Shown here one piece after another: positions 1 through 64,000 of a stretch of 64,000 nucleotides of DNA. Made by a program: the position numbers and the translations under genes. Each line of letters begins with the position of its first letter. Positions within the stretch are counted from its first letter, which is position 1. The notes below the pieces were generated by a model that saw only the letters and a program-made list of their open reading frames with translations, did not search any database and was not told the origin of the DNA. Origin of the DNA: Desulfoscipio geothermicus DSM 3669 (GTDB taxonomy: Bacteria; Bacillota; Desulfotomaculia; Desulfotomaculales; Desulfallaceae); NCBI RefSeq assembly GCF_900115975.1, contig NZ_FOYM01000007.1, positions 62,001 through 126,000 of the forward strand, given 5' to 3'.

Positions 1-2
1 GA

Positions 3-440
3 TTTGGGGCGTCCGACCGTTGGAAAAGCCAAATAATGGAAATAACCGGGCAGAAAATTATCAAAAGCATCGTCGGTGCTGAGCCGTTCGGTCCGGAAAA
101 GACTCTGGATGTACTGGTGGTGGCTCCCTGTACCGGCAATACCTTGGCCAAATTGGCCAATGCCATTACCGACGGGCCGGTGCTGATGGCCATCAAGGCG
201 CACCTGCGCAACCAGCGCCCGGTGGTGCTGGCCGTTTCTACCAATGACGGCCTGTCCATGAACGCGAAAAATATTGGTTTGCTATTAAACTGCAAAAATA
301 TATATATGGTTCCATTTGGACAGGATAATCCCGCCGGCAAACCAAATTCGTTGAAGGCCCAGATTAGCAAGTTGGTGGATACCATTGAACATGCTTTGCA
401 GGGTAGGCAGATTCAACCTGTTTTAGTAGCTTATGAATAA
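3..440 (+). CDS. dpaB: Dipicolinate synthase subunit B (5' truncated by window edge)
   Basis: C-terminal three quarters of the flavoprotein-like subunit B of dipicolinate synthase (SpoVFB). With subunit A it converts a lysine-pathway intermediate to dipicolinic acid in the mother cell during sporulation. The reading frame is open from the window edge. Visible family blocks are RFGAS, APCTGNTLAKLANAITD, STNDGL and PFGQDNP, and the end (QPVLVAYE) matches the family C terminus. An internal ATG at 36 is not the real start, because conserved residues lie upstream of it. The next genes (asd, dapG, dapA) supply the substrate and follow the B. subtilis order exactly. Identification is confident from motif recall; the true start and subunit A lie outside the window. 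Confidence 0.93.
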   Translation, partial: FGASDRWKSQIMEITGQKIIKSIVGAEPFGPEKTLDVLVVAPCTGNTLAKLANAITDGPVLMAIKAHLRNQRPVVLAVSTNDGLSMNAKNIGLLLNCKNIYMVPFGQDNPAGKPNSLKAQISKLVDTIEHALQGRQIQPVLVAYE

Positions 441-481
441 AATGCGCGCCGGCGGAAGATTAAGAATGGAGGGATAGATTC

Positions 482-1501
482 TTGGCCGATTATAAAGTAG
501 TGATTGTAGGTGCAACCGGAGCAGTGGGGCAGGAGATATTGCAGGTTTTGGCAGAAAGGAATTTCCCGGTAGGCGAATTGAAACTTTGTGCTACCGCTCG
601 TTCCGCCGGCAAGGAGATTTTTTTCAAAGGTAAAAGTTATACTGTGGAGGAAACCACGCCCGCTTCCTTTGACGGCATGGATATAGCTTTGTTCGCAGGT
701 GGCGCGGCAAGTAAGGAATTCGGCCCCCTGGCGGCGGAAAAGGGCGTGGTGGTAATTGATAACAGCAGTCATTTCCGCCTGGACCCTCAGGTGCCGCTGG
801 TAGTCCCGGAAGTTAACCCTGAGGATGTAAAAGAACACCGGGGCATAATCGCCAACCCGAACTGCTCGACCATCATTATGGTGGTGCCGTTGAAAGCGAT
901 TTATGACGCCGCCGGCATCAAGCGGGTGGTGGTTTCCACCTACCAGGCGGTCAGCGGTGCCGGGGCCGAGGGTATCACGGAATTAACCGAACATACCCGG
1001 GCCGTTCTGGATGGTAAAGAGGTAATACCTGCCAAGTTCCAGTATCAGATCGCCTTTAACCTGATTCCCCATATTGATGTCTTCCAGGAAATGGACTACA
1101 CGAAGGAAGAATGGAAAATGGTAAAGGAAACCCGCAAAATATTACACGACGATACTGTCGGCATTACGGCGACCACTGTTCGGGTGCCGGTCTACAGAAG
1201 CCATTCGGAATCCATTAACGTAGAAACCAAACGCAAAATCACCGTGGATGAGGCGAAAAAGGTTCTGGCAGATTTTCCGGGTGTGGTGGTGGAAGATGAT
1301 CCGGCCAACAAGAAGTATCCCATGCCCCTCTTTACATCAGAGAAGGATGATGTGTTTGTCGGTAGAATCAGGCAGGATAATTCCCTGGACAATGCGCTTA
1401 ACATGTGGGTGGTAGCTGACCAGCTGCGCAAGGGAGCGGCTACCAATGCGGTGCAAATCGCCGAATTGGTGATTAAATACGGGTGTCTGGGAAAGAGGTA
1501 G
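482..1501 (+). CDS. asd: Aspartate-semialdehyde dehydrogenase
   Basis: Reduces aspartyl phosphate to aspartate semialdehyde with NADPH, the branch point to lysine, DAP, threonine and methionine. It is 339 residues, the usual bacterial length. The N-terminal Rossmann motif GATGAVGQE is at about residues 10-18. The active-site Cys is in NPNCSTI at about residue 130, and SGAGAEG follows in the catalytic domain. The start is TTG at 482, preceded by a GGAGGG ribosome-binding site about ten bases upstream. The stop is six bases before the aspartokinase start, so the two are cotranscribed and probably coupled. Nothing unusual seen. Confidence 0.96.
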   Translation: MADYKVVIVGATGAVGQEILQVLAERNFPVGELKLCATARSAGKEIFFKGKSYTVEETTPASFDGMDIALFAGGAASKEFGPLAAEKGVVVIDNSSHFRLDPQVPLVVPEVNPEDVKEHRGIIANPNCSTIIMVVPLKAIYDAAGIKRVVVSTYQAVSGAGAEGITELTEHTRAVLDGKEVIPAKFQYQIAFNLIPHIDVFQEMDYTKEEWKMVKETRKILHDDTVGITATTVRVPVYRSHSESINVETKRKITVDEAKKVLADFPGVVVEDDPANKKYPMPLFTSEKDDVFVGRIRQDNSLDNALNMWVVADQLRKGAATNAVQIAELVIKYGCLGKR

Positions 1502-1507
1502 TATGAG

Positions 1508-2734
1508 ATGAAATACATCGTTCTCAAGTTCGGGGGGACTTCGCTGGTATCTCCCGAACTTAGGGAAAGGGTGGCGGGCAAGATCATTGCCGCCAAAGAT
1601 GAAGGTTACGTTCCCGTGGTGGTGGTATCGGCCATCGGGCGGGAAGGTGATCCTTACGCTACCGACACATTGATCAGCCTGGTCAAACAAACATATCACG
1701 ATCTACCCGCCCGTGAAATGGATATGCTAATGTCCTGTGGGGAAATTATCTCCGGGGTGGTCATGGCCGCAACTTTACAAGCCATGGGGTACCCGGCCGT
1801 TTTTCTAACCGGGGCCCAGGCGGGGATAATTACCGATCGCAATTATTCCGGAGCCAGGATTTTACAGGTGCAGGCCAAAAATGTCACCAGGTATACCCAG
1901 GAAGGTTATATAGTAGTGGTGGCCGGATTTCAGGGCACCACGGAAGACGGTGAAATCACTACACTGGGCCGGGGCGGCAGCGATACTACCGCGGCGGCGT
2001 TGGGTGTGGCGTTAAATGCCGTTTATGTAGATATTTACACCGATGTTGACGGCATTATGACGGCGGACCCGCGTATCGTGGCGGAAGCAAAAGCCCTGGA
2101 GGTCATTACTTATGATGAAATTTGCCACCTGGCGCATGAAGGGGCCAAGGTGGTGCACCCCCGGGCAGTGGAAATCGCCATGCAGAAGAGCATACCGCTG
2201 CGCGTGCGTTCAACTTTTTCTGATTCGCCCGGTACGCTGGTAACCAATTCCGGTGAAGTTTATAAAGGTACCATTGACATTACCAAAGATCGCATTGTTA
2301 CCGGCATCACCTATATATCGGGCATTGCGCAGTTTATAGTCCGCATCGGCGCTACTGGCGAAGGGCTCAAACAGCAGCGCCGCATGTTCAGGGCGCTGGC
2401 GCTGGCCGGGATCAGCATTGATTTTATTAATATACTGCCGGAAGTGGTTTTATTTACCGTCAAAGATGATGTGGCTGAAAAGGCGGTCAAGGTGCTGGAA
2501 AATACCGGCTATATGTCGGAAGTGATTACCGGGTGCGCAAAGGTTTCCGCAGTGGGGGCGGGCATGTCCGGGGTGCCCGGAGTGATAGCGGACATAGTGG
2601 AAGCATTGACCAAGGATGATATCCAGATTTTACAATGCAACGACTCACACACTACCGTTTGGGTGCTGGTCAGGCGCGAGGAAATGGAAAAGGCCGTCAG
2701 GGCCCTGCACAGGCAGTTTAAACTGGATCAGTAA
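1508..2734 (+). CDS. dapG: Aspartate kinase (DapG type)
   Basis: Phosphorylates L-aspartate, the first step of DAP/lysine synthesis. It is 408 residues with the N-terminal KFGGTSL motif at residues 7-13, the kinase signature GRGGSDTTA near 155-163, and two C-terminal ACT domains (about 265-408) that usually bind an allosteric amino acid. Its place between asd and dapA in a sporulation (dipicolinate) operon matches B. subtilis dapG, the DAP-sensitive isozyme. The feedback effector here is inferred from context and cannot be read from the sequence. It starts at ATG six bases after asd. Confidence 0.94.
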
Positions 2735-2772
2735 AAAGCAGGGAAGTTCAACCTGGAAGGAAGGTGAAAGTT

Positions 2773-3657
2773 TTGGCTATTGATTTCGGGCGCGTATTAA
2801 CGGCCATGGTAACGCCTTTTAAAAAGGATCGGACAATTGATTTCGACCAAGTCAAAAAATTGGCCCGGTACCTGGTGCAATCAGGTTCAGACGGATTGGT
2901 CGTTGCCGGAACCACCGGCGAGTCGCCCACACTGACCAAGGAAGAAAAAGTGGAATTGTTTCGGGTGGTGGTGGAAGAAGTTGGCGGCGATGCCGTTGTA
3001 ATCGCCGGTACGGGCGGCAACAATACTTCGGCCAGCATCGAATTGACGCAGGCGGCGGCAAAGGTAGGGGTCGACGGTGTAATGCTGGTGGGTCCTTATT
3101 ACAATAAACCGTCCCAGGAAGGGTTATACCAGCATTTTAAAACCATTGCCCAGAGTACCAATTTGCCTGTCATACTGTACAATGTCCCCGGGCGTACGGC
3201 AGTGAACCTGCAGCCGCAGACGGTTGTACGCTTGTCCAAGATCGACAACATTGTCGCCATTAAAGAAGCATCGGGCAACCTGGATCAGGTTAGCGAACTG
3301 CGCCGTTCTTTACCCGACCACTTCGCCATATACAGCGGTGATGACTCACTGACCCTACCGATCATGGCCCTGGGAGGCAAGGGGGTCATCAGCGTGGCGG
3401 CGCACTTGATCGGATCGCGCATCCAGGAAATGATCAATGCTTATACCTCCGGCAACGTGACCATGGCTACCAAAATACACTGCAGCGTATTCCCGGTTTT
3501 CAAGGGTATGTTTATCACCACCAATCCGGTACCCCTGAAAGCCGCACTGAACATGCTGGGCTGGCAGGTGGGCGCGCCCCGGTTGCCGCTGGTTGAGGCC
3601 ACGCCGGAGGAGAAGGAGAGCATCAAAAAAATTCTTGCCGAAGCCAATTTATTTTAA
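2773..3657 (+). CDS. dapA: 4-hydroxy-tetrahydrodipicolinate synthase
   Basis: Condenses pyruvate with aspartate semialdehyde, feeding both DAP and dipicolinate. It is about 294 residues, a class I aldolase TIM barrel. Visible are the pyruvate/substrate loop GTTGESPTL (about residues 41-49), YYNKPSQEG with the catalytic-triad Tyr, YNVPGRT, and the Schiff-base Lys in AIKEASG (about residue 160). The start is uncertain. A GTG at 2764 is in frame but lies inside the AAGGAAGGTG ribosome-binding site, so the TTG at 2773 is preferred; it yields [16 protein letters not shown], close to the family N terminus. A strong terminator follows, so this closes the dpa-asd-dapG-dapA operon. Confidence 0.93.
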
Positions 3658-3682
3658 ACCTGGGATAAATATATTTTATTTG

Positions 3683-3707
3683 AGGGAGCCTATGAGAGCT
3701 CCCTTTT
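3683..3707 (+). terminator. Rho-independent terminator after dapA
   Basis: The stem GGGAGC/GCTCCC (3684-3689 with 3698-3703, plus an A-T closing pair) is followed by TTTT. It lies 26 bases after the dapA stop and before the promoters of the next gene. Confidence 0.85.
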
Positions 3708-3718
3708 ATATTTTCTTG

Positions 3719-3747
3719 TTTACATTTTATACCGGAAATAGTATTAT
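3719..3747 (+). promoter_or_regulatory. Sigma-A promoter candidate P1 for rnj
   Basis: TTTACA (3719-3724), 17-bp spacer, TATTAT (3742-3747). It lies just after the dapA terminator. Confidence 0.5.
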
Positions 3748-3775
3748 AAAGGTCTGTTATATAAATGCGTTAATC

Positions 3776-3804
3776 TTGTTCTGGACCCGCAGATAAAGTA
3801 TAAT
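3776..3804 (+). promoter_or_regulatory. Sigma-A promoter candidate P2 for rnj
   Basis: TTGTTC (3776-3781), 17-bp spacer, perfect TATAAT (3799-3804). The expected start is near 3811, giving a leader of about 110 bases before the RNase J gene. Confidence 0.7.
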
Positions 3805-3923
3805 GGATTAGCGAGTTTTGAACGGACATTTTTAATAAAACAGAATATTTCCCCGCCTTCTCCAAATTATCACCGTAATATAACAAACTTTTTCGTTAAC
3901 ATCATAGCTGCGGGGGGTGTGAT

Positions 3924-5588
3924 ATGGCACGCGAACCAAAAGTTTCTTTGATCCCGTTAGGGGGATTGGGTGAGATCGGCAAAAACATGATGGTGGTAAA
4001 ATACGGGGAAAATATTCTGGTTATTGATTCCGGATTGATGTTCCCGGAAGAAGACCTGTTGGGCATTGATATGGTCATTCCCGATATTACTTATTTGCTG
4101 GAGAATAAGAATCTAGTGCGCGGGATCGTACTGACGCACGGGCATGAGGACCATATCGGGGCGCTGCCCTATGTCCTTAAGGAACTTAATGTCCCGGTAT
4201 ACGGAACCAAGTTGACCCTGGGTATTCTGGGCGGAAAATTACGGGAACAACATATGTTGGACAGCGTCAAGCTGAATTGCGTAAAACCACGGGATGTAGT
4301 GCAAATTGGTCCGTTTAAAATTGAATTTATCCGCGTATCCCATAGTATTCCCGATGCCGTAGCCCTGGCCATTGAGACCCCGGTGGGTGTTATTGTGCAC
4401 ACCGGCGATTTCAAGATCGACCAAACTCCGGTGGATGGAGAAGTAATTGATTTTCACAGGCTTGCCCAGTGGGGAGAAAAGGGCGTTCTGGCCCTGTTAA
4501 GCGACAGCACCAACGTGGAAAGACCCGGTTATACCATGTCGGAGCGGGTCGTGGGACAAACTTTTGACGAAACCTTTCGGCAGGCCAGTGAAAGAATCAT
4601 TGTGGCCACTTTCGCTTCCAACGTGCACAGGCTGCAGCAGGCCATCACTACGGCGCACCGTTATAACCGCAAAGTGGCCGTGGTGGGCCGCAGCATGGTC
4701 AATGTGGTCAGCATTGCTTGCGAACTGGGTTACTTGAATGTACCGGACGGTTTGCTGGTGGAACTCGACGAGGCGGCCAAACTGCCCAGGAACCGGATAG
4801 TCTACCTGACAACGGGCAGCCAGGGGGAGCCCATGAGCGCCCTTACCAGAATGGCCAGCAGGGACCACCGCCAGGTGGAAATTATGCCCGGGGATACCAT
4901 AATCATTTCCGCTACTCCTATTCCGGGTAATGAAAAGTTGGTGTCCCGGGTAATCGACCAGCTTTTTAAACAGGGGGCAAATGTTATCTATGAAGCGGTA
5001 TCGGGCATCCATGTCAGCGGGCACCCCAGCCAGGAAGAATTGAAATTGATGATCAACCTGGTAAAGCCCAAGTTTTTCATGCCCGTACATGGTGAATGCC
5101 GCATGTTGATTAAACATGCCCAGTTAGCTCGGGAAATGGGTATCCCGGAATCCAACATTTTTGTGGGCGAAAATGGCCAGGTGGTGGAGATATCCAGGCG
5201 CAGCGGTCGTTTTGCCGGGCGGGTCACTTCCGGACGTGTGCTGGTGGACGGCCTGGGGGTCGGCGATGTGGGTAACATTGTGCTGCGTGACCGGCGGCAG
5301 CTTTCCCAGGACGGGATATTAATCGTGGTGGTGACCATGAGCCGCGATACGGGGCTGATTGTTTCCGGGCCGGATATTGTCTCGCGCGGGTTCGTCTATG
5401 TTCGTGAGTCCGAGCAACTGATGGAGCAGGCCAAGGCAAAAGTAAAGCAGGCATTGGAAAAGTGTTCATCCAAGAAAATTTCTGAATGGGCATCAATCAA
5501 GTCCCAGGTGCGGGACGATCTTAGCAGATTTTTGTTTGACAAAACCAGGAGAAGGCCAATGATTTTACCGATCATCATGGAGGTTTAA
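3924..5588 (+). CDS. rnj: Ribonuclease J
   Basis: Metallo-beta-lactamase/beta-CASP nuclease with 5'-3' exo- and endonuclease activity on mRNA and rRNA. It is 554 residues, full family length. The zinc motif HxHxDH is seen as THGHEDHIG (His72, His74, Asp76, His77), with further ligands in HSIPD and HTGDFK, the beta-CASP block, and PVHGE near residue 390. The genomic position between dapA and tepA corresponds to B. subtilis rnjB (ymfA), but one cannot tell the J1 from the J2 role from one copy. It starts at ATG behind a G-rich ribosome-binding site and has its own promoters and a strong terminator, so it is likely monocistronic. Confidence 0.95.
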   Translation: MAREPKVSLIPLGGLGEIGKNMMVVKYGENILVIDSGLMFPEEDLLGIDMVIPDITYLLENKNLVRGIVLTHGHEDHIGALPYVLKELNVPVYGTKLTLGILGGKLREQHMLDSVKLNCVKPRDVVQIGPFKIEFIRVSHSIPDAVALAIETPVGVIVHTGDFKIDQTPVDGEVIDFHRLAQWGEKGVLALLSDSTNVERPGYTMSERVVGQTFDETFRQASERIIVATFASNVHRLQQAITTAHRYNRKVAVVGRSMVNVVSIACELGYLNVPDGLLVELDEAAKLPRNRIVYLTTGSQGEPMSALTRMASRDHRQVEIMPGDTIIISATPIPGNEKLVSRVIDQLFKQGANVIYEAVSGIHVSGHPSQEELKLMINLVKPKFFMPVHGECRMLIKHAQLAREMGIPESNIFVGENGQVVEISRRSGRFAGRVTSGRVLVDGLGVGDVGNIVLRDRRQLSQDGILIVVVTMSRDTGLIVSGPDIVSRGFVYVRESEQLMEQAKAKVKQALEKCSSKKISEWASIKSQVRDDLSRFLFDKTRRRPMILPIIMEV

Positions 5589-5620
5589 AATACGCAGGCG
5601 AATAGCCTGCGTATTTTTTT
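5588..5620 (+). terminator. Strong Rho-independent terminator after rnj
   Basis: A perfect 12-bp stem (5588-5599 with 5605-5616) with a GAATA loop runs into a T tract. Its left arm begins at the last base of the stop codon. Confidence 0.95.
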
Positions 5621-5673
5621 GGCAGTTTTTAATCATAATAAAAATGAGAACCTGAGGAACGGAGTGGATAGTA

Positions 5674-6495
5674 ATGACGTTTTATGAATCTTTTGAGCAG
5701 GTACCCGGAATCTTTCCCTACCAACCGCCGTCCCCTCCGGGTCCCGGCAATGACCCGGACCGGCGAGAAAACCCCGACAATGAGCCGAATAAAGAACGGA
5801 CCAAGGTAGTAGGTAAAACCAAAAGTTCCATGGAAGCGGTCAAGGAAATGGGTGCCACCCAGATACCCGAAGTAAAAAGCAATATCCACTGCCTGACCAT
5901 TGTGGGCCAGATAGAAGGCCATTTGGTACTACCGCCGCAAAATAAAACGACCAAGTACGAGCACATGATTCCGCAACTGGTCGCCCTGGAACAAAATCCC
6001 GAAGTAGAGGGCGTATTGATTGTCCTGAATACCGTGGGGGGTGACGTAGAGGCGGGGTTGGCCATCGCGGAAATAATATCCAGCATGTCCAAACCCACCG
6101 TGTCGGTGGTGCTGGGCGGCGGGCATAGCATTGGTGTGCCCATAGCAGTGGCCACGGATTATGCGTTTATTGCCGAAACGGCCAGCATGACTATTCATCC
6201 CATCCGGCTGACCGGGCTGGTTATCGGAGTGCCCCAGACTTATGAGTACCTGGATAAAATGCAGGATCGCGTGGTGCGATTTGTGACCGCCCATTCAGCA
6301 ATCACTGAGGAAAAATTCCGGGAATTGATGTTCCGCACCGGGGAGCTGGCCCGGGATATCGGCACCGTGTTGATCGGACAGGATGCTGTGGAATGCGGGC
6401 TGATTAACGAAGTGGGTGGTATGCAGCAAGCCCTGGCCAGGTTAAAGAATTTAATTGAAGAGAGGAAGACGCGAAACGAGGTGCCGCTGCAATGA
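5674..6495 (+). CDS. tepA: ClpP-like translocation-enhancing serine protease TepA
   Basis: Member of the ClpP/crotonase-fold family (TepA, B. subtilis ymfB). It is 273 residues. The first 70 residues are Pro/charged and low in complexity. The protease core has [10 protein letters not shown] (oxyanion region), the nucleophile Ser152 in GGGHSIGVP, and His175 in [10 protein letters not shown]. In B. subtilis TepA is linked to secretion and to germination or spore protein degradation; its natural substrates are not established. It starts at ATG 5674 with GGAG upstream and overlaps ylzJ by four bases (ATGA), so the two are translationally coupled. Confidence 0.93.
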
Positions 6496-6707
6496 TATTA
6501 TACACGCCCATGCAACTGGAACTTGTTTTGGCCGGCCTGGAGCAGATGACCCACCATCCGGAAAGGGCCACCACGGTGCATGGCGTGCCGGCCCTGGTGC
6601 GTAAAGTCGGCGGCAGGGAAGAACTGGTACAACTACTTAGTACCAATCCGGCTGACTATTTGCGCGGTGACCTATACCCGGGGGCGCCGGTTAAACCGGA
6701 CGATTAA
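6492..6707 (+). CDS. ylzJ: YlzJ-like protein
   Basis: A 71-residue protein of unknown function. It begins [10 protein letters not shown], has HGVPALV in the middle and [10 protein letters not shown] near the C terminus, all recognisable YlzJ blocks. It has no membrane segment or cysteine. The four-base ATGA overlap with tepA and the conserved tepA-ylzJ-spoIIIE order across sporulating Firmicutes suggest a sporulation- or TepA-related role. This is inference from context only. Confidence 0.85.
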
Positions 6708-6748
6708 AAATAGTCTAATTTTAGGAAACTATTCACCGAAACATTTGA

Positions 6749-7009
6749 CTGCTGTGGTATTGCCCATAAGCGAACGACTTGCGTAGCGCCGTAACAGCAC
6801 CCGGCGAAGCTTTTAGGTAACCGGATAGCGGCGCAAAACCGGCGGCTCACTAACGTTTGCGGTTTAAACAGATGAGCTTTAAAGTCAATATGTCAAAAAT
6901 AATAAAACATATTGCGCCGCCTTTGCAGCGCCGCTAATCCGGTCCGAAGCAAGGCGTGGTGCTGTCGGCGCGAAGCACTGGAGTGGGCGCTCTAGCAATA
7001 CTACAGCGG
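6749..7009. repeat. 261-bp imperfect inverted repeat (MITE-like or structured-RNA element)
   Basis: The outer arms match. CTGTGGTATTGC (6752-6763) is complementary at 11 of 12 positions to GCAATACTACAG (6995-7006). Further in, the left block around 6790-6834 (CAGCAC, ACCGGAT, AGCGGCGC) is matched in inverted order by GCGCCGCTAATCCGGT and GTGCTG at 6930-6966. The interior (6845-6925) is AT-rich with a smaller AATATGT/ACATATT inverted pair. It carries no coding frame. It sits beside the stump of a truncated gene, which fits insertion or deletion by a miniature element, but no target-site duplication could be confirmed. Confidence 0.6.
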
Positions 7010-7044
7010 GCTTGCTGAATAGTTACAAATTAAAAACATTTGTC

Positions 7045-7086
7045 AGCTTATGGTGTTTATCTGCGGATAAACACCATAGCTTTTTA
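7045..7086 (+). terminator. Hairpin terminator upstream of the uppP stump
   Basis: TATGGTGTTTATC (7049-7061) and GATAAACACCATA (7066-7078) form a perfect 13-bp stem, flanked by AGCT on both sides, and followed by TTTTT. It may be part of the element at 6749-7009 or the terminator of the tepA-ylzJ unit. Confidence 0.75.
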
Positions 7087-7097
7087 TATCTCCCGGT

Positions 7098-7262
7098 GAA
7101 ATTAATGCGATCTTTCTGGTCGGGGTGGCAGTTTCAGCGGTGGTCGGCTTTCTGGCCATCAAGTTTCTGCTCAGTTATTTATCCCGGCACAGTTACTCCA
7201 TTTTTGTCTGGTACCGCCTGCTGGCCGGTGCGCTGGTAATTATAACATACTTTCTCAGGTGA
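7098..7262 (+). pseudogene. uppP: C-terminal remnant of undecaprenyl-diphosphatase (UppP/BacA)
   Basis: In the frame read from 7107 (GCG ATC TTT), about 51 codons ending at TGA 7260-7262 encode a membrane-protein tail. It contains VSAVVGFLAIKFLLSYLSR and IFVWYRLLAGALVII, the last two transmembrane segments of the UppP family. The family is about 260-280 residues long, and everything upstream, including the catalytic Glu-rich and Arg motifs, is missing. No ribosome-binding site or start lies in front of it, and a hairpin terminator immediately precedes the fragment. It is therefore a non-functional 3' stump, presumably left by the rearrangement that placed the neighbouring inverted repeat. Confidence 0.8.
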
Positions 7263-7263
7263 C

Positions 7264-7293
7264 AATACCGGTTTGGCAAGCCGGTATTTTTTT
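7264..7293 (+). terminator. Rho-independent terminator of the former uppP gene
   Basis: AATACCGG (7264-7271) pairs with CCGGTATT, extended inward by weaker pairs, and runs into seven Ts. Confidence 0.85.
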
Positions 7294-7360
7294 AACTATG
7301 TAAGCAGGAATTATATTGCAATAATGGAATAACTATACTTAGAAAGGAGGTGCGAAAATT

Positions 7361-9658
7361 ATGCCGCGTGGTAACAAGTTGAAAGATGAATTAAAGTACG
7401 AAATTGCCGGCATTACCCTGCTGGCTCTGGCCATATTAATTTTTATCAGCATCATCAATCCTTCCGTCGGGATGGTGGGGAAACTGGTCAACAATTCATT
7501 GATGCGCTTGGCGGGTGAAGGACGATATTTATTACCTGTTTTGCTGGCTTTTTTCGGCTGTAAAATGTTATATCGCAAAAGCAAGGCGAGAATGCCCGTC
7601 AATATATACGGGGCAATGATCGTTACCGTTGTTGCTTTAACCTTGCTGCATTTTTCAATACCCGGGGACTATGTCTTAAAGGCCGGGTTGCAGGGTGACG
7701 GCGGCGGTATTATTGGCGGCGTTACTTATTTTTTGTTGCTGAAGTCATTTGGTATCTGGGGCGTGTATATAATATTGGCCGCCCTGTTGCTTGTGGGCCT
7801 GCTGCTGCTGACCAATCAATCCATTGTAGTTTTGATAAATTATGTCTGGCATAAAACTGCGGGGGTGCTAAAAAAAACAATTCGCCTGGTGGATGACTTT
7901 CTGTTTGTCAATAGCAGCGACGGTGAGGCGGACGAGCAGGAAGATGCCCCCGTAATCATTGACCGGTGCAATGTAAACGATATGCCCGGCAACCCGGTGG
8001 ACAAGGATTATCTGGCCGAAGATGGGGAAGAAGATGCAGCGGGGGAACCGGTGGCCACTTTGCAAAAGGAGCGAAAATCCAACATCATTTACTATCGCCC
8101 GTTCAGGCAGGCCGCAGACGGGGAAGCGGAAGCCTACGCCGAAGAAAAATATGAAGAGACGCCGGCAAACCGGGCGGAGTTGAAAAAAAGCCCTCCGGCC
8201 ACAGGCAAAAAGGTATATAAATTGCCATCCATATCGTTACTGGCTAAGCCGGTGCGTGGTAAAATAAACAAGAATAACCGAGATATCACCGAGAATATTA
8301 AAAGGTTGGAAGAAACGCTGGTCAGCTTCGGCATCAAAGCCAAAGTCACCCAGGTTTCCAGGGGGCCGGCGATTACCAGGTACGAAATCCAGCCGCCCCC
8401 GGGAGTAAAAGTCAGCCGGATTGTCGGCCTTGCCGATGACATTGCTTTAAGTATGGCGGCGCCGGATGTGCGGATTGAGGCACCCATTCCCGGCAAAGCG
8501 GTGGTGGGTATTGAGGTGCCGAATAAGGAAATAGCCACGGTATACCTGCGCGAACTGGTGGAAACGGTTGATTTTCAAAAATCACCGTTGCATTTAACCA
8601 TTGCCCTGGGCAAGGACATTGCGGGCAATCCCATCGTGGATGACCTGGCCCGCATGCCACACCTGCTCATCGCCGGGGCCACCGGGGCGGGGAAAAGTGT
8701 TTGCTTGAACACCCTGATTGCCGGGTTTTTGTTCAAATCAACGCCCGAACAGGTTAAATTTTTAATCATTGACCCCAAAATGGTGGAACTGACCACGTTT
8801 AACGGTATTCCCCATCTGGTGTCTCCCGTGGTTACCGACCCCAAAAAAGCGGCCACTTCTTTGCGCTGGGCGGTTAAGGAAATGGAATACCGTTACGAGC
8901 TTTTTGCCCGCTCGGGTACGCGCGACATAATTCGTTACAATAACCTGATGCGCCGTCAGGGGAATGATCCTTTGCCCTTGTTGGTTATCATAATTGATGA
9001 ATTGGCGGATTTAATGATGGTGGCGCCGGCAGATGTGGAAGACGCCATCTGTCGGCTGGCCCAGATGGCCCGGGCGGCCGGCATCCACCTGGTTGTGGCC
9101 ACTCAGCGCCCTTCCGTCGACATTATTACCGGCCTGATCAAGGCCAATATTCCGTCCCGAATCAGTTTCGCCGTATCATCGCAAATTGATTCGCGCACCA
9201 TTTTGGACATGGGTGGGGCGGAAAAATTACTGGGCCAGGGAGATATGCTGTTTTGCCCGGTGGGTGCGTCCAAACCGGTCCGGGTTCAGGGAGCATATTT
9301 GTCGGACCGGGAAGTGGAAGTGCTGGTGCAGTTTTGGAAGCAGCAGTCCGAACCGGATTATGATGAAAGCATTGTCAAAGAGGCAGCACAAACGGTCGAT
9401 GCACCAGACCCGGAAGACGAACTGCTGGCTCTGGCGGTTAAAATATTTTTGGAAACGGGGCATGCTTCCATTTCACTTTTACAGCGCCGCCTGCACATTG
9501 GCTATGCCCGTGCGGCCAGGTTGATCGATATCATGGAAAATAAAGGATACGTGGGCGGTTACGAGGGCAGTAAACCAAGGACTGTACTAATTACTCCGGA
9601 CGAATATATGCGGCAGTTTTACAGCCGGCCGGATGCTCAGGCAGGAAATGACAATTAA
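7361..9658 (+). CDS. spoIIIE: DNA translocase FtsK/SpoIIIE
   Basis: ATP-driven DNA pump that moves chromosome DNA through the division or sporulation septum. It is 765 residues. It has four predicted transmembrane segments in the first 160 residues, an acidic low-complexity linker (about 185-270), the alpha/beta motor with Walker A GATGAGKS near residue 440 and Walker B IIIDELADL near 545, and a C-terminal winged-helix gamma domain (about 690-755) for KOPS/SRS recognition. The AAAGGAGGTGC ribosome-binding site is ideally placed before ATG 7361. Its position after ylzJ matches B. subtilis spoIIIE; the sequence alone does not separate the SpoIIIE role from a vegetative FtsK role. Confidence 0.95.
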   Translation: MPRGNKLKDELKYEIAGITLLALAILIFISIINPSVGMVGKLVNNSLMRLAGEGRYLLPVLLAFFGCKMLYRKSKARMPVNIYGAMIVTVVALTLLHFSIPGDYVLKAGLQGDGGGIIGGVTYFLLLKSFGIWGVYIILAALLLVGLLLLTNQSIVVLINYVWHKTAGVLKKTIRLVDDFLFVNSSDGEADEQEDAPVIIDRCNVNDMPGNPVDKDYLAEDGEEDAAGEPVATLQKERKSNIIYYRPFRQAADGEAEAYAEEKYEETPANRAELKKSPPATGKKVYKLPSISLLAKPVRGKINKNNRDITENIKRLEETLVSFGIKAKVTQVSRGPAITRYEIQPPPGVKVSRIVGLADDIALSMAAPDVRIEAPIPGKAVVGIEVPNKEIATVYLRELVETVDFQKSPLHLTIALGKDIAGNPIVDDLARMPHLLIAGATGAGKSVCLNTLIAGFLFKSTPEQVKFLIIDPKMVELTTFNGIPHLVSPVVTDPKKAATSLRWAVKEMEYRYELFARSGTRDIIRYNNLMRRQGNDPLPLLVIIIDELADLMMVAPADVEDAICRLAQMARAAGIHLVVATQRPSVDIITGLIKANIPSRISFAVSSQIDSRTILDMGGAEKLLGQGDMLFCPVGASKPVRVQGAYLSDREVEVLVQFWKQQSEPDYDESIVKEAAQTVDAPDPEDELLALAVKIFLETGHASISLLQRRLHIGYARAARLIDIMENKGYVGGYEGSKPRTVLITPDEYMRQFYSRPDAQAGNDN

Positions 9659-9680
9659 AAAGGAGGATAAATATTGAGTT

Positions 9681-10805
9681 GTGTCGAAGGGAAAACCTAA
9701 CTTTGTTTTTAATCCCTTGCTACCGGAGGACAAGTTGCAGTTTATGTACAGGGACGTTGCTATTACAAGGGCCCTTATCGAATTAAAGGATATACCTTTG
9801 GTTGATCTCCGTTCACCGGGCGAGTACTCTACGGCTACCATACCCGGCGCCTGTAACATTCCGCTGCTGGACAACATTGAACGGGCCCTGGTGGGTACCG
9901 CGCATAAGGAGGCGGGGCCGGATAAGGCCAGGGAACTGGCCATGGAATTAATTGCCCCACGGCTGCCCGATTTTGTTTATTCTTTTAAAAAAATTGCTCC
10001 CCAAAAGGAAGTAGTTATTTTCTGCTGGCGGGGAGGCGACCGCAGCCATTTTACCGCTTGCATCCTGGATGCCATGGGCTTCAAGGTGCACCGGATACTT
10101 GGCGGTTTCAAGGCTTACCGCCGTTATGTCATTGAATATTTGGAAAGGGATACGCTGCCGCTGCGTGCAGTGGTCATTCATGGTTTGACCGGGGTGGGTA
10201 AAACCGATGTTTTGTTGGCACTACGGCGCCGGGGCTTCCCCGTGCTCGACCTGGAGGGACTGGCCCGGCACAGGGGATCGGTGTTCGGTAAGATTGGTCA
10301 CCCCCCTTCCCCCACCCAAAAGATGTTTGAGGCGCTTATCGAGCGGGAATTGCGGCGGGCGGAGGATTACGGCATTTTTTTCGTGGAATGTGAAAGCCGC
10401 AGACTGGGTAAATTGACTGTGCCGGCTTCGGTATTAAACAACATGCAAAGGGGGTACCGGATTTTGCTTTATGCGCCGGTCCCAACGCGGATATCACGTA
10501 TTATAAGGGATTACGCGGACGGTGGGACAGGTAATTTGGCCGCTCTCCAGGACGCGGTCGGCCGGTTGACAAAATACCTGGGTAAGAATAAAGTAGTCGA
10601 ATTAAATCACATGCTGGATATGGGTGATTTGTCAAACGTCATTGAGTTTCTCTTGTTGCATTATTATGATCCGTTGTACAATTATCCCGACGGGCCAAGC
10701 GGTGCATATGATTTATCGGTAAATACCGGTGATATGGCGGCTGCGGTGCAGGTAATTGAAGATTTTGCCTGCAATTTGCCGGAATACAATATTCCGGGGA
10801 GGTGA
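9681..10805 (+). CDS. mnmH: tRNA 2-selenouridine/geranyl-2-thiouridine synthase MnmH (SelU)
   Basis: Replaces sulfur by selenium in wobble 2-thiouridine of Lys/Glu/Gln tRNAs, using selenophosphate, via a geranylated intermediate. It is 374 residues. The N-terminal rhodanese domain has the catalytic Cys115 in FCWRGGDRS, followed by GFKVHRILGGFKAYRR. The C-terminal half carries a P-loop GLTGVGKT near residue 170. The start is GTG 9681 behind AGGAGG with a rather long spacing of about 14 bases. It is inserted between spoIIIE and the rodZ-like gene and is cotranscribed with them (gaps of 22 and 6 bases). Selenophosphate synthase is not in the window, so true selenium use is inferred. Confidence 0.88.
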   Translation: MSKGKPNFVFNPLLPEDKLQFMYRDVAITRALIELKDIPLVDLRSPGEYSTATIPGACNIPLLDNIERALVGTAHKEAGPDKARELAMELIAPRLPDFVYSFKKIAPQKEVVIFCWRGGDRSHFTACILDAMGFKVHRILGGFKAYRRYVIEYLERDTLPLRAVVIHGLTGVGKTDVLLALRRRGFPVLDLEGLARHRGSVFGKIGHPPSPTQKMFEALIERELRRAEDYGIFFVECESRRLGKLTVPASVLNNMQRGYRILLYAPVPTRISRIIRDYADGGTGNLAALQDAVGRLTKYLGKNKVVELNHMLDMGDLSNVIEFLLLHYYDPLYNYPDGPSGAYDLSVNTGDMAAAVQVIEDFACNLPEYNIPGR

Positions 10806-10811
10806 CGGCAT

Positions 10812-11612
10812 TTGTCCATTGGTGAGGTATTGCAGCGGGCCAGGGAAGATATGGGGGCCACTCTGGAAGACGTGGAAAAAGAAACCAAAATTCGCCGCAA
10901 ATATATCATTGCCCTGGAAAAGGATAATTTTGACGTTTTGCCCGGTCGCGTTTACGTTAGAGGGTTTTTGCGCAATTACGCGCGTTTTTTGGGAATGGAC
11001 GGGGAAGCTCTGGTTAACCAGTATAACGAACTTTTTGCGCCACTGAAAGGGGAACAGGCGGTCCAGGAGCCGTTTATGGAGCAACCCGCACGGCCCACGG
11101 GTTGGCGAAGGGGCCTGACCGTTGCAGTGGCGGTAATTCTGGTGGGGCTGGCGTTATATTGGAGCGGGATACTGGATAGAAATTTACGGGATGAAATGGC
11201 CGACGACGGCCAATATCAAGGACCGGCCAAATCCCTTGGCGAAAAGTCGCCTGATTCAAACGGCGGGCCTTCCGGAAACCAAAAGCAGGCGCCGGGTTCG
11301 GCGGCTGAAAGAGATAACAAGGGCGATACCGGCGCTGATGCCCAAGGTGTGGACATGGTTTTACAGGTTACGGACCGGGAATGCTGGATGCGCGTGGTAG
11401 TGGATAATGAAAGTGTTTTCGAGGGCACGGTGGGACCCAATAACGTTAAAAAATTTGCGGGCCGGGAAAGTATTTGGGTGAAACTGGGCGATGCCGGTGC
11501 CGTTAAGGTCTGGGCCAACGGCAAGGACTATGGTTATCTGGGCGGGCCCGGAGATGTGGTCAAAAGGGTATTCACGTTGAAAAAGGACGGTAAACAAGCT
11601 GCCGGGGGATGA
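10812..11612 (+). CDS. rodZ: RodZ-like helix-turn-helix membrane protein
   Basis: Cytoskeleton-linked membrane protein of the RodZ/YmfM family. It is 266 residues. The N-terminal XRE-type HTH spans residues 1-70 (SIGEVLQRAREDMGATLEDV, then IRRKYIIALE). One transmembrane segment lies at about 100-117, followed by a polar, Gly/Ser/Asp-rich extracytoplasmic linker (about 125-180) and a C-terminal DUF4115 beta domain (about 180-260). In the family the HTH binds MreB rather than DNA. The start is TTG 10812 behind GGGGAGGTGA. It matches B. subtilis ymfM, just upstream of pgsA. The intrinsic terminator overlaps the last codons. Confidence 0.88.
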   Translation: MSIGEVLQRAREDMGATLEDVEKETKIRRKYIIALEKDNFDVLPGRVYVRGFLRNYARFLGMDGEALVNQYNELFAPLKGEQAVQEPFMEQPARPTGWRRGLTVAVAVILVGLALYWSGILDRNLRDEMADDGQYQGPAKSLGEKSPDSNGGPSGNQKQAPGSAAERDNKGDTGADAQGVDMVLQVTDRECWMRVVVDNESVFEGTVGPNNVKKFAGRESIWVKLGDAGAVKVWANGKDYGYLGGPGDVVKRVFTLKKDGKQAAGG

Positions 11613-11635
11613 TCCAACATGCCTTCCGGCTTTTT
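11601..11635 (+). terminator. Rho-independent terminator overlapping the rodZ-like stop
   Basis: GCCGGGGG (11601-11608) pairs with CCTTCCGGC (to 11630) with two G-U pairs, and five Ts follow. The stop codon 11610-11612 lies inside the loop. Confidence 0.75.
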
Positions 11636-11657
11636 ATATGCACCACGTTTATTTCTT

Positions 11658-11686
11658 TTGACAGCAGCCGTTTTTCTAAGTTATAC
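11658..11686 (+). promoter_or_regulatory. Sigma-A promoter for rimO-pgsA
   Basis: Perfect TTGACA (11658-11663), 17-bp spacer, TTATAC (11681-11686). The expected start is near 11693, about 24 bases before the rimO ATG. Confidence 0.85.
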
Positions 11687-11716
11687 TGGTGTGAAGAATT
11701 GGAAAAGGTGTTGTAG

Positions 11717-13048
11717 ATGTCCACAGTAATTGGTTTTATCAGTCTTGGCTGCCCCAAAAACAGGGTGGATACCGAAACCATGCTCGGGTGCCTGGAAGGG
11801 GCCGGCTATACTTTAACAGGGGACCTGGCAGAGGCCGAAATAATTGTCATCAATACCTGCGGCTTTATAACTGCGGCCAAGGAGGAGTCCATAGAGGCCA
11901 TTCTTGAAGCCGCGCGATACAAAAAAACCGGTCGATGCCGTTACTTACTGGTAGCAGGCTGCCTGCCCCAGCGGTACGGCCGGGAGTTGTTGCAAGAAAT
12001 GCCGGAAATAGACGGCGTTATGGGCACCGGGGCGGTGCCCGAAATAATTGCTGCGCTGGACAGGATGCAAGCGGACGAAAGGGTGTTGGCGGTACATGAT
12101 CCGGGTTATATAGATCACGCGCCGGCGCCCAGGAAGTTGACCACGCCCGGACATACCGCTTACCTGAAGATCGCCGAGGGCTGCGACAATTGCTGCTCCT
12201 ATTGCGCCATCCCCGCCATCAGGGGCCCTTATCGCAGCCGACCGATGGATGTTGTTCTGGCCGAGGCGCAGGATTTGTGCGCCCGGGGGGTCAGGGAACT
12301 GGTCGTCGTAGCCCAGGAGACCACCCGGTACGGGTTGGACCTTTATGGCAGATATGCTTTGAGGGAATTGCTGCAGGGACTGGTGGCCCTGGAAGATTGT
12401 CGGTGGATCAGGCTGATGTATTGTTATCCGACTTCTTTTACGGATGATTTAATTGAACTCATAGCTTCCGCTGAAAAGATATGCCCTTATATTGATTTAC
12501 CTCTGCAGCATATTAATAACCGTATTTTAAAAATGATGAACAGGCGGGGAAACAAGGAAGTCATTGTCAATTTAATTACGAAATTGCGCCGGTCCGTACC
12601 CGGACTGGTTTTGCGCACCACCTTTATTGCCGGATTCCCCGGTGAAACCGAGGAAGAATTTGCCGAACTGCTTGACTTTATGGAGCGGGTTAAGTTTGAG
12701 CGGGCCGGTGTATTCGGTTTTTCGCCCGAAGAGGGCACGCCGGCGGCGGCATTGCCGGGCCGGCTGGATGAAGAAACCATCGCGGCGCGGGTGGACAAGG
12801 CCATGCGCCTGCAACAGGGCATATCACTGGCTTACAACCGGCAGCAAGTCGGGCGGGAAGTGCAGGTGCTGGTGGAAGGCTGGGACGATGAAGCAAAAAT
12901 GTACTGGGGCAGAACCAGGGCTGACGCTCCGGAAATAGACGGCCGGGTATTTTTTACTTCTTATGATGATGTTCGGGCGGGAGATTTTGTGCAGGTTAAA
13001 ATTTTGGCTGCCGCGGAATACGATTTATCGGGAGTACGGACAAAATGA
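11717..13048 (+). CDS. rimO: Ribosomal protein S12 methylthiotransferase RimO
   Basis: Radical-SAM enzyme that adds a methylthio group to an Asp of ribosomal protein S12. It is 443 residues. The N-terminal UPF0004 domain has its three cluster cysteines (SLGCPKN near 12, INTCGF near 48, VAGCLPQ near 82). The radical-SAM motif CX3CX2C is seen at C156, C160 and C163 in CDNCCSYC, and the C-terminal TRAM domain runs from about residue 375. ATG 11717 sits behind AAAGGTG and a good sigma-A promoter. It overlaps pgsA by four bases (ATGA). Confidence 0.95.
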   Translation: MSTVIGFISLGCPKNRVDTETMLGCLEGAGYTLTGDLAEAEIIVINTCGFITAAKEESIEAILEAARYKKTGRCRYLLVAGCLPQRYGRELLQEMPEIDGVMGTGAVPEIIAALDRMQADERVLAVHDPGYIDHAPAPRKLTTPGHTAYLKIAEGCDNCCSYCAIPAIRGPYRSRPMDVVLAEAQDLCARGVRELVVVAQETTRYGLDLYGRYALRELLQGLVALEDCRWIRLMYCYPTSFTDDLIELIASAEKICPYIDLPLQHINNRILKMMNRRGNKEVIVNLITKLRRSVPGLVLRTTFIAGFPGETEEEFAELLDFMERVKFERAGVFGFSPEEGTPAAALPGRLDEETIAARVDKAMRLQQGISLAYNRQQVGREVQVLVEGWDDEAKMYWGRTRADAPEIDGRVFFTSYDDVRAGDFVQVKILAAAEYDLSGVRTK

Positions 13049-13590
13049 ACTTACCGAATCAACTGACCTTGCTCAGGATTTTGATGGTGCCGGTCTTTCT
13101 GGTGCTGCTCTCGTTACGCTTACCCCTGGGCGATTATATCGCGGCGGGCGTTTTTGTCCTGGCCGCCTGCACCGACGGATTGGACGGATATATAGCTCGC
13201 AAACATAAACAAATTACCAGTTTGGGCAAATTGCTGGATCCGTTAGCTGATAAGTTGCTTGTATCAGCAGCACTTATCGCCCTGGTGGAGCTTGGCCGGT
13301 TATCCGGGTGGGTGGCGGTGGTGATTATCGGGCGGGAATTCGCGGTAACGGGGTTGCGTTCTCTGGCCGTTGCGGAAGGGGTGGTCATTGCGGCCAGTAA
13401 ACTGGGTAAAATTAAGACCATTACGCAGATTGTGGCCATTGTGGCCATGTTTTTACGCAACTTTCCCTTTAGCTTGATTGGTGTACCCTTCAGTAATATA
13501 GCTATGGCCGTGGCCGTTATATTCACTATCTGGTCGGGCATGGATTATTTTCAGCAAGCCGGTTTTCTGTTACGCAAGCAAAGAAATTAA
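13045..13590 (+). CDS. pgsA: CDP-diacylglycerol-glycerol-3-phosphate 3-phosphatidyltransferase
   Basis: Makes phosphatidylglycerol phosphate at the membrane. It is 181 residues with about five transmembrane segments. The complete CDP-alcohol phosphotransferase motif D-x2-DG-x2-AR-x8-G-x3-D-x3-D is present at Asp44, Asp47-Gly48, Ala51-Arg52, Gly61, Asp65 and Asp69. It is translationally coupled to rimO by an ATGA overlap and closed by a terminator 10 bases downstream. The order rodZ-pgsA-cinA-recA is conserved in Firmicutes, here interrupted by rimO and a protease pair. Confidence 0.95.
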   Translation: MNLPNQLTLLRILMVPVFLVLLSLRLPLGDYIAAGVFVLAACTDGLDGYIARKHKQITSLGKLLDPLADKLLVSAALIALVELGRLSGWVAVVIIGREFAVTGLRSLAVAEGVVIAASKLGKIKTITQIVAIVAMFLRNFPFSLIGVPFSNIAMAVAVIFTIWSGMDYFQQAGFLLRKQRN

Positions 13591-13600
13591 GTGCATGTAC

Positions 13601-13627
13601 CCTTGCCGACGGCAAGGCTTTATTTTT
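13601..13627 (+). terminator. Rho-independent terminator after pgsA
   Basis: CCTTGCC (13601-13607) and GGCAAGG (13611-13617) with a GAC loop are followed by a T-rich tract. Confidence 0.8.
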
Positions 13628-13665
13628 GCTGGAGACAATTCCCTGCCAAAAGGGCGCCCCGGTTA

Positions 13666-13674
13666 TGTTATAAT
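13666..13674 (+). promoter_or_regulatory. Extended -10 promoter for the membrane protein/protease pair
   Basis: TGTTATAAT is TG-N-TATAAT, an extended -10 element. No good -35 is seen at 17 bp. It lies 80 bases before ATG 13754. Confidence 0.55.
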
Positions 13675-13753
13675 AATTCATTGTCAGAACAAGTATGTAT
13701 GCCGGTTGTTTTTGTTTCCAGCCGGGGCTTCACGGGTAGAAAGGAATGATAAA

Positions 13754-14320
13754 ATGCGCTGGCAGGGCTTTAAAATTCATGTGGTAATTATATCTCTGGT
13801 CGTCGGACTGGCGGCGTTTATGGGAGCGCACTGGCTGTATACCAGCTTGAATTTCCAACAGCCGTTGCAAAAGCAAATGGATAACAACAGCCTGGTGGCC
13901 TCTTATAAGATTGTGGAAAACGGGGACCGGTACAAAATTATTGTTTCTTTGCGGAACCGCGAAAACATGAATTTAATGCAGTCTTACCGTCAGATATACG
14001 ATAAAGTACGGGAGATAATGGGCAACCGCCCGTTTACCATTGAATTGGTCAACCGGCCGAATGACCGGTTGAACGGTGTACTGAACCAAGGGCGGTTTGC
14101 CATTCATGAAGCGCTGGTGAAAGGCAACTTCCGGGAGATGTTTGACGCTTTGCATCGGTACGCCCGCCGGGCCGGCGTGGAATCAAGGGTTTATATTGAC
14201 GATGACTACGTTTACTGGCAGATGCGGGACGGCGCAAATTACCTTTATGAGGTAGTGCCCAGGGGAGTGTCTACCGGCGGTGGAGCATTGGGTTTGGAAA
14301 GGGGGTATGACGGTGCTTAA
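13754..14320 (+). CDS. Single-pass membrane protein of unknown function, partner of the FtsH-like gene
   Basis: A 188-residue protein starting MRWQGFKIH. One transmembrane segment (about residues 8-28) is followed by a soluble extracytoplasmic region of about 150 residues with no cysteines and no motif I recognise. It contains VASYKIVENGDRYKIIVSL and a predicted helical stretch around FAIHEALVKGNFREMFDAL. ATG 13754 is preferred over an upstream in-frame extension because of the GAAAGGA ribosome-binding site and the extended -10 promoter just ahead. It overlaps the following protease gene by 14 bases, so the two are coupled. It may act as the extracytoplasmic sensor or substrate receptor that the short protease lacks; this is inference. 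Confidence 0.75.
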   Translation: MRWQGFKIHVVIISLVVGLAAFMGAHWLYTSLNFQQPLQKQMDNNSLVASYKIVENGDRYKIIVSLRNRENMNLMQSYRQIYDKVREIMGNRPFTIELVNRPNDRLNGVLNQGRFAIHEALVKGNFREMFDALHRYARRAGVESRVYIDDDYVYWQMRDGANYLYEVVPRGVSTGGGALGLERGYDGA

Positions 14321-15794
14321 AGAAGTTGGTATGGGGCTGGGTCTGGCGGCGATTTTGTTTCTAGTGATATCCGGCTATGATGTCACCCCGATATTGTTTA
14401 TGGGTTTGGCCGCCGGGTTGCTGTTTTATATCGCCCGGTCCCGCGGCATGCTGACGGCAACTTTTAACGCTGCGCCGGCCGCCTGCAGGCCCGAGGTTTG
14501 CTTTGCCGATATCGGTGGACAGAAAACCGCCGTAAATGAATTAAAGGAAGCATTGGATTTTATTAAAAACCACGAGCAAATCATAAAACTGGGTATCAGA
14601 CCGCTCAAGGGCATTTTGCTCACCGGGCCGCCGGGAACCGGTAAAACCCTGCTGGCCAAGGCGGCCGCGGGCTATACCGACTCGGTTTTTGTGGCCTGCA
14701 GCGGCTCCGAATTTATTGAAATGTACGCCGGCGTGGGCGCGCAGCGGGTGCGTCAGCTGTTTAAAACGGCCCGGGACAACGCACTCAAGCAGAAGAAAGA
14801 AAGTGCCATCATTTTCATTGACGAAATTGACATCCTGGGCGGTAAAAGGGGACAGAATACCAGCCATCACGAGTATGACCAGACACTGAACCAGCTGCTG
14901 GTGGAAATGGACGGAATGAAAGTCAACGATAAGGTTCGTATTCTGGTGGTGGCCGCCACCAACCGGGTGGACATGCTGGACCCGGCGCTGTTGCGTCCAG
15001 GGCGGTTTGACCGCCAGGTAAAGGTGGACCTGCCGGACAAGGCGGGCCGCCTGGAAATATTGAAGCTGCACAGCCGCAACAAACCCCTGGCCGATGATAT
15101 CGACCTGGAAAAGATAGCACAGGAAACTTTTAGTTTCAGCGGGGCTCACCTGGAAAGCCTGGCCAATGAAGGCGCTATTTTGGCCATGCGCGAGGGATGC
15201 GTAAAAATTGAGCAGAGGCATTTTCTTGAAGCCATCGACAAGGTGATGATGGGTGAGAAGTTGGACAGGCGCCCGGCCAGGGAAGAGTTGGAGCGGGTGG
15301 CCGTGCACGAAGTGGGACATGCCCTGGTCAGCGAGCGCATTCGTCCGGGTTCGGTTTCAACGCTCACCATTACGCCGCGCGGCCAGGCGCTTGGGTATAT
15401 GCGGCAGGTGCCGGAAGACGACACTTACCTGCATACCAGGGAGTACCTGGAAAATCAAATTCAGGTTTTACTCGCCGGGTCAGTGGCCGAAGAATTGGTG
15501 CTGGGCAATCGCAGTACCGGTGCCGGCAACGATTTCCAGCAGGCCATAAAAATGGCCGGGCAAATAATCCGCTCGGGCATGTCCGAACTGGGCGTGGTGG
15601 ACCCGGAAATACTGCCGCCGGATCTGCGTTACCGGGTGGTCAGCAGTATCATCAGGGGGCAGGAAAAGAAGGTCAAGGATTTTCTGGGCCGCATGAAGGA
15701 CGCCGTCAAACACATTGTACACACTTTACTGGCGGAGGAGAAAATATCCGGTGAGCGTTTCCGATTAATGATAAAACAGCATTTAATTCAATAA
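14307..15794 (+). CDS. Short FtsH-like AAA+ zinc metalloprotease
   Basis: Membrane-anchored ATP-dependent protease, 495 residues from ATG 14307. Two closely spaced hydrophobic segments (about 8-25 and 30-45) replace the FtsH N terminus, so the 75-100-residue extracytoplasmic domain of true FtsH is absent. The AAA+ module has Walker A GPPGTGKT (about 105), Walker B IIFIDEID, and the second-region-of-homology arginines. The M41 protease domain has HEVGH near residue 334 and the third ligand Asp in GAGNDFQQA, so it should be active. A GTG at 14280 is in frame but lacks a ribosome-binding site. The real ftsH is presumably elsewhere. It overlaps the preceding membrane-protein gene. Confidence 0.85.
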
Positions 15795-15807
15795 ACTGAT
15801 TTAGTTT

Positions 15808-15901
15808 TGCGCAGCTGCATAAAAGCCCCAAATGCCGGATAGGTATTTGTTATACTTATTACGGCAGTATATTAAATGCTGGCTTTTTATGCAAGCTGCG
15901 T
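15808..15901. repeat. Long imperfect stem-loop between the FtsH-like gene and cinA
   Basis: CGCAGCTGCATAAAAGCC (15810-15827) is nearly complementary to GGCTTTTTATGCAAGCTGCG (15881-15900), with one bulged base on each arm. Inside is a second pair ATGCCG/CGGCAG. It could terminate the protease operon or be a processed RNA structure. The sequence does not decide. Confidence 0.6.
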
Positions 15902-15999
15902 ATTTTGCATTCCTAAAATTATTGGCTTTGCCGGGTGAATGCAAGCAGGGAATGCTCCGACCCGGCGCGAATAGTCAAATTCAAACGGGGTGAAAAAAA

Positions 16000-17244
16000 T
16001 TGCAGGCGCAAATAATTTTTACCGGTGACGAACTGCTCATGGGCGAGGTTTTAAATACCCACGCGCAATACCTGGGGCGGGAACTGGCCGCAATGGGGAT
16101 TGAAGTGTTATTGCACACCACTGTCGGCGATAACCGGGCATTGCTCCGGGCGGTGCTCCAAAACGCGTGGGACCGCTCCGACCTGCTTATTATTACCGGC
16201 GGTCTGGGTCCCACAACGGACGACCTGACCAAGGAGACCGTGGCGGATTTTTTACAGCTGGACCTGGTCCCGGATAAGCCAACCCTGCAAGGGCTGGAAA
16301 AATTTTTGGCCCGGCGCGGCATTGCCATGGTGGAAAGCATGAAAAAACAGGCCCTGGTGCCGCGGGGTGCACGGGTTTTACCGAACCCTGTCGGTACTGC
16401 GCCCGGCTTATTGATTGAAAAGGATGATAAGATAGTTGTTTTGCTGCCCGGGCCGCCCCGCGAATTGCAGGCGGTATTTGCCGGTGCGGTGAAAGAGCGT
16501 CTAAAATTCGTGGCTGGCAAGGGCACGGTCATGCACAGCCAGGTTTACAAGCTGACCGGCCTGGGCGAGTCCCAGGTGCAGGATCGGTTGGCCGACATCG
16601 ACGGGCGGGATAACCCGGTGATTTCTTACGTGGCGATGCCAGGGGAAGTGCATGTGCGCGTGTCGGCCAGGGCCGCCAGTGGAAAAGCGGCGAAGGATAT
16701 GGTGGACGCGCTGGCCAGGCGGGTGGAAAAAAGGTTGGCCAAGTACATATTCAGCACCGGGGATGAGGAACTGAAAGAAATAGTCGGGGTTTTACTGGCT
16801 GATCGGGGAATGACTGTTTCCCTGGCGGAGTCATGCACCGGCGGCTATATTATGAAGCTGTTAACCGATGTCGCCGGTAGTTCGCGTTACCTGGCGGGCG
16901 GGGTAGTGGCCTATAGTAACGAAATAAAAACCAGCCAGCTTGGTGTTCCCCGGGAAACCATTGACCGGTACGGGGCGGTGAGTGAGCAGACGGCCAGACT
17001 GATGGCCGAGGGCGTCCGGCGGGCTGTCGGTTCCACCCTGGGCATCGGGGTGACCGGTATAGCCGGACCGGACGGCGGTACCCCGGAAAAGCCGGTGGGT
17101 CTGGTGTATATTGCACTGGCGGGCCGGGAAAAGACTGTTTGCCGCGGTTATCGTTTTCCCGGACAGCGGGCGGGAGTGCGCGCCGGCGCGGCAAACGCCG
17201 CATTACATATGCTCAGGCAGTATTTAACGTGTAACCGAAATTAA
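16000..17244 (+). CDS. cinA: CinA: competence/damage-inducible protein, nicotinamide-nucleotide amidase
   Basis: A 414-residue two-domain protein. The N-terminal MoCF-like pyrophosphatase domain (residues 1-170) shows FTGDELLMGE and GGLGPTTDD. The C-terminal CinA amidase domain (about 255-410) shows the Ser-containing AESCTGGYI and GVTGIAGPDGGTPEKPVG. It deamidates NMN in pyridine-nucleotide salvage, and in some species it is tied to RecA. The start is TTG 16000, with GGGGTG as ribosome-binding site. It directly precedes recA, as in B. subtilis and streptococci. Confidence 0.94.
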   Translation: MQAQIIFTGDELLMGEVLNTHAQYLGRELAAMGIEVLLHTTVGDNRALLRAVLQNAWDRSDLLIITGGLGPTTDDLTKETVADFLQLDLVPDKPTLQGLEKFLARRGIAMVESMKKQALVPRGARVLPNPVGTAPGLLIEKDDKIVVLLPGPPRELQAVFAGAVKERLKFVAGKGTVMHSQVYKLTGLGESQVQDRLADIDGRDNPVISYVAMPGEVHVRVSARAASGKAAKDMVDALARRVEKRLAKYIFSTGDEELKEIVGVLLADRGMTVSLAESCTGGYIMKLLTDVAGSSRYLAGGVVAYSNEIKTSQLGVPRETIDRYGAVSEQTARLMAEGVRRAVGSTLGIGVTGIAGPDGGTPEKPVGLVYIALAGREKTVCRGYRFPGQRAGVRAGAANAALHMLRQYLTCNRN

Positions 17245-17257
17245 TGTCAAATGTTTA

Positions 17258-17286
17258 TTGACACCGACGGCTGCGGCAGATAAAAT
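17258..17286 (+). promoter_or_regulatory. Sigma-A promoter of recA
   Basis: Perfect TTGACA (17258-17263), 17-bp spacer, TAAAAT (17281-17286), just after the cinA stop. Confidence 0.85.
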
Positions 17287-17291
17287 TATAC

Positions 17292-17305
17292 CGAACATTT
17301 GTTTT
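17292..17305. promoter_or_regulatory. LexA (SOS) box of recA
   Basis: CGAACATTTGTTTT agrees with the Gram-positive LexA consensus CGAACRNRYGTTYG at 12 of 14 positions and overlaps the expected transcription start, the normal place for SOS repression of recA. Confidence 0.7.
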
Positions 17306-17324
17306 TGATGAGGGGGTATTTTTT

Positions 17325-18371
17325 TTGACCGATAAGCAAAAAGCGCTGGATAATGCTCTGGCGCATATTGAAAAACAATTCGGCAAGGGGTCAATAATGA
17401 AGCTGGGCGAGGCTTCGGCCAGGATTAACGTAGAAGCTATCCCCACAGGTTCCTTATCTTTGGATATGGCCCTTGGTGTGGGCGGGGTGCCCCGGGGCAG
17501 AGTAGTGGAAATATACGGACCGGAATCCTCTGGTAAAACCACGGTGGCCCTGCATATTATCGCCCAGGCGCAAAAAACAGGCGGAACGGCGGCGTTCATC
17601 GACGCCGAGCACGCTCTGGACGCCAATTACGCCCGCAATATCGGCGTGGATATCGCCAATCTGTACGTTTCACAGCCCGATACCGGGGAGCAGGCGCTGG
17701 AGATTGCCGAACACCTGGTGCGCAGCGGAGCTGTGGATGTGGTGGTTATTGATAGCGTGGCCGCCCTGGTGCCCCGGGCGGAAATTGAAGGTGAAATGGG
17801 CGACGCGCATGTGGGCCTGCAGGCGCGGTTGATGTCACAGGCCTTGCGGAAGTTGACCGGCGTCATCAGTAAGTCCCGCTGTACGGCCATATTCATTAAC
17901 CAGTTACGGGAAAAGGTGGGGGTCATGTTTGGCAGCCCGGAAACGACCCCCGGCGGGCGGGCGCTCAAGTTTTACGCCTCTGTGCGCCTGGATGTGCGCA
18001 AAATTGAGAGTTTAAAGCAGGGCACCGACGTTATTGGCAACCGTACCAGGGTGAAAGTAGTCAAAAACAAGGTGGCTCCCCCCTTTAAACAGGCCGATTT
18101 CGATATCATGTACGGCGCCGGCATATCCCGGGAGGGCTGTATTCTGGATGTGGCCGTGGATCTGGGCATAATTAACAAGAGCGGCGCCTGGTACTCGCAC
18201 GGGGATGAAAGGCTGGGTCAGGGCCGGGAAAACGTCAAAGAACTGTTGAAAGAAAGGCCTGAACTGGCTGAGGAACTGGAAACCGCAGTACGCCGGAAAG
18301 TCGGCTTGCCTGCTCTGCAGGGTAAACTGGCACAGGCCGCTGCCGAGGCCGGCGGCACCAAGGTGGAATGA
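17325..18371 (+). CDS. recA: Recombinase RecA
   Basis: Strand-exchange and SOS coprotease protein. It is 348 residues, the standard length, without an intein. Walker A GPESSGKT is at about residues 66-73, Walker [11 protein letters not shown] near 140, loop L2 [16 protein letters not shown] near 195-210, followed by the C-terminal domain. The start is TTG 17325 behind a G-rich ribosome-binding site. It has its own sigma-A promoter with a LexA box. recX follows after four bases. Confidence 0.97.
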
Positions 18372-18375
18372 TAAA

Positions 18376-18870
18376 TTGACGCTTGCAGAACAGGTGCAGG
18401 TGGCCAGGAACAAATGTTACCGGTTACTGGCCTTACGGCCCCGGACGGAATATGAATTGCGAAGCCGGTTGCATGAATCAGGTTACCCTGCCCGGGTTAC
18501 GGACCGAGTACTGGCGGATTTGAAAGAAAAAGGATTGATAAATGACGCGTTGTTTGCCAGGGACTGGGTTAGTTGGCGTCTTTGTTCCAAACCGGTGGGC
18601 AAGGCATATTTACGGGCGGAGTTACGCCATAAGGGTGTCGAAAGAAGTATAATCGAAAACACTTTGGCTGATTACGATGACGAAAGTGAAATGGAAAAGG
18701 CGCTGGCGTTGGCGCGGAAAAGATTGGCCAGGAAAGGCGACGGGCCGGCTCTGCGTAGACTGGCTGGTTTTTTGGCCCGGCGGGGATTTTCCAGCCATGT
18801 GGTGACTAAAGTTTTACGTTTACTTGCTGATGAAGGCCGGATAGATGGGGACCGGGTAGATATATCTTGA
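18376..18870 (+). CDS. recX: Regulatory protein RecX
   Basis: Modulates RecA filaments. It is 164 residues with tandem three-helix repeats: RPRTEYELRSRLHESGY, then ARDWVSWRLCSKPVGKAYLRAEL, then a third near the C terminus (LAGFLARRGFSSHVV). TTG 18376 begins four bases after the recA stop, so it shares the recA transcript. The -35 element of the next transcription unit overlaps its last codons. Confidence 0.88.
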   Translation: MTLAEQVQVARNKCYRLLALRPRTEYELRSRLHESGYPARVTDRVLADLKEKGLINDALFARDWVSWRLCSKPVGKAYLRAELRHKGVERSIIENTLADYDDESEMEKALALARKRLARKGDGPALRRLAGFLARRGFSSHVVTKVLRLLADEGRIDGDRVDIS

Positions 18871-18895
18871 CATGACAGCAGAAAAAAAGTACAAT
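18867..18895 (+). promoter_or_regulatory. Strong sigma-A promoter for the RNA at 18902
   Basis: Perfect TTGACA (18867-18872), 17-bp spacer, TACAAT (18890-18895). The -35 covers the recX stop codon. Confidence 0.88.
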
Positions 18896-18901
18896 TAATG
18901 C

Positions 18902-19128
18902 TGGGAGAAAATAGAATTGGAATTATCCGGTTTTCGGTTCACATATATTTTAAAATTATATATGTACTGGGGTACCAGGAAGCATTCCTTGGAACGACAG
19001 TGTGATATTGCTAACCACTGCGTTATCTTAGCCGTGCCAGGTGGGTGTTTTTGCTGACCGTTGCCGGGGACAAACTGTTTTCCAGGTCCGATTCTATTTC
19101 TCACCGAGTTACGCTCGGTGTTTTTTTT
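18902..19128 (+). ncRNA. Structured RNA: stand-alone small RNA or attenuator leader of rny
   Basis: A roughly 200-nt non-coding transcript is defined by the consensus promoter at 18867-18895 and the terminator at 19102-19128. Its ends pair. Positions 18905-18921 (GAGAAAATAGAATTGGA) and 19087-19102 (TCCGATTCTATTTCTC) form a 16-bp closing helix with one bulged A and one G-U pair. Inside are TCCGG/CCGGG, a second short helix CGGTT/GACCG, an AT hairpin (18941-18965), AGGAA/TTCCT, CAGTG/CACTG and GGAC/GTCC. Size and closed ends resemble 6S RNA, but the interior looks multi-branched. The alternative is a riboswitch-like leader whose terminator gates RNase Y. Existence is well supported; identity is not. 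Confidence 0.65.
19102..19128 (+). terminator. Rho-independent terminator between the structured RNA and rny
   Basis: CACCGAG (19102-19108) and CTCGGTG (19114-19120) with a TTACG loop, followed by eight Ts. Confidence 0.92.
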
Positions 19129-19178
19129 GTTAACTGAGCAAACTTATCATAAAGTTATTGAAGTTAGGAGGTGACACA

Positions 19179-20726
19179 TTGCAGGCCAACCTGACAATCA
19201 CTATAATTGTTGCAGCAACAACAGCTCTTATTGCCTTCGGGGTTGGGTATCTGGTAAGAAAACTGATTGCCGAATCCAAAATTGCCTCCGCTGAAGCTCT
19301 GTCCAGAAAAATTATTGAAGAGGCGCAAAAGGAGGCCGAAGGTAAAAAACGGGAAGCAATACTTGAAGCAAAGGAAGAAATTTTAAAACAACGCAATGAA
19401 ATGGAGCGTGAAAACAAGGAACGAAGAACCGAGCTACAAAGATTGGAACGCAGGCTGGTACAAAAGGAAGAAACACTGGACCGTAAAGTGGAGAGCATAG
19501 AAAAAAAAGAAGATATTTTAAACCGCAAGGAAGCGGAGGTTGATTCGCTGAAAGCCGACCTTTCCAATGCATACAGTCGCCAGGTGGCTGAGCTGGAAAG
19601 GATATCGGGGTTAACTTCCGAAGATGCCCGGCAGATATTACTGACCGATATTGAAAAGGAAATTCAGCATGAAGCCGCGCTGTTGATCAAGGAGATAGAA
19701 AACAAGGCCAAGGAAGAAGGAGAAAAACGGGCCAAGGAGATTATTACTTCCGCGATCCAGCGGTGCGCCGCCGATCATGTGGCCGAAACAACGGTGGCCG
19801 TCATACCTTTGCCCAACGATGAGATGAAAGGCCGGATCATCGGGCGTGAAGGCCGGAACATCAGGGCGTTTGAAACGGCAACCGGTATAGACCTGATTAT
19901 CGATGATACTCCAGAAGCCGTTATTTTATCCGGTTTCGATCCCATACGCCGGGAAGTGGCCCGGATCGCCCTGGAAAAATTAATCGTTGACGGGCGTATT
20001 CACCCGGCCCGGATTGAGGAAATGGTGGACAAAGCCCGCAAAGAAGTGGACCAGCAAATCCGGGAAGCAGGCGAACAAGCCGTATTTGAAACCGGTATTC
20101 ACGGCTTGCATCCTGAATTGATAAACCTGTTGGGCCGCCTTAAATTCCGCACCAGCTACGGGCAGAATGTTTTAAAGCACTCCATTGAAGTGGCCCATCT
20201 GGCGGGCTTGATGGCCGCCGAATTGGGTATGGACGTACAGTTGGCCAAACGGGCGGGACTGCTGCATGATATCGGCAAGGCGGTGGACCACGAGGTTGAA
20301 GGGCCGCACGTGGCCATAGGGGTGGAACTGGCGCAAAAATACCGGGAAGGGAAAGAAGTTATTCATGCCATTGCCGCGCACCATGGTGACGAAGAGCCCA
20401 AAACAATTGTGGCGGGTTTGGTTCAGGCCGCGGATGCCATTTCAGCGGCACGCCCTGGGGCGCGCCGGGAAACGCTGGAGGCCTATATCAAACGCTTGCA
20501 AAAACTTGAGGAAATTGCCGGTACCTTCGACGGGGTCGAAAAATCATACGCTATCCAGGCGGGACGGGAAATTAGAATTATGGTCAAGCCCGAAAAAGTT
20601 GACGATTTAGGTTCTATAAAGCTGGTTAGGGAGATTGCCAAAAAAATAGAAAATGAATTGGATTATCCCGGTCAAATAAAGGTTATGATTATTCGCGAAA
20701 CGAGAGTTGTTGATTACGCTAAATAA
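19179..20726 (+). CDS. rny: Ribonuclease Y
   Basis: Membrane-anchored endoribonuclease that starts bulk mRNA decay in Firmicutes. It is 515 residues. One N-terminal transmembrane segment (about 5-25) is followed by a long charged coiled coil (about 30-190), a KH domain with [15 protein letters not shown] (about 215-230), and an HD domain with [10 protein letters not shown] (about 365). TTG 19179 is chosen because AGGAGGTGAC lies nine bases upstream; an in-frame TTG seven codons earlier has none. No promoter is visible between the preceding terminator and the gene, so expression depends on read-through or on regulation of that terminator. Confidence 0.95.
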
Positions 20727-20732
20727 GAAAGC

Positions 20733-20827
20733 AAAACGGTCTCTTTGTTATACTTATCAATATTTTTCCCGGTTGACCTGCCGGTTTCAACTGCGGAAAA
20801 ATATTGATAAAAAGAGATCGTTTTTTT
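20733..20827 (+). terminator. Very long hairpin terminator after rny
   Basis: AAAACGGTCTCTT (20733-20745) pairs with AAGAGATCGTTTT, and ATCAATATTTTTCC (20757-20770 region) pairs perfectly with GGAAAAATATTGAT. The apical part has GTTGA/TCAAC. The stem ends in a T tract. It is unusually long for a simple terminator. Confidence 0.8.
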
Positions 20828-20935
20828 AATTCTGGTATATTTTTATATTTATTTTGCTTTATATTGAGGCAGGAATATGCTCATGCAAAAACGAAATTAA
20901 ACGCAACATGTGTGTGCAGAAGGAAGGTGTGCTTG

Positions 20936-21454
20936 TTGTCGGCTAATTTTAAAGGCAGCGAAGATGTGACAGACTGCGTGGGGCTATTGATATCCATACT
21001 GGTCCGTTATCCCCAGGTGGCTGCTATAAATTTTGATCCCTGGAAGCAATTGCTAAAGTTTAATTTCATATGCTCCAGGTTATTAAATGATACTGAATTG
21101 GAAAAATTTAAAGTTTATCTTTTAAACTGTATCCAATCTTTCAACTACCTGGAAAGAAAAGATGCGGCGCTGGTTGAAATTACCCACCAGGTATTTGAAG
21201 AGTTGACTTTAATAGAAATCAAAAGAGACGTAAAAACGCTGGTGCAGGAAGAAATAGCGCTGGTGGTGGAAATTTTTAACCAGTTTTGGGAAGGCATTTT
21301 GGTATCTGATATAAATGAGTCTATAATTGAAGAGGATTTAATTATGCAGGAAGAAATTATTGAACATATGCTGGAGAGCGTCAGGGGGTCGGCGGAAGAC
21401 AAACGTCTGTATGCTTTCCGGGAAGAGGGCAAGGTGCTTGTTTTTAATAAATAG
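20936..21454 (+). CDS. Conserved hypothetical acidic protein between rny and ymdB
   Basis: About 172 residues, acidic and predicted all-helical, with no signal peptide, membrane segment or motif I recognise. It contains SEDVTDCVGLLISILVRYPQ near the N terminus and a Glu-rich helix LIMQEEIIEHMLESV near the C terminus. The start is uncertain: an upstream in-frame ATG at 20804 lies inside the rny terminator and gives an implausible N terminus, while TTG 20936 (or 20933) sits behind AAGGAAGG. The stop is 12 bases before ymdB, so the two are probably cotranscribed. Function unknown. Confidence 0.7.
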   Translation: MSANFKGSEDVTDCVGLLISILVRYPQVAAINFDPWKQLLKFNFICSRLLNDTELEKFKVYLLNCIQSFNYLERKDAALVEITHQVFEELTLIEIKRDVKTLVQEEIALVVEIFNQFWEGILVSDINESIIEEDLIMQEEIIEHMLESVRGSAEDKRLYAFREEGKVLVFNK

Positions 21455-21466
21455 GTGGTAATTATA

Positions 21467-22249
21467 GTGATACGACTGTTAATGATTGGTGATGTGGTGG
21501 GGCGTCTCGGCCGGCGGGCCGTAAAAGAAAATTTACCCGGTCTGGTGCGGGATGAACAGATTGATCTGGTGATTGCCAACGGTGAAAATGCCGCCGGAGG
21601 GAACGGTATTACCAGGGAGGTGGCCCTGGAACTTTTTGCTGCGGGCGTGGAAGTGATTACCATGGGTAATCACGTGTGGAATAAAAAAGAAATAATCAAT
21701 TACATTGACCGGGAAAACAGGGTCATCAGGCCCGCCAATTACCCGCCCGGCGCGCCTGGTGCGGGGTTCGGCCGCTTCCAGACCAGAAAAGGTGTAATCG
21801 TGGGGGTTGTAAATTTATCCGGTCGGGTGTTCATGCCGGATATGGATTGCCCATTTAGGTGCGCAGATGCCATTTTGGAGGCGTTCAAGGGGAAGAGTTC
21901 CGTTATATTGCTTGATTTTCATGCCGAAGCCACTTCCGAGAAGGCGGCCATGGCCTACTACCTGGATGGCCGAATTTCTGCTGTTTGCGGTACCCATACG
22001 CACGTGCAAACGGCGGATGAACGTATTTTGGAAAAGGGGACGGCGTTCATCACCGACGTGGGGATGACCGGGCCGCAGGATTCAGTGATCGGAGTTAAAA
22101 AAGAACTGGTGATTGAAAAATTTTTGACCCAAATGCCCAGAAAGTTTGAAGTGGCCTCCGGGCTTTACCAGTTTAACGCAGTGGTTATTGATGTGGACCA
22201 GGAATCCGGTCGGGCTTTAAATATCAAACGAATTCAAAACTACGAGTGA
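21467..22249 (+). CDS. ymdB: YmdB family metallophosphoesterase
   Basis: Binuclear metal phosphodiesterase (TIGR00282), hydrolysing 2',3'-cyclic mononucleotides in B. subtilis and affecting biofilm and RNase Y-linked regulation. About 260 residues, with GDVVGRLGRRAV at the N terminus, NGENAAGGNGIT, TMGNHVWN, DFHAEATSEK and GTHTHVQTADE supplying metal ligands. GTG 21467 gives the family start MIRLLMIGDVVG and has TAGGTGG eight bases upstream; the in-frame GTG at 21455 overlaps that site. The rny-ymdB association is conserved (interrupted here by one hypothetical gene). Confidence 0.93.
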   Translation: MIRLLMIGDVVGRLGRRAVKENLPGLVRDEQIDLVIANGENAAGGNGITREVALELFAAGVEVITMGNHVWNKKEIINYIDRENRVIRPANYPPGAPGAGFGRFQTRKGVIVGVVNLSGRVFMPDMDCPFRCADAILEAFKGKSSVILLDFHAEATSEKAAMAYYLDGRISAVCGTHTHVQTADERILEKGTAFITDVGMTGPQDSVIGVKKELVIEKFLTQMPRKFEVASGLYQFNAVVIDVDQESGRALNIKRIQNYE

Positions 22250-22284
22250 TTCATTGACAAAAGTTAAAAAAAAAATAAGCCAAA

Positions 22285-22313
22285 AAAGGAATTTTCCCGG
22301 TACTGCAGAATAT
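22285..22313 (+). promoter_or_regulatory. Sigma-H promoter of spoVS
   Basis: AAAGGAATT (22285-22293), 11-bp spacer, GCAGAATAT (22305-22313) fits the sigma-H consensus RnAGGAWWW-N11/12-RnnGAATWW at every fixed position. B. subtilis spoVS is known to be sigma-H dependent. Confidence 0.8.
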
Positions 22314-22371
22314 ATTTTTAAAACAGGGATATAAGGAAACAGTCTTTCCAGAGAAGAAGGAGGTTCGATGA

Positions 22372-22632
22372 ATGGAAGTGTTAAAAGTTTCAGCAAAATC
22401 CAATCCAAACTCTGTAGCCGGTGCCCTTGCCGGAGTGCTCAGGGAAAGGGGATGCGCGGAAATCCAGGCTATCGGTGCAGGGGCTTTGAACCAAGCAGTA
22501 AAAGCAGTAGCTATTGCCAGGGGATTTGTCGCTCCCAGTGGTGTTGATCTGATTTGTATTCCGGCTTTTACGGACATAATAATTGATGGAGAAGAGAGAA
22601 CAGCAATCAAACTGATTGTCGAACCCCGTTAA
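22372..22632 (+). CDS. spoVS: Stage V sporulation protein S
   Basis: An 86-residue Alba-like nucleic-acid-binding-fold protein needed in sporulation for spore coat and septation control. The whole sequence matches the family: MEVLKVSAKSNPNSVAGALA at the start, IQAIGAGALNQAVKAVAIARG in the middle, CIPAFTDI near the C terminus. Start ATG 22372 lies behind AAGGAGG. It stands alone between a sigma-H promoter and a strong terminator. Confidence 0.97.
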   Translation: MEVLKVSAKSNPNSVAGALAGVLRERGCAEIQAIGAGALNQAVKAVAIARGFVAPSGVDLICIPAFTDIIIDGEERTAIKLIVEPR

Positions 22633-22660
22633 TTGTATGGATTGTAGTTAATTTGCCAGT

Positions 22661-22697
22661 AACCTGTTTATTCGGCCAGTGAATAAACAGGTTTTTA
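22661..22697 (+). terminator. Rho-independent terminator after spoVS
   Basis: A perfect 13-bp stem AACCTGTTTATTC/GAATAAACAGGTT (22661-22673 with 22681-22693), GGCCAGT loop, then Ts. Confidence 0.93.
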
Positions 22698-22729
22698 ATT
22701 TTCCTGTAAAGTGAAAGGTGGCGAAAAGT

Positions 22730-23677
22730 TTGACTTTTAATTTGATGGTCGATGGGCATTGTGATACCCTGACGGCTGTGGAAAGCCAAAATCGCACCCT
22801 GGGTAAGAAATCCCCCCGGGGTCAGTTGGATCTGCCGCGTATGCTTGCCGGCGGGGTCAATGTGCAATTTTTTGCCGCTTTTATTGCTCCTGAATACAAA
22901 GACAGGGCTTTGAAAAGATGTCTGCAGTTAATCGATACATTTCACGCGGAAATCACGCGCAACCAAAATTCTGTGGAATTGGCTTTAAATAGCGGTGACA
23001 TCTGCCGCATTATTTCAGCGGGAAAGATCGCCGCCCTGCTGGCCATAGAAGGCGGGGAAGCGCTGGCCGGTGATCTGGCTGTTTTGCGTATCTATCACCG
23101 TTTGGGGGTACGTTCCATAACCCTTACCTGGAATGGTCGTAATGAACTCGGTGACGGGGTGGGCGAAGGGCCGAACGCGGGTGGCCTGAGTGTTTTCGGG
23201 CGCTCGGTGGTGCGGGAAATGAACAGACTGGGGATGCTGATCGACGTGGCCCATCTTGCGGAAAAAGGTTTCTGGGACGTGGCGGAAACCTCCCGGCAGC
23301 CCTTTGCCGCCACCCACGCCAACTGCCGGGCCCTATGCGATCATCCCCGCAATCTTACCGATGGGCAGATAGAGCACCTGGCTCGGACCGGGGGAGTAAT
23401 TGGCCTGACCTTTGTGCCGGAATTTGTGGCCGAAGAAAAACCTGACTTGGAATCTTTGCTGCGCCATGTAGACCATATTGCCTCGCGTTTCGGCCCGCAA
23501 TGCATCGGGCTGGGATCTGATTTTGACGGTATGGATACGTTTTTGGCCGATTTGCGGGATGTCACCTGTACACCGCGCCTGGCCGAATCTTTACTGAAGC
23601 GGGGTTACAGTTGTTCCGAAGTATCTGGTATAATGGGTGGAAACTGGCTCAGGCTGCTGGAAAGGGTTATTCAGTGA
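22730..23677 (+). CDS. Membrane dipeptidase (peptidase M19 family)
   Basis: Zinc dipeptidase of the renal-dipeptidase family, about 315 residues and cytoplasmic (no signal peptide). Metal-site blocks visible: VDGHCDT (HxD) near the N terminus, LAIEGGEAL with the bridging Glu, IDVAHLAEKGF, THANCRALCDHPRNL and GLGSDFDGM near the C terminus. TTG 22730 is chosen as start with GAAAGGTGG upstream; an in-frame GTG at 22718 overlaps that site. A dipeptidase of this type usually follows spoVS/ymdB in related genomes. Substrates are likely dipeptides including D-amino-acid forms, inferred from the family. Confidence 0.88.
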   Translation: MTFNLMVDGHCDTLTAVESQNRTLGKKSPRGQLDLPRMLAGGVNVQFFAAFIAPEYKDRALKRCLQLIDTFHAEITRNQNSVELALNSGDICRIISAGKIAALLAIEGGEALAGDLAVLRIYHRLGVRSITLTWNGRNELGDGVGEGPNAGGLSVFGRSVVREMNRLGMLIDVAHLAEKGFWDVAETSRQPFAATHANCRALCDHPRNLTDGQIEHLARTGGVIGLTFVPEFVAEEKPDLESLLRHVDHIASRFGPQCIGLGSDFDGMDTFLADLRDVTCTPRLAESLLKRGYSCSEVSGIMGGNWLRLLERVIQ

Positions 23678-23780
23678 GGTGCAATTTAATGAAAACATGA
23701 TTATTTATCTGTGGTAAAATAGATAATATGTGTACTTGCTTGTATTGGTGCACCAGAAGAGGGTACGGTAAGGTGATATA

Positions 23781-24635
23781 ATGTTTGCAGACCTGCATAT
23801 ACATACAACCGCTTCGGACGGTGCCAGTACGCCGGAAGAAGTGGTACGGATGGCCGCGCGCGCAAAACTGCGGGCTATAGCCATCACCGACCATGATAGC
23901 ATGGAGGGAATTCCCGCCGCCCGGCAGGAAGCCGATCGGCGGCAATTGGAAATTATCGAAGGGGTTGAACTGAGCACCGAGCATGAAGGGATGGAAGTAC
24001 ATGTGCTGGCCTACTGTATCGACCCCGCAAACGCTGATTTCAAGGAGCACCTTAACCTATTTCGTAATGCCAGGCTGCTCCGGGCCGAAAAGATAGTCGA
24101 CAAGCTGCGTAAAATGGGCGTTATGATTGATTTCGCCAGTGTTTTGGAACTGGCCGGGCCCGGGTCGGTGGGGCGGCCCCATATTGCCCAGGCCATGCTG
24201 GCTGCTGGGATAATAAACAGCATTGCGGAAGCATTTGAACATTATATCGGGGTCGGCAAGCCGGCTTATGAACCACGGCTCAAGTACCATCCCGTGGCCA
24301 TGGTTAAGTTGATCAGGGAACTGGGCGGGGTGCCGGTACTGGCGCATCCCGGCATATCCTGTAATGAAGCTCTGGTATTAACCTTGATTAAAGAAGGCCT
24401 GCAGGGGCTGGAGGTTTACCACCCGCAGCACGCAAGGGATATGGAAAAATATTATTTGGATTTATGCCGGAAATTCAATTTGCTGGCTACCGGTGGGTCT
24501 GACTTCCACGGTGTGGGGGTCACGGGGCACGGTAAGCTGGGCGAGGCAGTGGCGCCATACGAAGTGGTTTTGCAGTTGCGGAAACTGGCCTTGCAAAACG
24601 GCCGCGGCACCGTAGCCGGGCAGCACCGCCCTTGA
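23781..24635 (+). CDS. PHP-domain phosphoesterase (TrpH-like)
   Basis: A 284-residue PHP-fold metalloenzyme of the YciV/TrpH type, predicted 3',5'-nucleoside bisphosphate/oligoribonucleotide phosphatase. N-terminal DLHIHTTASDG, AITDHDSMEG, GVELSTEHEG, later VLAHPGISC and GGSDFHG are the expected metal-binding blocks. ATG 23781 lies behind AAGGTGATA. Family assignment is firm; the exact substrate is not shown by the sequence. Confidence 0.87.
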   Translation: MFADLHIHTTASDGASTPEEVVRMAARAKLRAIAITDHDSMEGIPAARQEADRRQLEIIEGVELSTEHEGMEVHVLAYCIDPANADFKEHLNLFRNARLLRAEKIVDKLRKMGVMIDFASVLELAGPGSVGRPHIAQAMLAAGIINSIAEAFEHYIGVGKPAYEPRLKYHPVAMVKLIRELGGVPVLAHPGISCNEALVLTLIKEGLQGLEVYHPQHARDMEKYYLDLCRKFNLLATGGSDFHGVGVTGHGKLGEAVAPYEVVLQLRKLALQNGRGTVAGQHRP

Positions 24636-24692
24636 GCACCGGGGTGCTGAAATAGTATTGTTGTAGATCTTGTTGTGGGGGAGATAAACATT

Positions 24693-25865
24693 ATGGAACT
24701 GGCACGTAGAATACAGAATTTAAGTTCGGCTATTTTCAATGAGATGGAAGAAATAAAGAAACAGGTGGAGCAAAAGGGAATTGAAGTAATTAATTTAGGG
24801 GTGGGCAGCCCGGACCTACCGCCGGCGCCGCATATTGTTGAGGCCATGCATCGGGCGCTGGATAACCCGGGTAATTACCACTACCCGCTGGTGGGTAAGC
24901 CGGAATTGCACCGGGCGGTGACCGCGTGGTACAGGAAAAGATTCGGCGTGGAACTGGACCCGGATAATGAGGTGCTGGCTTTGATGGGCTCACAGGACGG
25001 TCTGGCCCATATTGCCATGGCCTACATCAACCCCGGGGATATTGCCTTGGTTCCCGACCCCGGTTACCCCATTTATGCATGCAGCATACTGCTGGCGGAG
25101 GGGAAAATTTACCCCATGCCCCTGCTGGCGAAAAACAACTTTTTGCCGGACCTCAAAGCCATTCCGGAGGAGGTGGCCAGACAGGCCAAATTACTATGGG
25201 TCAATTACCCCAATAATCCGGTGGCGGCCGCAGCCGACAGGGATTTTTTCACTTCCCTGGTGGATTTTGCCCGGGAGTACGACATCCTGGTTTGCCATGA
25301 TATCGCATACTGCGAACTTGCCTTTGATGGTTTCAAACCAATTAGTTTTTTGGAAATTACCGGTGCCCGGGAAGTGGGGATAGAGTTTTACTCATTGTCC
25401 AAAACCTATAATATGGCCGGCTGCCGCATCGGGTTTGCGGTGGGGAATGCGGAAATATTGCAGGGTTTGAACCGGGTGAAAACAAATATTGATTACGGGG
25501 TTTTCAATGTGGTTCAGGAAGCGGGTATAGCCGCGCTGGAAGGTCCTCAGGATTGTGTGCGCGAAAATGCTGAAACTTACCGCCGGCGCAGGGATGTGCT
25601 GGTGGACGGATTGGCCCGGCTGGGCTGGAAGGTGCCCCGCCCCAGGGCGTCAATGTTTGTTTGGGCCCCGCTGCCGGAGGGATTTAACTGCACGGCCAGG
25701 GAATTTGCCCTGCAGTTATTACACCAGACCGGCGTGCTGGTTATACCGGGCACTGCTTTCGGGGAGCAGGGCGAGGGGTACCTGCGGATCGCGCTGGTCA
25801 GGGAAGAGAATGTACTGGCCCGGGCGGTGCGCCGTATTGGGGAATTTCTGCGCGCCGGGGCATAA
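24693..25865 (+). CDS. PLP aminotransferase, LL-diaminopimelate aminotransferase-like
   Basis: A 390-residue class I/II fold-type I aminotransferase. It shows INLGVGSPDLPP, YHYPLVGKPELHRAV, a PDPGYPIY block, NYPNNPVAA, and the PLP Lys in SLSKTYNMAGCRIGFAVGN. The overall pattern is closest to the DapL group, which makes LL-DAP directly from tetrahydrodipicolinate; that would fit the dapA gene in this window, but alanine or aspartate aminotransferase cannot be excluded. ATG 24693 is chosen, with GGGGGAGA upstream; an in-frame GTG at 24675 lacks a good site. It is a separate unit from the PHP gene (57-base gap with a short GC-rich palindrome). Confidence 0.82.
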   Translation: MELARRIQNLSSAIFNEMEEIKKQVEQKGIEVINLGVGSPDLPPAPHIVEAMHRALDNPGNYHYPLVGKPELHRAVTAWYRKRFGVELDPDNEVLALMGSQDGLAHIAMAYINPGDIALVPDPGYPIYACSILLAEGKIYPMPLLAKNNFLPDLKAIPEEVARQAKLLWVNYPNNPVAAAADRDFFTSLVDFAREYDILVCHDIAYCELAFDGFKPISFLEITGAREVGIEFYSLSKTYNMAGCRIGFAVGNAEILQGLNRVKTNIDYGVFNVVQEAGIAALEGPQDCVRENAETYRRRRDVLVDGLARLGWKVPRPRASMFVWAPLPEGFNCTAREFALQLLHQTGVLVIPGTAFGEQGEGYLRIALVREENVLARAVRRIGEFLRAGA

Positions 25866-25938
25866 ACCGGCATCATGTCTATTTAACCGCCCCCCGGCAT
25901 ATAATAATAACGAAAAAGCCGGTCAAGGTGGTGGTGCG

Positions 25939-26202
25939 ATGGAGGAGTACCCGGATGTGAAGTATTTCCAGCGCAGAATACAGGAACTGGAAGAAAAAGT
26001 CGACCAACTCCGTCTCAGCCGCAGGGTGCTAATGAATTTAATAGAAAAAATGGAAAAAGAAAGGGCTTTCTTTCTGGCCAGGCTGGAGAAGGAAAACCGT
26101 CGTTTGCATAAAGATAATTATAAGTATGCTTGCTGGTTGTTGAAGAAAAACAGGCAGATCGTGGAACTACAATCAAAACTGGAGGGACAGTCGAATTCTT
26201 AA
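25939..26202 (+). CDS. Small coiled-coil protein
   Basis: An 87-residue, highly charged protein that is almost entirely predicted helix, with heptad-like repeats (FQRRIQELEEKVDQL, then FFLARLEKENRRLHK). It has one Cys and no membrane segment. ATG 25939 lies behind AAGGTGGTG; the open frame upstream is only the overlap with the aminotransferase gene in another frame. A terminator follows. Function unknown; it resembles small translation- or septum-associated coiled-coil proteins only in composition. Confidence 0.7.
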   Translation: MEEYPDVKYFQRRIQELEEKVDQLRLSRRVLMNLIEKMEKERAFFLARLEKENRRLHKDNYKYACWLLKKNRQIVELQSKLEGQSNS

Positions 26203-26215
26203 AATTGAACCTGTT

Positions 26216-26240
26216 GACCCGGATAAAGGGTCTTTTTTTT
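26216..26240 (+). terminator. Rho-independent terminator after the coiled-coil gene
   Basis: GACCC (26216-26220) and GGGTC (26228-26232), followed by eight Ts. Confidence 0.85.
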
Positions 26241-26248
26241 GCGAAATA

Positions 26249-26257
26249 TGGTATAAT
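26249..26257 (+). promoter_or_regulatory. Extended -10 promoter for the DUF3842 gene
   Basis: TGGTATAAT is TG-N-TATAAT; no convincing -35. It lies 18 bases before ATG 26276, which would leave a very short leader. Confidence 0.5.
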
Positions 26258-26275
26258 GCAGTATGAGGTGTTATT

Positions 26276-26689
26276 ATGAAGATTGCCGTTATAGACGGCC
26301 AGGGTGGCGGTATCGGTAAACACATCATGGACAGGCTGAGGCGGGAACTGCCTGATAATATTGAACTTTTGGCCCTGGGCACCAACGCCCTGGCGACGTC
26401 GGTAATGATCCGCTCCGGAGCCAATGAGGGTGCGACGGGGGAAAACGCGCTGATTTATAATGCCGACAAGGTTGACCTGATTGTCGGGCCCATTAGTATC
26501 ATGTTTCCCCACGCCATGTCCGGGGAAATGACCCCACGCATGGCCGAGGCTATTGCCGGCAGCCCGGCGCCGAAAGTGCTGCTTCCACTGACTCGTTCCG
26601 GGGTGAACATTGTGGGGATGAAAGCAGAGCCCCTGCCGCACCTGATTGATGAATTGGTTAAAAAGGTCAAGGAATTGGTGGAAAACTGA
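26276..26689 (+). CDS. DUF3842 family protein
   Basis: A 137-residue protein recognised as DUF3842. It has a Rossmann-like start (KIAVIDGQGGGIGKHIM), LLALGTNALATSVMIRSGA and VDLIVGPISIMFPHAMSGEMTP. The Gly-rich loop GQGGGIGK suggests nucleotide binding. No reaction is established. It lies immediately upstream of the cobalamin riboswitch but on its own promoter, so a link with B12 is only positional. Confidence 0.8.
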   Translation: MKIAVIDGQGGGIGKHIMDRLRRELPDNIELLALGTNALATSVMIRSGANEGATGENALIYNADKVDLIVGPISIMFPHAMSGEMTPRMAEAIAGSPAPKVLLPLTRSGVNIVGMKAEPLPHLIDELVKKVKELVEN

Positions 26690-26728
26690 TAATTTACTGC
26701 TATATAAGAAATGAATATTGGGGAATAT

Positions 26729-26932
26729 CGGGTTCACAGGTGCCCCGGTCATGGTACGGTTTTAGCGACCGCACCCGGGGAGAATAGGGAATCAGGTTAA
26801 GCCTGAGCGGTCTCCGCCACTGTAAACGGGTAGTTTACCTTAGCTAGTAGTTCCTAAATGCTAGTGCAAGCCACTCTGCGGAGGAAGGCGTAAGGTTGAC
26901 AGTGACCCGTAAGCCAGGATACCTGCCTGTGA
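26729..26932 (+). promoter_or_regulatory. Cobalamin riboswitch
   Basis: About 200 nt with the class hallmarks: CAGGTGCCCC at the 5' side, GAATAGGGAA (26781-26790 region), CCGCCACTGTAA, GCCACTCTGCGGAGGAAGGCG, and the B12 box AAGCCAGGATACCTGCC near 26911-26927. It binds adenosylcobalamin and shuts off the downstream genes when B12 is plentiful. It precedes the cob operon directly. Confidence 0.96.
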
Positions 26933-26987
26933 ACGGGCCAGCACCCTGCGTGAGAAAGGGAGTGGCTTTCTTTGATTGGCGGCGCTG

Positions 26988-27025
26988 AAAACTCCAGTCT
27001 GGAAAGCTGGGGTTTTTGCTTTTTT
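26988..27025 (+). terminator. Riboswitch expression-platform terminator
   Basis: AAAACTCCAG (26988-26997) pairs over 10 bp with CTGGGGTTTT (27007-27016, one G-U), and a second T tract follows to 27025. It lies about 55 bases after the riboswitch and 90 before cobU, so control is probably by transcription termination. Confidence 0.85.
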
Positions 27026-27112
27026 GTAACAGTGTCTTGGGGCGGGAACAGCGTTAACGGCGAGGATGCTTCAAGCATAACGCATGTGAAAATGCCGGAG
27101 GAGGATTGTATT

Positions 27113-27697
27113 TTGCCCAGGGGAGAAATAATGCTGGTTATCGGTGGCGCACGTAGCGGAAAAAGCGAGTGGGCCGAGGAATTGGTCAAAGCGCGGGGCG
27201 ACAGTGTGATTTACGTTGCCACCGCTGGAATTAACGATGCTGAGATGGCCGAGCGGGTTAGACGGCACCGCGAACGCCGCCCCGCGGGCTGGCGGACCGT
27301 AGAGGAAACGCATCAATTGGCCGGTGTTTTAAACGCTGCGCCTGCCGGCTCAGTAGTTTTAATTGATTGTCTGACTGTCTGGATGTCGAACTTGCTGTTG
27401 GATGAATCGCTCCCCCGCCGGGGGGCCGCCGGTGCTGAAAAGGAAGAATACATTTTGCAAGAGGCGGGGCGGATTGTGGACGCTGCCCGCCGCAGAGAAC
27501 TTTATTTGGTAATGGTCAGCAACGAGGTGGGCTGTGGCCTGGTGCCGGATAATGCGCTGGGTAGGCTTTACCGGGATATTGCCGGCCGGGTCAACCGGCG
27601 GCTGGCAGAACTGGCCGACCGGGTGTATTATGTGGTGGCGGGTATACCGCTGGATTTGCAGGCGCTGGCAATAACTAAAGCAAAGGGGAGGGTGTAA
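27113..27697 (+). CDS. cobU: Adenosylcobinamide kinase/phosphate guanylyltransferase
   Basis: Bifunctional enzyme that phosphorylates adenosylcobinamide and adds GMP in nucleotide-loop assembly. It is 194 residues. The P-loop GGARSGKSEWAEEL is near residue 11, RVRRHRERRPAGWRTVEE follows, and NEVGCGLVP marks the family. TTG 27113 is preferred because GGAGGAGG lies eight bases upstream; ATG 27131, six codons later, is the alternative. It is the first gene behind the cobalamin riboswitch and terminator; the cobQ start is one base after its stop. Confidence 0.92.
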   Translation: MPRGEIMLVIGGARSGKSEWAEELVKARGDSVIYVATAGINDAEMAERVRRHRERRPAGWRTVEETHQLAGVLNAAPAGSVVLIDCLTVWMSNLLLDESLPRRGAAGAEKEEYILQEAGRIVDAARRRELYLVMVSNEVGCGLVPDNALGRLYRDIAGRVNRRLAELADRVYYVVAGIPLDLQALAITKAKGRV

Positions 27698-27698
27698 T

Positions 27699-29231
27699 AT
27701 GCCGGCCAGAACAATCATGGTGCAGGGAACGGCCTCGCATGCCGGCAAAAGCGTTTTGGCGGCAGCGCTATGCCGCATTTTTCAACAGGATGGTTATAAA
27801 GTGGCTCCTTTCAAGTCGCAGAATATGGCCCTGAATTCCTATGTTACCGCCGACGGTGGGGAAATGGGACGGGCCCAGGTGGTGCAGGCCGAGGCGGCCG
27901 GTATTCCGCCGCATGTAGATATGAACCCGGTTTTATTAAAGCCTACCGGCAACGCCTCCTCCCAGGTGGTGGTACTGGGCAAGCCGTTGGGTAATTACAC
28001 GGCTCATAACTATCATAACGAGCTAACCGTAAAGTTGTGGGGGGTGGTTGTCCAAGCACTGTCCCGCCTGCGGCAAAACTATGATATTGTAGTTATTGAA
28101 GGAGCCGGCAGCCCGGCGGAAATCAACTTGCAGAGTACAGAAATCGTCAATATGCGGGTGGCCCGGGAGGCCGGGGCACCGGTGCTGCTGGTGGCCGATA
28201 TAGACCGGGGCGGAGCCATGGCCTCGGTGGTGGGCACCCTGGAATTGCTTGACCCCGTAGACCGGGCCAGGGTTAAAGGGGTGGTGATAAATAAGTTTCG
28301 CGGCGACGTATCCTTGTTTCAACCGGCTATAGATTTTTTGGAACGGAAAACGGGGGTGCCGGTGTGTGGAGTGGTGCCTTACATGGAAAGACTGCGCATC
28401 CAGGATGAGGACTCGGTGGTTATTGATGAGAAGATTTACCGGGTCGATGATAAGGCCGGCCCGGTAGAAGTGGCCGTAATGCGAATCCCCCGCATATCCA
28501 ACTTTACAGATTTTGACCTCCTGGAAAACGAACCGGATGTGAGTCTGCGTTACGTGACAAACAAAAGTGAACTGGGCCAGCCCGACCTGGTAATTATACC
28601 GGGTAGCAAAAATACCATTGAGGATTTAATATTTCTCAAAAAAAAGGGTCTGGCGGGAGAAATAGTGCGTTTGGCTAAAAGCGGTGTGCCCGTGGTCGGT
28701 ATTTGCGGTGGTTTTCAAATGTTGGGCAACGAACTGCATGACCCCGACAGCACAGAATCCAGTATAGAACATATTTCCGGCCTGGGACTATTGGACATCA
28801 AGACAACTTTCAACCGGGAGAAGATTACCAATCAGGTTCGGGCCGTGGTGGCCGGGCAAGGTGAATTTTTGGCGGGTTTTAGGGGCCAACTGGCTGGTTA
28901 TGAGATCCATATGGGCCAGTCCGAATTAGGCGACGGGACCAAAGCTGCATTTATCATCCAAAACCGCTCGGGCCGGGAGATGCATGTGCCGGACGGCGCC
29001 GAAGGCAACGGGGGCACCGTGTGGGGGACGTATATTCACGGCATTTTTGACAATGATGCTTTCAGACGGCACCTGATCAATGTGTTGCGCAGACGGAAGG
29101 GCCTGAAGGAAGAAGTTGAGGTGCCGGTAACCAAAATAGCAGACATCAAAGAAACAGAATATAACAGGCTGGCCGACATGGTGCGCCGAAGCTTGAATAT
29201 GGAACTAATTTATAAATTATTGAATAAGTAG
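27699..29231 (+). CDS. cobQ: Cobyric acid synthase
   Basis: Glutamine-dependent amidation of adenosylcobyrinic acid a,c-diamide at four side chains (CobQ/CbiP). It is 510 residues: N-terminal dethiobiotin-synthase-like ATPase domain (GTASHAGKSVLAAALCR, FKSQNMALNSYVT) and C-terminal triad glutaminase domain with the nucleophile Cys in GICGGFQML (about residue 340) and the His in the C-terminal WGTYIHGIFDN. Packed tightly within the cob operon. Confidence 0.96.
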   Translation: MPARTIMVQGTASHAGKSVLAAALCRIFQQDGYKVAPFKSQNMALNSYVTADGGEMGRAQVVQAEAAGIPPHVDMNPVLLKPTGNASSQVVVLGKPLGNYTAHNYHNELTVKLWGVVVQALSRLRQNYDIVVIEGAGSPAEINLQSTEIVNMRVAREAGAPVLLVADIDRGGAMASVVGTLELLDPVDRARVKGVVINKFRGDVSLFQPAIDFLERKTGVPVCGVVPYMERLRIQDEDSVVIDEKIYRVDDKAGPVEVAVMRIPRISNFTDFDLLENEPDVSLRYVTNKSELGQPDLVIIPGSKNTIEDLIFLKKKGLAGEIVRLAKSGVPVVGICGGFQMLGNELHDPDSTESSIEHISGLGLLDIKTTFNREKITNQVRAVVAGQGEFLAGFRGQLAGYEIHMGQSELGDGTKAAFIIQNRSGREMHVPDGAEGNGGTVWGTYIHGIFDNDAFRRHLINVLRRRKGLKEEVEVPVTKIADIKETEYNRLADMVRRSLNMELIYKLLNK

Positions 29232-29238
29232 GTTGTGT

Positions 29239-30219
29239 ATGGAAATTATTGCGCTGCAAATCGTCATTGGCTATATAATAGATTTAATGATGGGTGACCC
29301 GCCCCGGATACCTCATCCCGTGGTGTTCATCGGCCGGGGCATCGCCTGCCTGGAAAGGGCGGCGCGTAAATGGTTCAACAAACCCGCGGGTTTGAAGGTG
29401 GCGGGTGTCGGCATAGCCCTGATAATCACGGCGGGAAGTTATGCAACCACCGCCTTGATTCTGTGGGCTGCCTGGCAGGTGCACTATTACTTGTTTTTGA
29501 TGGCCGGGACCTGGTTGATTTCCACAACCATAGCCACCAGGGGCCTGGCCGACGCTGCGCTGGAAATCAGGCGCGTGCTGGCTTCCGGAGATCTGGCGCT
29601 GGCCCGGCAGCGGGTGGGGTGGATAGTGGGCAGGGATACAGGAACCATGTCTGGTAATGACGTGGTGCGCGCCACCGTGGAAACGGTGGCTGAAAATTTA
29701 AATGATGCCGTGGTGGCGCCGTTATTCTATGCCTGCATCGGTGGCCCCGCCCTGGCCATGGCTTACCGGGCCGTTAATACCCTGGATTCCATGATGGGTT
29801 ACAAGAATGAAAAATACTTGCACCTGGGGTGGGCGTCAGCTAGGCTGGACGATATAGCCGGGTATATTCCGGCCCGCCTGACGGGATTGCTGCTGTTAAT
29901 GGTCGCCTGGCTGTCCAACCGGGACTGGCGGCGGGCCCTGGCGGTGTGGCGGCGGGACGCCGCGTTGCACTCCAGCCCGAACAGCGGGATTCCCGAATCG
30001 GTAATGGCCGGCGCATTGGGGATAAGGTTGGGCGGCAGAAATGTTTACGGCGGGGTTGTTACATTTCGTGCTTACATGGGCGACCAGGTGGAGCAATTCA
30101 GGCCTGATCACATCACCCGGTCCGTGGACATGCTTTACGAAGCGGCCGCTGCGGCAGTAATATCCTTTACGGCGCTGTTGCTGATTGTACAGACATTTTA
30201 CCCGGGTTTTTCCAGGTGA
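29239..30219 (+). CDS. cbiB: Adenosylcobinamide-phosphate synthase
   Basis: Integral membrane protein joining the aminopropanol (phosphate) arm to cobyric acid. It is 326 residues with about five transmembrane segments. Family blocks: DLMMGDPPRIPHPVVFIGR near the start, ETVAENLNDAVVAPLFY, AMAYRAVNTLDSMMGYKNE, and LHSSPNSGIPESVMAGALG. ATG 29239 is taken as start; a TTG two codons earlier is in frame. Confidence 0.95.
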   Translation: MEIIALQIVIGYIIDLMMGDPPRIPHPVVFIGRGIACLERAARKWFNKPAGLKVAGVGIALIITAGSYATTALILWAAWQVHYYLFLMAGTWLISTTIATRGLADAALEIRRVLASGDLALARQRVGWIVGRDTGTMSGNDVVRATVETVAENLNDAVVAPLFYACIGGPALAMAYRAVNTLDSMMGYKNEKYLHLGWASARLDDIAGYIPARLTGLLLLMVAWLSNRDWRRALAVWRRDAALHSSPNSGIPESVMAGALGIRLGGRNVYGGVVTFRAYMGDQVEQFRPDHITRSVDMLYEAAAAAVISFTALLLIVQTFYPGFSR

Positions 30220-30239
30220 GGTCGGAAGGAGAATGGGTA

Positions 30240-31625
30240 GTGCATAAAATACCGCGCGTTATGATCGCCGGCACGCACAGTGGGGCCGGCAAAACCACTA
30301 TTGCCACGGCTGTAATGGCTATGTTGCACGGAAAGGGCTTGCGGGTGCAACCCTACAAGGTGGGTCCCGATTACATTGACCCGGGTTTTCACCGGGCAGC
30401 CACCGGCCGGGTATCCCGCAACCTGGATACTTTTTTCCTGGGCGAGGCCGGGGTCAAGGAAGTGTTTGTCAGGTCGGCGGCCGGCGCCGATATTTGCGTA
30501 ATTGAAGGGGTTATGGGGCTGTACGACGGAATCGGCGCCGGGGACGAAGGCAGTTCCGCCCGGGTGGCCAAAATTTTGGGTTGCCCGGTAATTCTGGTGG
30601 TGGATGCCCGGTCCATGGCCCGCAGCGCTGCGGCAGTTGTCTGGGGGTACGCCAACCTGCCCGGCGGGGTTTCCTTGGCCGGTGTCGTATTAAATCGGGT
30701 GGGCAGTGAGCGGCATTTCAATATTTTAACCGAGGCCATTGAGGAAAAGACCGGTGTGCCGGTCCTGGGCGGTATTTTGCGGGATCACGCCCTGCATATG
30801 CCGGAAAGGCACCTGGGGCTGGTGCCCAGTGTAGAAAATGAACAAATAAGAGAGGTTATGGATATTCTGGCGGAACGGGTGGCCAAAGGTGTATCCGCGG
30901 AAAAACTGGTTAACCTGGCTCGGAGCGCTCCGGCGTTGGGCGCGGAGGAAAACATTTTCGCGGTTGAGCCCGGTGAACCTGTTCGGTTGGGCATTGTCAG
31001 GGACAGTGCCTTTAACTTTTATTACCAGGACGGCCTGGACTTGCTATCGGCCATGGGGGCCGAATTGGTGTACTGCAGCGCTCTGGCGGATCGAGCTTTG
31101 CCGGAGCGGGTGGACGGGCTTTATATTGGCGGTGGTTTCCCGGAAATGTTTATTGAGCAACTGGCGGATAACCGCCCCTTCATTGATGATCTTAAACGCC
31201 GGGTTATCACGGGGTTGCCCGTTTACGCCGAATGCGGCGGGTTAATGTACCTGTGCCGGTCCATCGCGGATTTTTCCGGGCGGGAGCATGCCGGTGCGGG
31301 AATACTGCCCGCCCGGTGTCGGATGGAGAAAAAACGGGTGGCTCTGGGGTATGTAAAGGCCACCGCACTGCGGGACAATGTGCTGGTGCCCAAGGGGGCC
31401 GCGCTACGGGGGCATGAGTTTCATTATTCCAGTATCACCGGGCAAAATTTGACGCCTGGTTGGGAATTGCGCAAACCCGGCGCAGCTACCGGTCGCCCGG
31501 ACGGTCATGCCGCCGGGAATGTGCTGGCCGGCTATCTGCACATTCACTTTGCCGGTTCACCGGATGCGGCCCGCGGGTTTATAAAGTCATGCGCTGATTA
31601 CCGCCGCCGCGTCGTGAGGGAGTAA
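30240..31625 (+). CDS. cbiA: Cobyrinate a,c-diamide synthase
   Basis: Amidates cobyrinic acid at positions a and c (CbiA/CobB). It is 461 residues from GTG 30240, preceded by GGAAGGAGA. The N-terminal P-loop is GTHSGAGKTT, followed by PDYIDPGFH, EGVMGLYDG and VVDARSMARS. The C-terminal glutaminase has Cys about 331 in AECGGLMYL and the HEFHYS/HIHF region. A GTG at 30216 is in frame but lies before the ribosome-binding site. It stands late in the pathway order but within the same operon. Confidence 0.95.
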   Translation: MHKIPRVMIAGTHSGAGKTTIATAVMAMLHGKGLRVQPYKVGPDYIDPGFHRAATGRVSRNLDTFFLGEAGVKEVFVRSAAGADICVIEGVMGLYDGIGAGDEGSSARVAKILGCPVILVVDARSMARSAAAVVWGYANLPGGVSLAGVVLNRVGSERHFNILTEAIEEKTGVPVLGGILRDHALHMPERHLGLVPSVENEQIREVMDILAERVAKGVSAEKLVNLARSAPALGAEENIFAVEPGEPVRLGIVRDSAFNFYYQDGLDLLSAMGAELVYCSALADRALPERVDGLYIGGGFPEMFIEQLADNRPFIDDLKRRVITGLPVYAECGGLMYLCRSIADFSGREHAGAGILPARCRMEKKRVALGYVKATALRDNVLVPKGAALRGHEFHYSSITGQNLTPGWELRKPGAATGRPDGHAAGNVLAGYLHIHFAGSPDAARGFIKSCADYRRRVVRE

Positions 31626-31626
31626 T

Positions 31627-32394
31627 ATGAAACAATTTTGTTTTGCCCTTCAGCACCTGACCAGAATAACATTATATAAAGGAGCATTTGATGAAACGGC
31701 CTTTGGCCGGGCCACGGTGTATTTCCCCGCCGTTGGATTGTTGTTGGCGGTACTGTTGATTCTGGTCAGGGCGGTATTGAGCTATATTTTCCCTGCGCCG
31801 CTGCTGGCGGCCATGTTGGTGGCGGCCATGGTGGTGATGACCGGTGGCCTGCACCTGGACGGTTTTATGGACACTGTGGATGGTGTATTTAGCGGGCGAC
31901 CGCGGGAAAAAAAACTGGAAATCATGCGGGACAGCAGAGTGGGCGCTTTTGGGGCGCTGGCCATGGTATGCCTGCTTTTGCTTAAATATAACATTTTTTT
32001 GTCGCTAAGCGATACACTGACATGGCAGGCCATAATACCGGCTTTGGTGTTGAGCCGGTGGGCAATGGTTTACGCCATTGCCCGTTTCCCCTACGCCCGC
32101 CCGTCAGGCCTGGGCACCCTGTATAAAAAGTATACCGGCGGGAGGGAATTATTGCTGGCCACCGCCAGTACACTTATAATAACCGGCCTGGTTTCCGGCA
32201 TCGCCGGGCTGTTACTGCTGCCGATTGCCTGGGCCTGGGTGCGCTTTACCGGCGGCAAGTTGACTGCCGAGTTGGGTGGGCTGACCGGCGATACATATGG
32301 GGCCACGGCCGAAATGACGGAACTGCTGGTCTACCTGGCGGTTTTCCCTCTTTACGGTTACTGGCCCGGGTTATTTTACAGCTTAAGGTTTTAA
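31627..32394 (+). CDS. cobS: Adenosylcobinamide-GDP ribazoletransferase (cobalamin synthase)
   Basis: Membrane enzyme joining adenosylcobinamide-GDP with alpha-ribazole to give adenosylcobalamin. It is 255 residues, multi-pass. Motifs: GGLHLDGFMDTVDGVFSG with acidic residues that bind metal, MRDSRVGAFG, and GGLTGDTYGA near the C terminus. ATG is one base after the cbiA stop. Confidence 0.95.
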   Translation: MKQFCFALQHLTRITLYKGAFDETAFGRATVYFPAVGLLLAVLLILVRAVLSYIFPAPLLAAMLVAAMVVMTGGLHLDGFMDTVDGVFSGRPREKKLEIMRDSRVGAFGALAMVCLLLLKYNIFLSLSDTLTWQAIIPALVLSRWAMVYAIARFPYARPSGLGTLYKKYTGGRELLLATASTLIITGLVSGIAGLLLLPIAWAWVRFTGGKLTAELGGLTGDTYGATAEMTELLVYLAVFPLYGYWPGLFYSLRF

Positions 32395-32419
32395 AAAATT
32401 TATTGCCGAGGAGTAGATT

Positions 32420-33514
32420 ATGATTTATACGGAATACAGGCACGGCGGCGATGTATTCGGTGCCGCCCGCAAATTTAACCGCCAGCCCCGGGAAATATAC
32501 GATTTCAGCGCAAACATCAACCCGCTGGGTCCTTCCCATCAGGCGTTAAAGGCGATCAAGGACAACCTGGACCTGATAAGTCATTATCCCGACCCGCGCT
32601 GTGCGGAATTGAGAATGGCGCTGTCCCGTTACCTGGATATTCCGCCGGCCAATATGTTGTTGGGCAACGGGGCCTCGGAATTAATCTACCTTCTGGCCCG
32701 TGTTTTGGCTTTCCGCCGGGCTGTGGTTTGCTCGCCCACGTTTGTGGAATACGGTGCGGCGGTTGTCGCCGCCGGGGGGACGGTGGTGGAAGTGCCCATG
32801 GAAGAAAGGGACAACTTTACCCTGCCGGTGTCTAAGATAAAAAAATCCCTGCGGGAGGCAGACAGTGTTTTTATTTGCAATCCCAACAACCCCACCGGTC
32901 GGGCTGAGAAGAAACCGATTATCCAGACCGTTATCAAGGAGGCGCAGGATAGAAATGCCGTTGTGGTGGTGGATGAGGCATTTATTGATTTTGTGGAAAG
33001 ACGGGAACAATACAGTGTCATGTCGCTGCTGCCCAAGTACTCCAAACTGGTTGTGTTGTATTCCATGACCAAATTTTTCGGCATCCCCGGCCTGCGGCTG
33101 GGCGTGTTACTGGGCACTGATTCCCTCGTAAAAAGACTCGAGCCGGCCAAAGACCCGTGGAATGTGAACATGCTGGCGCAAATCGCCGGCACGGCGGCGC
33201 TGGCGGACACTAAGTATATGGAAGAAACCAGGCAGCTTGTCTGGCAGGAAAGGGAATTTCTTTTCAGGGCCATTACCCGCATACCGGGTCTCCAGGCATT
33301 TCCGGGCGACGCCAATTATTTGTTGATCAAGATTGAGGATGACCGAATTTCTTCTTCAGTTTTGGCTGAAAGAACAGCACAGCGGGGCGTCCTGGTGCGT
33401 GATTGCGCCAATTTCGCCGGGTTGGGGCACAATTACATCAGAGTGGCGGTAAAAACCAGGCGGGAAAACGTGGCGTTGTTGAATGCGCTGGCAAAGGCCG
33501 TGAAAGGGGAATAG
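32420..33514 (+). CDS. cobD: L-threonine-O-3-phosphate decarboxylase CobD
   Basis: PLP enzyme that makes (R)-1-aminopropan-2-ol phosphate for the B12 nucleotide loop. It is 364 residues and similar to HisC. HGGDVFGAARKF and DFSANINPLGP at the N terminus are typical of CobD rather than histidinol-phosphate aminotransferase. NPNNPTGR and the PLP Lys in YSMTKFFGIPGLRLG are present. Location in the cob operon supports the assignment. Confidence 0.92.
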   Translation: MIYTEYRHGGDVFGAARKFNRQPREIYDFSANINPLGPSHQALKAIKDNLDLISHYPDPRCAELRMALSRYLDIPPANMLLGNGASELIYLLARVLAFRRAVVCSPTFVEYGAAVVAAGGTVVEVPMEERDNFTLPVSKIKKSLREADSVFICNPNNPTGRAEKKPIIQTVIKEAQDRNAVVVVDEAFIDFVERREQYSVMSLLPKYSKLVVLYSMTKFFGIPGLRLGVLLGTDSLVKRLEPAKDPWNVNMLAQIAGTAALADTKYMEETRQLVWQEREFLFRAITRIPGLQAFPGDANYLLIKIEDDRISSSVLAERTAQRGVLVRDCANFAGLGHNYIRVAVKTRRENVALLNALAKAVKGE

Positions 33515-33515
33515 T

Positions 33516-34151
33516 ATGGGCTGTCGGGTGTTTTTAATCAGGCATGGCGAAACGCAGTGGAACAAGGATTTCCGGATACAGGGGAAGTCGGATGTACCGT
33601 TAAGCGATAACGGCACCAGGCAGGCGGAGGCGTTGAGCAATCGGCTGGCCGGGCAGGAATTTGCCGCTTTTTTCTCCAGCAACCTATCCCGGGCCCGGGA
33701 AACAGCGGCCATCATAGCCCGGCCGCACAACCAACCCGTGCAGGTGCTTAATGACCTGCAAGAATTAAATTTCGGGCACTGGGAGGGAATGACCATCGAG
33801 GAGATCCGCAGGCAATACCGGCAGGAATCTTCGGCCTGGTGGGCCAGTCCGCTGGAAACCAGGATACCGGGCGGGGAAAACCTGGCTGAGCTGGCCGAAC
33901 GATCCGTTCGGGCCATAAAAACAATTATTGAGCGGTATCCCCGGCAGCAGGTGGTGGTAGTGGCCCATGGGGGCACCATAAGAAGTATTGTAGGTACCGT
34001 GTTGGGGTTTGATTTAAACCAGTACTGGCGCCTGCGCCAGGACAATGCCTCCCTTTCAATTATTGAATTTTACCAGTGGGAAAAAGGTATAATCATGTTA
34101 TACAACGATGTCAGTCACCTGCGGCCGGGTTTGGTGCCGCCGGCAGATTAA
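33516..34151 (+). CDS. cobC: Alpha-ribazole phosphatase (histidine phosphatase family)
   Basis: Dephosphorylates alpha-ribazole phosphate or cobalamin phosphate. It is 211 residues with the phosphohistidine motif LIRHGETQWN at residues 6-15, GKSDVPLSDNG, the acid Glu in ELNFGHWEG, and the second His in VVAHGGTIR. It closes the cob operon before a strong terminator. Other histidine phosphatases look alike, and context decides. Confidence 0.9.
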   Translation: MGCRVFLIRHGETQWNKDFRIQGKSDVPLSDNGTRQAEALSNRLAGQEFAAFFSSNLSRARETAAIIARPHNQPVQVLNDLQELNFGHWEGMTIEEIRRQYRQESSAWWASPLETRIPGGENLAELAERSVRAIKTIIERYPRQQVVVVAHGGTIRSIVGTVLGFDLNQYWRLRQDNASLSIIEFYQWEKGIIMLYNDVSHLRPGLVPPAD

Positions 34152-34172
34152 AAACTATGTATTCCAAGCTGC

Positions 34173-34199
34173 AAAACCGGGCAGTGCGCCCGGTTTTTT
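34173..34199 (+). terminator. Rho-independent terminator of the cob operon
   Basis: AAAACCGGGC (34173-34182) with GCCCGGTTTT (34188-34197), followed by further Ts. Confidence 0.93.
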
Positions 34200-34264
34200 A
34201 TATGCTTTGCCAGAAAAGTGAAGCTGGCTATAACTATGGCCGGGGAAGGGAATAAATTACTGTG

Positions 34265-34308
34265 AAAGGTATGCATTAAGGGAACTGATTTTGATGCACA
34301 CCTTTTTT
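34265..34308 (+). terminator. Second hairpin terminator, conserved loop AGGGAACTGATTT
   Basis: AAAGGTATGCAT (34265-34276) pairs at 11 of 12 positions with ATGCACACCTTT, followed by a T run. The loop contains AGGGAACTGATTT, which recurs exactly in the loop of the hairpin at 46520-46562. The interval 34200-34264 before it holds no gene. Confidence 0.7.
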
Positions 34309-34450
34309 GTTATTATTTACCGGTGTGCTTCATATATTTGGGTCATAGAAATATTTAAAACGGGCAATACCGTAGCTCGGGCCCATGGCCCGTCGGTCAT
34401 TGGCGGGGACCGGTGTTTTAGGTGATTCGTCTGAAAGGGAAGGTATGGCT

Positions 34451-34777
34451 ATGGAAACGTTTGTAAATAAAACGGTATTGATTTTTTGTACCGCCTTGGG
34501 CATAATTCTCGGTGCTGCGCTGGTGGGTTCCCTGGCGGCCGTAATGGTCAAAGAGCCTCCCGTCAGCACCATGTTGAAGCTGGCCAGGGAGATAAAAATA
34601 TGGGCCATCGTTGCCGCTATCGGCGGGACGTTTTCAACTTTCGAGGTGCTGGAATCCGGCCTTTTTCAGGGTGAGGTGCGGGCGGTCATCAAGCAGCTGA
34701 TCTATATCATCAGCGCCCTGGCCGGCACCCAGACCGGTTATTACCTGCTGTTGCTGCTTTCAGGTGAGGGGCAATGA
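34451..34777 (+). CDS. ytrH: Sporulation membrane protein YtrH
   Basis: A 108-residue protein with three predicted transmembrane segments (about 8-34, 48-66 and 85-105). The family pattern is recognisable in FCTALGIILGAALVGSLAA and SALAGTQTGYYLLL. In B. subtilis YtrH is a sigma-E-dependent mother-cell protein needed for efficient sporulation. ATG 34451 is chosen because AAAGGGAAGG ends seven bases upstream; ATG 34445 is too close. A CATATATT-like sigma-E -10 is possible at about 34331 but not convincing. It is coupled to ytrI by an ATGA overlap. Confidence 0.85.
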   Translation: METFVNKTVLIFCTALGIILGAALVGSLAAVMVKEPPVSTMLKLAREIKIWAIVAAIGGTFSTFEVLESGLFQGEVRAVIKQLIYIISALAGTQTGYYLLLLLSGEGQ

Positions 34778-35253
34778 AACGGCTGCTTTTCGGTCTGGCC
34801 GTTTTTATTCTGGGTGCCCTTACCGGGGCAGCGTTGACGGGAATTTCCATAGGCAGCCAGGTGGATGCTCTGTATATTGAAAACCGGGCTTTGCAGGATA
34901 ACCTGCAGGTGGCGGAAAAGGAATTGCAGCAACTCCGGGAAAACAGTAAAACCACTCACAAACGGGTGATATCCAAAATAACCACGCGCGTTGCTTTCAG
35001 CGAGGAATGCGATTATTCAGAGTACGAAAGAAGCACTATTGAACTGACCGTAGAAAAAAAAGTGCGCGAATGGCTGAAAATAATTTCGGGGCAGGAAGTG
35101 GAAACGATTAATTATCAGTTGGTTCCCCGCATAGTGGATAATCGGGAAATGGAAGTTGATGGAAATAAAATCCAGCTAAAAGTCAACCTGGTGGTCATAG
35201 CCGAGAATGTAGTGGTTTACTTAGAAATTATTCCCATAAAGGACAAGGTATGA
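34774..35253 (+). CDS. ytrI: Sporulation membrane protein YtrI
   Basis: A 159-residue protein with one N-terminal transmembrane segment (about 4-24), a short coiled coil (about 30-58, ALQDNLQVAEKELQQL) and a C-terminal alpha/beta domain. It is the usual partner of YtrH in sporulating Firmicutes; the biochemical role is unknown. ATG overlaps the ytrH stop (ATGA), and the next small gene follows, possibly coupled. Confidence 0.82.
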   Translation: MKRLLFGLAVFILGALTGAALTGISIGSQVDALYIENRALQDNLQVAEKELQQLRENSKTTHKRVISKITTRVAFSEECDYSEYERSTIELTVEKKVREWLKIISGQEVETINYQLVPRIVDNREMEVDGNKIQLKVNLVVIAENVVVYLEIIPIKDKV

Positions 35254-35306
35254 TAATGATTCTGCCGGCTGGACACAATAAGTTGAAAAAAGGGAGTGTT
35301 CCGCCA

Positions 35307-35531
35307 GTGGAAGAATATATTCGTTCCAGAGTACCATGGAGTACAGAACCCAGTTTAAAGTTTAAGACCGAGGAAGTGGGTATTGAATTTGACGAGTTTA
35401 TTGACGGGCTGAAAGACGGCAAGTCCGATGCTGAAATGGCTGAGGAGTTTGATGTTACGGAAAAGCTGATCTATCACCTGCGGGATCATTTCATGCGTTA
35501 CGGTCTGGGGCATATCATGGGCCAGGATTAG
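35307..35531 (+). CDS. Small helix-turn-helix protein downstream of ytrI
   Basis: A 74-residue protein, MEEYIRSRVPWSTEPSLKF at the start, with a helix-turn-helix-like segment near residues 34-58 (DGKSDAEMAEEFDVTEKLIY). It is probably DNA-binding. Two starts are possible: GTG 35307 behind AGGGAG, or ATG 35250, which overlaps the ytrI stop (ATGA) and adds 19 residues of basic, unconserved-looking sequence. Position suggests a sporulation link; function unknown. Confidence 0.65.
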   Translation: MEEYIRSRVPWSTEPSLKFKTEEVGIEFDEFIDGLKDGKSDAEMAEEFDVTEKLIYHLRDHFMRYGLGHIMGQD

Positions 35532-35638
35532 CAGGACTGATTCTATATATGCCGGGTGGTATTGGATTGCCGCTTCGGGAAGCCGGGAAAAACTTTTTTT
35601 AATGTATAGAATTTAGGTCCCCTTATTTCCGGACGTTG

Positions 35639-35647
35639 TGCTATAAT
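35639..35647 (+). promoter_or_regulatory. Extended -10 promoter of guaB
   Basis: TGCTATAAT is TG-N-TATAAT. No -35 match at 17 bp. It lies 54 bases before the proposed guaB start. Confidence 0.6.
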
Positions 35648-35694
35648 AAACAAATATATTATTGAAAAAAATTATCCGAAAAAGAGGGGAGTGA

Positions 35695-37158
<1,464 letters not shown>

Positions 37159-37193
37159 TTATAGTATCAACCAGCCCCGGTTATCGGGGCAGT

Positions 37194-37281
37194 AAAAAGG
37201 GGACAGGCCGCAAAAAGGGGACAGGCACCGATTCACAAAACGAATCGGAGCCAGTCCCCTTTTACGGCCTGTCCCCTTTTT
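37194..37281. repeat. Long GGGGACAGG-type inverted repeat, bidirectional terminator between guaB and acuA
   Basis: AAAAAGGGGACAGGCCG (37194-37210) pairs with CGGCCTGTCCCCTTTTT (to 37281). Further in, AAAAGGGGAC pairs with GTCCCCTTTT, and CCGATTC with GAATCGG around an ACAAAA loop. T tracts at both ends allow termination of both convergent genes. GGGGACAGGC-rich palindromes of this kind are recurrent interspersed repeats in Firmicutes, often linked to REP-type transposases; that link is recalled, not tested here. Confidence 0.75.
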
Positions 37282-37287
37282 GCTTTT

Positions 37288-37920
37288 TTAACTGAAAATA
37301 CTGGTGCCCTGAAATTTCATGTCTTCGAATTTTTGTACGTCTGCTTCCGATACCCTGGACCCGATGCGGGCCATTAGCACGTTGGCGATATGCTCCAGGA
37401 TTTCGGGATCGTCGGTGGCGACTCGCACCAATCCTGCGCTCCCGAAAAGCTTGCTTAACATTTTCTGGTATTGCCAGATATCCAGTCCGGTATGATCAAG
37501 ATCCCAGTGCCAGCAAAATTCAATGGTGATTACAATTTTTTCTTCCATAACGGGATTGGAGAAGGCGTATTTCAGCAGCTTTTTGCCTAATTTATGCTTG
37601 CGCCACGCCGGACTGATTTCTATGGCTCCCAATTCCAGAATGTTGGGGTGTTTGCACCAGCGGCTGTATTTATCCGGCTCGTGAAAAGTTACATAACCGA
37701 TAATGGTATTCCGGTTGCGGATGATGTAAACCAGCCCGTCGCTGGAACCGGCAATGTCAATTAAAGCTCGGTGTTGTTTGGGGGCTTCCCGGAAAACATT
37801 AAGGTCTGCGGACATATTCAGCTTGGCTAAATATGCCGGCTCCACCGGTCCTTCAATAACAATCTGATCCTCCGTTACATCATGTCTTTTTAAGTTTGAT
37901 GAATGGCTGGCTGAGTCCAA
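37288..37920 (-). CDS. acuA: AcuA-like protein acetyltransferase (GNAT)
   Basis: A 210-residue GNAT protein that matches B. subtilis AcuA, which acetylates and inactivates AMP-forming acetyl-CoA synthetase. Shared blocks include IEGPVEPAYLA, QHRALIDIAG, TIIGYVTF, ELGAIEISPAWRKHKLGKKLL (acetyl-CoA loop), and FCWHWDLDHTGLDIWQYQKM, NVLMARIG. The start is TTG (complement 37918-37920) with AGAGGTGG upstream. The acuBC genes that accompany it in Bacillus are not adjacent here. Likely targets are the acyl-CoA synthetases at 55.5 and 57.5 kb, both carrying the SGKI motif. Confidence 0.88.
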   Translation of the reverse strand: MDSASHSSNLKRHDVTEDQIVIEGPVEPAYLAKLNMSADLNVFREAPKQHRALIDIAGSSDGLVYIIRNRNTIIGYVTFHEPDKYSRWCKHPNILELGAIEISPAWRKHKLGKKLLKYAFSNPVMEEKIVITIEFCWHWDLDHTGLDIWQYQKMLSKLFGSAGLVRVATDDPEILEHIANVLMARIGSRVSEADVQKFEDMKFQGTSIFS

Positions 37921-38125
37921 TGATAACCACCTCTAAATATAACAACAATTTGTTTATCTAATTATACTGGTTGTTATAATTCTTGAACAGAATAAATTTA
38001 AAAAATTCGAACTTCCGTCAAGAAAAAAATGCAAAATTTTTATTCAAAGGAAGGATATAGAAAATTAATCATGAAATAATATATATAAACAAAATATGGA
38101 AATTTGTTAGAGGTGGTGTTTTTAG

Positions 38126-39520
38126 TTGAGTGGAAAATTGCACTCCCTGACGGATGTTTTGAAAAAAACCTTGTTTTTCTTTGAATCATTAACGGTTGCA
38201 GAATTGGCGCCCTATGTGCACAGGCAAATGCTGGCGGATTATGCACGGGAGCAGGTGGAAGAAAAGGTACGTATATGTCTGGAGCAACACAAATGTTTCT
38301 CCTGCGACAAAAATTACATATGGTCCCTGGACCTGGAAGGGCACCGGGATAATGATCAATTTTACAACCTGTTGCTGAAAAAGCAAAAACCCCTCAGTTT
38401 GAACGAACTGACTAAAAACGGCAATAAAAAGAAAAAACGCAAGCCGGTTGCAGAACATGCGGAGCTGATTAATGACGGCCGGTTTATTCAACTGGAAAAC
38501 GGTTATTGGGGGTTGACTGAGTGGGAAGTGGAAACCGGCCATTATTCCCTGAAACACCTGGTCGTCAAGGCTTTAAAGCTGCATCCCACCGGTCTTTCGC
38601 TCAAGCAGTTACGTGATGTGGTAAGCGCCTGGCGCGCTACAGGCGAGCAAGAAGTCAAGGAAGTATTGCATAAATTTCCTTTCTTTGAACAGATCGGGGA
38701 AGGGGTCTGGTATTATAATGCAGAGGCCAGAGTAATTTACGATCGCATTTTGAAGCGCTACCTGGCGGCACTGCAAAGACAGCGGGAGAGGTGGCACCGG
38801 GATCGGGAGCGCTGGGTTCGTAAAAATGCCGGCTTGCAGAAACAGCTGGCGGAAGTGTCGGCGGCCCACCGGGAGGCCGCTGCTGCGCTGGCTTTGCGGC
38901 ATGACGAAATGAACCGGTACGAGCAAATGGCCACCCAGATGGCTGAAAAAGATCTGTTGCTGGCTTTGAGAAAGAAAGAAATATACCGTTACAAGGAGCA
39001 CCTACAAAAACTGGAAGCAAAGGCGAACAGCATTTTATACCAGTGCCGCCTCTGGGTTAAAAGGACCCGGGACAAAGAAGCGGAAAATGAAAGGCTGCAG
39101 GATATGCTGGAGAAAAACCAATCCAGTCTGGAATCAATGTTCACCAAACTGCAGCAGTATAAGGAACGGGACCGGGAAAATAAGGCTAAACTGTTGGAGA
39201 TGAAAGAAAAACACGCTGAAAGAATTGCCGAACTGCAGACCGAAATTGTTGAACTGAAGCAAAAATTAGAAAGATGGAAAGGGAATTCCGACCAGGAGGA
39301 AAAAATTTGGCGCGAGGAAATCAATACCTTGAGCGCCGACTTGAAACATGCCATGGCCGAAAGCGATAGGTTGAACAAGTCATTGCGCCTGGCCCAGCAA
39401 GAACTGGCCAAGGTTAAAAAAGAATACAAGGCGCTGGAGATGCAGCTGGCGCACCCAGTGGTACGACTGGCAGCGAAACTCTTCGGCAGATTGAAAAGAA
39501 ACCCCCAACAGGCGGTTTAA
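38126..39520 (+). CDS. Winged-helix plus long coiled-coil protein, function unknown
   Basis: A 464-residue protein. Residues 1-75 and about 120-205 look like two HARE/RpoE-type winged-helix units (LTVAELAPYVHRQM ... DKNYIWSLD; HLVVKALKLHPTGLSLKQL ... GEGVWYYN). They are joined by a Lys-rich linker (KNGNKKKKRKP). Residues about 215-445 form a nearly continuous charged coiled coil. The first domain has CFSC, a possible half metal site. There is no membrane segment. TTG 38126 lies behind AGAGGTGGTG, and a terminator follows, so it is monocistronic. No named family is recognised; the architecture suggests a DNA- or RNA-polymerase-associated structural protein, which is inference only. Confidence 0.8.
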   Translation: MSGKLHSLTDVLKKTLFFFESLTVAELAPYVHRQMLADYAREQVEEKVRICLEQHKCFSCDKNYIWSLDLEGHRDNDQFYNLLLKKQKPLSLNELTKNGNKKKKRKPVAEHAELINDGRFIQLENGYWGLTEWEVETGHYSLKHLVVKALKLHPTGLSLKQLRDVVSAWRATGEQEVKEVLHKFPFFEQIGEGVWYYNAEARVIYDRILKRYLAALQRQRERWHRDRERWVRKNAGLQKQLAEVSAAHREAAAALALRHDEMNRYEQMATQMAEKDLLLALRKKEIYRYKEHLQKLEAKANSILYQCRLWVKRTRDKEAENERLQDMLEKNQSSLESMFTKLQQYKERDRENKAKLLEMKEKHAERIAELQTEIVELKQKLERWKGNSDQEEKIWREEINTLSADLKHAMAESDRLNKSLRLAQQELAKVKKEYKALEMQLAHPVVRLAAKLFGRLKRNPQQAV

Positions 39521-39546
39521 GAGATACCGGATTGGTATCTCTTTTG
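39520..39546 (+). terminator. Rho-independent terminator after the coiled-coil gene
   Basis: Perfect 9-bp stem AGAGATACC/GGTATCTCT (39520-39528 with 39534-39542), GGATT loop, then Ts. It starts at the last base of the stop codon. Confidence 0.9.
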
Positions 39547-39636
39547 TGTTTTATATTAGTATGGTATAGTTAAAATATAAAAAAATTTTAATTGATTGTC
39601 AGTACTGAAAATCATTAACCGGATAAAGAGGTGACA

Positions 39637-41232
39637 ATGCAATTGTCTTTGACCGAAAATAATGACATTATTTTGCAAAACCGCGTTCTGGTAGATGTAG
39701 ATATAGATCCCATGAGCCGAAAGGTTTACATAGAACTGGAGCAGCCCAGTTTATTGAACAACCAGGCTGATGTAGACAGGCTTGTGGATTCTTTGCGCGC
39801 CTGCTGTGGCGACCAGGTGACGGTGCCGCTGAAGATGATGAATAAAGTAGGGGAAGCGCTGCGTGAAGGAGATTGGCGGGTCACCGCCACCCTGGCCCGG
39901 TTTGGCGCAGTGTGGCAAGTCATTGATATTGAGCCCGGCGACCGGATGGCGCGTCATTACGGTCTGGCGGTGGATTTGGGGACCACTACCGTAGTTGGTT
40001 ACCTGGTGGATCTGTCTACTGGTCAAATTATGGCCACAGAGGCGGATTACAACGGGCAAATACAATATGGTATGGATATTTTGACCAGGATTTATCTGGC
40101 CGGTACGCCCGGGGGCTGTAAGCAATTGCAAGACGCAGTGGTGGAGACATTAAATAAGATTATACTTGGCCTGGCGCAAAAGTGCCGAGTTGAGCGAAGG
40201 GAAATCAGCGCCGTAACCGTGGGTGCCAACAGCACCATGATTCACCTGTTGTTGGGCCTTGACCCTTCCCGCATTTGCCAGGCTCCTTATATCCCGGTGG
40301 TGAACCTGCCCGGTTACCTTAAAGTAAGTGATATCGGTCTGCAGGTCAACCCCCACGCACCATTATATTGCCTGCCGGGCGTGGGCAGCTACGTGGGCGG
40401 TGATGTGCTGGGCGGCATATTGGCCAGCGGGCTGCACAAAAAGCCGGAATTGGCCCTTTTTGTAGATATCGGCACCAACGGGGAAATGGTTTTGGGAAAT
40501 GAGGAATGGCTGATGGCCTGTGCCGGGGCGGCCGGCCCTGCTTTGGAAGGTGACGTCGCCCACGACGGCATGCGGGCCGAACCGGGGGCGGTTTACCAGG
40601 TGCGCATAGACCCGGAGACCAAGGACGTTAATTATAAGACAATAGCCGGGCAAAAGGCGGTGGGCATATGTGGTTCCGGGCTGGTGGACTGCCTGGCGGA
40701 ATTATTGCTGGCCGGCATCATTGACCGGGCGGGTAAATTCAGGAGCCGTAGCAGGGAATTTGTAGTTGTGCCGGCGGCTGAGTCGGCTACCGGCAGGGAT
40801 ATTACTTTTACGCAAACCGATATAGATAATTTGATGCGCACCAAAGGTGCCGTCAACGCGGCCCTGGAAACATTATTGGAAGGCGTGGGCTGTGGATTGA
40901 CCGATATCACCACCTTTTACGCCGCCGGGGCTTTCGGGCAGTATCTGAATCTGGAATCAGCCATCATTATCGGTCTTTACCCGGACCTACCTCGGGAGCA
41001 TATGATTCGCCTGGGGAACAGTTCCGGGGAAGGGGCCAGGCTGGTGTTGATATCCGATGCCAGCAGACGGGAAGTGGAGAAAATAGCCCGCAGTATAACT
41101 TATTTTGAACTCAACGCCAAGGAGGAATTCATGAACAGGTTTGTCGGCAGTAAGTTCCTGCCGCATACCAACCTGGATTATTACCCCACCGTTAAACAAA
41201 AAATGATGCAACGGGGGTTGATCCAGGAATAA
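39637..41232 (+). CDS. RACo-like ASKHA ATPase (DUF4445) lacking the N-terminal ferredoxin domain
   Basis: A 531-residue protein of the reductive-activator-of-corrinoid family, which uses ATP to reduce inactive Co(II) corrinoid proteins. The ASKHA ATPase core begins near residue 108 (GLAVDLGTTTVVGYLVD), with QYGMDILTR, VGANSTMIHLLLG, VDIGTNGEMVLG and ACAGAAGPALEG. The usual N-terminal [2Fe-2S] domain (CX5CX2C...C) is absent: the protein starts in the linker, with only ACC near residue 50. ATG 39637 follows AGAGGTGAC; the GTG at 39631 is inside that site. It stands alone between terminators, not next to a corrinoid methyltransferase. Confidence 0.85.
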   Translation: MQLSLTENNDIILQNRVLVDVDIDPMSRKVYIELEQPSLLNNQADVDRLVDSLRACCGDQVTVPLKMMNKVGEALREGDWRVTATLARFGAVWQVIDIEPGDRMARHYGLAVDLGTTTVVGYLVDLSTGQIMATEADYNGQIQYGMDILTRIYLAGTPGGCKQLQDAVVETLNKIILGLAQKCRVERREISAVTVGANSTMIHLLLGLDPSRICQAPYIPVVNLPGYLKVSDIGLQVNPHAPLYCLPGVGSYVGGDVLGGILASGLHKKPELALFVDIGTNGEMVLGNEEWLMACAGAAGPALEGDVAHDGMRAEPGAVYQVRIDPETKDVNYKTIAGQKAVGICGSGLVDCLAELLLAGIIDRAGKFRSRSREFVVVPAAESATGRDITFTQTDIDNLMRTKGAVNAALETLLEGVGCGLTDITTFYAAGAFGQYLNLESAIIIGLYPDLPREHMIRLGNSSGEGARLVLISDASRREVEKIARSITYFELNAKEEFMNRFVGSKFLPHTNLDYYPTVKQKMMQRGLIQE

Positions 41233-41268
41233 AAGTTCACTCATTGCTTATATTACTTTGTATACTGG

Positions 41269-41296
41269 TAAAGCGCCCGGCGGCGCTTTATTTTTT
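41269..41296 (+). terminator. Rho-independent terminator after the RACo-like gene
   Basis: AAAGCGCC (41270-41277) and GGCGCTTT (41282-41289), CGGC loop, then ATTTTTT. Confidence 0.9.
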
Positions 41297-41366
41297 GGGT
41301 ATAAAAGCTGAAGTGATATTACAACAATAAATAATACTGTTGTGTTACTAAGCTGGAGGTGTTGTT

Positions 41367-42539
41367 GTGATATATTTTGACAATGCGGCCACTTCCTGGC
41401 CCAAACCCCCGGGAGTGATGGAAGCAATGCGCCGCTGCCTGGAGGAAGCCGGGGCCAACCCGGGCCGGTCCGGTCATAAAATGTCGCTGGCAGCCGGCAA
41501 ACTGGTTGATGCCGCCAGGGAGGACGTGGCTGCTTTATTTAATATTTCCGAACCGGACAGAGTGATATTTACCCTCAATGCCACGGATGCCCTGAATATG
41601 GCCATCAAAGGCGTGCTCGACACCGGTGATCATGTGATCACCAGCTCCATGGAGCATAATTCGGTAACCAGGCCGCTCTACGGGCTGCTGGAAAAAATAG
41701 AGGTTACCAAAGTGCCCTGCGCCCCTGACGGGTCCCTGGACTACCGAGAAGTGGAACGGGCCATCCGGCCCAATACCAGGGCCGTCATTATGACCCATGC
41801 CTCCAATGTCTCCGGCACGATCATGCCCGTTAAAGAAATAGGCGGGCTGGCCCGGGATGCTAATGTAATATTTATCGTGGACGCGGCCCAGACTGCCGGT
41901 ATTCTGGATATAGACGTTCGGGACATGAATATAGACTTGCTGGCCATGCCGGGCCACAAAGGGTTGATGGGGCCGCCGGGAACCGGAGCACTGTTTGTGG
42001 GGGAGCGTGTAAAATTAAAAACCTTTCGGGAAGGGGGGACGGGCAGCAAATCTGCAGTGCCCGGCCAGCCCGACTTGCTGCCGGAAAAATATGAAAGCGG
42101 TACGTTGAATTCGGTGGGTATTGCCGGGTTGGGCGCCGGCATTGCATTCATCAAGCAAACCGGGATCCAAAGAATCAGGGAACATGAAACGATGCTGGTA
42201 CGCAGGTTTATCGAACAAGCGGAAAGGGTTCCGGGAGTAAAAATATTCGGGCCAGGTAAGGGGGTGGAACGAGCGCCGGTGGTTTCTTTTCTGTTGGAAG
42301 GAAAGAATACTGAGGCGGTAGGCAGCGCTCTGGATCAGTGGTATAACATTGCTTGCCGGGCCGGCCTACATTGCGCCCCCGACGCGCACCGTACGCTGGG
42401 CACCTTTGACAGCAAGCTGGTGCGATTCGGCTTTTCTTATTTCAATACCCTGGAAGAAGTGGATTTTGCACTGCAATGCCTGCGGGACATCAAAGAAAGG
42501 GACCTTTCCGCCGTACAAGGCACCGGCTGCAGCTGTTAG
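41367..42539 (+). CDS. Cysteine desulfurase family protein (class V aminotransferase)
   Basis: A 390-residue PLP enzyme of the SufS/CsdA-like subgroup found in Firmicutes (TIGR01977-type). FDNAATSWPKP at the N terminus, THASNVSGTIMP, VDAAQTAGILDID, PLP Lys in MPGHKGLMGPPGTGALF, and the catalytic-loop Cys in ACRAGLHCAP. It ends with GTGCSC, an extra pair of cysteines at the extreme C terminus. It delivers sulfur for Fe-S or thio-cofactor synthesis; no SufU or IscU lies nearby. Confidence 0.9.
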   Translation: MIYFDNAATSWPKPPGVMEAMRRCLEEAGANPGRSGHKMSLAAGKLVDAAREDVAALFNISEPDRVIFTLNATDALNMAIKGVLDTGDHVITSSMEHNSVTRPLYGLLEKIEVTKVPCAPDGSLDYREVERAIRPNTRAVIMTHASNVSGTIMPVKEIGGLARDANVIFIVDAAQTAGILDIDVRDMNIDLLAMPGHKGLMGPPGTGALFVGERVKLKTFREGGTGSKSAVPGQPDLLPEKYESGTLNSVGIAGLGAGIAFIKQTGIQRIREHETMLVRRFIEQAERVPGVKIFGPGKGVERAPVVSFLLEGKNTEAVGSALDQWYNIACRAGLHCAPDAHRTLGTFDSKLVRFGFSYFNTLEEVDFALQCLRDIKERDLSAVQGTGCSC

Positions 42540-42548
42540 ATTAATACA

Positions 42549-42574
42549 AACCGCCCGGGGGCGCCCGGGCGGTT
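42549..42574. terminator. Bidirectional hairpin between the cysteine desulfurase and mutase genes
   Basis: Perfect 11-bp stem AACCGCCCGGG/CCCGGGCGGTT (42549-42559 with 42564-42574) between convergent genes; very GC-rich with only short T tracts. Confidence 0.8.
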
Positions 42575-42579
42575 AGGGT

Positions 42580-42981
42580 CTAATTCACCTTGACATTAGC
42601 GTTGATCCAGTCCACGATGGTTTCTATGGTCGTGCCGGGAGTGAACAGCTGGGCGGCCCAGCCACCTTCTTTGAGGGTTTTAACATCCGCTTCCGGGATA
42701 GTGCCCCCGCCTATCACTACAATGTCCCCCGCGTCGTTTTCTTTGAGTAATTCGCAAACCCTGGGGAACAACGTCATGTGCGCGCCGCTGAGGATGGACA
42801 AGCCCACTACATCTACATCCTCCTGGATGGCGGCCTCCACTATTTGCTCGGGGGTTTGGTGCAACCCGGTATATACTACCTCCATCCCGGCGTCTCTGAG
42901 CGCGCGGGCGATTACCCTGGCTCCCCGGTCGTGGCCGTCCAGTCCGGGTTTGGCGACTAATACCCTTATTTTCCTGGCCAT
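42580..42981 (-). CDS. mcmB: Methylmalonyl-CoA mutase, cobalamin-binding small subunit
   Basis: A 133-residue B12-binding (flavodoxin-fold) subunit. The base-off/His-on motif DxHxxG is seen as [10 protein letters not shown] with His17, followed by [12 protein letters not shown] and VVIGGGTIP, the other corrin-contact loops. Start ATG 42981 with AGGAGGT upstream; an open frame continues upstream, but only within the preceding gene's 3' end. It follows the large subunit in the operon cobO-meaB-mcmA-mcmB. A split mutase with a separate small subunit is normal in Pelotomaculum-like bacteria and archaea. Confidence 0.94.
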
Positions 42982-43006
42982 GATTTTACCTCCTTTGTAT
43001 ATCAAT

Positions 43007-44671
43007 TTAGAATGTAGGTTTTTCCTTATATTCACCGAATACTTCGCGCATGGTCTGCACAATTTCGCCCTCGGTGGCGTAAGCCCGGACGCATTCAAGG
43101 ATGTAGGGTATCATGTTCTCCGTACCTTCGGCTGCTTTGCGCAGCGCTTCCAGGGTTTCTTGCACGCGGATATTATCACGATCCCGGCGCAGTTTTTGCA
43201 CTTTTTCCACTTGTTTGCGTTCAATGGCGGGGTCAATGGTAAGGATTTCAATATCCATTTGCTCATCGGGGTTGATAAATTCGTTGACCCCTACCTGGAT
43301 GCGCTGTTTCTTGTCGATAGCCCGCTGATACTGGTAGGCGGCGTCGGCGATTTCCTGCTGGAAGAAATTTTGGTCTATGGCCGCCAGCACACCGCCCCGG
43401 CGTTCGATTTCCGCAAAATACTTTTCCGCCTCTTCTTCCATTTTATTGGTCAATGCTTCCACGAAATAAGAGCCGGCCAGCGGGTCGATGACATTGGCTA
43501 CGCCTGTCTCATAAGCAATGATCTGTTGAGTACGTAGCGCAATTTGTACGGACTTTTCAGTGGGCAGAGCCAGCACTTCGTCCATTGAGTTGGTGTGTAG
43601 CGACTGGGTGCCGCCAAGAACCGCTGCCAGAGCTTCGTAGGCGGTACGGATGATGTTGTTCTCCGGCTGCTGAGCCGTCAAGCTGCAGCCGGCGGTCTGG
43701 GTATGGAATCGCAGCAGCCAGGACTTGGGATTTTTAGCCCCGTATTTTTCTTTCATGCGCCGGGCCCAGATCCGCCGGGCGGCGCGGTACTTGGCAATTT
43801 CTTCAAAAAAGTCAATGTGCGAATTGAAGAAGAACGACAGCCGGGGGGCGAAATCATCCACATCCAAACCGGCCGCGATGCCCGCCTCCACGTAAGCAAA
43901 GCCGTCCGCCAGGGTAAAAGCCAGTTCCTGTACGGCTGTAGATCCCGCTTCGCGAATGTGGTAGCCGCTGATGCTAACGGTGTTCCACTTGGGCACGTGT
44001 CTGGCGGCGTATTCAAAAATATTGGTAATCAGACGCATGGATGGTTCCGGCGGGAAAATCCATGATTTTTGAGCAATGTATTCCTTTAAAATATCATTTT
44101 GAATGGTGCCGGTTAATTTTTCCGAGGGGACGCCTTGCTTTTCGCCGGTGGCGATATACATACACCACAGTATAGACGCCGGCGCGTTGGTGGTCATGGA
44201 CGTGCTGACCTGATCCAGGGGGATGCCGTCAAACAACGTTTCCATGTCCGCCAAGCTGTCTATAGCCACGCCGACCCGGCCGACTTCGCCCAGGGAGCGG
44301 GGATGGTCGCTGTCATAGCCCATGATGGTGGGCATGTCAAAGGCCACACTGAGGCCGGTCTGGCCTTTTTCCAGCAGGTATTTGTAGCGCTGGTTGGATT
44401 CCTCGGCGGTGGCGAACCCGGCGAACTGGCGCATGGTCCACAGACGGCCGCGGTACATGTTATGCTGTACGCCCCTGGTAAAGGGGTACTCACCTGGGAA
44501 GCCCAGGTCTTGCAGGTAATCAAAACCCTTAATATCTTCCGGGGTGTAAATGTCCTGTACCGGCATGCCGGAAACCGTATCAAAGTTTATATCCCGGTCT
44601 TTCCTTTTACTCCTTTGAGTCAGCCATTTTTCCCGGGTGGCTTTTATTTCATCAATTTTATTCCCAGACAT
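43007..44671 (-). CDS. mcmA: Methylmalonyl-CoA mutase, large (substrate-binding) subunit
   Basis: TIM-barrel subunit isomerising methylmalonyl-CoA and succinyl-CoA with adenosylcobalamin. It is 554 residues, the length of stand-alone large subunits (no fused B12 domain). Visible: [13 protein letters not shown] near residue 55, [37 protein letters not shown], and [24 protein letters not shown], all family signatures. ATG 44671 has a short AAGGAGC site and begins three bases after meaB. The exact acyl-CoA specificity is inferred; [10 protein letters not shown] favours methylmalonyl over isobutyryl or ethylmalonyl types only weakly. Confidence 0.93.
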
Positions 44672-44674
44672 ATA

Positions 44675-45637
44675 TCAATGCTCCTTTCCAAAAATTTTAT
44701 CTGATATTTCCCGGACAAACTTTTGCGCCTCCGAATACGGGTCTGTATGGCGATCAGCCAGTTGATCTATCAGTTCCGTCAGGTTGTTTTTTACTGTAAA
44801 ATAATTCCATAATGCATTGCGCAGGTTTTCTTCAACCATTTCCATCACTTCCATGGCCAACCTTTTACGCACGACTTCCTGGTGTTCACCGCTTGCGCTG
44901 GTAGACGCCAGGTGATGGCCGATCGTCGACCAGAGTTCGGCAATGCCTTCCTGGGTCAGGGTGCTGGTGATAAGTACCGGTGGACGCCAACCGTTTTTAA
45001 ACCGGGGGCTCATATCCAGCATTTGTTCTATATCGGTAATCATTTTTTTGGTGTTGCCCAGGTCTGCTTTGTTTACTACAAAAATATCCGCTATCTCCAT
45101 AATGCCCGCTTTGATGGTCTGAATGTGGTCGCCGGCTTCCGGGGTCAGCACCACCAGGGTGGTATCGGCGTAATGCATGATATCGAGTTCGCTCTGGCCG
45201 ACACCGACAGTTTCAATGAGCACCACCTGGCAGCCATAGGCGTCCAGTACCTTGATCACATCCTTGGTGGCCCGGGCCAGGCCGCCCAAGCACCCCCTGG
45301 TACCCATGCTGCGGATAAATACATTTTTATCCAGGGCATGTTCTTGCATGCGGATCCTATCGCCCAGCAAGGCCCCGCCGGATATCGGTGAGGTGGGGTC
45401 TACCGCGATAACACCGACCTTTAGGTTATTTTTCCGAGCTTGTTTAATCAGTTCATCGGTCAGCGAACTTTTACCCGCGCCGGGTGCTCCAGTTACGCCT
45501 ATCACATGGGCACGGCCCGTATAAGGGTATATCTGGCTGAGCAGTTCATGTTTACCCGGCTCATCGTTTTCTATAAGTGTAATTATTTTAGCAGCTGTGC
45601 GCTTATCACCCTGAATGAGTTTAGAAACCTCCAACAT
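44675..45637 (-). CDS. meaB: Methylmalonyl-CoA mutase-associated GTPase MeaB
   Basis: G-protein chaperone (ArgK/MeaB) that gates adenosylcobalamin loading and protects the mutase. It is 320 residues, with Walker A GVTGAPGAGKSSL (about residues 48-60), VDPTSPISGGALLGDRIRM, IETVGVGQSE (switch), and NKADL for guanine recognition. Start ATG 45637. Located in the same operon as both mutase subunits and the adenosyltransferase, which makes the function secure. Confidence 0.95.
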   Translation of the reverse strand: MLEVSKLIQGDKRTAAKIITLIENDEPGKHELLSQIYPYTGRAHVIGVTGAPGAGKSSLTDELIKQARKNNLKVGVIAVDPTSPISGGALLGDRIRMQEHALDKNVFIRSMGTRGCLGGLARATKDVIKVLDAYGCQVVLIETVGVGQSELDIMHYADTTLVVLTPEAGDHIQTIKAGIMEIADIFVVNKADLGNTKKMITDIEQMLDMSPRFKNGWRPPVLITSTLTQEGIAELWSTIGHHLASTSASGEHQEVVRKRLAMEVMEMVEENLRNALWNYFTVKNNLTELIDQLADRHTDPYSEAQKFVREISDKIFGKEH

Positions 45638-45658
45638 GCTCCCACACCCGCCTATCCG

Positions 45659-46198
45659 TCAATATTCTATCCCCTGCCTGGCGGAAACTCCCTGATAATA
45701 GGGATGCTTGATCAGGGTCACGTCGCTTACCAGGTCGGCCTGGTCAATAATTTTTCTGGGTACGTACCTACCTGTTAAGATCAGTTCAACGTGTTCCGGC
45801 TTATTTTTTATGATTTCCAGCACTTCTTCCAGGTCAATTAAATTAAAATCAAGGGCGACATTGATTTCATCAAGAATGACCAGATCGTAATGCCCTTCGT
45901 CAATCACTTTTTTGGCTGTTTCCAGTCCCCGTTTGGCCAGATCGATATCGGCCCGGGCGGGATTTTCCTTGCTGACAAAGGTTTCCAGGCCGCTCTGGAC
46001 TATAATTAGGTTAGGTAAGTATTTTTCCGCAGCCTGTAGCTCGCCGTAATCTTTGCTTCCTTTCATGAATTGTATCATAAAGACTTTATATCCGTGACCA
46101 ACGGCCCTTAAAGCCAGGCCGAGGGATGCTGTTGTCTTGCCCTTACCGTTGCCTGTATAGACCTGAACCAAAGCCTTGGTTAACCGGGGTCGGGACAC
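45659..46198 (-). CDS. cobO: Cob(I)yrinic acid a,c-diamide adenosyltransferase (CobO/BtuR type)
   Basis: Adds the 5'-deoxyadenosyl group to cob(I)alamin or precursors. It is 179 residues with P-loop YTGNGKGKTTASLGLALRA at the N terminus, FMKGSKDYGE and LVILDEINVALDFNL. Start GTG 46198 behind GGGAGGTGG. It leads the mutase operon rather than the cob operon, so here it likely makes cofactor on the spot for the mutase. It lies 40 bases downstream of the predicted start of a sigma-54-type promoter. Confidence 0.93.
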   Translation of the reverse strand: MSRPRLTKALVQVYTGNGKGKTTASLGLALRAVGHGYKVFMIQFMKGSKDYGELQAAEKYLPNLIIVQSGLETFVSKENPARADIDLAKRGLETAKKVIDEGHYDLVILDEINVALDFNLIDLEEVLEIIKNKPEHVELILTGRYVPRKIIDQADLVSDVTLIKHPYYQGVSARQGIEY

Positions 46199-46249
46199 AG
46201 GACCACCTCCCTACAAAGCAAATGCGATATGCAATTTGTAAAATGTTTA

Positions 46250-46265
46250 AGCAAGATTTATGCCA
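46250..46265 (-). promoter_or_regulatory. Sigma-54 (-24/-12) promoter of cobO-meaB-mcmAB
   Basis: On the minus strand TGGCATAAATCTTGCT has GG-N10-GC spacing and matches TGGCAC...TTGCW at nearly all fixed positions. The predicted start is near 46239, giving a 40-base leader. Confidence 0.75.
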
Positions 46266-46519
46266 CAAAGTGTGGGTGCGGCCGGTTGCTTCCGCAATGG
46301 CTTATTTTTTCCTGCCTTGAGCAGCAAAATCGGCAAAGTAATATAAAACGGCCGCCCAATTTAAAAATTTTTTAAAGTTATGTTATTTCAGAAAAAATTT
46401 TATCTTTGTTTACGATCATTGACATATGTCGTACAGCAAAATAACCGCCCGGGCAGCGGTTTATTTATACTTTAAACTATACCCTGCCATATATACGGCA
46501 AGGGCTAAGGATAAAAGTA
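46266..46519. other. Gene-free interval upstream of the mutase operon
   Basis: No convincing gene. It contains a TTGC-TTCC-GCAA dyad (46286-46297), the perfect palindrome GACATATGTC (46421-46430), about 155 bases upstream of the -24 element and so a candidate activator site, and a hairpin ATAACCGC...GCGGTTTAT (46438-46468) that could terminate in either direction. Confidence 0.5.
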
Positions 46520-46562
46520 TTAAAAAGCGCGCGCCGAGGGAACTGATTTAAACGCGCTTTTA
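46520..46562 (-). terminator. Terminator of the activase-like operon, conserved loop
   Basis: AAAAGCGCG (46523-46531) pairs with CGCGCTTTT (46553-46561); on the minus strand the stem runs into a T tract. It overlaps the stop codon of the small membrane protein. The loop carries the same 13-mer as the hairpin at 34265-34308. Confidence 0.8.
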
Positions 46563-46769
46563 TTTATAAAATCTGCTTTTGAAAAAATAATAAAAAATAG
46601 GACCGATAATGAGAAACCAGCCGGCAAAAAAACCCCAGATTATCGACTCGGCCCGTGAACGACCGTTTTTTCGGGCATCCACGCCCACCCAGATGCCCGA
46701 GACAAGCATGATGATGATGATGGTTGCATTAAAAAAAACGGCTAATATTTTCAGGTCGTTTTCTGTCAC
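46560..46769 (-). CDS. Small two-span membrane protein in the activase-like operon
   Basis: A 69-residue protein with two predicted transmembrane segments (about 8-29 and 42-62), joined by a short basic loop (DARKNGRSRAES). Start GTG 46769 behind AGGAGG eight bases upstream, a strong site that argues for a real gene. It begins 11 bases after the HgdC-like gene, so it is the last gene of that operon. It resembles small PLDc_N/phospholipase-like membrane peptides only in shape. Function unknown; a membrane anchor or electron-input partner is speculative. Confidence 0.7.
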   Translation of the reverse strand: MTENDLKILAVFFNATIIIIMLVSGIWVGVDARKNGRSRAESIIWGFFAGWFLIIGPIFYYFFKSRFYK

Positions 46770-46780
46770 GCTTTAACCTC

Positions 46781-47737
46781 CTATACGATATCCCACCGGG
46801 GACACCGGGCGCCCCAGCGACCGATAACGCGGTTTTCTTCGTAAATTTCGGCAATCTCACAGGCGTTGGGGCAGCCGTCGCATTCAAAGCTGCTGGTCTG
46901 GTAAGCCAGTTCGGTAATGGCAAAACCTTTAAATCTGGTGCTTCTTTTGCTTATGCCCAGTTCTTCCCGGGCCAGCAGGGCCGCCCCGATGGCGCCCATG
47001 ACATCATGGTGCGGGGGCACCAGAATTTCCATGTCCAGCGCTCTTTGAAATGCGGACCTGATGCCGGCGTTGGCGGCCACCCCGCCCTGAAACATGACCG
47101 GTGGCAAAATGTCCTTACCTTTGCCGACGTTGTTCAGGTAGTTGCGCACTAGGGCTTCACATAGTCCGTTAATAATATCTTTAAGCGGGTGGCCCATTTG
47201 CTGCTTATGGATCATGTCCGACTCGGCAAACACGGTGCAGCGCCCGGCAATGCGTACCGGGTTGTTCGATTGTAGGGCCAGTTCACCGAAATCGGTTATT
47301 GGAATACCGAGTCTGGAGGCCTGCTGGTCTAAAAAAGATCCTGTGCCGGCCGCACAAACTGTATTCATGGCAAAATCTGTTACTATGCCATCCCTGATGA
47401 TGATTATCTTTGAATCCTGTCCGCCTATTTCAAGCACTGTTTGCACTTCCGGCACGAAATGTGCGGCAGACACCGCATGGGCAGTGATTTCGTTTTTTAT
47501 GACATCAGCCCCCACCATGACCCCGGCCAGGTAACGCCCGCTGCCGGTGGTACCGCAGCCGCAAATGGTCGTGTTTTCGGGCAGCAGCCGAGCTGTTTCC
47601 TTCAGGCCGGCCTGGATGGTTTCCACCGGGCGGCCCCTGGTCCGTAAGTAAAGGCCGGTTATTATTTTTCCGGCCTCGTTCTGCACTACAATGTTCGTGC
47701 TTACCGATCCCACGTCTATTCCCAGGTAGGCTTTCAT
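46781..47737 (-). CDS. HgdC/BadF-type ATPase (acyl-CoA dehydratase activase homologue) with extra C-terminal cysteine cluster
   Basis: A 318-residue ASKHA ATPase of the BadF/BadG/HgdC family, which uses ATP hydrolysis to push one electron at very low potential from a bridging [4Fe-4S]. YLGIDVGSVSTNIVV at the N terminus, EIGGQDSKIIII, and the two cluster cysteines in NTVCAAGTG and GRCTVFAESDMIH are present. The C terminus adds ECDGCPNACEI and a final Cys in ARCPRW, not found in classical HgdC. ATG 47737 behind AAGGAAGTG is preferred to an upstream in-frame ATG six codons earlier. It follows two DUF2229-type genes on the same strand; the acceptor protein is presumably theirs. Confidence 0.88.
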   Translation of the reverse strand: MKAYLGIDVGSVSTNIVVQNEAGKIITGLYLRTRGRPVETIQAGLKETARLLPENTTICGCGTTGSGRYLAGVMVGADVIKNEITAHAVSAAHFVPEVQTVLEIGGQDSKIIIIRDGIVTDFAMNTVCAAGTGSFLDQQASRLGIPITDFGELALQSNNPVRIAGRCTVFAESDMIHKQQMGHPLKDIINGLCEALVRNYLNNVGKGKDILPPVMFQGGVAANAGIRSAFQRALDMEILVPPHHDVMGAIGAALLAREELGISKRSTRFKGFAITELAYQTSSFECDGCPNACEIAEIYEENRVIGRWGARCPRWDIV

Positions 47738-47774
47738 AAAGTCACTTCCTTGCAAAATGGTACAATTGTCCGGT

Positions 47775-48887
47775 TTAAAAGGTGCTGGCGGTTAGTAGTT
47801 TATTGTCCGGGGCCTGCAGCTTTTTGCGCCGCAGTAAATCGACAAACGCCTCCAAACGGGTGGTCATACCTGCTTTTCCGGTCTGTTCGTCCAGGAAAAA
47901 GGTGAGCACGGGGATATTATAATCGCGACTGACAGAGGTCAGAATGGTTCGCGCCACTATTTCCGGGATGCAGGTAAAGGGTGCCAGTTGAATAACTCCG
48001 TCAAAATTACGCTTGGAATAAAGGATGGTATTGCCGATGGAATCTCTGCCGTGGCCACCGATTAATTCGGGCAGGTATGGCTTGGCGGCATCCTTTACGG
48101 TCAGCCCCTCAACGGTTTCCTTCCAGGTGTTGTCCCGGGTCCACCCGGTCAGGAACATGGACCGTTCCACTTCCACGCCCAGGTTGCCCAGAGTTTCTTC
48201 AATTTCCAGGTTGCTGGCCGGTTCCAGCAGGACGTAAATCTCTCCCACAATACCTACTTTTAAAACCAGCCGTTCCGGGTCCCGGGGGATATTGTCCAGT
48301 TCAATCAACGCCGCAGTTTCAGCATCGATGATTTCCCGGGTGGTATAGGCTTTGTCAATCCATTCCAGCACTTTTTTATATGTTTTGGTGGTGGCGCCGG
48401 GTTTTAGTTCCCGGGGCCTGATGATATGCGTGGCCTTTTCCACGTTATCCAGGGCCTGCAACTTGCGCCAGGCCCTTTTGATGCACTCAATAATGGCCTT
48501 GATGGACAGGCGGCAGGGGTTCAGTTTGTAAACATTACGAATAAAATTAAAGGGATATAGTCTGGGCGGTTCAAATACGATCATTTCCACGGGGTGCCCC
48601 AGGTCGTGCAGTATTTTTTTGTGCAATTCAGCGTAAAGCCCCGCCCGGCATGGCCCGACGCCGCCCGAGGTGACTATTACGTTGGCACCCATTTCAATGG
48701 TTTCCAAATATGTACCCATTAATATTTTTAAAGGAAAGCAGGCAAATTCGGGTGTGTTTTGCACGCCCAGGTTTAACGTCCGGCGACTGGGGCGAGGGGG
48801 TAAGATTACTTCATTGCCCAGGTCATTTAACAGCATTTTAAAGGTACGGTAAGATTCACCCATATGCGGGAATGTTACCTTGCGCAC
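47775..48887 (-). CDS. DUF2229-type activase-related protein (COG3580/3581 group), second
   Basis: A 370-residue protein related to the component proteins of 2-hydroxyacyl-CoA dehydratase systems. Conserved Cys blocks: QNTPEFACFPLKILMGTYLE, TSGGVGPCRAGLY and QLAPFTCIPEIVARTIL, then TFFLDEQTGKAGMTTRLEAFVDLL, a signature shared with its upstream neighbour. The cysteines may hold an Fe-S cluster. Start GTG 48887 shares one base with the upstream gene's stop (TAGTG), so translation is coupled. In many anaerobes these parts are fused in a single protein of about 1,400 residues; here they are separate. Substrate unknown. Confidence 0.85.
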   Translation of the reverse strand: MRKVTFPHMGESYRTFKMLLNDLGNEVILPPRPSRRTLNLGVQNTPEFACFPLKILMGTYLETIEMGANVIVTSGGVGPCRAGLYAELHKKILHDLGHPVEMIVFEPPRLYPFNFIRNVYKLNPCRLSIKAIIECIKRAWRKLQALDNVEKATHIIRPRELKPGATTKTYKKVLEWIDKAYTTREIIDAETAALIELDNIPRDPERLVLKVGIVGEIYVLLEPASNLEIEETLGNLGVEVERSMFLTGWTRDNTWKETVEGLTVKDAAKPYLPELIGGHGRDSIGNTILYSKRNFDGVIQLAPFTCIPEIVARTILTSVSRDYNIPVLTFFLDEQTGKAGMTTRLEAFVDLLRRKKLQAPDNKLLTASTF

Positions 48888-49864
48888 TACCGGTCACCCC
48901 TTTTCTTTCTTTTAACCATGTCGACAAACGCCTCCAACCTGGTGCCTATGCCGGCTTCGCCGCTGTGTTCATCAATGGTCAGGCTCATAAAGGGTATATT
49001 ACCGCCGTTTTTGTTATTGAATCGAATGAACCGGTCAACAATTGAATCTGGTCCGCAGCCAAATGCGGTGAGATGAATGATGCCGTCCACGCCGCTGCGT
49101 CGCGCAAAATACGCGGCCGCCCGTAGGGTTCTTTCGCTGAACGTCCAGAACATGCGCTTGCCCGAGCCATGTTTTTGCCAATTTAACTTGCCGGGCGGAA
49201 CATTGTCCGGGGTTAGAACCTGCACACTCATTTGCCGTAACTTTTCCACTACGCCCACGCTGATGTACGGGTCGTGAATGGCGTAAGGGTAGCCCACTAA
49301 AGCAAAGGTTAGTTGTCCCGGTTGTTTAACCGATTGATATTTTTTCCCCTTAAAAATAACATCCATGGCTTCCAGTGGTTGCAGCCCGCTGTTTAATACC
49401 CTTTGAAATTTTAGCTGGGTCAGCCGGGCTTTCAGGTAAGCCCTAATAATATTGAGCGGGCTGGCATTGAGCATTTTGCCCACTGCGTAATAGGCTGAGA
49501 ATATGCCATTTTTACGGTCACGGTTGTCTATGCGCACATCGATAACCGGCGGCATGTCGGCCAGTCCATGCCGGATCATGTCCGGCAAGCCCAGAAATTT
49601 GGGGCAGTAAACCGTTTTTTTATTTAAACAGACAATCCGCGGGATAAATAAAAAGTCAACTTTGCCCTTCAAGGCCAACGCATGTCCGAAAAAAACCTTG
49701 ATTGGTACGCATGCATCGGCCAGTGCTTCGCGCACGCCGCTGTCAAGCATTCGCCGGGTGGTTTTTCCGGTAGTAATTACTTGCACGCCGAGTTCTTCGA
49801 AAAAGACTTTCCACATGGGAAAGTATACATAGTAAAATAGAGCGCTGGGAATACCGATGCGCAT
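48887..49864 (-). CDS. DUF2229-type activase-related protein (COG3580/3581 group), first
   Basis: A 325-residue protein from ATG 49864 (MRIGIPSALFYYVYFPMW), the typical DUF2229 start; an upstream in-frame ATG at 49930 would add unconserved residues. Cys blocks ADACVPIKVFFGHA, FIPRIVCLNKKTVYCPKFLGLPD and HLTAFGCGPDSIVDRFI, and the C-terminal SLTIDEHSGEAGIGTRLEAFVDM repeat the pattern of its neighbour, pointing to duplication or a heterodimer. It is the first gene of the minus-strand operon. No enzyme activity is established for this family. Confidence 0.85.
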   Translation of the reverse strand: MRIGIPSALFYYVYFPMWKVFFEELGVQVITTGKTTRRMLDSGVREALADACVPIKVFFGHALALKGKVDFLFIPRIVCLNKKTVYCPKFLGLPDMIRHGLADMPPVIDVRIDNRDRKNGIFSAYYAVGKMLNASPLNIIRAYLKARLTQLKFQRVLNSGLQPLEAMDVIFKGKKYQSVKQPGQLTFALVGYPYAIHDPYISVGVVEKLRQMSVQVLTPDNVPPGKLNWQKHGSGKRMFWTFSERTLRAAAYFARRSGVDGIIHLTAFGCGPDSIVDRFIRFNNKNGGNIPFMSLTIDEHSGEAGIGTRLEAFVDMVKRKKRGDR

Positions 49865-50058
49865 GCTCCTACACTCCTGCTTGGGTGCGTTATTAAATAT
49901 ATTATTAAGGCGGGTAGCGGTTATAACCATATTTATGTCAATAAAAAATATATTTCTTGTTTATTTAAAAAAATCCTTTTGCAAATTTCAACAAATTATA
50001 AAGGCCGGGTTATAAGGGTTTTTAGGGAAATCGGCAACAAAATTATGGTAATATATGC

Positions 50059-50086
50059 TTGGAATAACGTCTGCAAGTGTTATACA
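50059..50086 (+). promoter_or_regulatory. Promoter candidate for the DUF3786-nudF pair
   Basis: TTGGAA (50059-50064), 16-bp spacer, TATACA (50081-50086), 43 bases before ATG 50129. Confidence 0.55.
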
Positions 50087-50128
50087 ATGTACTTTAAATA
50101 ATTACCGTAGGTTTAAGGAGGCATTGTC

Positions 50129-50746
50129 ATGACAGCCCAGATAAACTTGGACCCGGCCCATAAAAAGGCCAAAGAGGACTTTGCCCGGGTATTGCCCGGC
50201 GTCGTGGCCGATAATGCCCTGGTGCAATTTTGTGAGGAGGGTTCTTTTTTTACCGTCCCCTTTTTAGGCAAGCAGTACCGCATATATTTTCCCGGCGGGG
50301 AGGTGGAATACTGTGATGAAAAGGGGGAAGTGCCGCTGGCTTATAAGGTGGTGTTATTGCATTATCTAACCCACTGCGGGCCCAGGGCGGTGGAAGGAAC
50401 CAAGCTGGCGTTTGCCGAATTGCCCAGTGGCTCTATTTACGTAGGGCCGTTCAACAACCGGGCCATTAAGCCGCTGGTAGGCATTTTCGCTGCCCGTACC
50501 GGGAAATTGAAGGAAGCGGCGGCCAAGCTGGGCGGGTGGGAGGAAAACATGGGGGACGTGGCGGTCACGGTGCCGGTGCTGCCCAAGATACCGATTACCT
50601 TTGTATTATGGGAAGGGGACGATGAATTTCCCCCTTCGGGCAATGTTTTGTTTGACGCTTCGGCGCCGAGCCATTTGCATACTGAAGACTATGCGCTTTT
50701 ACCCGGGCTGGCCGTCTGGGAGATGAAGAAGATCGCCCAAATCTGA
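50129..50746 (+). CDS. DUF3786 domain protein
   Basis: A 205-residue soluble protein of the DUF3786 family, common in anaerobes with corrinoid or Fe-S enzymes. Features: FCEEGSFFTVPFLGKQYRI, VVLLHYLTHCGPRA, FKPLVGIF-like block IKPLVGIFAARTGKL, FVLWEGDDEFPPSGNVLFD and a C-terminal LHTEDYALLPGLAVWEM. ATG 50129 behind AAGGAGG. Two cysteines only. Function unknown. The next gene is 17 bases away and cotranscribed. Confidence 0.8.
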   Translation: MTAQINLDPAHKKAKEDFARVLPGVVADNALVQFCEEGSFFTVPFLGKQYRIYFPGGEVEYCDEKGEVPLAYKVVLLHYLTHCGPRAVEGTKLAFAELPSGSIYVGPFNNRAIKPLVGIFAARTGKLKEAAAKLGGWEENMGDVAVTVPVLPKIPITFVLWEGDDEFPPSGNVLFDASAPSHLHTEDYALLPGLAVWEMKKIAQI

Positions 50747-50763
50747 TATCTGGAGGATGTGTA

Positions 50764-51297
50764 ATGGCAACGGAAAAAACTATGACTTCGGAAACGGTTT
50801 TTCACGGGAAAATTATAAACGTGCGCCGGGATGATGTACTGCTACCCGACGGGCGGCCGGGGACCAGGGAGGTGGTGGGCTCCGCCGACGCGGTGGCGGT
50901 GGTGGCGGTCACGGAAAACCGGGAAGTGCTGATGGTCAGTCAATACCGCTATCCGGCCGGCAAAGAAATGCTGGAGATACCTGCGGGCAAAATAGAACCG
51001 GGTGAGCAGGCGCTCGAATGTGCCCAAAGAGAGTTAGAAGAGGAAACCGGTTACCGGGCCGGTAACTGGCGTGATTTGTACCGGTTTTATACATCGCCGG
51101 GTTTTTGCACCGAACAAATCCATTTATACCTGGCGTATGACTTAACGGCACACAATCAGAATCCAGACCAGGACGAGTTTATTGAGGTAATCAAAATACC
51201 GCTTGAAAAAGCCTTGCAAATGGTTGAAAGCAATGAAATATGTGATGCTAAAACCATCACCGGCCTGTTGGCGGCCGTTAGGTATATAGAGAAATAA
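50764..51297 (+). CDS. nudF: Nudix hydrolase, ADP-ribose pyrophosphatase
   Basis: A 177-residue NudF-type protein. The Nudix box reads GKIEPGEQALECAQRELEEETGY (Gly-x5-Glu-x7-Arg-Glu-x2-Glu-Glu-x-Gly). SPGFCTEQIHLYLA and DQDEFIEV downstream are typical of ADP-ribose pyrophosphatases. The last six codons, AGG TAT ATA GAG AAA TAA, are identical to the last six codons of the convergent minC gene because both lie in one perfect inverted repeat. Confidence 0.92.
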   Translation: MATEKTMTSETVFHGKIINVRRDDVLLPDGRPGTREVVGSADAVAVVAVTENREVLMVSQYRYPAGKEMLEIPAGKIEPGEQALECAQRELEEETGYRAGNWRDLYRFYTSPGFCTEQIHLYLAYDLTAHNQNPDQDEFIEVIKIPLEKALQMVESNEICDAKTITGLLAAVRYIEK

Positions 51298-51332
51298 CCG
51301 GACTTTCCGTCCGGTTATTTCTCTATATACCT
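51280..51332. terminator. 24-bp perfect inverted repeat, bidirectional terminator shared by two coding ends
   Basis: Positions 51280-51303 and 51309-51332 are exact reverse complements, with a TTTCC loop. The arms hold the terminal 18 nt (RYIEK and stop) of nudF and, on the other strand, of minC. It is A/T-rich enough at the far arms to terminate both ways. Confidence 0.9.
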
Positions 51333-51977
51333 TGACAGGGCAATTTCGTTCCGTATAACCTTGGCTATAACGGGGATGCCGGGCAAGTGCCCGGGGGTCT
51401 CCATCAGCAACTTATCGGCTATTTTCAATTGGGCGCGGCGCATGGACATTGCCAGGATATATGCCTGGCGGTTTCGCTCACCGCCAGCATGAACATGACC
51501 GGAACAGTTGCCGAAAATGATTACGTTGCCGCCGGCCACCACCCTGGCTCCCGGGTGGACATCACCCAGCACCGTGACATGGCCGTGATGCGCTGCGATT
51601 TGTCCGGAACGCAGGGTGCGCTTGACCAAAAGCGCCGGTTCTCCGGGCAACGCTATTTTTTTATTGGCTGTTCCGGGCGTGGCTTGGGGAAGCTGCTCCA
51701 GGGGCCAGCGGGCATCGGGGTTGGGAATAAGCCCGTATGCCTTGCAAATAGCTTCCAGTTCATTTATTTCCGCCGGGAAAAGTGTTTTTTCGCCATGCAA
51801 CGTAAACTTGGCGCCGGTAAAAAATCCGCGTGCCGACTCCATTTTATTTTTCAACCCGGCCTTGATATCTTCAAAATCCCGGTTGGCATCCAATAAAATG
51901 ACCAGACCTTGTCTGGTTCCCTTAATGTCTACGGCTTTATTCGGCAAGAAACTCACAACCTCTACCAGGATTTGCAT
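51315..51977 (-). CDS. minC: Septum site-determining protein MinC
   Basis: FtsZ-polymerisation inhibitor, 220 residues. N-terminal domain (1-100, VDIKGTRQGLVILLD) and C-terminal beta-helix with HHGHVTVLGDVHPGARVVAGGNVIIFGNCSGHVHAG, the region that binds FtsZ and MinD. ATG 51977 has only a weak AGGAT site. No minD or mreBCD is adjacent, whereas they are usually together. The last five residues (RYIEK) derive from the inverted repeat shared with nudF. Confidence 0.9.
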   Translation of the reverse strand: MQILVEVVSFLPNKAVDIKGTRQGLVILLDANRDFEDIKAGLKNKMESARGFFTGAKFTLHGEKTLFPAEINELEAICKAYGLIPNPDARWPLEQLPQATPGTANKKIALPGEPALLVKRTLRSGQIAAHHGHVTVLGDVHPGARVVAGGNVIIFGNCSGHVHAGGERNRQAYILAMSMRRAQLKIADKLLMETPGHLPGIPVIAKVIRNEIALSRYIEK

Positions 51978-52219
51978 TTATTATTCGCTAAAAAATCCTG
52001 TTTTCCTTCTATGTATGGCCAACATTGTCGTTTTACTTCCGGGCTGTTACCATTGTAAACGAAAAAGTGTAGCCACTTGTGACACAGGGCAAAAGCCACA
52101 GAATTAAAGCGCCACAAGGTGATAAACAATTTTAAAGCCTGCTTTTTGGTCTGTGCATTTTGCAAGTGCAATTGATAAAATATTTAAACAAATCTAAATA
52201 TTTAAACGAGGTGGTGCGG

Positions 52220-53677
52220 GTGCTTTATCCGGAGACCACGGATGTTTCGGCGGACAAAGCCTGCAATATGGATTATTCCGCTGAAAAAATTCTTAACACC
52301 ATTTTTGAAAACAGCAACGAGGGCCTGCTGGTGATTGGGGAAAACGGCGTCATCCAGCAGGTAAATACCACATTGGCCGCGGCTTTTAAAACTTATCCGG
52401 ATAAATTGATCGGCAGGCGGCTGGCGGATATTTGTAAAAATAGCGGCCTGCGCAGGCTTTTAAAGGTTGTGCAAAACGGAGCGCCTGAGTTTGGTAAAAT
52501 CGATACCATTGACGGGCGCAGTTTTTGGGGTGACTATATACCGATTAAAGAAAACGGGCGCATTCAGGGAGCTCTAGCGAAACTAATTTTTTTAAACCCG
52601 GAGCGGGACATGGTTTCCGGTGAAGATGGAATTAGGCGAAAAAAGCAGCCGGCGTCCAGAGGCGGTTTAAATGTCATATTCACCGTGGACAACATCATCG
52701 GTAACAGCCCCCAGATGATTGATTTGAAAGAAACCCTGCTTAAAGTGGCGCCGCGTAATTCAAACATTTTGATCACGGGAGAAAGCGGCACCGGTAAGGA
52801 GCTCTTTGCCCAGGCCATTCATGCCGCCAGCCTGCGCAGGTCGGGTCCTTTTATTAAGATTAATTGCGCGGCCATTCCGGAAACCTTACTGGAATCGGAA
52901 TTTTTCGGTTACGAAGAAGGGGCTTTCACCGGCGGCAAAAAGGGCGGCCAGGTTGGCAAACTGGAGTTGGCCAACGGTGGAACAGTATTCCTGGATGAAA
53001 TAGGGGATTTATCCTTTGCCTTGCAGGCCAAATTGCTCAGGTTTATCCAACAAAAAGAAATTCAAAAGCTGGGCGGCGGTGAGGTTAAGGTTTCGGATGT
53101 CCGGGTGGTGGCGGCGACCAACGTCAACCTGGAACACATGGTAAAGTACAAAAAGTTCCGGGAAGATTTATATTACCGTTTGAATGTAGTCAATTTAACC
53201 ATCCCACCCCTTCGGGAAAGAAGAGAGGATATTATAGATCTGGCCCATAGCTTTATTAAAAAATTTAACCGGCTGTTCGGTCTGCGGGTTACCGGGATGA
53301 CTCCGGAAGTGGAGGCCGCTTTCCAAAAATATTCCTGGCCGGGAAATGTGCGGGAGTTGGAAAATACCATTGAGCGGGCTTTTAATGTGCTTGATGGGAA
53401 TACCATTTGCCAAGCGCACTTGCCGCAGCATATAGCTGATATATTTGAGGAAGATGACAGCAGCCGGGGGCTTGATAACATTCATCAACAAGAAAAAGGG
53501 TTCACCTTATCTTTCAATGAAGGGCAAACTTTATCAGAAATTATGAACCAGACCGAAAAAATGGTCATTCTGCAAACATTGATGAACAGTAAGGGAAATA
53601 AGGCCAGGGCGGCACAACTTCTGGGTATTTCCAGGCCAGGGTTGTATAAAAAATTGGTTAAATATAATTTGACTTAA
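52220..53677 (+). CDS. Sigma-54-dependent transcriptional activator with one PAS domain
   Basis: Bacterial enhancer-binding protein, about 485 residues. A PAS sensor (about 20-130), AAA+ domain (about 165-400) with Walker A GESGTGKE, the sigma-54-contacting GAFTGGKKGG (GAFTG intact), Walker B VFLDEIGD, sensor WPGNVRELEN, and a C-terminal Fis-type HTH (GNKARAAQLLGISRPGLYKKL). GTG 52220 is favoured with GAGGTGG just upstream; TTG 52160 is in frame but has no site. Probable target is the -24/-12 promoter at 53901 in front of the next gene. The PAS ligand is unknown; an acyl-CoA or fatty-acid signal is a guess from context. Confidence 0.93.
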   Translation: MLYPETTDVSADKACNMDYSAEKILNTIFENSNEGLLVIGENGVIQQVNTTLAAAFKTYPDKLIGRRLADICKNSGLRRLLKVVQNGAPEFGKIDTIDGRSFWGDYIPIKENGRIQGALAKLIFLNPERDMVSGEDGIRRKKQPASRGGLNVIFTVDNIIGNSPQMIDLKETLLKVAPRNSNILITGESGTGKELFAQAIHAASLRRSGPFIKINCAAIPETLLESEFFGYEEGAFTGGKKGGQVGKLELANGGTVFLDEIGDLSFALQAKLLRFIQQKEIQKLGGGEVKVSDVRVVAATNVNLEHMVKYKKFREDLYYRLNVVNLTIPPLRERREDIIDLAHSFIKKFNRLFGLRVTGMTPEVEAAFQKYSWPGNVRELENTIERAFNVLDGNTICQAHLPQHIADIFEEDDSSRGLDNIHQQEKGFTLSFNEGQTLSEIMNQTEKMVILQTLMNSKGNKARAAQLLGISRPGLYKKLVKYNLT

Positions 53678-53813
53678 ACACAGTGTCATCTATTTTTACA
53701 TCATGCTCTAAATTATTTACTTGAAGGCTTGCGATTAATGCAAGTCTTTCTTTTTATTAACAGACCGGCGCAGAAATTGTAAAAACAGGTATACATTATT
53801 TCGGGCAAATCAC

Positions 53814-53882
53814 GGTGGTTATGGTAACAACCTGTCGCTCGGCGAGATATATGACCGTTGGAGATTGATATTTAACCGTTGG
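53814..53882. promoter_or_regulatory. Candidate activator-binding sites upstream of the acyl-CoA dehydrogenase
   Basis: GGTGGTTA-TGG-TAACAACC (53814-53832) is a 7-of-8 dyad. ACCGTTGG occurs twice as a direct repeat (53854-53861 and 53875-53882), 21 bp apart, two helical turns. Both precede the -24/-12 element. Confidence 0.5.
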
Positions 53883-53900
53883 GGGCGTGAAAAATCGTAA

Positions 53901-53916
53901 GGGGATTGTTTTTGCA
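53901..53916 (+). promoter_or_regulatory. Sigma-54-type promoter of the first acyl-CoA dehydrogenase
   Basis: GGGGATTGTTTTTGCA: GG-N10-GC spacing with perfect TTGCA at -12; the -24 side keeps GG but not GCAC. The start is expected near 53927. Confidence 0.6.
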
Positions 53917-53954
53917 AATTAAGAAAACTCAAACAAATTGCGGGAGGGGTTACT

Positions 53955-55094
53955 ATGGATTTCAATTTAACCCAGGATCAGAAAATGATCAGGGATGTGG
54001 TCTTTGAATTTGCCCAGGAGGAAATCGCCCCCAGGGCGGCCGATATTGATCGGACCGGCGAGTTCCCCGTGGACATAATAAAAAAATTATCCGAAATGGA
54101 TTTGATGGGACTGCCTTTTTCGGAAGAATACGGGGGGGCCGGCGCTGATTATGTAAGTTACTGCCTGGCGGTTGAAGAAATCACCCGCGCCTGTGCGTCC
54201 ACCGGTTTGACTTATGAAGCGCACATTTCCCTGGGCTGCATGCCGATTTATCTTTTCGGTTCGGAAGAGCAGAAGAAAACATATTTAAGCCAGCTATGTC
54301 GTGGGGAAAGCATCGGTGCATTCGGACTTACCGAACCCGAGGCGGGGTCGGACGCCGGCGGCACCAAAACAACCGCCGTGCTGGATGGGGACGAGTGGGT
54401 CATTAACGGTAGTAAGTGCTTTATTACCAATGCCAGCTACGCCAAATTTGTAACCATTACGGCGTTAACGGACAAAAGTCGGGGCAATAAAGGGATTAGC
54501 GCCATAATTGTACCCACCGATGCGCCCGGCTTTACCGTAAGGTCCAGTTATGAGAAATTAGGGTTACATGGTTCAAATACTACGGAATTGTTTTTTGATA
54601 ACGTGCGCGTTTCCAGGGAGAACCTGGTGGGGAAGTTAAACGAAGGTTTTAAACAATTTCTGCAGGTTCTGGACGGGGGAAGGGTTGCGATCGGGTCCAT
54701 GGCGGTGGGGATTGCCCAGGCATGTCTTGACGCCTCATTAAAGTACGCCCGGGAAAGGGTGCAATTCGGGCAAAGTATATCCAGGTTTCAAGCCATCCAG
54801 TTCAAGCTGGCGGATATGGCCACACATATCGAACTGGCCCGGTTGATGTGTCTCAAGGCTGCCTGGTTGAAGGATAACGGCCTGCCATATTCAAAGGAAG
54901 CGTCGATGGCCAAACTATTTGCTTCTGAAATGGCCACCAAGGCCGCCCTGGAGGCGATTCAAATTCATGGCGGTTACGGCTACATGAAAGAGTTTCCCGT
55001 TGAGAGGTATTTGCGGGACGCTAAATTATTGGAAATCGGCGAAGGCACTTCGGAGGTGCAGCGATTAGTTATCGCCCGGGCTTTGGGTTGTTGA
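53955..55094 (+). CDS. Acyl-CoA dehydrogenase
   Basis: FAD flavoenzyme of beta-oxidation, 379 residues, full length. N-terminal helical domain (MDFNLTQDQKMIRD), LTEPEAGSDAGGTKTTA and WVINGSKCFITNA for FAD and substrate binding, and the catalytic Glu region near the end (IHGGYGYMKEFPVERYLRD ... IGEGTSEVQRLVIAR). Chain-length specificity cannot be read; butyryl- or short-chain type is likely by overall similarity to Bcd-like enzymes. ATG 53955 behind GGGAGGGG, downstream of a sigma-54-type promoter and of the activator gene. Confidence 0.93.
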   Translation: MDFNLTQDQKMIRDVVFEFAQEEIAPRAADIDRTGEFPVDIIKKLSEMDLMGLPFSEEYGGAGADYVSYCLAVEEITRACASTGLTYEAHISLGCMPIYLFGSEEQKKTYLSQLCRGESIGAFGLTEPEAGSDAGGTKTTAVLDGDEWVINGSKCFITNASYAKFVTITALTDKSRGNKGISAIIVPTDAPGFTVRSSYEKLGLHGSNTTELFFDNVRVSRENLVGKLNEGFKQFLQVLDGGRVAIGSMAVGIAQACLDASLKYARERVQFGQSISRFQAIQFKLADMATHIELARLMCLKAAWLKDNGLPYSKEASMAKLFASEMATKAALEAIQIHGGYGYMKEFPVERYLRDAKLLEIGEGTSEVQRLVIARALGC

Positions 55095-55119
55095 TACTCC
55101 GAGTGCCAGGGGGTTCCCG

Positions 55120-55380
55120 ATGGGTGGAGTGCGCAAATACAAAGAAGACTACATCCCGGTTTCGGGCAAGCCGAATCGCAGTCAGAAATCGTCGGCCAAG
55201 GAGGCCATACTAAAGCTGTTGGCGCTTAAAAAACATACCGAAACGGATATTGCCGAGCATTTCGGCCTACCCGGGCAACTTGTCAATGAGTTGATCAAAG
55301 ATATGGAAAAAACGGGAAGGGTAAGCAGGGAAAAGGGAACGTCTTATATAATACTGAATAATGATGTTTTTTGGTATTGA
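55120..55380 (+). CDS. Small winged-helix protein
   Basis: An 86-residue basic protein. Residues about 24-80 read as a winged helix (AKEAILKLLALKKHTETDIA, LVNELIKDMEKTGRVSREKGTSYIIL). ATG 55120 with AGGGGG upstream, 25 bases after the acyl-CoA dehydrogenase and on the same strand, so it is probably cotranscribed. No named family recognised. It could be a local regulator or a nucleic-acid-binding protein. Confidence 0.65.
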   Translation: MGGVRKYKEDYIPVSGKPNRSQKSSAKEAILKLLALKKHTETDIAEHFGLPGQLVNELIKDMEKTGRVSREKGTSYIILNNDVFWY

Positions 55381-55507
55381 TTATTTTTCCCTTTGCGAGG
55401 GGGTGGTTTGGAATAAATAATTACAAGATTCAGAATATTGTAAAATAAAAAACATTTCTTCTTTTTTCGCCGCGAGGACGGAATACTTTTTGACGGGAGG
55501 TTGTTCG

Positions 55508-57187
55508 ATGAAGGCGCCGCAGTTTGAAATAGGTAAAACTACCATTGGTGAACTGATTGAATTGATGGCCCGGGAACTGGGTGATAATGATGCCTTGGTA
55601 TATCATAAACGGGAGATAAGATATAATTACCGTGAATTCAGAGATATTTGCAACTTGGTGGCCAAAGGTCTGATGGCCATGGGCATTCGAAAAGGCGAGC
55701 ACATTTCCATGTGGGCCAACAACGTGCCGGAGTGGGTGTTGGCCCAGTTCGGCAGCGCCAAGATGGGTGCCGTACTGGTTACGGTCAATACCAACTACCG
55801 CTCCTTTGAACTGGAGTATTTGCTAAAGCAATCGGATTCCACCACCATAATCCTGGTGCACGGAGTTAAGCAGCCCAATGAATATGTAGACATCATGTAT
55901 GAATTGTGTCCCGAGCTTAAAAACTGTGAGCCCGGCAAATTAAACAGCGCCCGGTTGCCCAAGTTAAAGAACGTGATTTATATTGGCAAAGAAAAAATGC
56001 CCGGCATGTTCAATTGGGACGATTTGTACGAGTTTGCCAAGCAAATTTCCGACGAGGAACTGCAAGCCCGGGAGGAGTCGCTCAAGCCCGATGATGTCAT
56101 CAACATGCAATACACCTCCGGCACCACCGGTTTTCCCAAGGGGGTCATGTTAACGCATACCAATATCATCGGCAATGCTTACAGCCAGGCTGAGTGCCTT
56201 AATTTTACTCCGGATGACTGTTTGTGTATTCCGGTGCCCTTTTTCCATTGTTTTGGTTGCGTAATGGGTACATTATTATGTGTGGTTTCCGGAGCCACCA
56301 TGGCCCCGGTGGAGTCATTCAACGCCCAAGCCGTTCTGGAGACTGTTGAAGCGGTCAAATGCACCGCGGTGCACGGCGTGCCTACCATGTTCATAGCCGA
56401 GCTGGAGGAAATGGAGAAAAACAAGTATGATACTTCCACCCTGCGTACCGGTATCATGGCTGGCGCCCCGTGTCCCATCGAGGTGATGAAGGCCGTGGTC
56501 AATAAAATGGGCGCCAGTGAAATTTGCATTACCTATGGTCAAACGGAAGCGTCCCCCGGTATAACCATGACCAGAACAGCGGATCCCATTGAATTGCGAG
56601 TCAGCACGGTGGGCCGGGCGCTGCCCAACGTGGAAGTCAAAATCGTCAATCCGGAGACCGGTGAAGAAGTGCCGCCGGGGGTGCAGGGGGAACTCTGCAG
56701 CCGCGGGTATCATGTGATGAAGGGCTACTATAACATGCCGGAAGCTACCGCTTCGGCCATTGACAGCGAAGGCTGGCTGCATACCGGCGACCTGGCCGTC
56801 ATGGACGAAAAGGGCTACTGCAAGATAACGGGCAGGTTGAAGGATATGATCATCCGCGGCGGTGAGAACATTTACCCGCGGGAAATCGAAGAATTTTTGT
56901 ATACCAATCCTAAAATTAAAGATGTGCAGGTAGTCGGCGTGCCCAGTATTAAATACGGGGAAGAGGTGGTGGCCTTTATTCAATTGAAACCCGGTGAAAC
57001 ATCCAGCGATGAAGAAATCAAAGAATTTTGCAAAGGTAAAATAGCCCGCCATAAAATACCGGCCTTTGTAATGTTTATTGATGAGTATCCCACCACTGCC
57101 AGCGGTAAGATTCAAAAATATAAATTGCGCGATGCGGCAACAAGGGCTTTAGGGAGGGAAAAGGACGCAAGCGTTGAAACAGCTTAA
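55508..57187 (+). CDS. AMP-forming acyl-CoA synthetase (FadD-like)
   Basis: Activates a carboxylic acid to its CoA thioester via acyl-AMP. It is 559 residues. AMP-binding motif YTSGTTGFPKGVMLTH (about residues 195-210), CITYGQTEASP, WLHTGDLAVMDEKGY, and C-terminal GRLKDMIIRGGENIYPREIEE. The catalytic Lys lies in TTASGKIQKY, the kind of site AcuA/Pat acetyltransferases modify. ATG 55508 behind GGGAGG at seven bases; the in-frame TTG 55490 overlaps that site. Substrate probably medium or long chain; not proven. Confidence 0.9.
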   Translation: MKAPQFEIGKTTIGELIELMARELGDNDALVYHKREIRYNYREFRDICNLVAKGLMAMGIRKGEHISMWANNVPEWVLAQFGSAKMGAVLVTVNTNYRSFELEYLLKQSDSTTIILVHGVKQPNEYVDIMYELCPELKNCEPGKLNSARLPKLKNVIYIGKEKMPGMFNWDDLYEFAKQISDEELQAREESLKPDDVINMQYTSGTTGFPKGVMLTHTNIIGNAYSQAECLNFTPDDCLCIPVPFFHCFGCVMGTLLCVVSGATMAPVESFNAQAVLETVEAVKCTAVHGVPTMFIAELEEMEKNKYDTSTLRTGIMAGAPCPIEVMKAVVNKMGASEICITYGQTEASPGITMTRTADPIELRVSTVGRALPNVEVKIVNPETGEEVPPGVQGELCSRGYHVMKGYYNMPEATASAIDSEGWLHTGDLAVMDEKGYCKITGRLKDMIIRGGENIYPREIEEFLYTNPKIKDVQVVGVPSIKYGEEVVAFIQLKPGETSSDEEIKEFCKGKIARHKIPAFVMFIDEYPTTASGKIQKYKLRDAATRALGREKDASVETA

Positions 57188-57360
57188 AGTGTAATGGACA
57201 TAGTAACTATTGTTTACACTGGTGTCTTCTATGAAGCCAAACTCCGGTTATGCTCATAAATTAACAATGCCCCCCGATTAATTGCCATAATAAACCGTTA
57301 GCTATAATAAACGGCTTTTTAACGTGTCTAATCTACCATTAAAACAATTTGTCAGAAAAG

Positions 57361-57376
57361 TGGCTAATATTTTGCA
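57361..57376 (+). promoter_or_regulatory. Sigma-54 promoter of the medium-chain acyl-CoA synthetase
   Basis: TGGCTAATATTTTGCA has perfect TGGC at -24, N10 spacing and TTGCA at -12. The start is expected near 57388, leaving an approximately 80-base leader with a hairpin. Confidence 0.75.
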
Positions 57377-57390
57377 ATAGTAAATTATAA

Positions 57391-57425
57391 GAAAAATGCA
57401 GCAAGATAGGCTGCCGGCATTTTTC
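57391..57425 (+). promoter_or_regulatory. Leader hairpin between the sigma-54 promoter and the synthetase gene
   Basis: GAAAAATGC (57391-57399) pairs perfectly with GCATTTTTC (57417-57425); AGC/GCT extends it inward. It starts within a few bases of the predicted transcript 5' end, so it may stabilise the mRNA 5' end or attenuate transcription. Confidence 0.5.
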
Positions 57426-57466
57426 GTATTCTAAAAAAATTATTTTTAGCAAAAAAGGGGGATTTT

Positions 57467-59101
57467 ATGAGCCAGGTGCACAATATGGTTGATTACGACA
57501 AGACTTATGCAGAGTTTAAGTGGAATGTTCCTGAGTATTTTAATTTTTCCGGGGATGTGCTGGATAAGTGGGCGCAGGACCCTAACAAATTGGCCCTGTG
57601 GTGGGTCGACGATGATGGAAATGAAGTGAAAAAAACTTTTGCCGAACTTTGCCAAAGATCGCGTCAATTGTGCAATGTGTTGTCGGAACAGGGTGTCAAG
57701 AAGGGCGATGTTGTAATCGTGATCATGCCCAGGCTGATTGAATGGTGGGAGGTCAATATCGCTTGCCTGCGGATGGGCGCTGTAATCAGCCCCGGCACCA
57801 CCCAGCTTACCCCGAAAGACCTTAAATACCGCTTTGATTCTGCAGAGGCGGTCTGTATTATCACGGATAACGACAACGCGCCCAAGGTTGATGCAGTGCG
57901 CGCCGATTGCCCCACTTTGAAGAGTTTTATTCTGGTGGGCGACAAAAAGGAAGGTTGGACCAATTACGAAGAAGTCGTCAGCGCGGCGTCGGATCAGTTT
58001 GAAACAGTCAATACCCGCAGCGACGATAACGCTATTCTGTATTTCACCTCCGGCACCACCGGTTATCCCAAGATGACCGTGCACACCCAGGCCAGTTATG
58101 GTATTGGGCATTATGTGACCGGCAAGTTCTGGCTGGACCTGCGGGAGGATGACCTGCACTGGAACCTCTCCGACACCGGTTGGGCCAAGGCGGCCTGGAG
58201 CAGTCTCTTCGGCCCGTGGAATTGCGGCGCGGCGTTATTTGTCCACCATACCCCGCGTTTTGACGTAAAGAAGACCTTGACCAATCTGGAGAAATACCCC
58301 GTAACTACCTTGTGCGGGCCGCCTACCGCTTACCGCATGTTTGTTCTGGAGGACCTCTCCAAGTACAACTTTAAGACGCTGCGGCACGTGGTGGCCGCCG
58401 GGGAACCGCTGAACCCGGAAATAATTGATTACTGGGAAAAGCATACCGGCCTGAAAATCAGGGACGGTTACGGACAAACGGAAACCTGCTGCTTGGCGGG
58501 TACCTTCCCGTGCCTGGAAGTGCGTGCCGGTTCAATGGGTAAGCCTACGCCGGGGTTTGTGGTGGAAGTTATCGACGAAAACGGTAATATCTTACCGTCG
58601 GGGCAAGAAGGCGATATCGCCGTAAAAGTTAAGCCTGAAAGGCCGGTGGGCCTGTTCAAGGAGTACTGGAAAAACCCGGAAAAAACCGCTTCCACTTACC
58701 GGGGAGACTGGTATTGCACCGGAGACCGGGCTATTAAGGATGAGGACGGCTACCTGTGGTTTGTGGGCCGCTCAGACGATGTTATCCTGGCATCCGGTTA
58801 CCGGATCGGGCCTTTTGAGGTTGAGAGCGCGCTGCTCGAGCACCCGGCTGTGGCGGAATCCGCTGTCGTTTCCAGTCCGGACGAAATGCGCGGTGAAGTG
58901 GTGAAGGCGTTTATAATTCTGGCGCCCGGTTACCAGGGTTCTGATGAACTGGTAAAAGAGTTGCAGGATTACGTTAAAAAGGTAACCGCACCGTACAAGT
59001 ACCCGCGGAAAATTGAGTTCGTGGATAGCTTGCCCAAGACCATCAGCGGTAAGATTAGGCGTATTGAGCTACGGGAGCGGGAATGGGCCGGTAAAAAGTA
59101 A
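57467..59101 (+). CDS. AMP-forming acyl-CoA synthetase, medium-chain/acetyl-CoA synthetase-like
   Basis: A 544-residue ANL-family enzyme closest to the ACSM (medium-chain) group. ILYFTSGTTGYPKMTVHTQ is the AMP loop, then WNLSDTGWAKAAWSSLFGPW, GYGQTETCCLAG and WYCTGDRAIKDEDGYLWFVGR. Catalytic Lys in LPKTISGKIRR, matching the PxxxxGK acetylation motif. ATG 57467 behind AAAAAGGGGGA. Monocistronic behind a good sigma-54 promoter. Likely substrates are short or medium acids such as propionate, butyrate or hexanoate; this is family-based. Confidence 0.9.
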   Translation: MSQVHNMVDYDKTYAEFKWNVPEYFNFSGDVLDKWAQDPNKLALWWVDDDGNEVKKTFAELCQRSRQLCNVLSEQGVKKGDVVIVIMPRLIEWWEVNIACLRMGAVISPGTTQLTPKDLKYRFDSAEAVCIITDNDNAPKVDAVRADCPTLKSFILVGDKKEGWTNYEEVVSAASDQFETVNTRSDDNAILYFTSGTTGYPKMTVHTQASYGIGHYVTGKFWLDLREDDLHWNLSDTGWAKAAWSSLFGPWNCGAALFVHHTPRFDVKKTLTNLEKYPVTTLCGPPTAYRMFVLEDLSKYNFKTLRHVVAAGEPLNPEIIDYWEKHTGLKIRDGYGQTETCCLAGTFPCLEVRAGSMGKPTPGFVVEVIDENGNILPSGQEGDIAVKVKPERPVGLFKEYWKNPEKTASTYRGDWYCTGDRAIKDEDGYLWFVGRSDDVILASGYRIGPFEVESALLEHPAVAESAVVSSPDEMRGEVVKAFIILAPGYQGSDELVKELQDYVKKVTAPYKYPRKIEFVDSLPKTISGKIRRIELREREWAGKK

Positions 59102-59134
59102 AATAAAACTTGCCGTTTGCTAAATACAAAATAT

Positions 59135-59220
59135 TATATTCGCTGTGGTGTTTATATTGAAAGGGTTATATGGGTTTATGCTTAATCGTGACCCAAAGAT
59201 AAGACACCACAGCGAATATA
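59135..59220. repeat. 86-bp inverted repeat between convergent genes
   Basis: Perfect 17-bp arms TATATTCGCTGTGGTGT (59135-59151) and ACACCACAGCGAATATA (59204-59220), with an inner GGGT/ACCC hairpin. No coding content. It could be a terminator for the synthetase gene or a small mobile relic; the run of A after the right arm gives no T tract on the plus strand. Confidence 0.7.
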
Positions 59221-59279
59221 CCAAAAAAAAAGCGGGCCGAGTGTTAAAGGTTGGCATATCAATTTTGGGTTTCTATACA

Positions 59280-61001
59280 TTATAATTCATAGCGATTCAT
59301 TTTTTTATACAGCCCGGCCCGGGAGATACCCAGGAGGGAAGCGGCTTGATGCTTATTGCCCCCACAGGCTTTCAGGGCATCAAGGATAGCTTCCCGTTCT
59401 ATTTCTTCAATAAGGTGGTGCAAGCCGCCCCGGTGCATTCCCTTGTACTTCCGGGTGCTTTGCAGATACAGGGGGAGATGCTCTTTGCGAATTTTATCGT
59501 CTTCCAGTATATTAAAGGCCCGTTCCACCACATTCTCCAGTTCCCGGATATTACCCGGCCAGCGGTGATTTCGTAAAATGACCATCGCTTCCTGGTCTAT
59601 TCCGGTAACTCTCCGACCAAACTGCTTGTTAAATCGTTTTATGAAATGGTCGATCAGCAACTCCAGGTCTTCAATTCTTTCCCGCAGGGGGGGGATGTTT
59701 AAAGAAACCACGTTGATGCGATAATATAAATCCTCACGAAATTCATTTTTAGCGATCATTTCTTCCAGGTCGCGGTTTGTGGCGGCAATGACGCGGACAT
59801 TGACCCGGCGGGGCCTTGTGTCTCCCAGGCGTTCGATTTCCTTTTCCTGCAGCACGCGCAGCAATTTGGCCTGCATCAACAGAGGCATATCGCCGATCTC
59901 ATCCAGAAAAATCACTCCCTTGTCGGCAAGTTCAAACTTGCCGATATGACCGCCCTTCTTTGCGCCGGTGAAAGCTCCTTCTTTGTAGCCGAACAGTTCC
60001 GACTCCAGCAGGTTTTCAGGCACCGCGGCACAGTTTACCTTGATGAATGGACCACGGTTGCGCCTGCTTTCCGTGTAGATGGCGTGGGCGAAAAGTTCTT
60101 TGCCCGTGCCGCTTTCACCCCTGATAAGCACTGTAGATTCATTTTTGGCCACCCGTCTGGCGGTTTCCTTTAATGTGATGAAAGCGGGACTTTGCCCGAT
60201 AATTTGTTCGAAGGTAAACCTGAACCGGTGGGCGCGCTTGAGTTCACCCTTGTAAAAATCAAGCTGACTACGCAGCTTTTGAATTTTTTCCGACAGGGCT
60301 TGCAAATCGGATATTTTTTTAAAAACTACGGTGCCCAAAGCGCCGACAATTTCACCGTTTTTCTTGATGGGAATGCGGTTGGCGATTATCTCCTGGCCGT
60401 TTAAGGAAGTAATATAACCATATTCGGACTCGCCGGTTTCCATGGCCCGGGGAAAAATCGGGTTGCCGTAAACCTTTTTTACGTGTTGACTGATTATTTC
60501 ATCAACCCTTTTATTGAAAAAGCTTGCAAAAGCCTGGTTGGCCATGGTAATGATATAATCTCTATTCACTGCCACTATACCGTCGCTGGAGAGCTCAAGA
60601 ATGTTGGTGAGTGTTTCTTGGAGTTCTCTGATTTTTTCATTTTTAGTGGTTAATTCATCAATGATATTTTGTATTTCGGTAACATCCTGGAAAACAGCCA
60701 CCGCCCCTACAACTTGCCCGTTGACGATAACGGGATTGCGGTTGGACAGATAAGTGCAGTTTTTTAGGGATAACCTGCAGCCTAGTTGCGGCTGTCCGTC
60801 TTTGAGTACCTCGAGTAATCCGGTGGTGGGGAAAAATTTTTTAACATGACTGCCCAGGATTTGACCGGCGGGCAGTTCAAGGAATTTTTCCACTTGACGG
60901 TTGCAGTAAACAATGATACCGGAACGGTCGACCGCCACCACCGCATTGCTGGTTGAGTCAACAATATCCTTCAGGCTGATCCGCGCTTCAATTTCAGGCA
61001 T
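59280..61001 (-). CDS. Sigma-54-dependent transcriptional activator with two PAS domains
   Basis: Enhancer-binding protein, 573 residues. Tandem PAS domains (about 8-115 and 130-235), a short coiled coil (ALSEKIQKLRSQLDFYK), AAA+ domain with Walker A GESGTGKE, intact GAFTGAKKGG, Walker B IFLDEIGD, WPGNIRELENVVERA, and a C-terminal Fis HTH (GGNKHQAASLLGISRAGLYKKM). Start ATG 61001, behind its own sigma-A promoter. It is flanked by two genes with -24/-12 promoters (synthetase and CoA-transferase), the obvious candidate targets. PAS-bound signal unknown. Confidence 0.94.
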   Translation of the reverse strand: MPEIEARISLKDIVDSTSNAVVAVDRSGIIVYCNRQVEKFLELPAGQILGSHVKKFFPTTGLLEVLKDGQPQLGCRLSLKNCTYLSNRNPVIVNGQVVGAVAVFQDVTEIQNIIDELTTKNEKIRELQETLTNILELSSDGIVAVNRDYIITMANQAFASFFNKRVDEIISQHVKKVYGNPIFPRAMETGESEYGYITSLNGQEIIANRIPIKKNGEIVGALGTVVFKKISDLQALSEKIQKLRSQLDFYKGELKRAHRFRFTFEQIIGQSPAFITLKETARRVAKNESTVLIRGESGTGKELFAHAIYTESRRNRGPFIKVNCAAVPENLLESELFGYKEGAFTGAKKGGHIGKFELADKGVIFLDEIGDMPLLMQAKLLRVLQEKEIERLGDTRPRRVNVRVIAATNRDLEEMIAKNEFREDLYYRINVVSLNIPPLRERIEDLELLIDHFIKRFNKQFGRRVTGIDQEAMVILRNHRWPGNIRELENVVERAFNILEDDKIRKEHLPLYLQSTRKYKGMHRGGLHHLIEEIEREAILDALKACGGNKHQAASLLGISRAGLYKKMNRYEL

Positions 61002-61035
61002 GCTTTTTACCTTAGCCCCCAGATTGTTTTATTCT

Positions 61036-61063
61036 TTTATAATTTCTGTATTTTTGGCGTCAA
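61036..61063 (-). promoter_or_regulatory. Sigma-A promoter of the two-PAS activator gene
   Basis: On the minus strand TTGACG (61058-61063), 16-bp spacer, TATAAA (61036-61041). Confidence 0.65.
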
Positions 61064-61138
61064 ACCCTGCCGGTGCAACTGTGGTTTTGATTGGTCAGCT
61101 TTTTTTGAGCTAAAGGATAATCATACTTATGAATACTT

Positions 61139-62506
61139 TTATATTAAATGCATCTTGCGGGCTGCGGCCCTCAAGTCGGCCCGGAAGTCGGGATGGGCGA
61201 TGGATATCAGCGCCAGCGCTCTTTCCCGGGCGGTTTTGCCGCGTAATTTGGCCACGCCGTATTCGGTAACTACGTGGTCCACATCATTTTTTGAGCAACT
61301 CACCACCGCACCCTGCTGCAATACCGGTACAATTTTGGAAATAGTACCGTTTTTGACGGTGGAGTGCAGAGCTATAAATCCCTTGCCGCCGGGAGAGCGC
61401 AGGCACCCGCGGGCGAAATCGGTTTGGCCGCCGGTTGCGCTGTACTGTTTTGGCCCGATGCTCTCCGAGGCGCACTGGCCCAGTAAATCAACTTCCAGGG
61501 TGGCATTAATCGAAACCATCTTGTAATTCTGACCGATCACGTAAGGGTCGTTGACATAAGAAACGGGATACATTTCCACCATGGGGTTATCGTTTAAAAA
61601 TTCATAAAGCCGCTTGGTTCCCGCGGCAAAACTGCCGATGATTTTGCCCGGGTGCAAGGTTTTTTTCCGGCCTGTGACCACCCCGTTTTCAATCAAATCC
61701 ACCATTCCGTCGGTGATCATTTCCGAGTGAATGCCCAGGTCTTTTTTATCCATCAACGCCTGGGCCACCGCGTTGGGCATACCGCCGATACCCAGTTGAA
61801 TGGTTGAACCGTCCTCAATCATTTCTGCTATATGACCGCCGATGATTTTGTCTGCTTCGGTCAGGGGAGGGATGGGGATTTTAGGGACGGGAGAATTGTT
61901 TTCTATTATATAATCAGCCTCAGATATATGAATTAAACTGTCTCCCCGGGTCCGGGGCATGTTTGTGTTGACTTCCAGGATTACGGTCCTGGCTTCGGCG
62001 GCTGCTGTGGTGGTATAATCGACGGAAAGCCCAAAGCTGAAATAGCCCCGCTCGTCCATGGGCGACACCGTACCCATAAAGACGTCCACCTGAATATATT
62101 CCTGGAAAAACCGGGGGTATTCGTGGAAATAACCGGGCATGAAGTCGGCCAGGCCGGCATTTACGCACTGCCGGTTAGCCCTGCTGGTAAACCAGGACAC
62201 ATGACGAAAGCTTTCTTGCATGTCCGGATTCAGGTAGGCGGCCTTGTTTAACGGAAGCATTTGGTGAACTTTAACACCTTTTAGTTCATCACGGCGTTCA
62301 GCCATGGCCGCCACCAGAGCCGTAGGTTCGCCGCACCCCAGGGGCAGAATGACGTTATCCCCGGATTGGATAATTTTAACGGCCTCCTGAGCCGTAACCA
62401 GCTTGTGGTTGTACAAGTCTTTTGCGTTCTTGCGGTGCATAGGATAGATTATCAACTTATGGCCGGTTGAAGCATGGGCTAATTCCCGGGATAAATCAAC
62501 AGACAT
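61139..62506 (-). CDS. Acetyl-CoA hydrolase/transferase family CoA-transferase
   Basis: A 455-residue family I-type CoA-transferase (4-hydroxybutyrate or succinate:acetyl-CoA type; Cat1/Cat2-like). N-terminal VILPLGCGEPTALVAAMAE, TVSPMDERGYFSFGLSVD, IQLGIGGMPNAVAQALM, and the catalytic Glu in CASESIGPKQYSATGGQTDF. Exchanges CoA between acetate and an acyl-CoA, so acids can be activated without ATP. ATG 62506 behind AAGGAGG. Preceded on its strand by a sigma-54-type promoter. Confidence 0.9.
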   Translation of the reverse strand: MSVDLSRELAHASTGHKLIIYPMHRKNAKDLYNHKLVTAQEAVKIIQSGDNVILPLGCGEPTALVAAMAERRDELKGVKVHQMLPLNKAAYLNPDMQESFRHVSWFTSRANRQCVNAGLADFMPGYFHEYPRFFQEYIQVDVFMGTVSPMDERGYFSFGLSVDYTTTAAAEARTVILEVNTNMPRTRGDSLIHISEADYIIENNSPVPKIPIPPLTEADKIIGGHIAEMIEDGSTIQLGIGGMPNAVAQALMDKKDLGIHSEMITDGMVDLIENGVVTGRKKTLHPGKIIGSFAAGTKRLYEFLNDNPMVEMYPVSYVNDPYVIGQNYKMVSINATLEVDLLGQCASESIGPKQYSATGGQTDFARGCLRSPGGKGFIALHSTVKNGTISKIVPVLQQGAVVSCSKNDVDHVVTEYGVAKLRGKTARERALALISIAHPDFRADLRAAARKMHLI

Positions 62507-62558
62507 TTTTTTGCCTCCTTGTCAATTAATTTAGAATAATTTGATTGGTGGTAAAATA

Positions 62559-62574
62559 CGCAAAAGTCATGCCG
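62559..62574 (-). promoter_or_regulatory. Sigma-54-type promoter of the CoA-transferase
   Basis: On the minus strand CGGCATGACTTTTGCG: GGCA at -24, N10, TTGC at -12. The start is expected near 62548, leader about 42 bases. Confidence 0.65.
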
Positions 62575-62667
62575 CGGAGAAAATTGTCAGGGCCGGTTAT
62601 AATGGAAATGCCTAAAATACTGGGCGCCTCCTTGTTCATCCCAAGTAAAAAGCGGTATGATTCTAGC

Positions 62668-62999
62668 GTCTACCAGGTAAACGTTGGTGAGGGGAATGGT
62701 CCTGGTCAGAGCGATTTAACAAACAACTTCCATGATGTCTACTCTGTAGATGCTGTAAACAAGGTAGACGTTTTAATAATTTGAAATGGGCTATTTTTAA
62801 AAATTAAAGGAAAATTTTTTACATTTTTAAATATTAAAAAGCTCTTGACGATTTATGAATAATGAAATAATTTTATAATATAAGCTGACTGAACGTTCAG
62901 TCAGCTTTACCTGGATGGGTGGGACAAATCAAAGTTAAATGAGGTGATAGCCTGTTTAAATAAGAAATCTTCAAGGCATCTTTGTCTATAAATGTAGAC
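62668..62999. promoter_or_regulatory. Array of GTCTAC-N3-GTAGAC-like dyads (candidate enhancer sites)
   Basis: Four related sites lie between the divergent sigma-54-type promoters: GTCTAC-CAG-GTAAAC (62668-62682), GTCTAC-TCT-GTAGAT (62737-62751), GTAAAC-AAG-GTAGAC (62755-62769) and GTCTAT-AAAT-GTAGAC (62984-62999). All fit one dyad with small deviations. Distance to the -24 elements is about 90-195 bases on one side and 88-420 on the other, normal for activator binding. Confidence 0.6.
62882..62907. promoter_or_regulatory. 26-bp perfect palindrome, TetR-family-type operator
   Basis: Core TGACTGAACGTTCAGTCA flanked by AAGC/GCTT gives 13+13 perfect symmetry. It overlaps the region just downstream of a TATAAT (62874-62879). 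Such TGAnTGAACGTTCAnTCA sites are typical of TetR-family regulators, including FadR-like fatty-acid repressors; no tetR gene is intact in the window. Confidence 0.65.
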
Positions 63000-63086
63000 A
63001 CACAGGTATGGATAGGTGGTCGTCATAATGCTTGTTAATTCCGCACTATTCTAAATTGCCATTAATAGGCCATTTAAAAATTATTC

Positions 63087-63102
63087 AGGTATGTTTTTTG
63101 CA
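63087..63102 (+). promoter_or_regulatory. Sigma-54-type promoter of the second acyl-CoA dehydrogenase
   Basis: AGGTATGTTTTTTGCA: GG-N10-GC spacing with perfect TTGCA at -12. The start is expected near 63113, leader about 105 bases. Confidence 0.6.
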
Positions 63103-63218
63103 TTTTAAATGTGGCGAGGAACAGCTTTTTAACACAAATCAGGTTTTCCGGTATGGCGTGATTTTTAACCTAAATATTCCGGTGTGTTCCTCAAAACATC
63201 AATTAAGGAGGAATCGGT

Positions 63219-64000
63219 GTGGAATTTAAGCTTACTGAAGAACAAGAAATGATACGTAAAACGGTGCGGGATTTTGCGGAGAATGAAGTGGCTCCCAAGG
63301 CCGGCCCTATGGACGAGGCTGAAGAGTATGATTATAAGTTATGGAACGATATGGCCGAGATGGGTTTGACCGGAATCCCGTTTCCCGAGGAATATGGCGG
63401 TGCCGGCATGGATAACCTTAGTTATGCCATTGCCGTGGAAGAGCTTTCCCGGGTTTGTGCATCCACCGGGGTATTGATTTCGGCGCATACTTCGCTGTGC
63501 TCCTGGCCCATTTATGCCTTTGGCACGGAAGAACAGAAGCAAAAGTTCCTGACGCCGCTGGCCAGCGGTGAAAAGATCGGGGCCCTGGGGCTTACCGAAC
63601 CGTCGGCGGGTTCCGATGCCGGCGCGGTGAAAACAACAGCCGTCCTGGACGGGGATGAGTATGTGCTGAACGGCAGTAAAATTTTTATTACCAACGGTGA
63701 AAAAGCTGATATTTATGTAGTTATTGCCAGCACTGATAAAAGCAAAGGCCATAAGGGGACGGCGGCTTTCATCGTGGAAAAAGGCACACCGGGCTTTACT
63801 TTTGGTAAAAAAGAGCATAAGATGGGTATCAGGGCCTCTGCGACATATGAACTAGTTTTCGAGAATTGCCGGATACCCAAAGAAAATATGCTCGGTGAAG
63901 ATGGCAAAGGATTTAAAATTGCATTAATGACGCTGGACGGCGGGCGCATCGGGATAGCCGCCCAGGCGCTGGGTATCGCCCAGGGCGCCTTTGACGAAGC
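63219..64000 (+). CDS. Acyl-CoA dehydrogenase (3' truncated by window edge)
   Basis: First 260 residues of a second acyl-CoA dehydrogenase, of about 380 expected. [20 protein letters not shown] at the start, [54 protein letters not shown] and [20 protein letters not shown] are visible. It resembles butyryl-CoA (short-chain) dehydrogenases; no adjacent etfAB seen within the window. GTG 63219 behind AAGGAGG at seven bases. Paralogue of the gene at 53955; each has its own sigma-54-type promoter. Confidence 0.93.

Follow-up and report, generated by a model that had tools for sequence, protein, structure and literature searches.

The region in front of rny, the gene for RNase Y, in Desulfoscipio geothermicus DSM 3669 is probably a cis-acting transcription-attenuation leader that sets the level of this enzyme, judging from its sequence and that of its relatives. 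The most likely use of such a leader would be RNase Y homeostasis, and it would probably act by feedback. As the same layout recurs before rny in many Firmicutes families, it is likely to be a built-in, as yet uncatalogued control of the enzyme rather than a free small RNA. RNase Y is thought to initiate most mRNA decay in these and many other Gram-positive bacteria, and its level needs tuning.

The rny locus and its predicted leader

The window analyzed here is a stretch of 64,000 nucleotides (contig NZ_FOYM01000007.1, positions 62,001 to 126,000). The following features make up the locus, in window coordinates.

17325-18371: recA, upstream of recX
18376-18870, + strand: recX, whose 3' end overlaps the leader promoter
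18867-18895, + strand: sigma-A-type promoter, TTGACA-17-TACAAT
18902-19128, + strand: predicted structured leader RNA, from the start inferred from the -10 box to the end of the T-run
18903-18921, + strand: 5' strand of helix P1, GGGAGAAAATAGAATTGGA, where the family is most conserved in sequence
19087-19105, + strand: 3' strand of P1, TCCGATTCTATTTCTCACC, whose last bases double as the start of the terminator stem
19102-19128, + strand: intrinsic terminator, CACCGAGT-TAC-GCTCGGTG followed by eight Ts
19166-19174, + strand: Shine-Dalgarno sequence of rny, read directly
19179-20726, + strand: rny, encoding RNase Y, the linked downstream gene, with a TTG start

The TTG at 19179, which follows the strong Shine-Dalgarno sequence AGGAGGTGA, is best read as the start of rny, and 37 nt separate the T-run from this ribosome-binding site. 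The overlap between the 3' strand of P1 and the terminator in the window was deduced from constrained folding together with comparison.

A sequence-only reading of the window had proposed a TTGACA-17-TACAAT promoter, a helix joining both ends of the noncoding region, and a terminator with eight Ts, and all three were recovered. The promoter (TTGACA at 18867-18872, a 17-nt spacer, TACAAT at 18890-18895) matches the consensus at 11 of 12 positions, is the top promoter-like site within 3.5 kb, and predicts a transcription start at about 18902. The arms of P1 at 18909-18921 and 19087-19099 (13 nt, 92% complementary) can be extended by eye as GGGAGAAA / UUUCUC(A)CC as far as the terminator base; GGGAGAAAATAGAATTGGA at one end of the RNA is paired with TCCGATTCTATTTCTC(A)CC at the other. 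The terminator stem at 19102-19120 has eight pairs and a 3-nt loop, with the eight Ts at 19121-19128. The whole leader of 227 nt folds at -77 kcal/mol, with a z score of -4.67 relative to dinucleotide shuffles, or -2.77 without the terminator hairpin. Terminator-like sites were equally common in shuffled sequence and in the window, and for this reason the statistics of the one sequence make a modest case by themselves. What decides for the putative leader is comparison: its position, sequence, and covariation are conserved across many genomes.

No conserved open reading frame was found in the 227-nt leader. A leader peptide, suggested by a conserved GGGAG...UUG, was also considered across the family and rejected: open reading frames preceded by a Shine-Dalgarno sequence occur in 39 of 66 leaders, with neither length nor sequence conserved.

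The leader is tied to rny

A DNA search of 100 relatives gave matches in 56, and rny loci drawn from genome contigs supplied further homologues; by motif search and tblastn, these sit between recX or recA and rny. A covariance model, R1, was built from 24 homologues and run on 113 whole genomes of the class. It matched in 95 of them, in single copy in 94; the remaining genome (G082) has two leader matches and two rny pieces. When match coordinates were set against those of a protein search for rny, all 96 class matches lay on the same strand as rny and immediately upstream of it, with a median gap of 43 nt (range, 11 to 207). The training sequences of R1, from about two dozen genomes, had been chosen as rny-adjacent, but because whole genomes were searched the linkage is not built into this result. 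The six class genomes without an rny match also had no leader match. Among those with rny, one (G018) has no leader, and two (G031 and G041) have the promoter without the CCGAG hairpin.

Outside the class, a broader model (R2, built from alignment A6) found matches in 51 genomes. In 49 of these, about nine of which hold training sequences, the match lies upstream of rny, and they span 22 families. The matches away from rny (G241, G485, and a second, weak one in G025) have E values of ~6e-4 to 6e-3 and are probably due to chance. Plasmid records, searched as well, gave no match.

The leader also keeps its place when its other neighbors change. In one lineage (L030, L031, L150, L155), recA and recX are absent upstream, the open reading frames found there resembling by eye superoxide dismutase or a phosphoglycerate-mutase-like protein, and the leader still precedes rny, which argues that it follows rny and not the upstream genes. 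At the Desulfotruncus locus, nearly 1 kb lies between recX and the leader, with no such interval between leader and rny.

In the homologues, the T-run is typically 30 to 40 nt from the ribosome-binding site, and the top promoter score in the gap between terminator and rny was no higher than in shuffled gaps. This agrees with the earlier suggestion that rny has no promoter of its own after the terminator. Transcription from the leader promoter, like that from recA-recX where these genes are upstream on the same strand, must cross the terminator to reach rny. As expected of a cis-regulatory leader, the element occupies a fixed same-strand site upstream of a single gene, with no intervening promoter.

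It is possible to see the terminated leader instead as a trans-acting small RNA, binding for example RNase Y or its partners, with rny a neighbor fed by leaky readthrough. An abundant, stable RNA of ~200 nt is indeed what the strong promoter, the closed ends, and the sound terminator would predict, and the sequence of P1 is conserved beyond what pairing needs. We nevertheless find this reading unlikely, given that none of the 96 class matches and two of the 51 outer genomes depart from rny, that the leader stays with rny where recA and recX are not adjacent, and that its length runs from 91 to 416 nt around a poorly conserved interior. A cis leader may also act in trans.

One relative (L170, in G001) has a leader lengthened by a GC-rich insertion resembling the terminus of a small mobile element, with promoter, P1 strands, and terminator retained.

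Covariation and conserved sequence

That relatives would lack covariation had been named in advance as grounds for giving up the structure; instead, P1 and a second helix, P2, covary strongly. Across 76 distinct sequences aligned to R1, standard pairs fill 86.6% of cells, and both sides of a pair have changed in 178 cells, compared with 59.6 ± 5.5 for shuffled and 49 to 60 for slid partners; this alignment and a 34-sequence one were fitted to the structure of the model, which favors that structure. Double changes occur in 23 of 35 pairs, including all eight inner pairs of P1 and all five of P2, and compensatory changes were likewise found in the 34-sequence subset. An unfitted MAFFT alignment (A2) gave the same trend, with 22 both-side cells versus 8.5. 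RNAalifold on a sequence-only alignment of all members recovered P1 and the terminator alone, and a model from a well-aligned subgroup outperformed that alignment.

In the outer part of P1 the sequence itself is conserved, the 5' strand more so than the 3' strand. Of 81 leaders, 68 have UAGAA within their first 30 nt, where 7 are expected from shuffling and 2 from its rate elsewhere in the leaders. In the Pelotomaculum/Desulforamulus group, the interior holds the conserved unpaired motifs AUAGAU, CCAAUA, and GGACAA together with a covarying P2. A conserved pseudoknot between the CCAAUA and GGACAA regions was plausible in Desulforamulus and was rejected after failing by eye in other groups.

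P1 versus the terminator

In predicted folds for most of the class, P1 and the terminator look mutually exclusive. When the terminator was forbidden in silico, at a median cost of 4.8 kcal/mol among the homologues, most of them instead joined the CC from its 5' arm to a GG at the very start of the RNA; the position beside this pairing varies (G.A, G.G, U-A, C-G, or U.G). In the window, the lowest two pairs of P1, both GC, draw on bases that begin the terminator stem. The terminator is thermodynamically favored in most homologues, with a median probability of 0.99, and P1 competes for 2 to 3 pairs. The competition goes further in a lineage missed by R1 (g20), where P1 of two members, CAACGGUAGAAAA with UUUUCUACCGUUG, takes in the whole terminator arm. 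The predicted probability of the terminator is 0.02 and 0.001 in these two and 0.05 in a third, which captures CCG. In three members of another lineage (L171, L174, L175), GGCAGAA pairs with UUCUGCC, whose GCC is shared with the terminator. The antiterminator reading is not universal, however, because P1 and the terminator of several outer families are adjacent with no shared bases.

On the attenuation reading, polymerase would start at the near-consensus promoter and make a leader of ~200 nt, the ends of which would pair in a long P1 helix abutting the intrinsic terminator. Most transcripts would stop there, and a minority would read through into rny; we infer that termination is partial and regulated. 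In the class, the terminator-stem bases beside P1 could find an alternative partner in the RNA's 5' end, so that a longer or stabilized P1 would weaken the terminator and let polymerase pass, P1 serving as the antiterminator.

What would act on P1 may be the enzyme itself. B. subtilis RNase Y favors GA within AU-rich RNA that has structure downstream (PMC11780869). The conserved 5' strand is AU-rich and contains GA, and as this is the character that RNase Y prefers, the simplest guess is that the enzyme feeds back on the leader; that it acts on this strand is a guess too. More tentatively still, the leader could represent a new RNA family, spread through the phylum and devoted to RNase Y, whose P1 would combine two roles, as a sensor that RNase Y or RNase III recognizes or cuts and as the antiterminator. 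The level of RNase Y would then be set through termination. We regard this fuller proposal as possible but doubtful.

Could the arrangement be a fixed, unregulated attenuator, in which promoter and terminator hold RNase Y at an unchanging low level and P1 does no more than shield the 5' end? The minimal form of the leader, at 92 nt, consists of just P1 and the terminator, its interior missing, and most terminators are predicted to form strongly, as this idea would have it. Most of the class, however, has a long interior with a covarying P2, and g20 has full exclusion between P1 and terminator; we therefore judge a fixed attenuator very improbable.

The sequence-only reading had offered, as one of two options, a riboswitch-like leader whose terminator controls RNase Y. 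Control of rny through the terminator gains from the obligate linkage, the covariation, the lack of a gap promoter, and the P1/terminator overlap. The other part, riboswitch-like in the sense of a ligand-binding aptamer, is doubtful: the interior is poorly conserved between families and absent from the 92-nt form, whose existence argues that an aptamer core is not essential. A riboswitch proper, whose interior would bind a small molecule, stabilize P1, and thereby block termination, would explain why P1 overlaps a terminator arm, as in the layout of an ON riboswitch, and the unpaired motifs and P2 of the Pelotomaculum/Desulforamulus group would suit it. Against it also stands the linked gene, which is always rny, with no metabolic set. 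Overall this explanation is improbable, although the subgroup with the conserved interior might hold a ligand-binding riboswitch, which the minimal form could not.

The leader is not a known housekeeping RNA

The alternative option in the sequence-only reading was a free RNA, 6S-like in size and layout. The likeness is real in that 6S RNA (RF00013) is ~200 nt long with paired ends and its own promoter, and the leader has that size and closed, rod-like ends. The 6S covariance search that had been suggested was run: the model gave no match to the leader above its gathering score and found two genes elsewhere in the genome, G000:C54:106985-107167 (103.7 bits) and G000:C40:258176-258358 (65.7 bits). 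A free-standing RNA is expected of 6S, yet the leader is never found away from rny in the class. Rfam 15 gave no credible match to the leader up to E = 10, chance matches aside. The leaders of 20 homologue loci had no match either; a tRNA in L030 was the only one at those loci. The SRP RNA lies elsewhere in the same genome (213.8 bits), and SRP and other housekeeping RNAs were rejected as identities for the leader. That the leader is 6S or another housekeeping RNA in disguise is thus scarcely credible, and the 6S-like option was abandoned.

Elsewhere in the window, a cobalamin riboswitch (RF00174, 90 bits) lies on the + strand at 26721-26944.

Relation to known control of RNases

The E. coli pnp and rnc leaders are cut by RNase III. 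Together with that of rne, they resemble the rny leader in being structured 5' leaders of RNase mRNAs used in feedback; they control mRNA stability, not transcription termination, and no homology with the rny leader is expected. The stem-loops of the E. coli rne 5' UTR are set against rny in PMC10303841. As described there, B. subtilis RNase Y down-regulates its own mRNA by cutting it, including within the 5' UTR, which is noncoding and 160 nt long, with the strongest cleavages in its first 50 nt (PMC10303841). The likeness to our case is that a noncoding 5' UTR of the rny mRNA takes part in self-control; the difference is that control in B. subtilis runs through cleavage of the mRNA by RNase Y and then RNase J1, and the passages concerned describe neither an attenuating terminator nor a conserved closing helix, unlike the leader here (PMC10303841). 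As far as we found, it is in B. subtilis, and by mRNA cleavage, that RNase Y autoregulation has been worked out.

The leader shares with terminator-type riboswitches and attenuators of Firmicutes its own promoter, a P1 that closes the 5' end and, in most of the class, overlaps a terminator arm, and a short gap to the gene. It differs from the riboswitches in having no known ligand or essential conserved aptamer core, and in having rny as its one gene. We found no paper on an rny leader RNA in open-access text, and the family is missing from Rfam. As far as could be checked, then, the structured attenuator leader is a known kind, and the rny leader family is new. A promoter-P1-terminator leader conserved before rny in many Firmicutes families would add a transcriptional layer to the control of RNase Y, and the opposition of P1 and terminator offers a concrete, testable handle on the control of the main decay enzyme.

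Promoters and terminators across rny loci

In 65 of 66 homologues, the leader promoter matches 11 of the 12 consensus positions; the pattern used to collect these required TTGAC and TAnnnT, which biases the minimum of the promoter score and leaves the value of 11 of 12 unbiased. In 53 of 79 rny loci, some of them from Negativicutes, the 150 nt preceding rny contain a hairpin of the form CCGRG-N3-9-CTCGG, where 0.1 are expected, and overlap with P1 explains this conservation of the terminator stem sequence only partly. In Negativicutes (L061, L063, L065, L067, L071), a GCCGAGT...ACTCGGC hairpin ~20 to 60 nt before rny is followed by TTTACCC (UUUACCC in the RNA), a weak U-tract with no T-run, and may serve a role other than termination.

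Each of the 79 rny loci (L033-L112) carries a near-consensus promoter, TTGAC-N18-20-TAnAAT, no more than 450 nt ahead of rny. In the Dethiobacter/Syntrophomonadaceae loci (L085, L088, L091, L094), a strong promoter and a leader are followed before rny by a different terminator, AGCTGTG...CACAGCT, so that the layout is alike without sequence similarity to the CCGAG hairpin.
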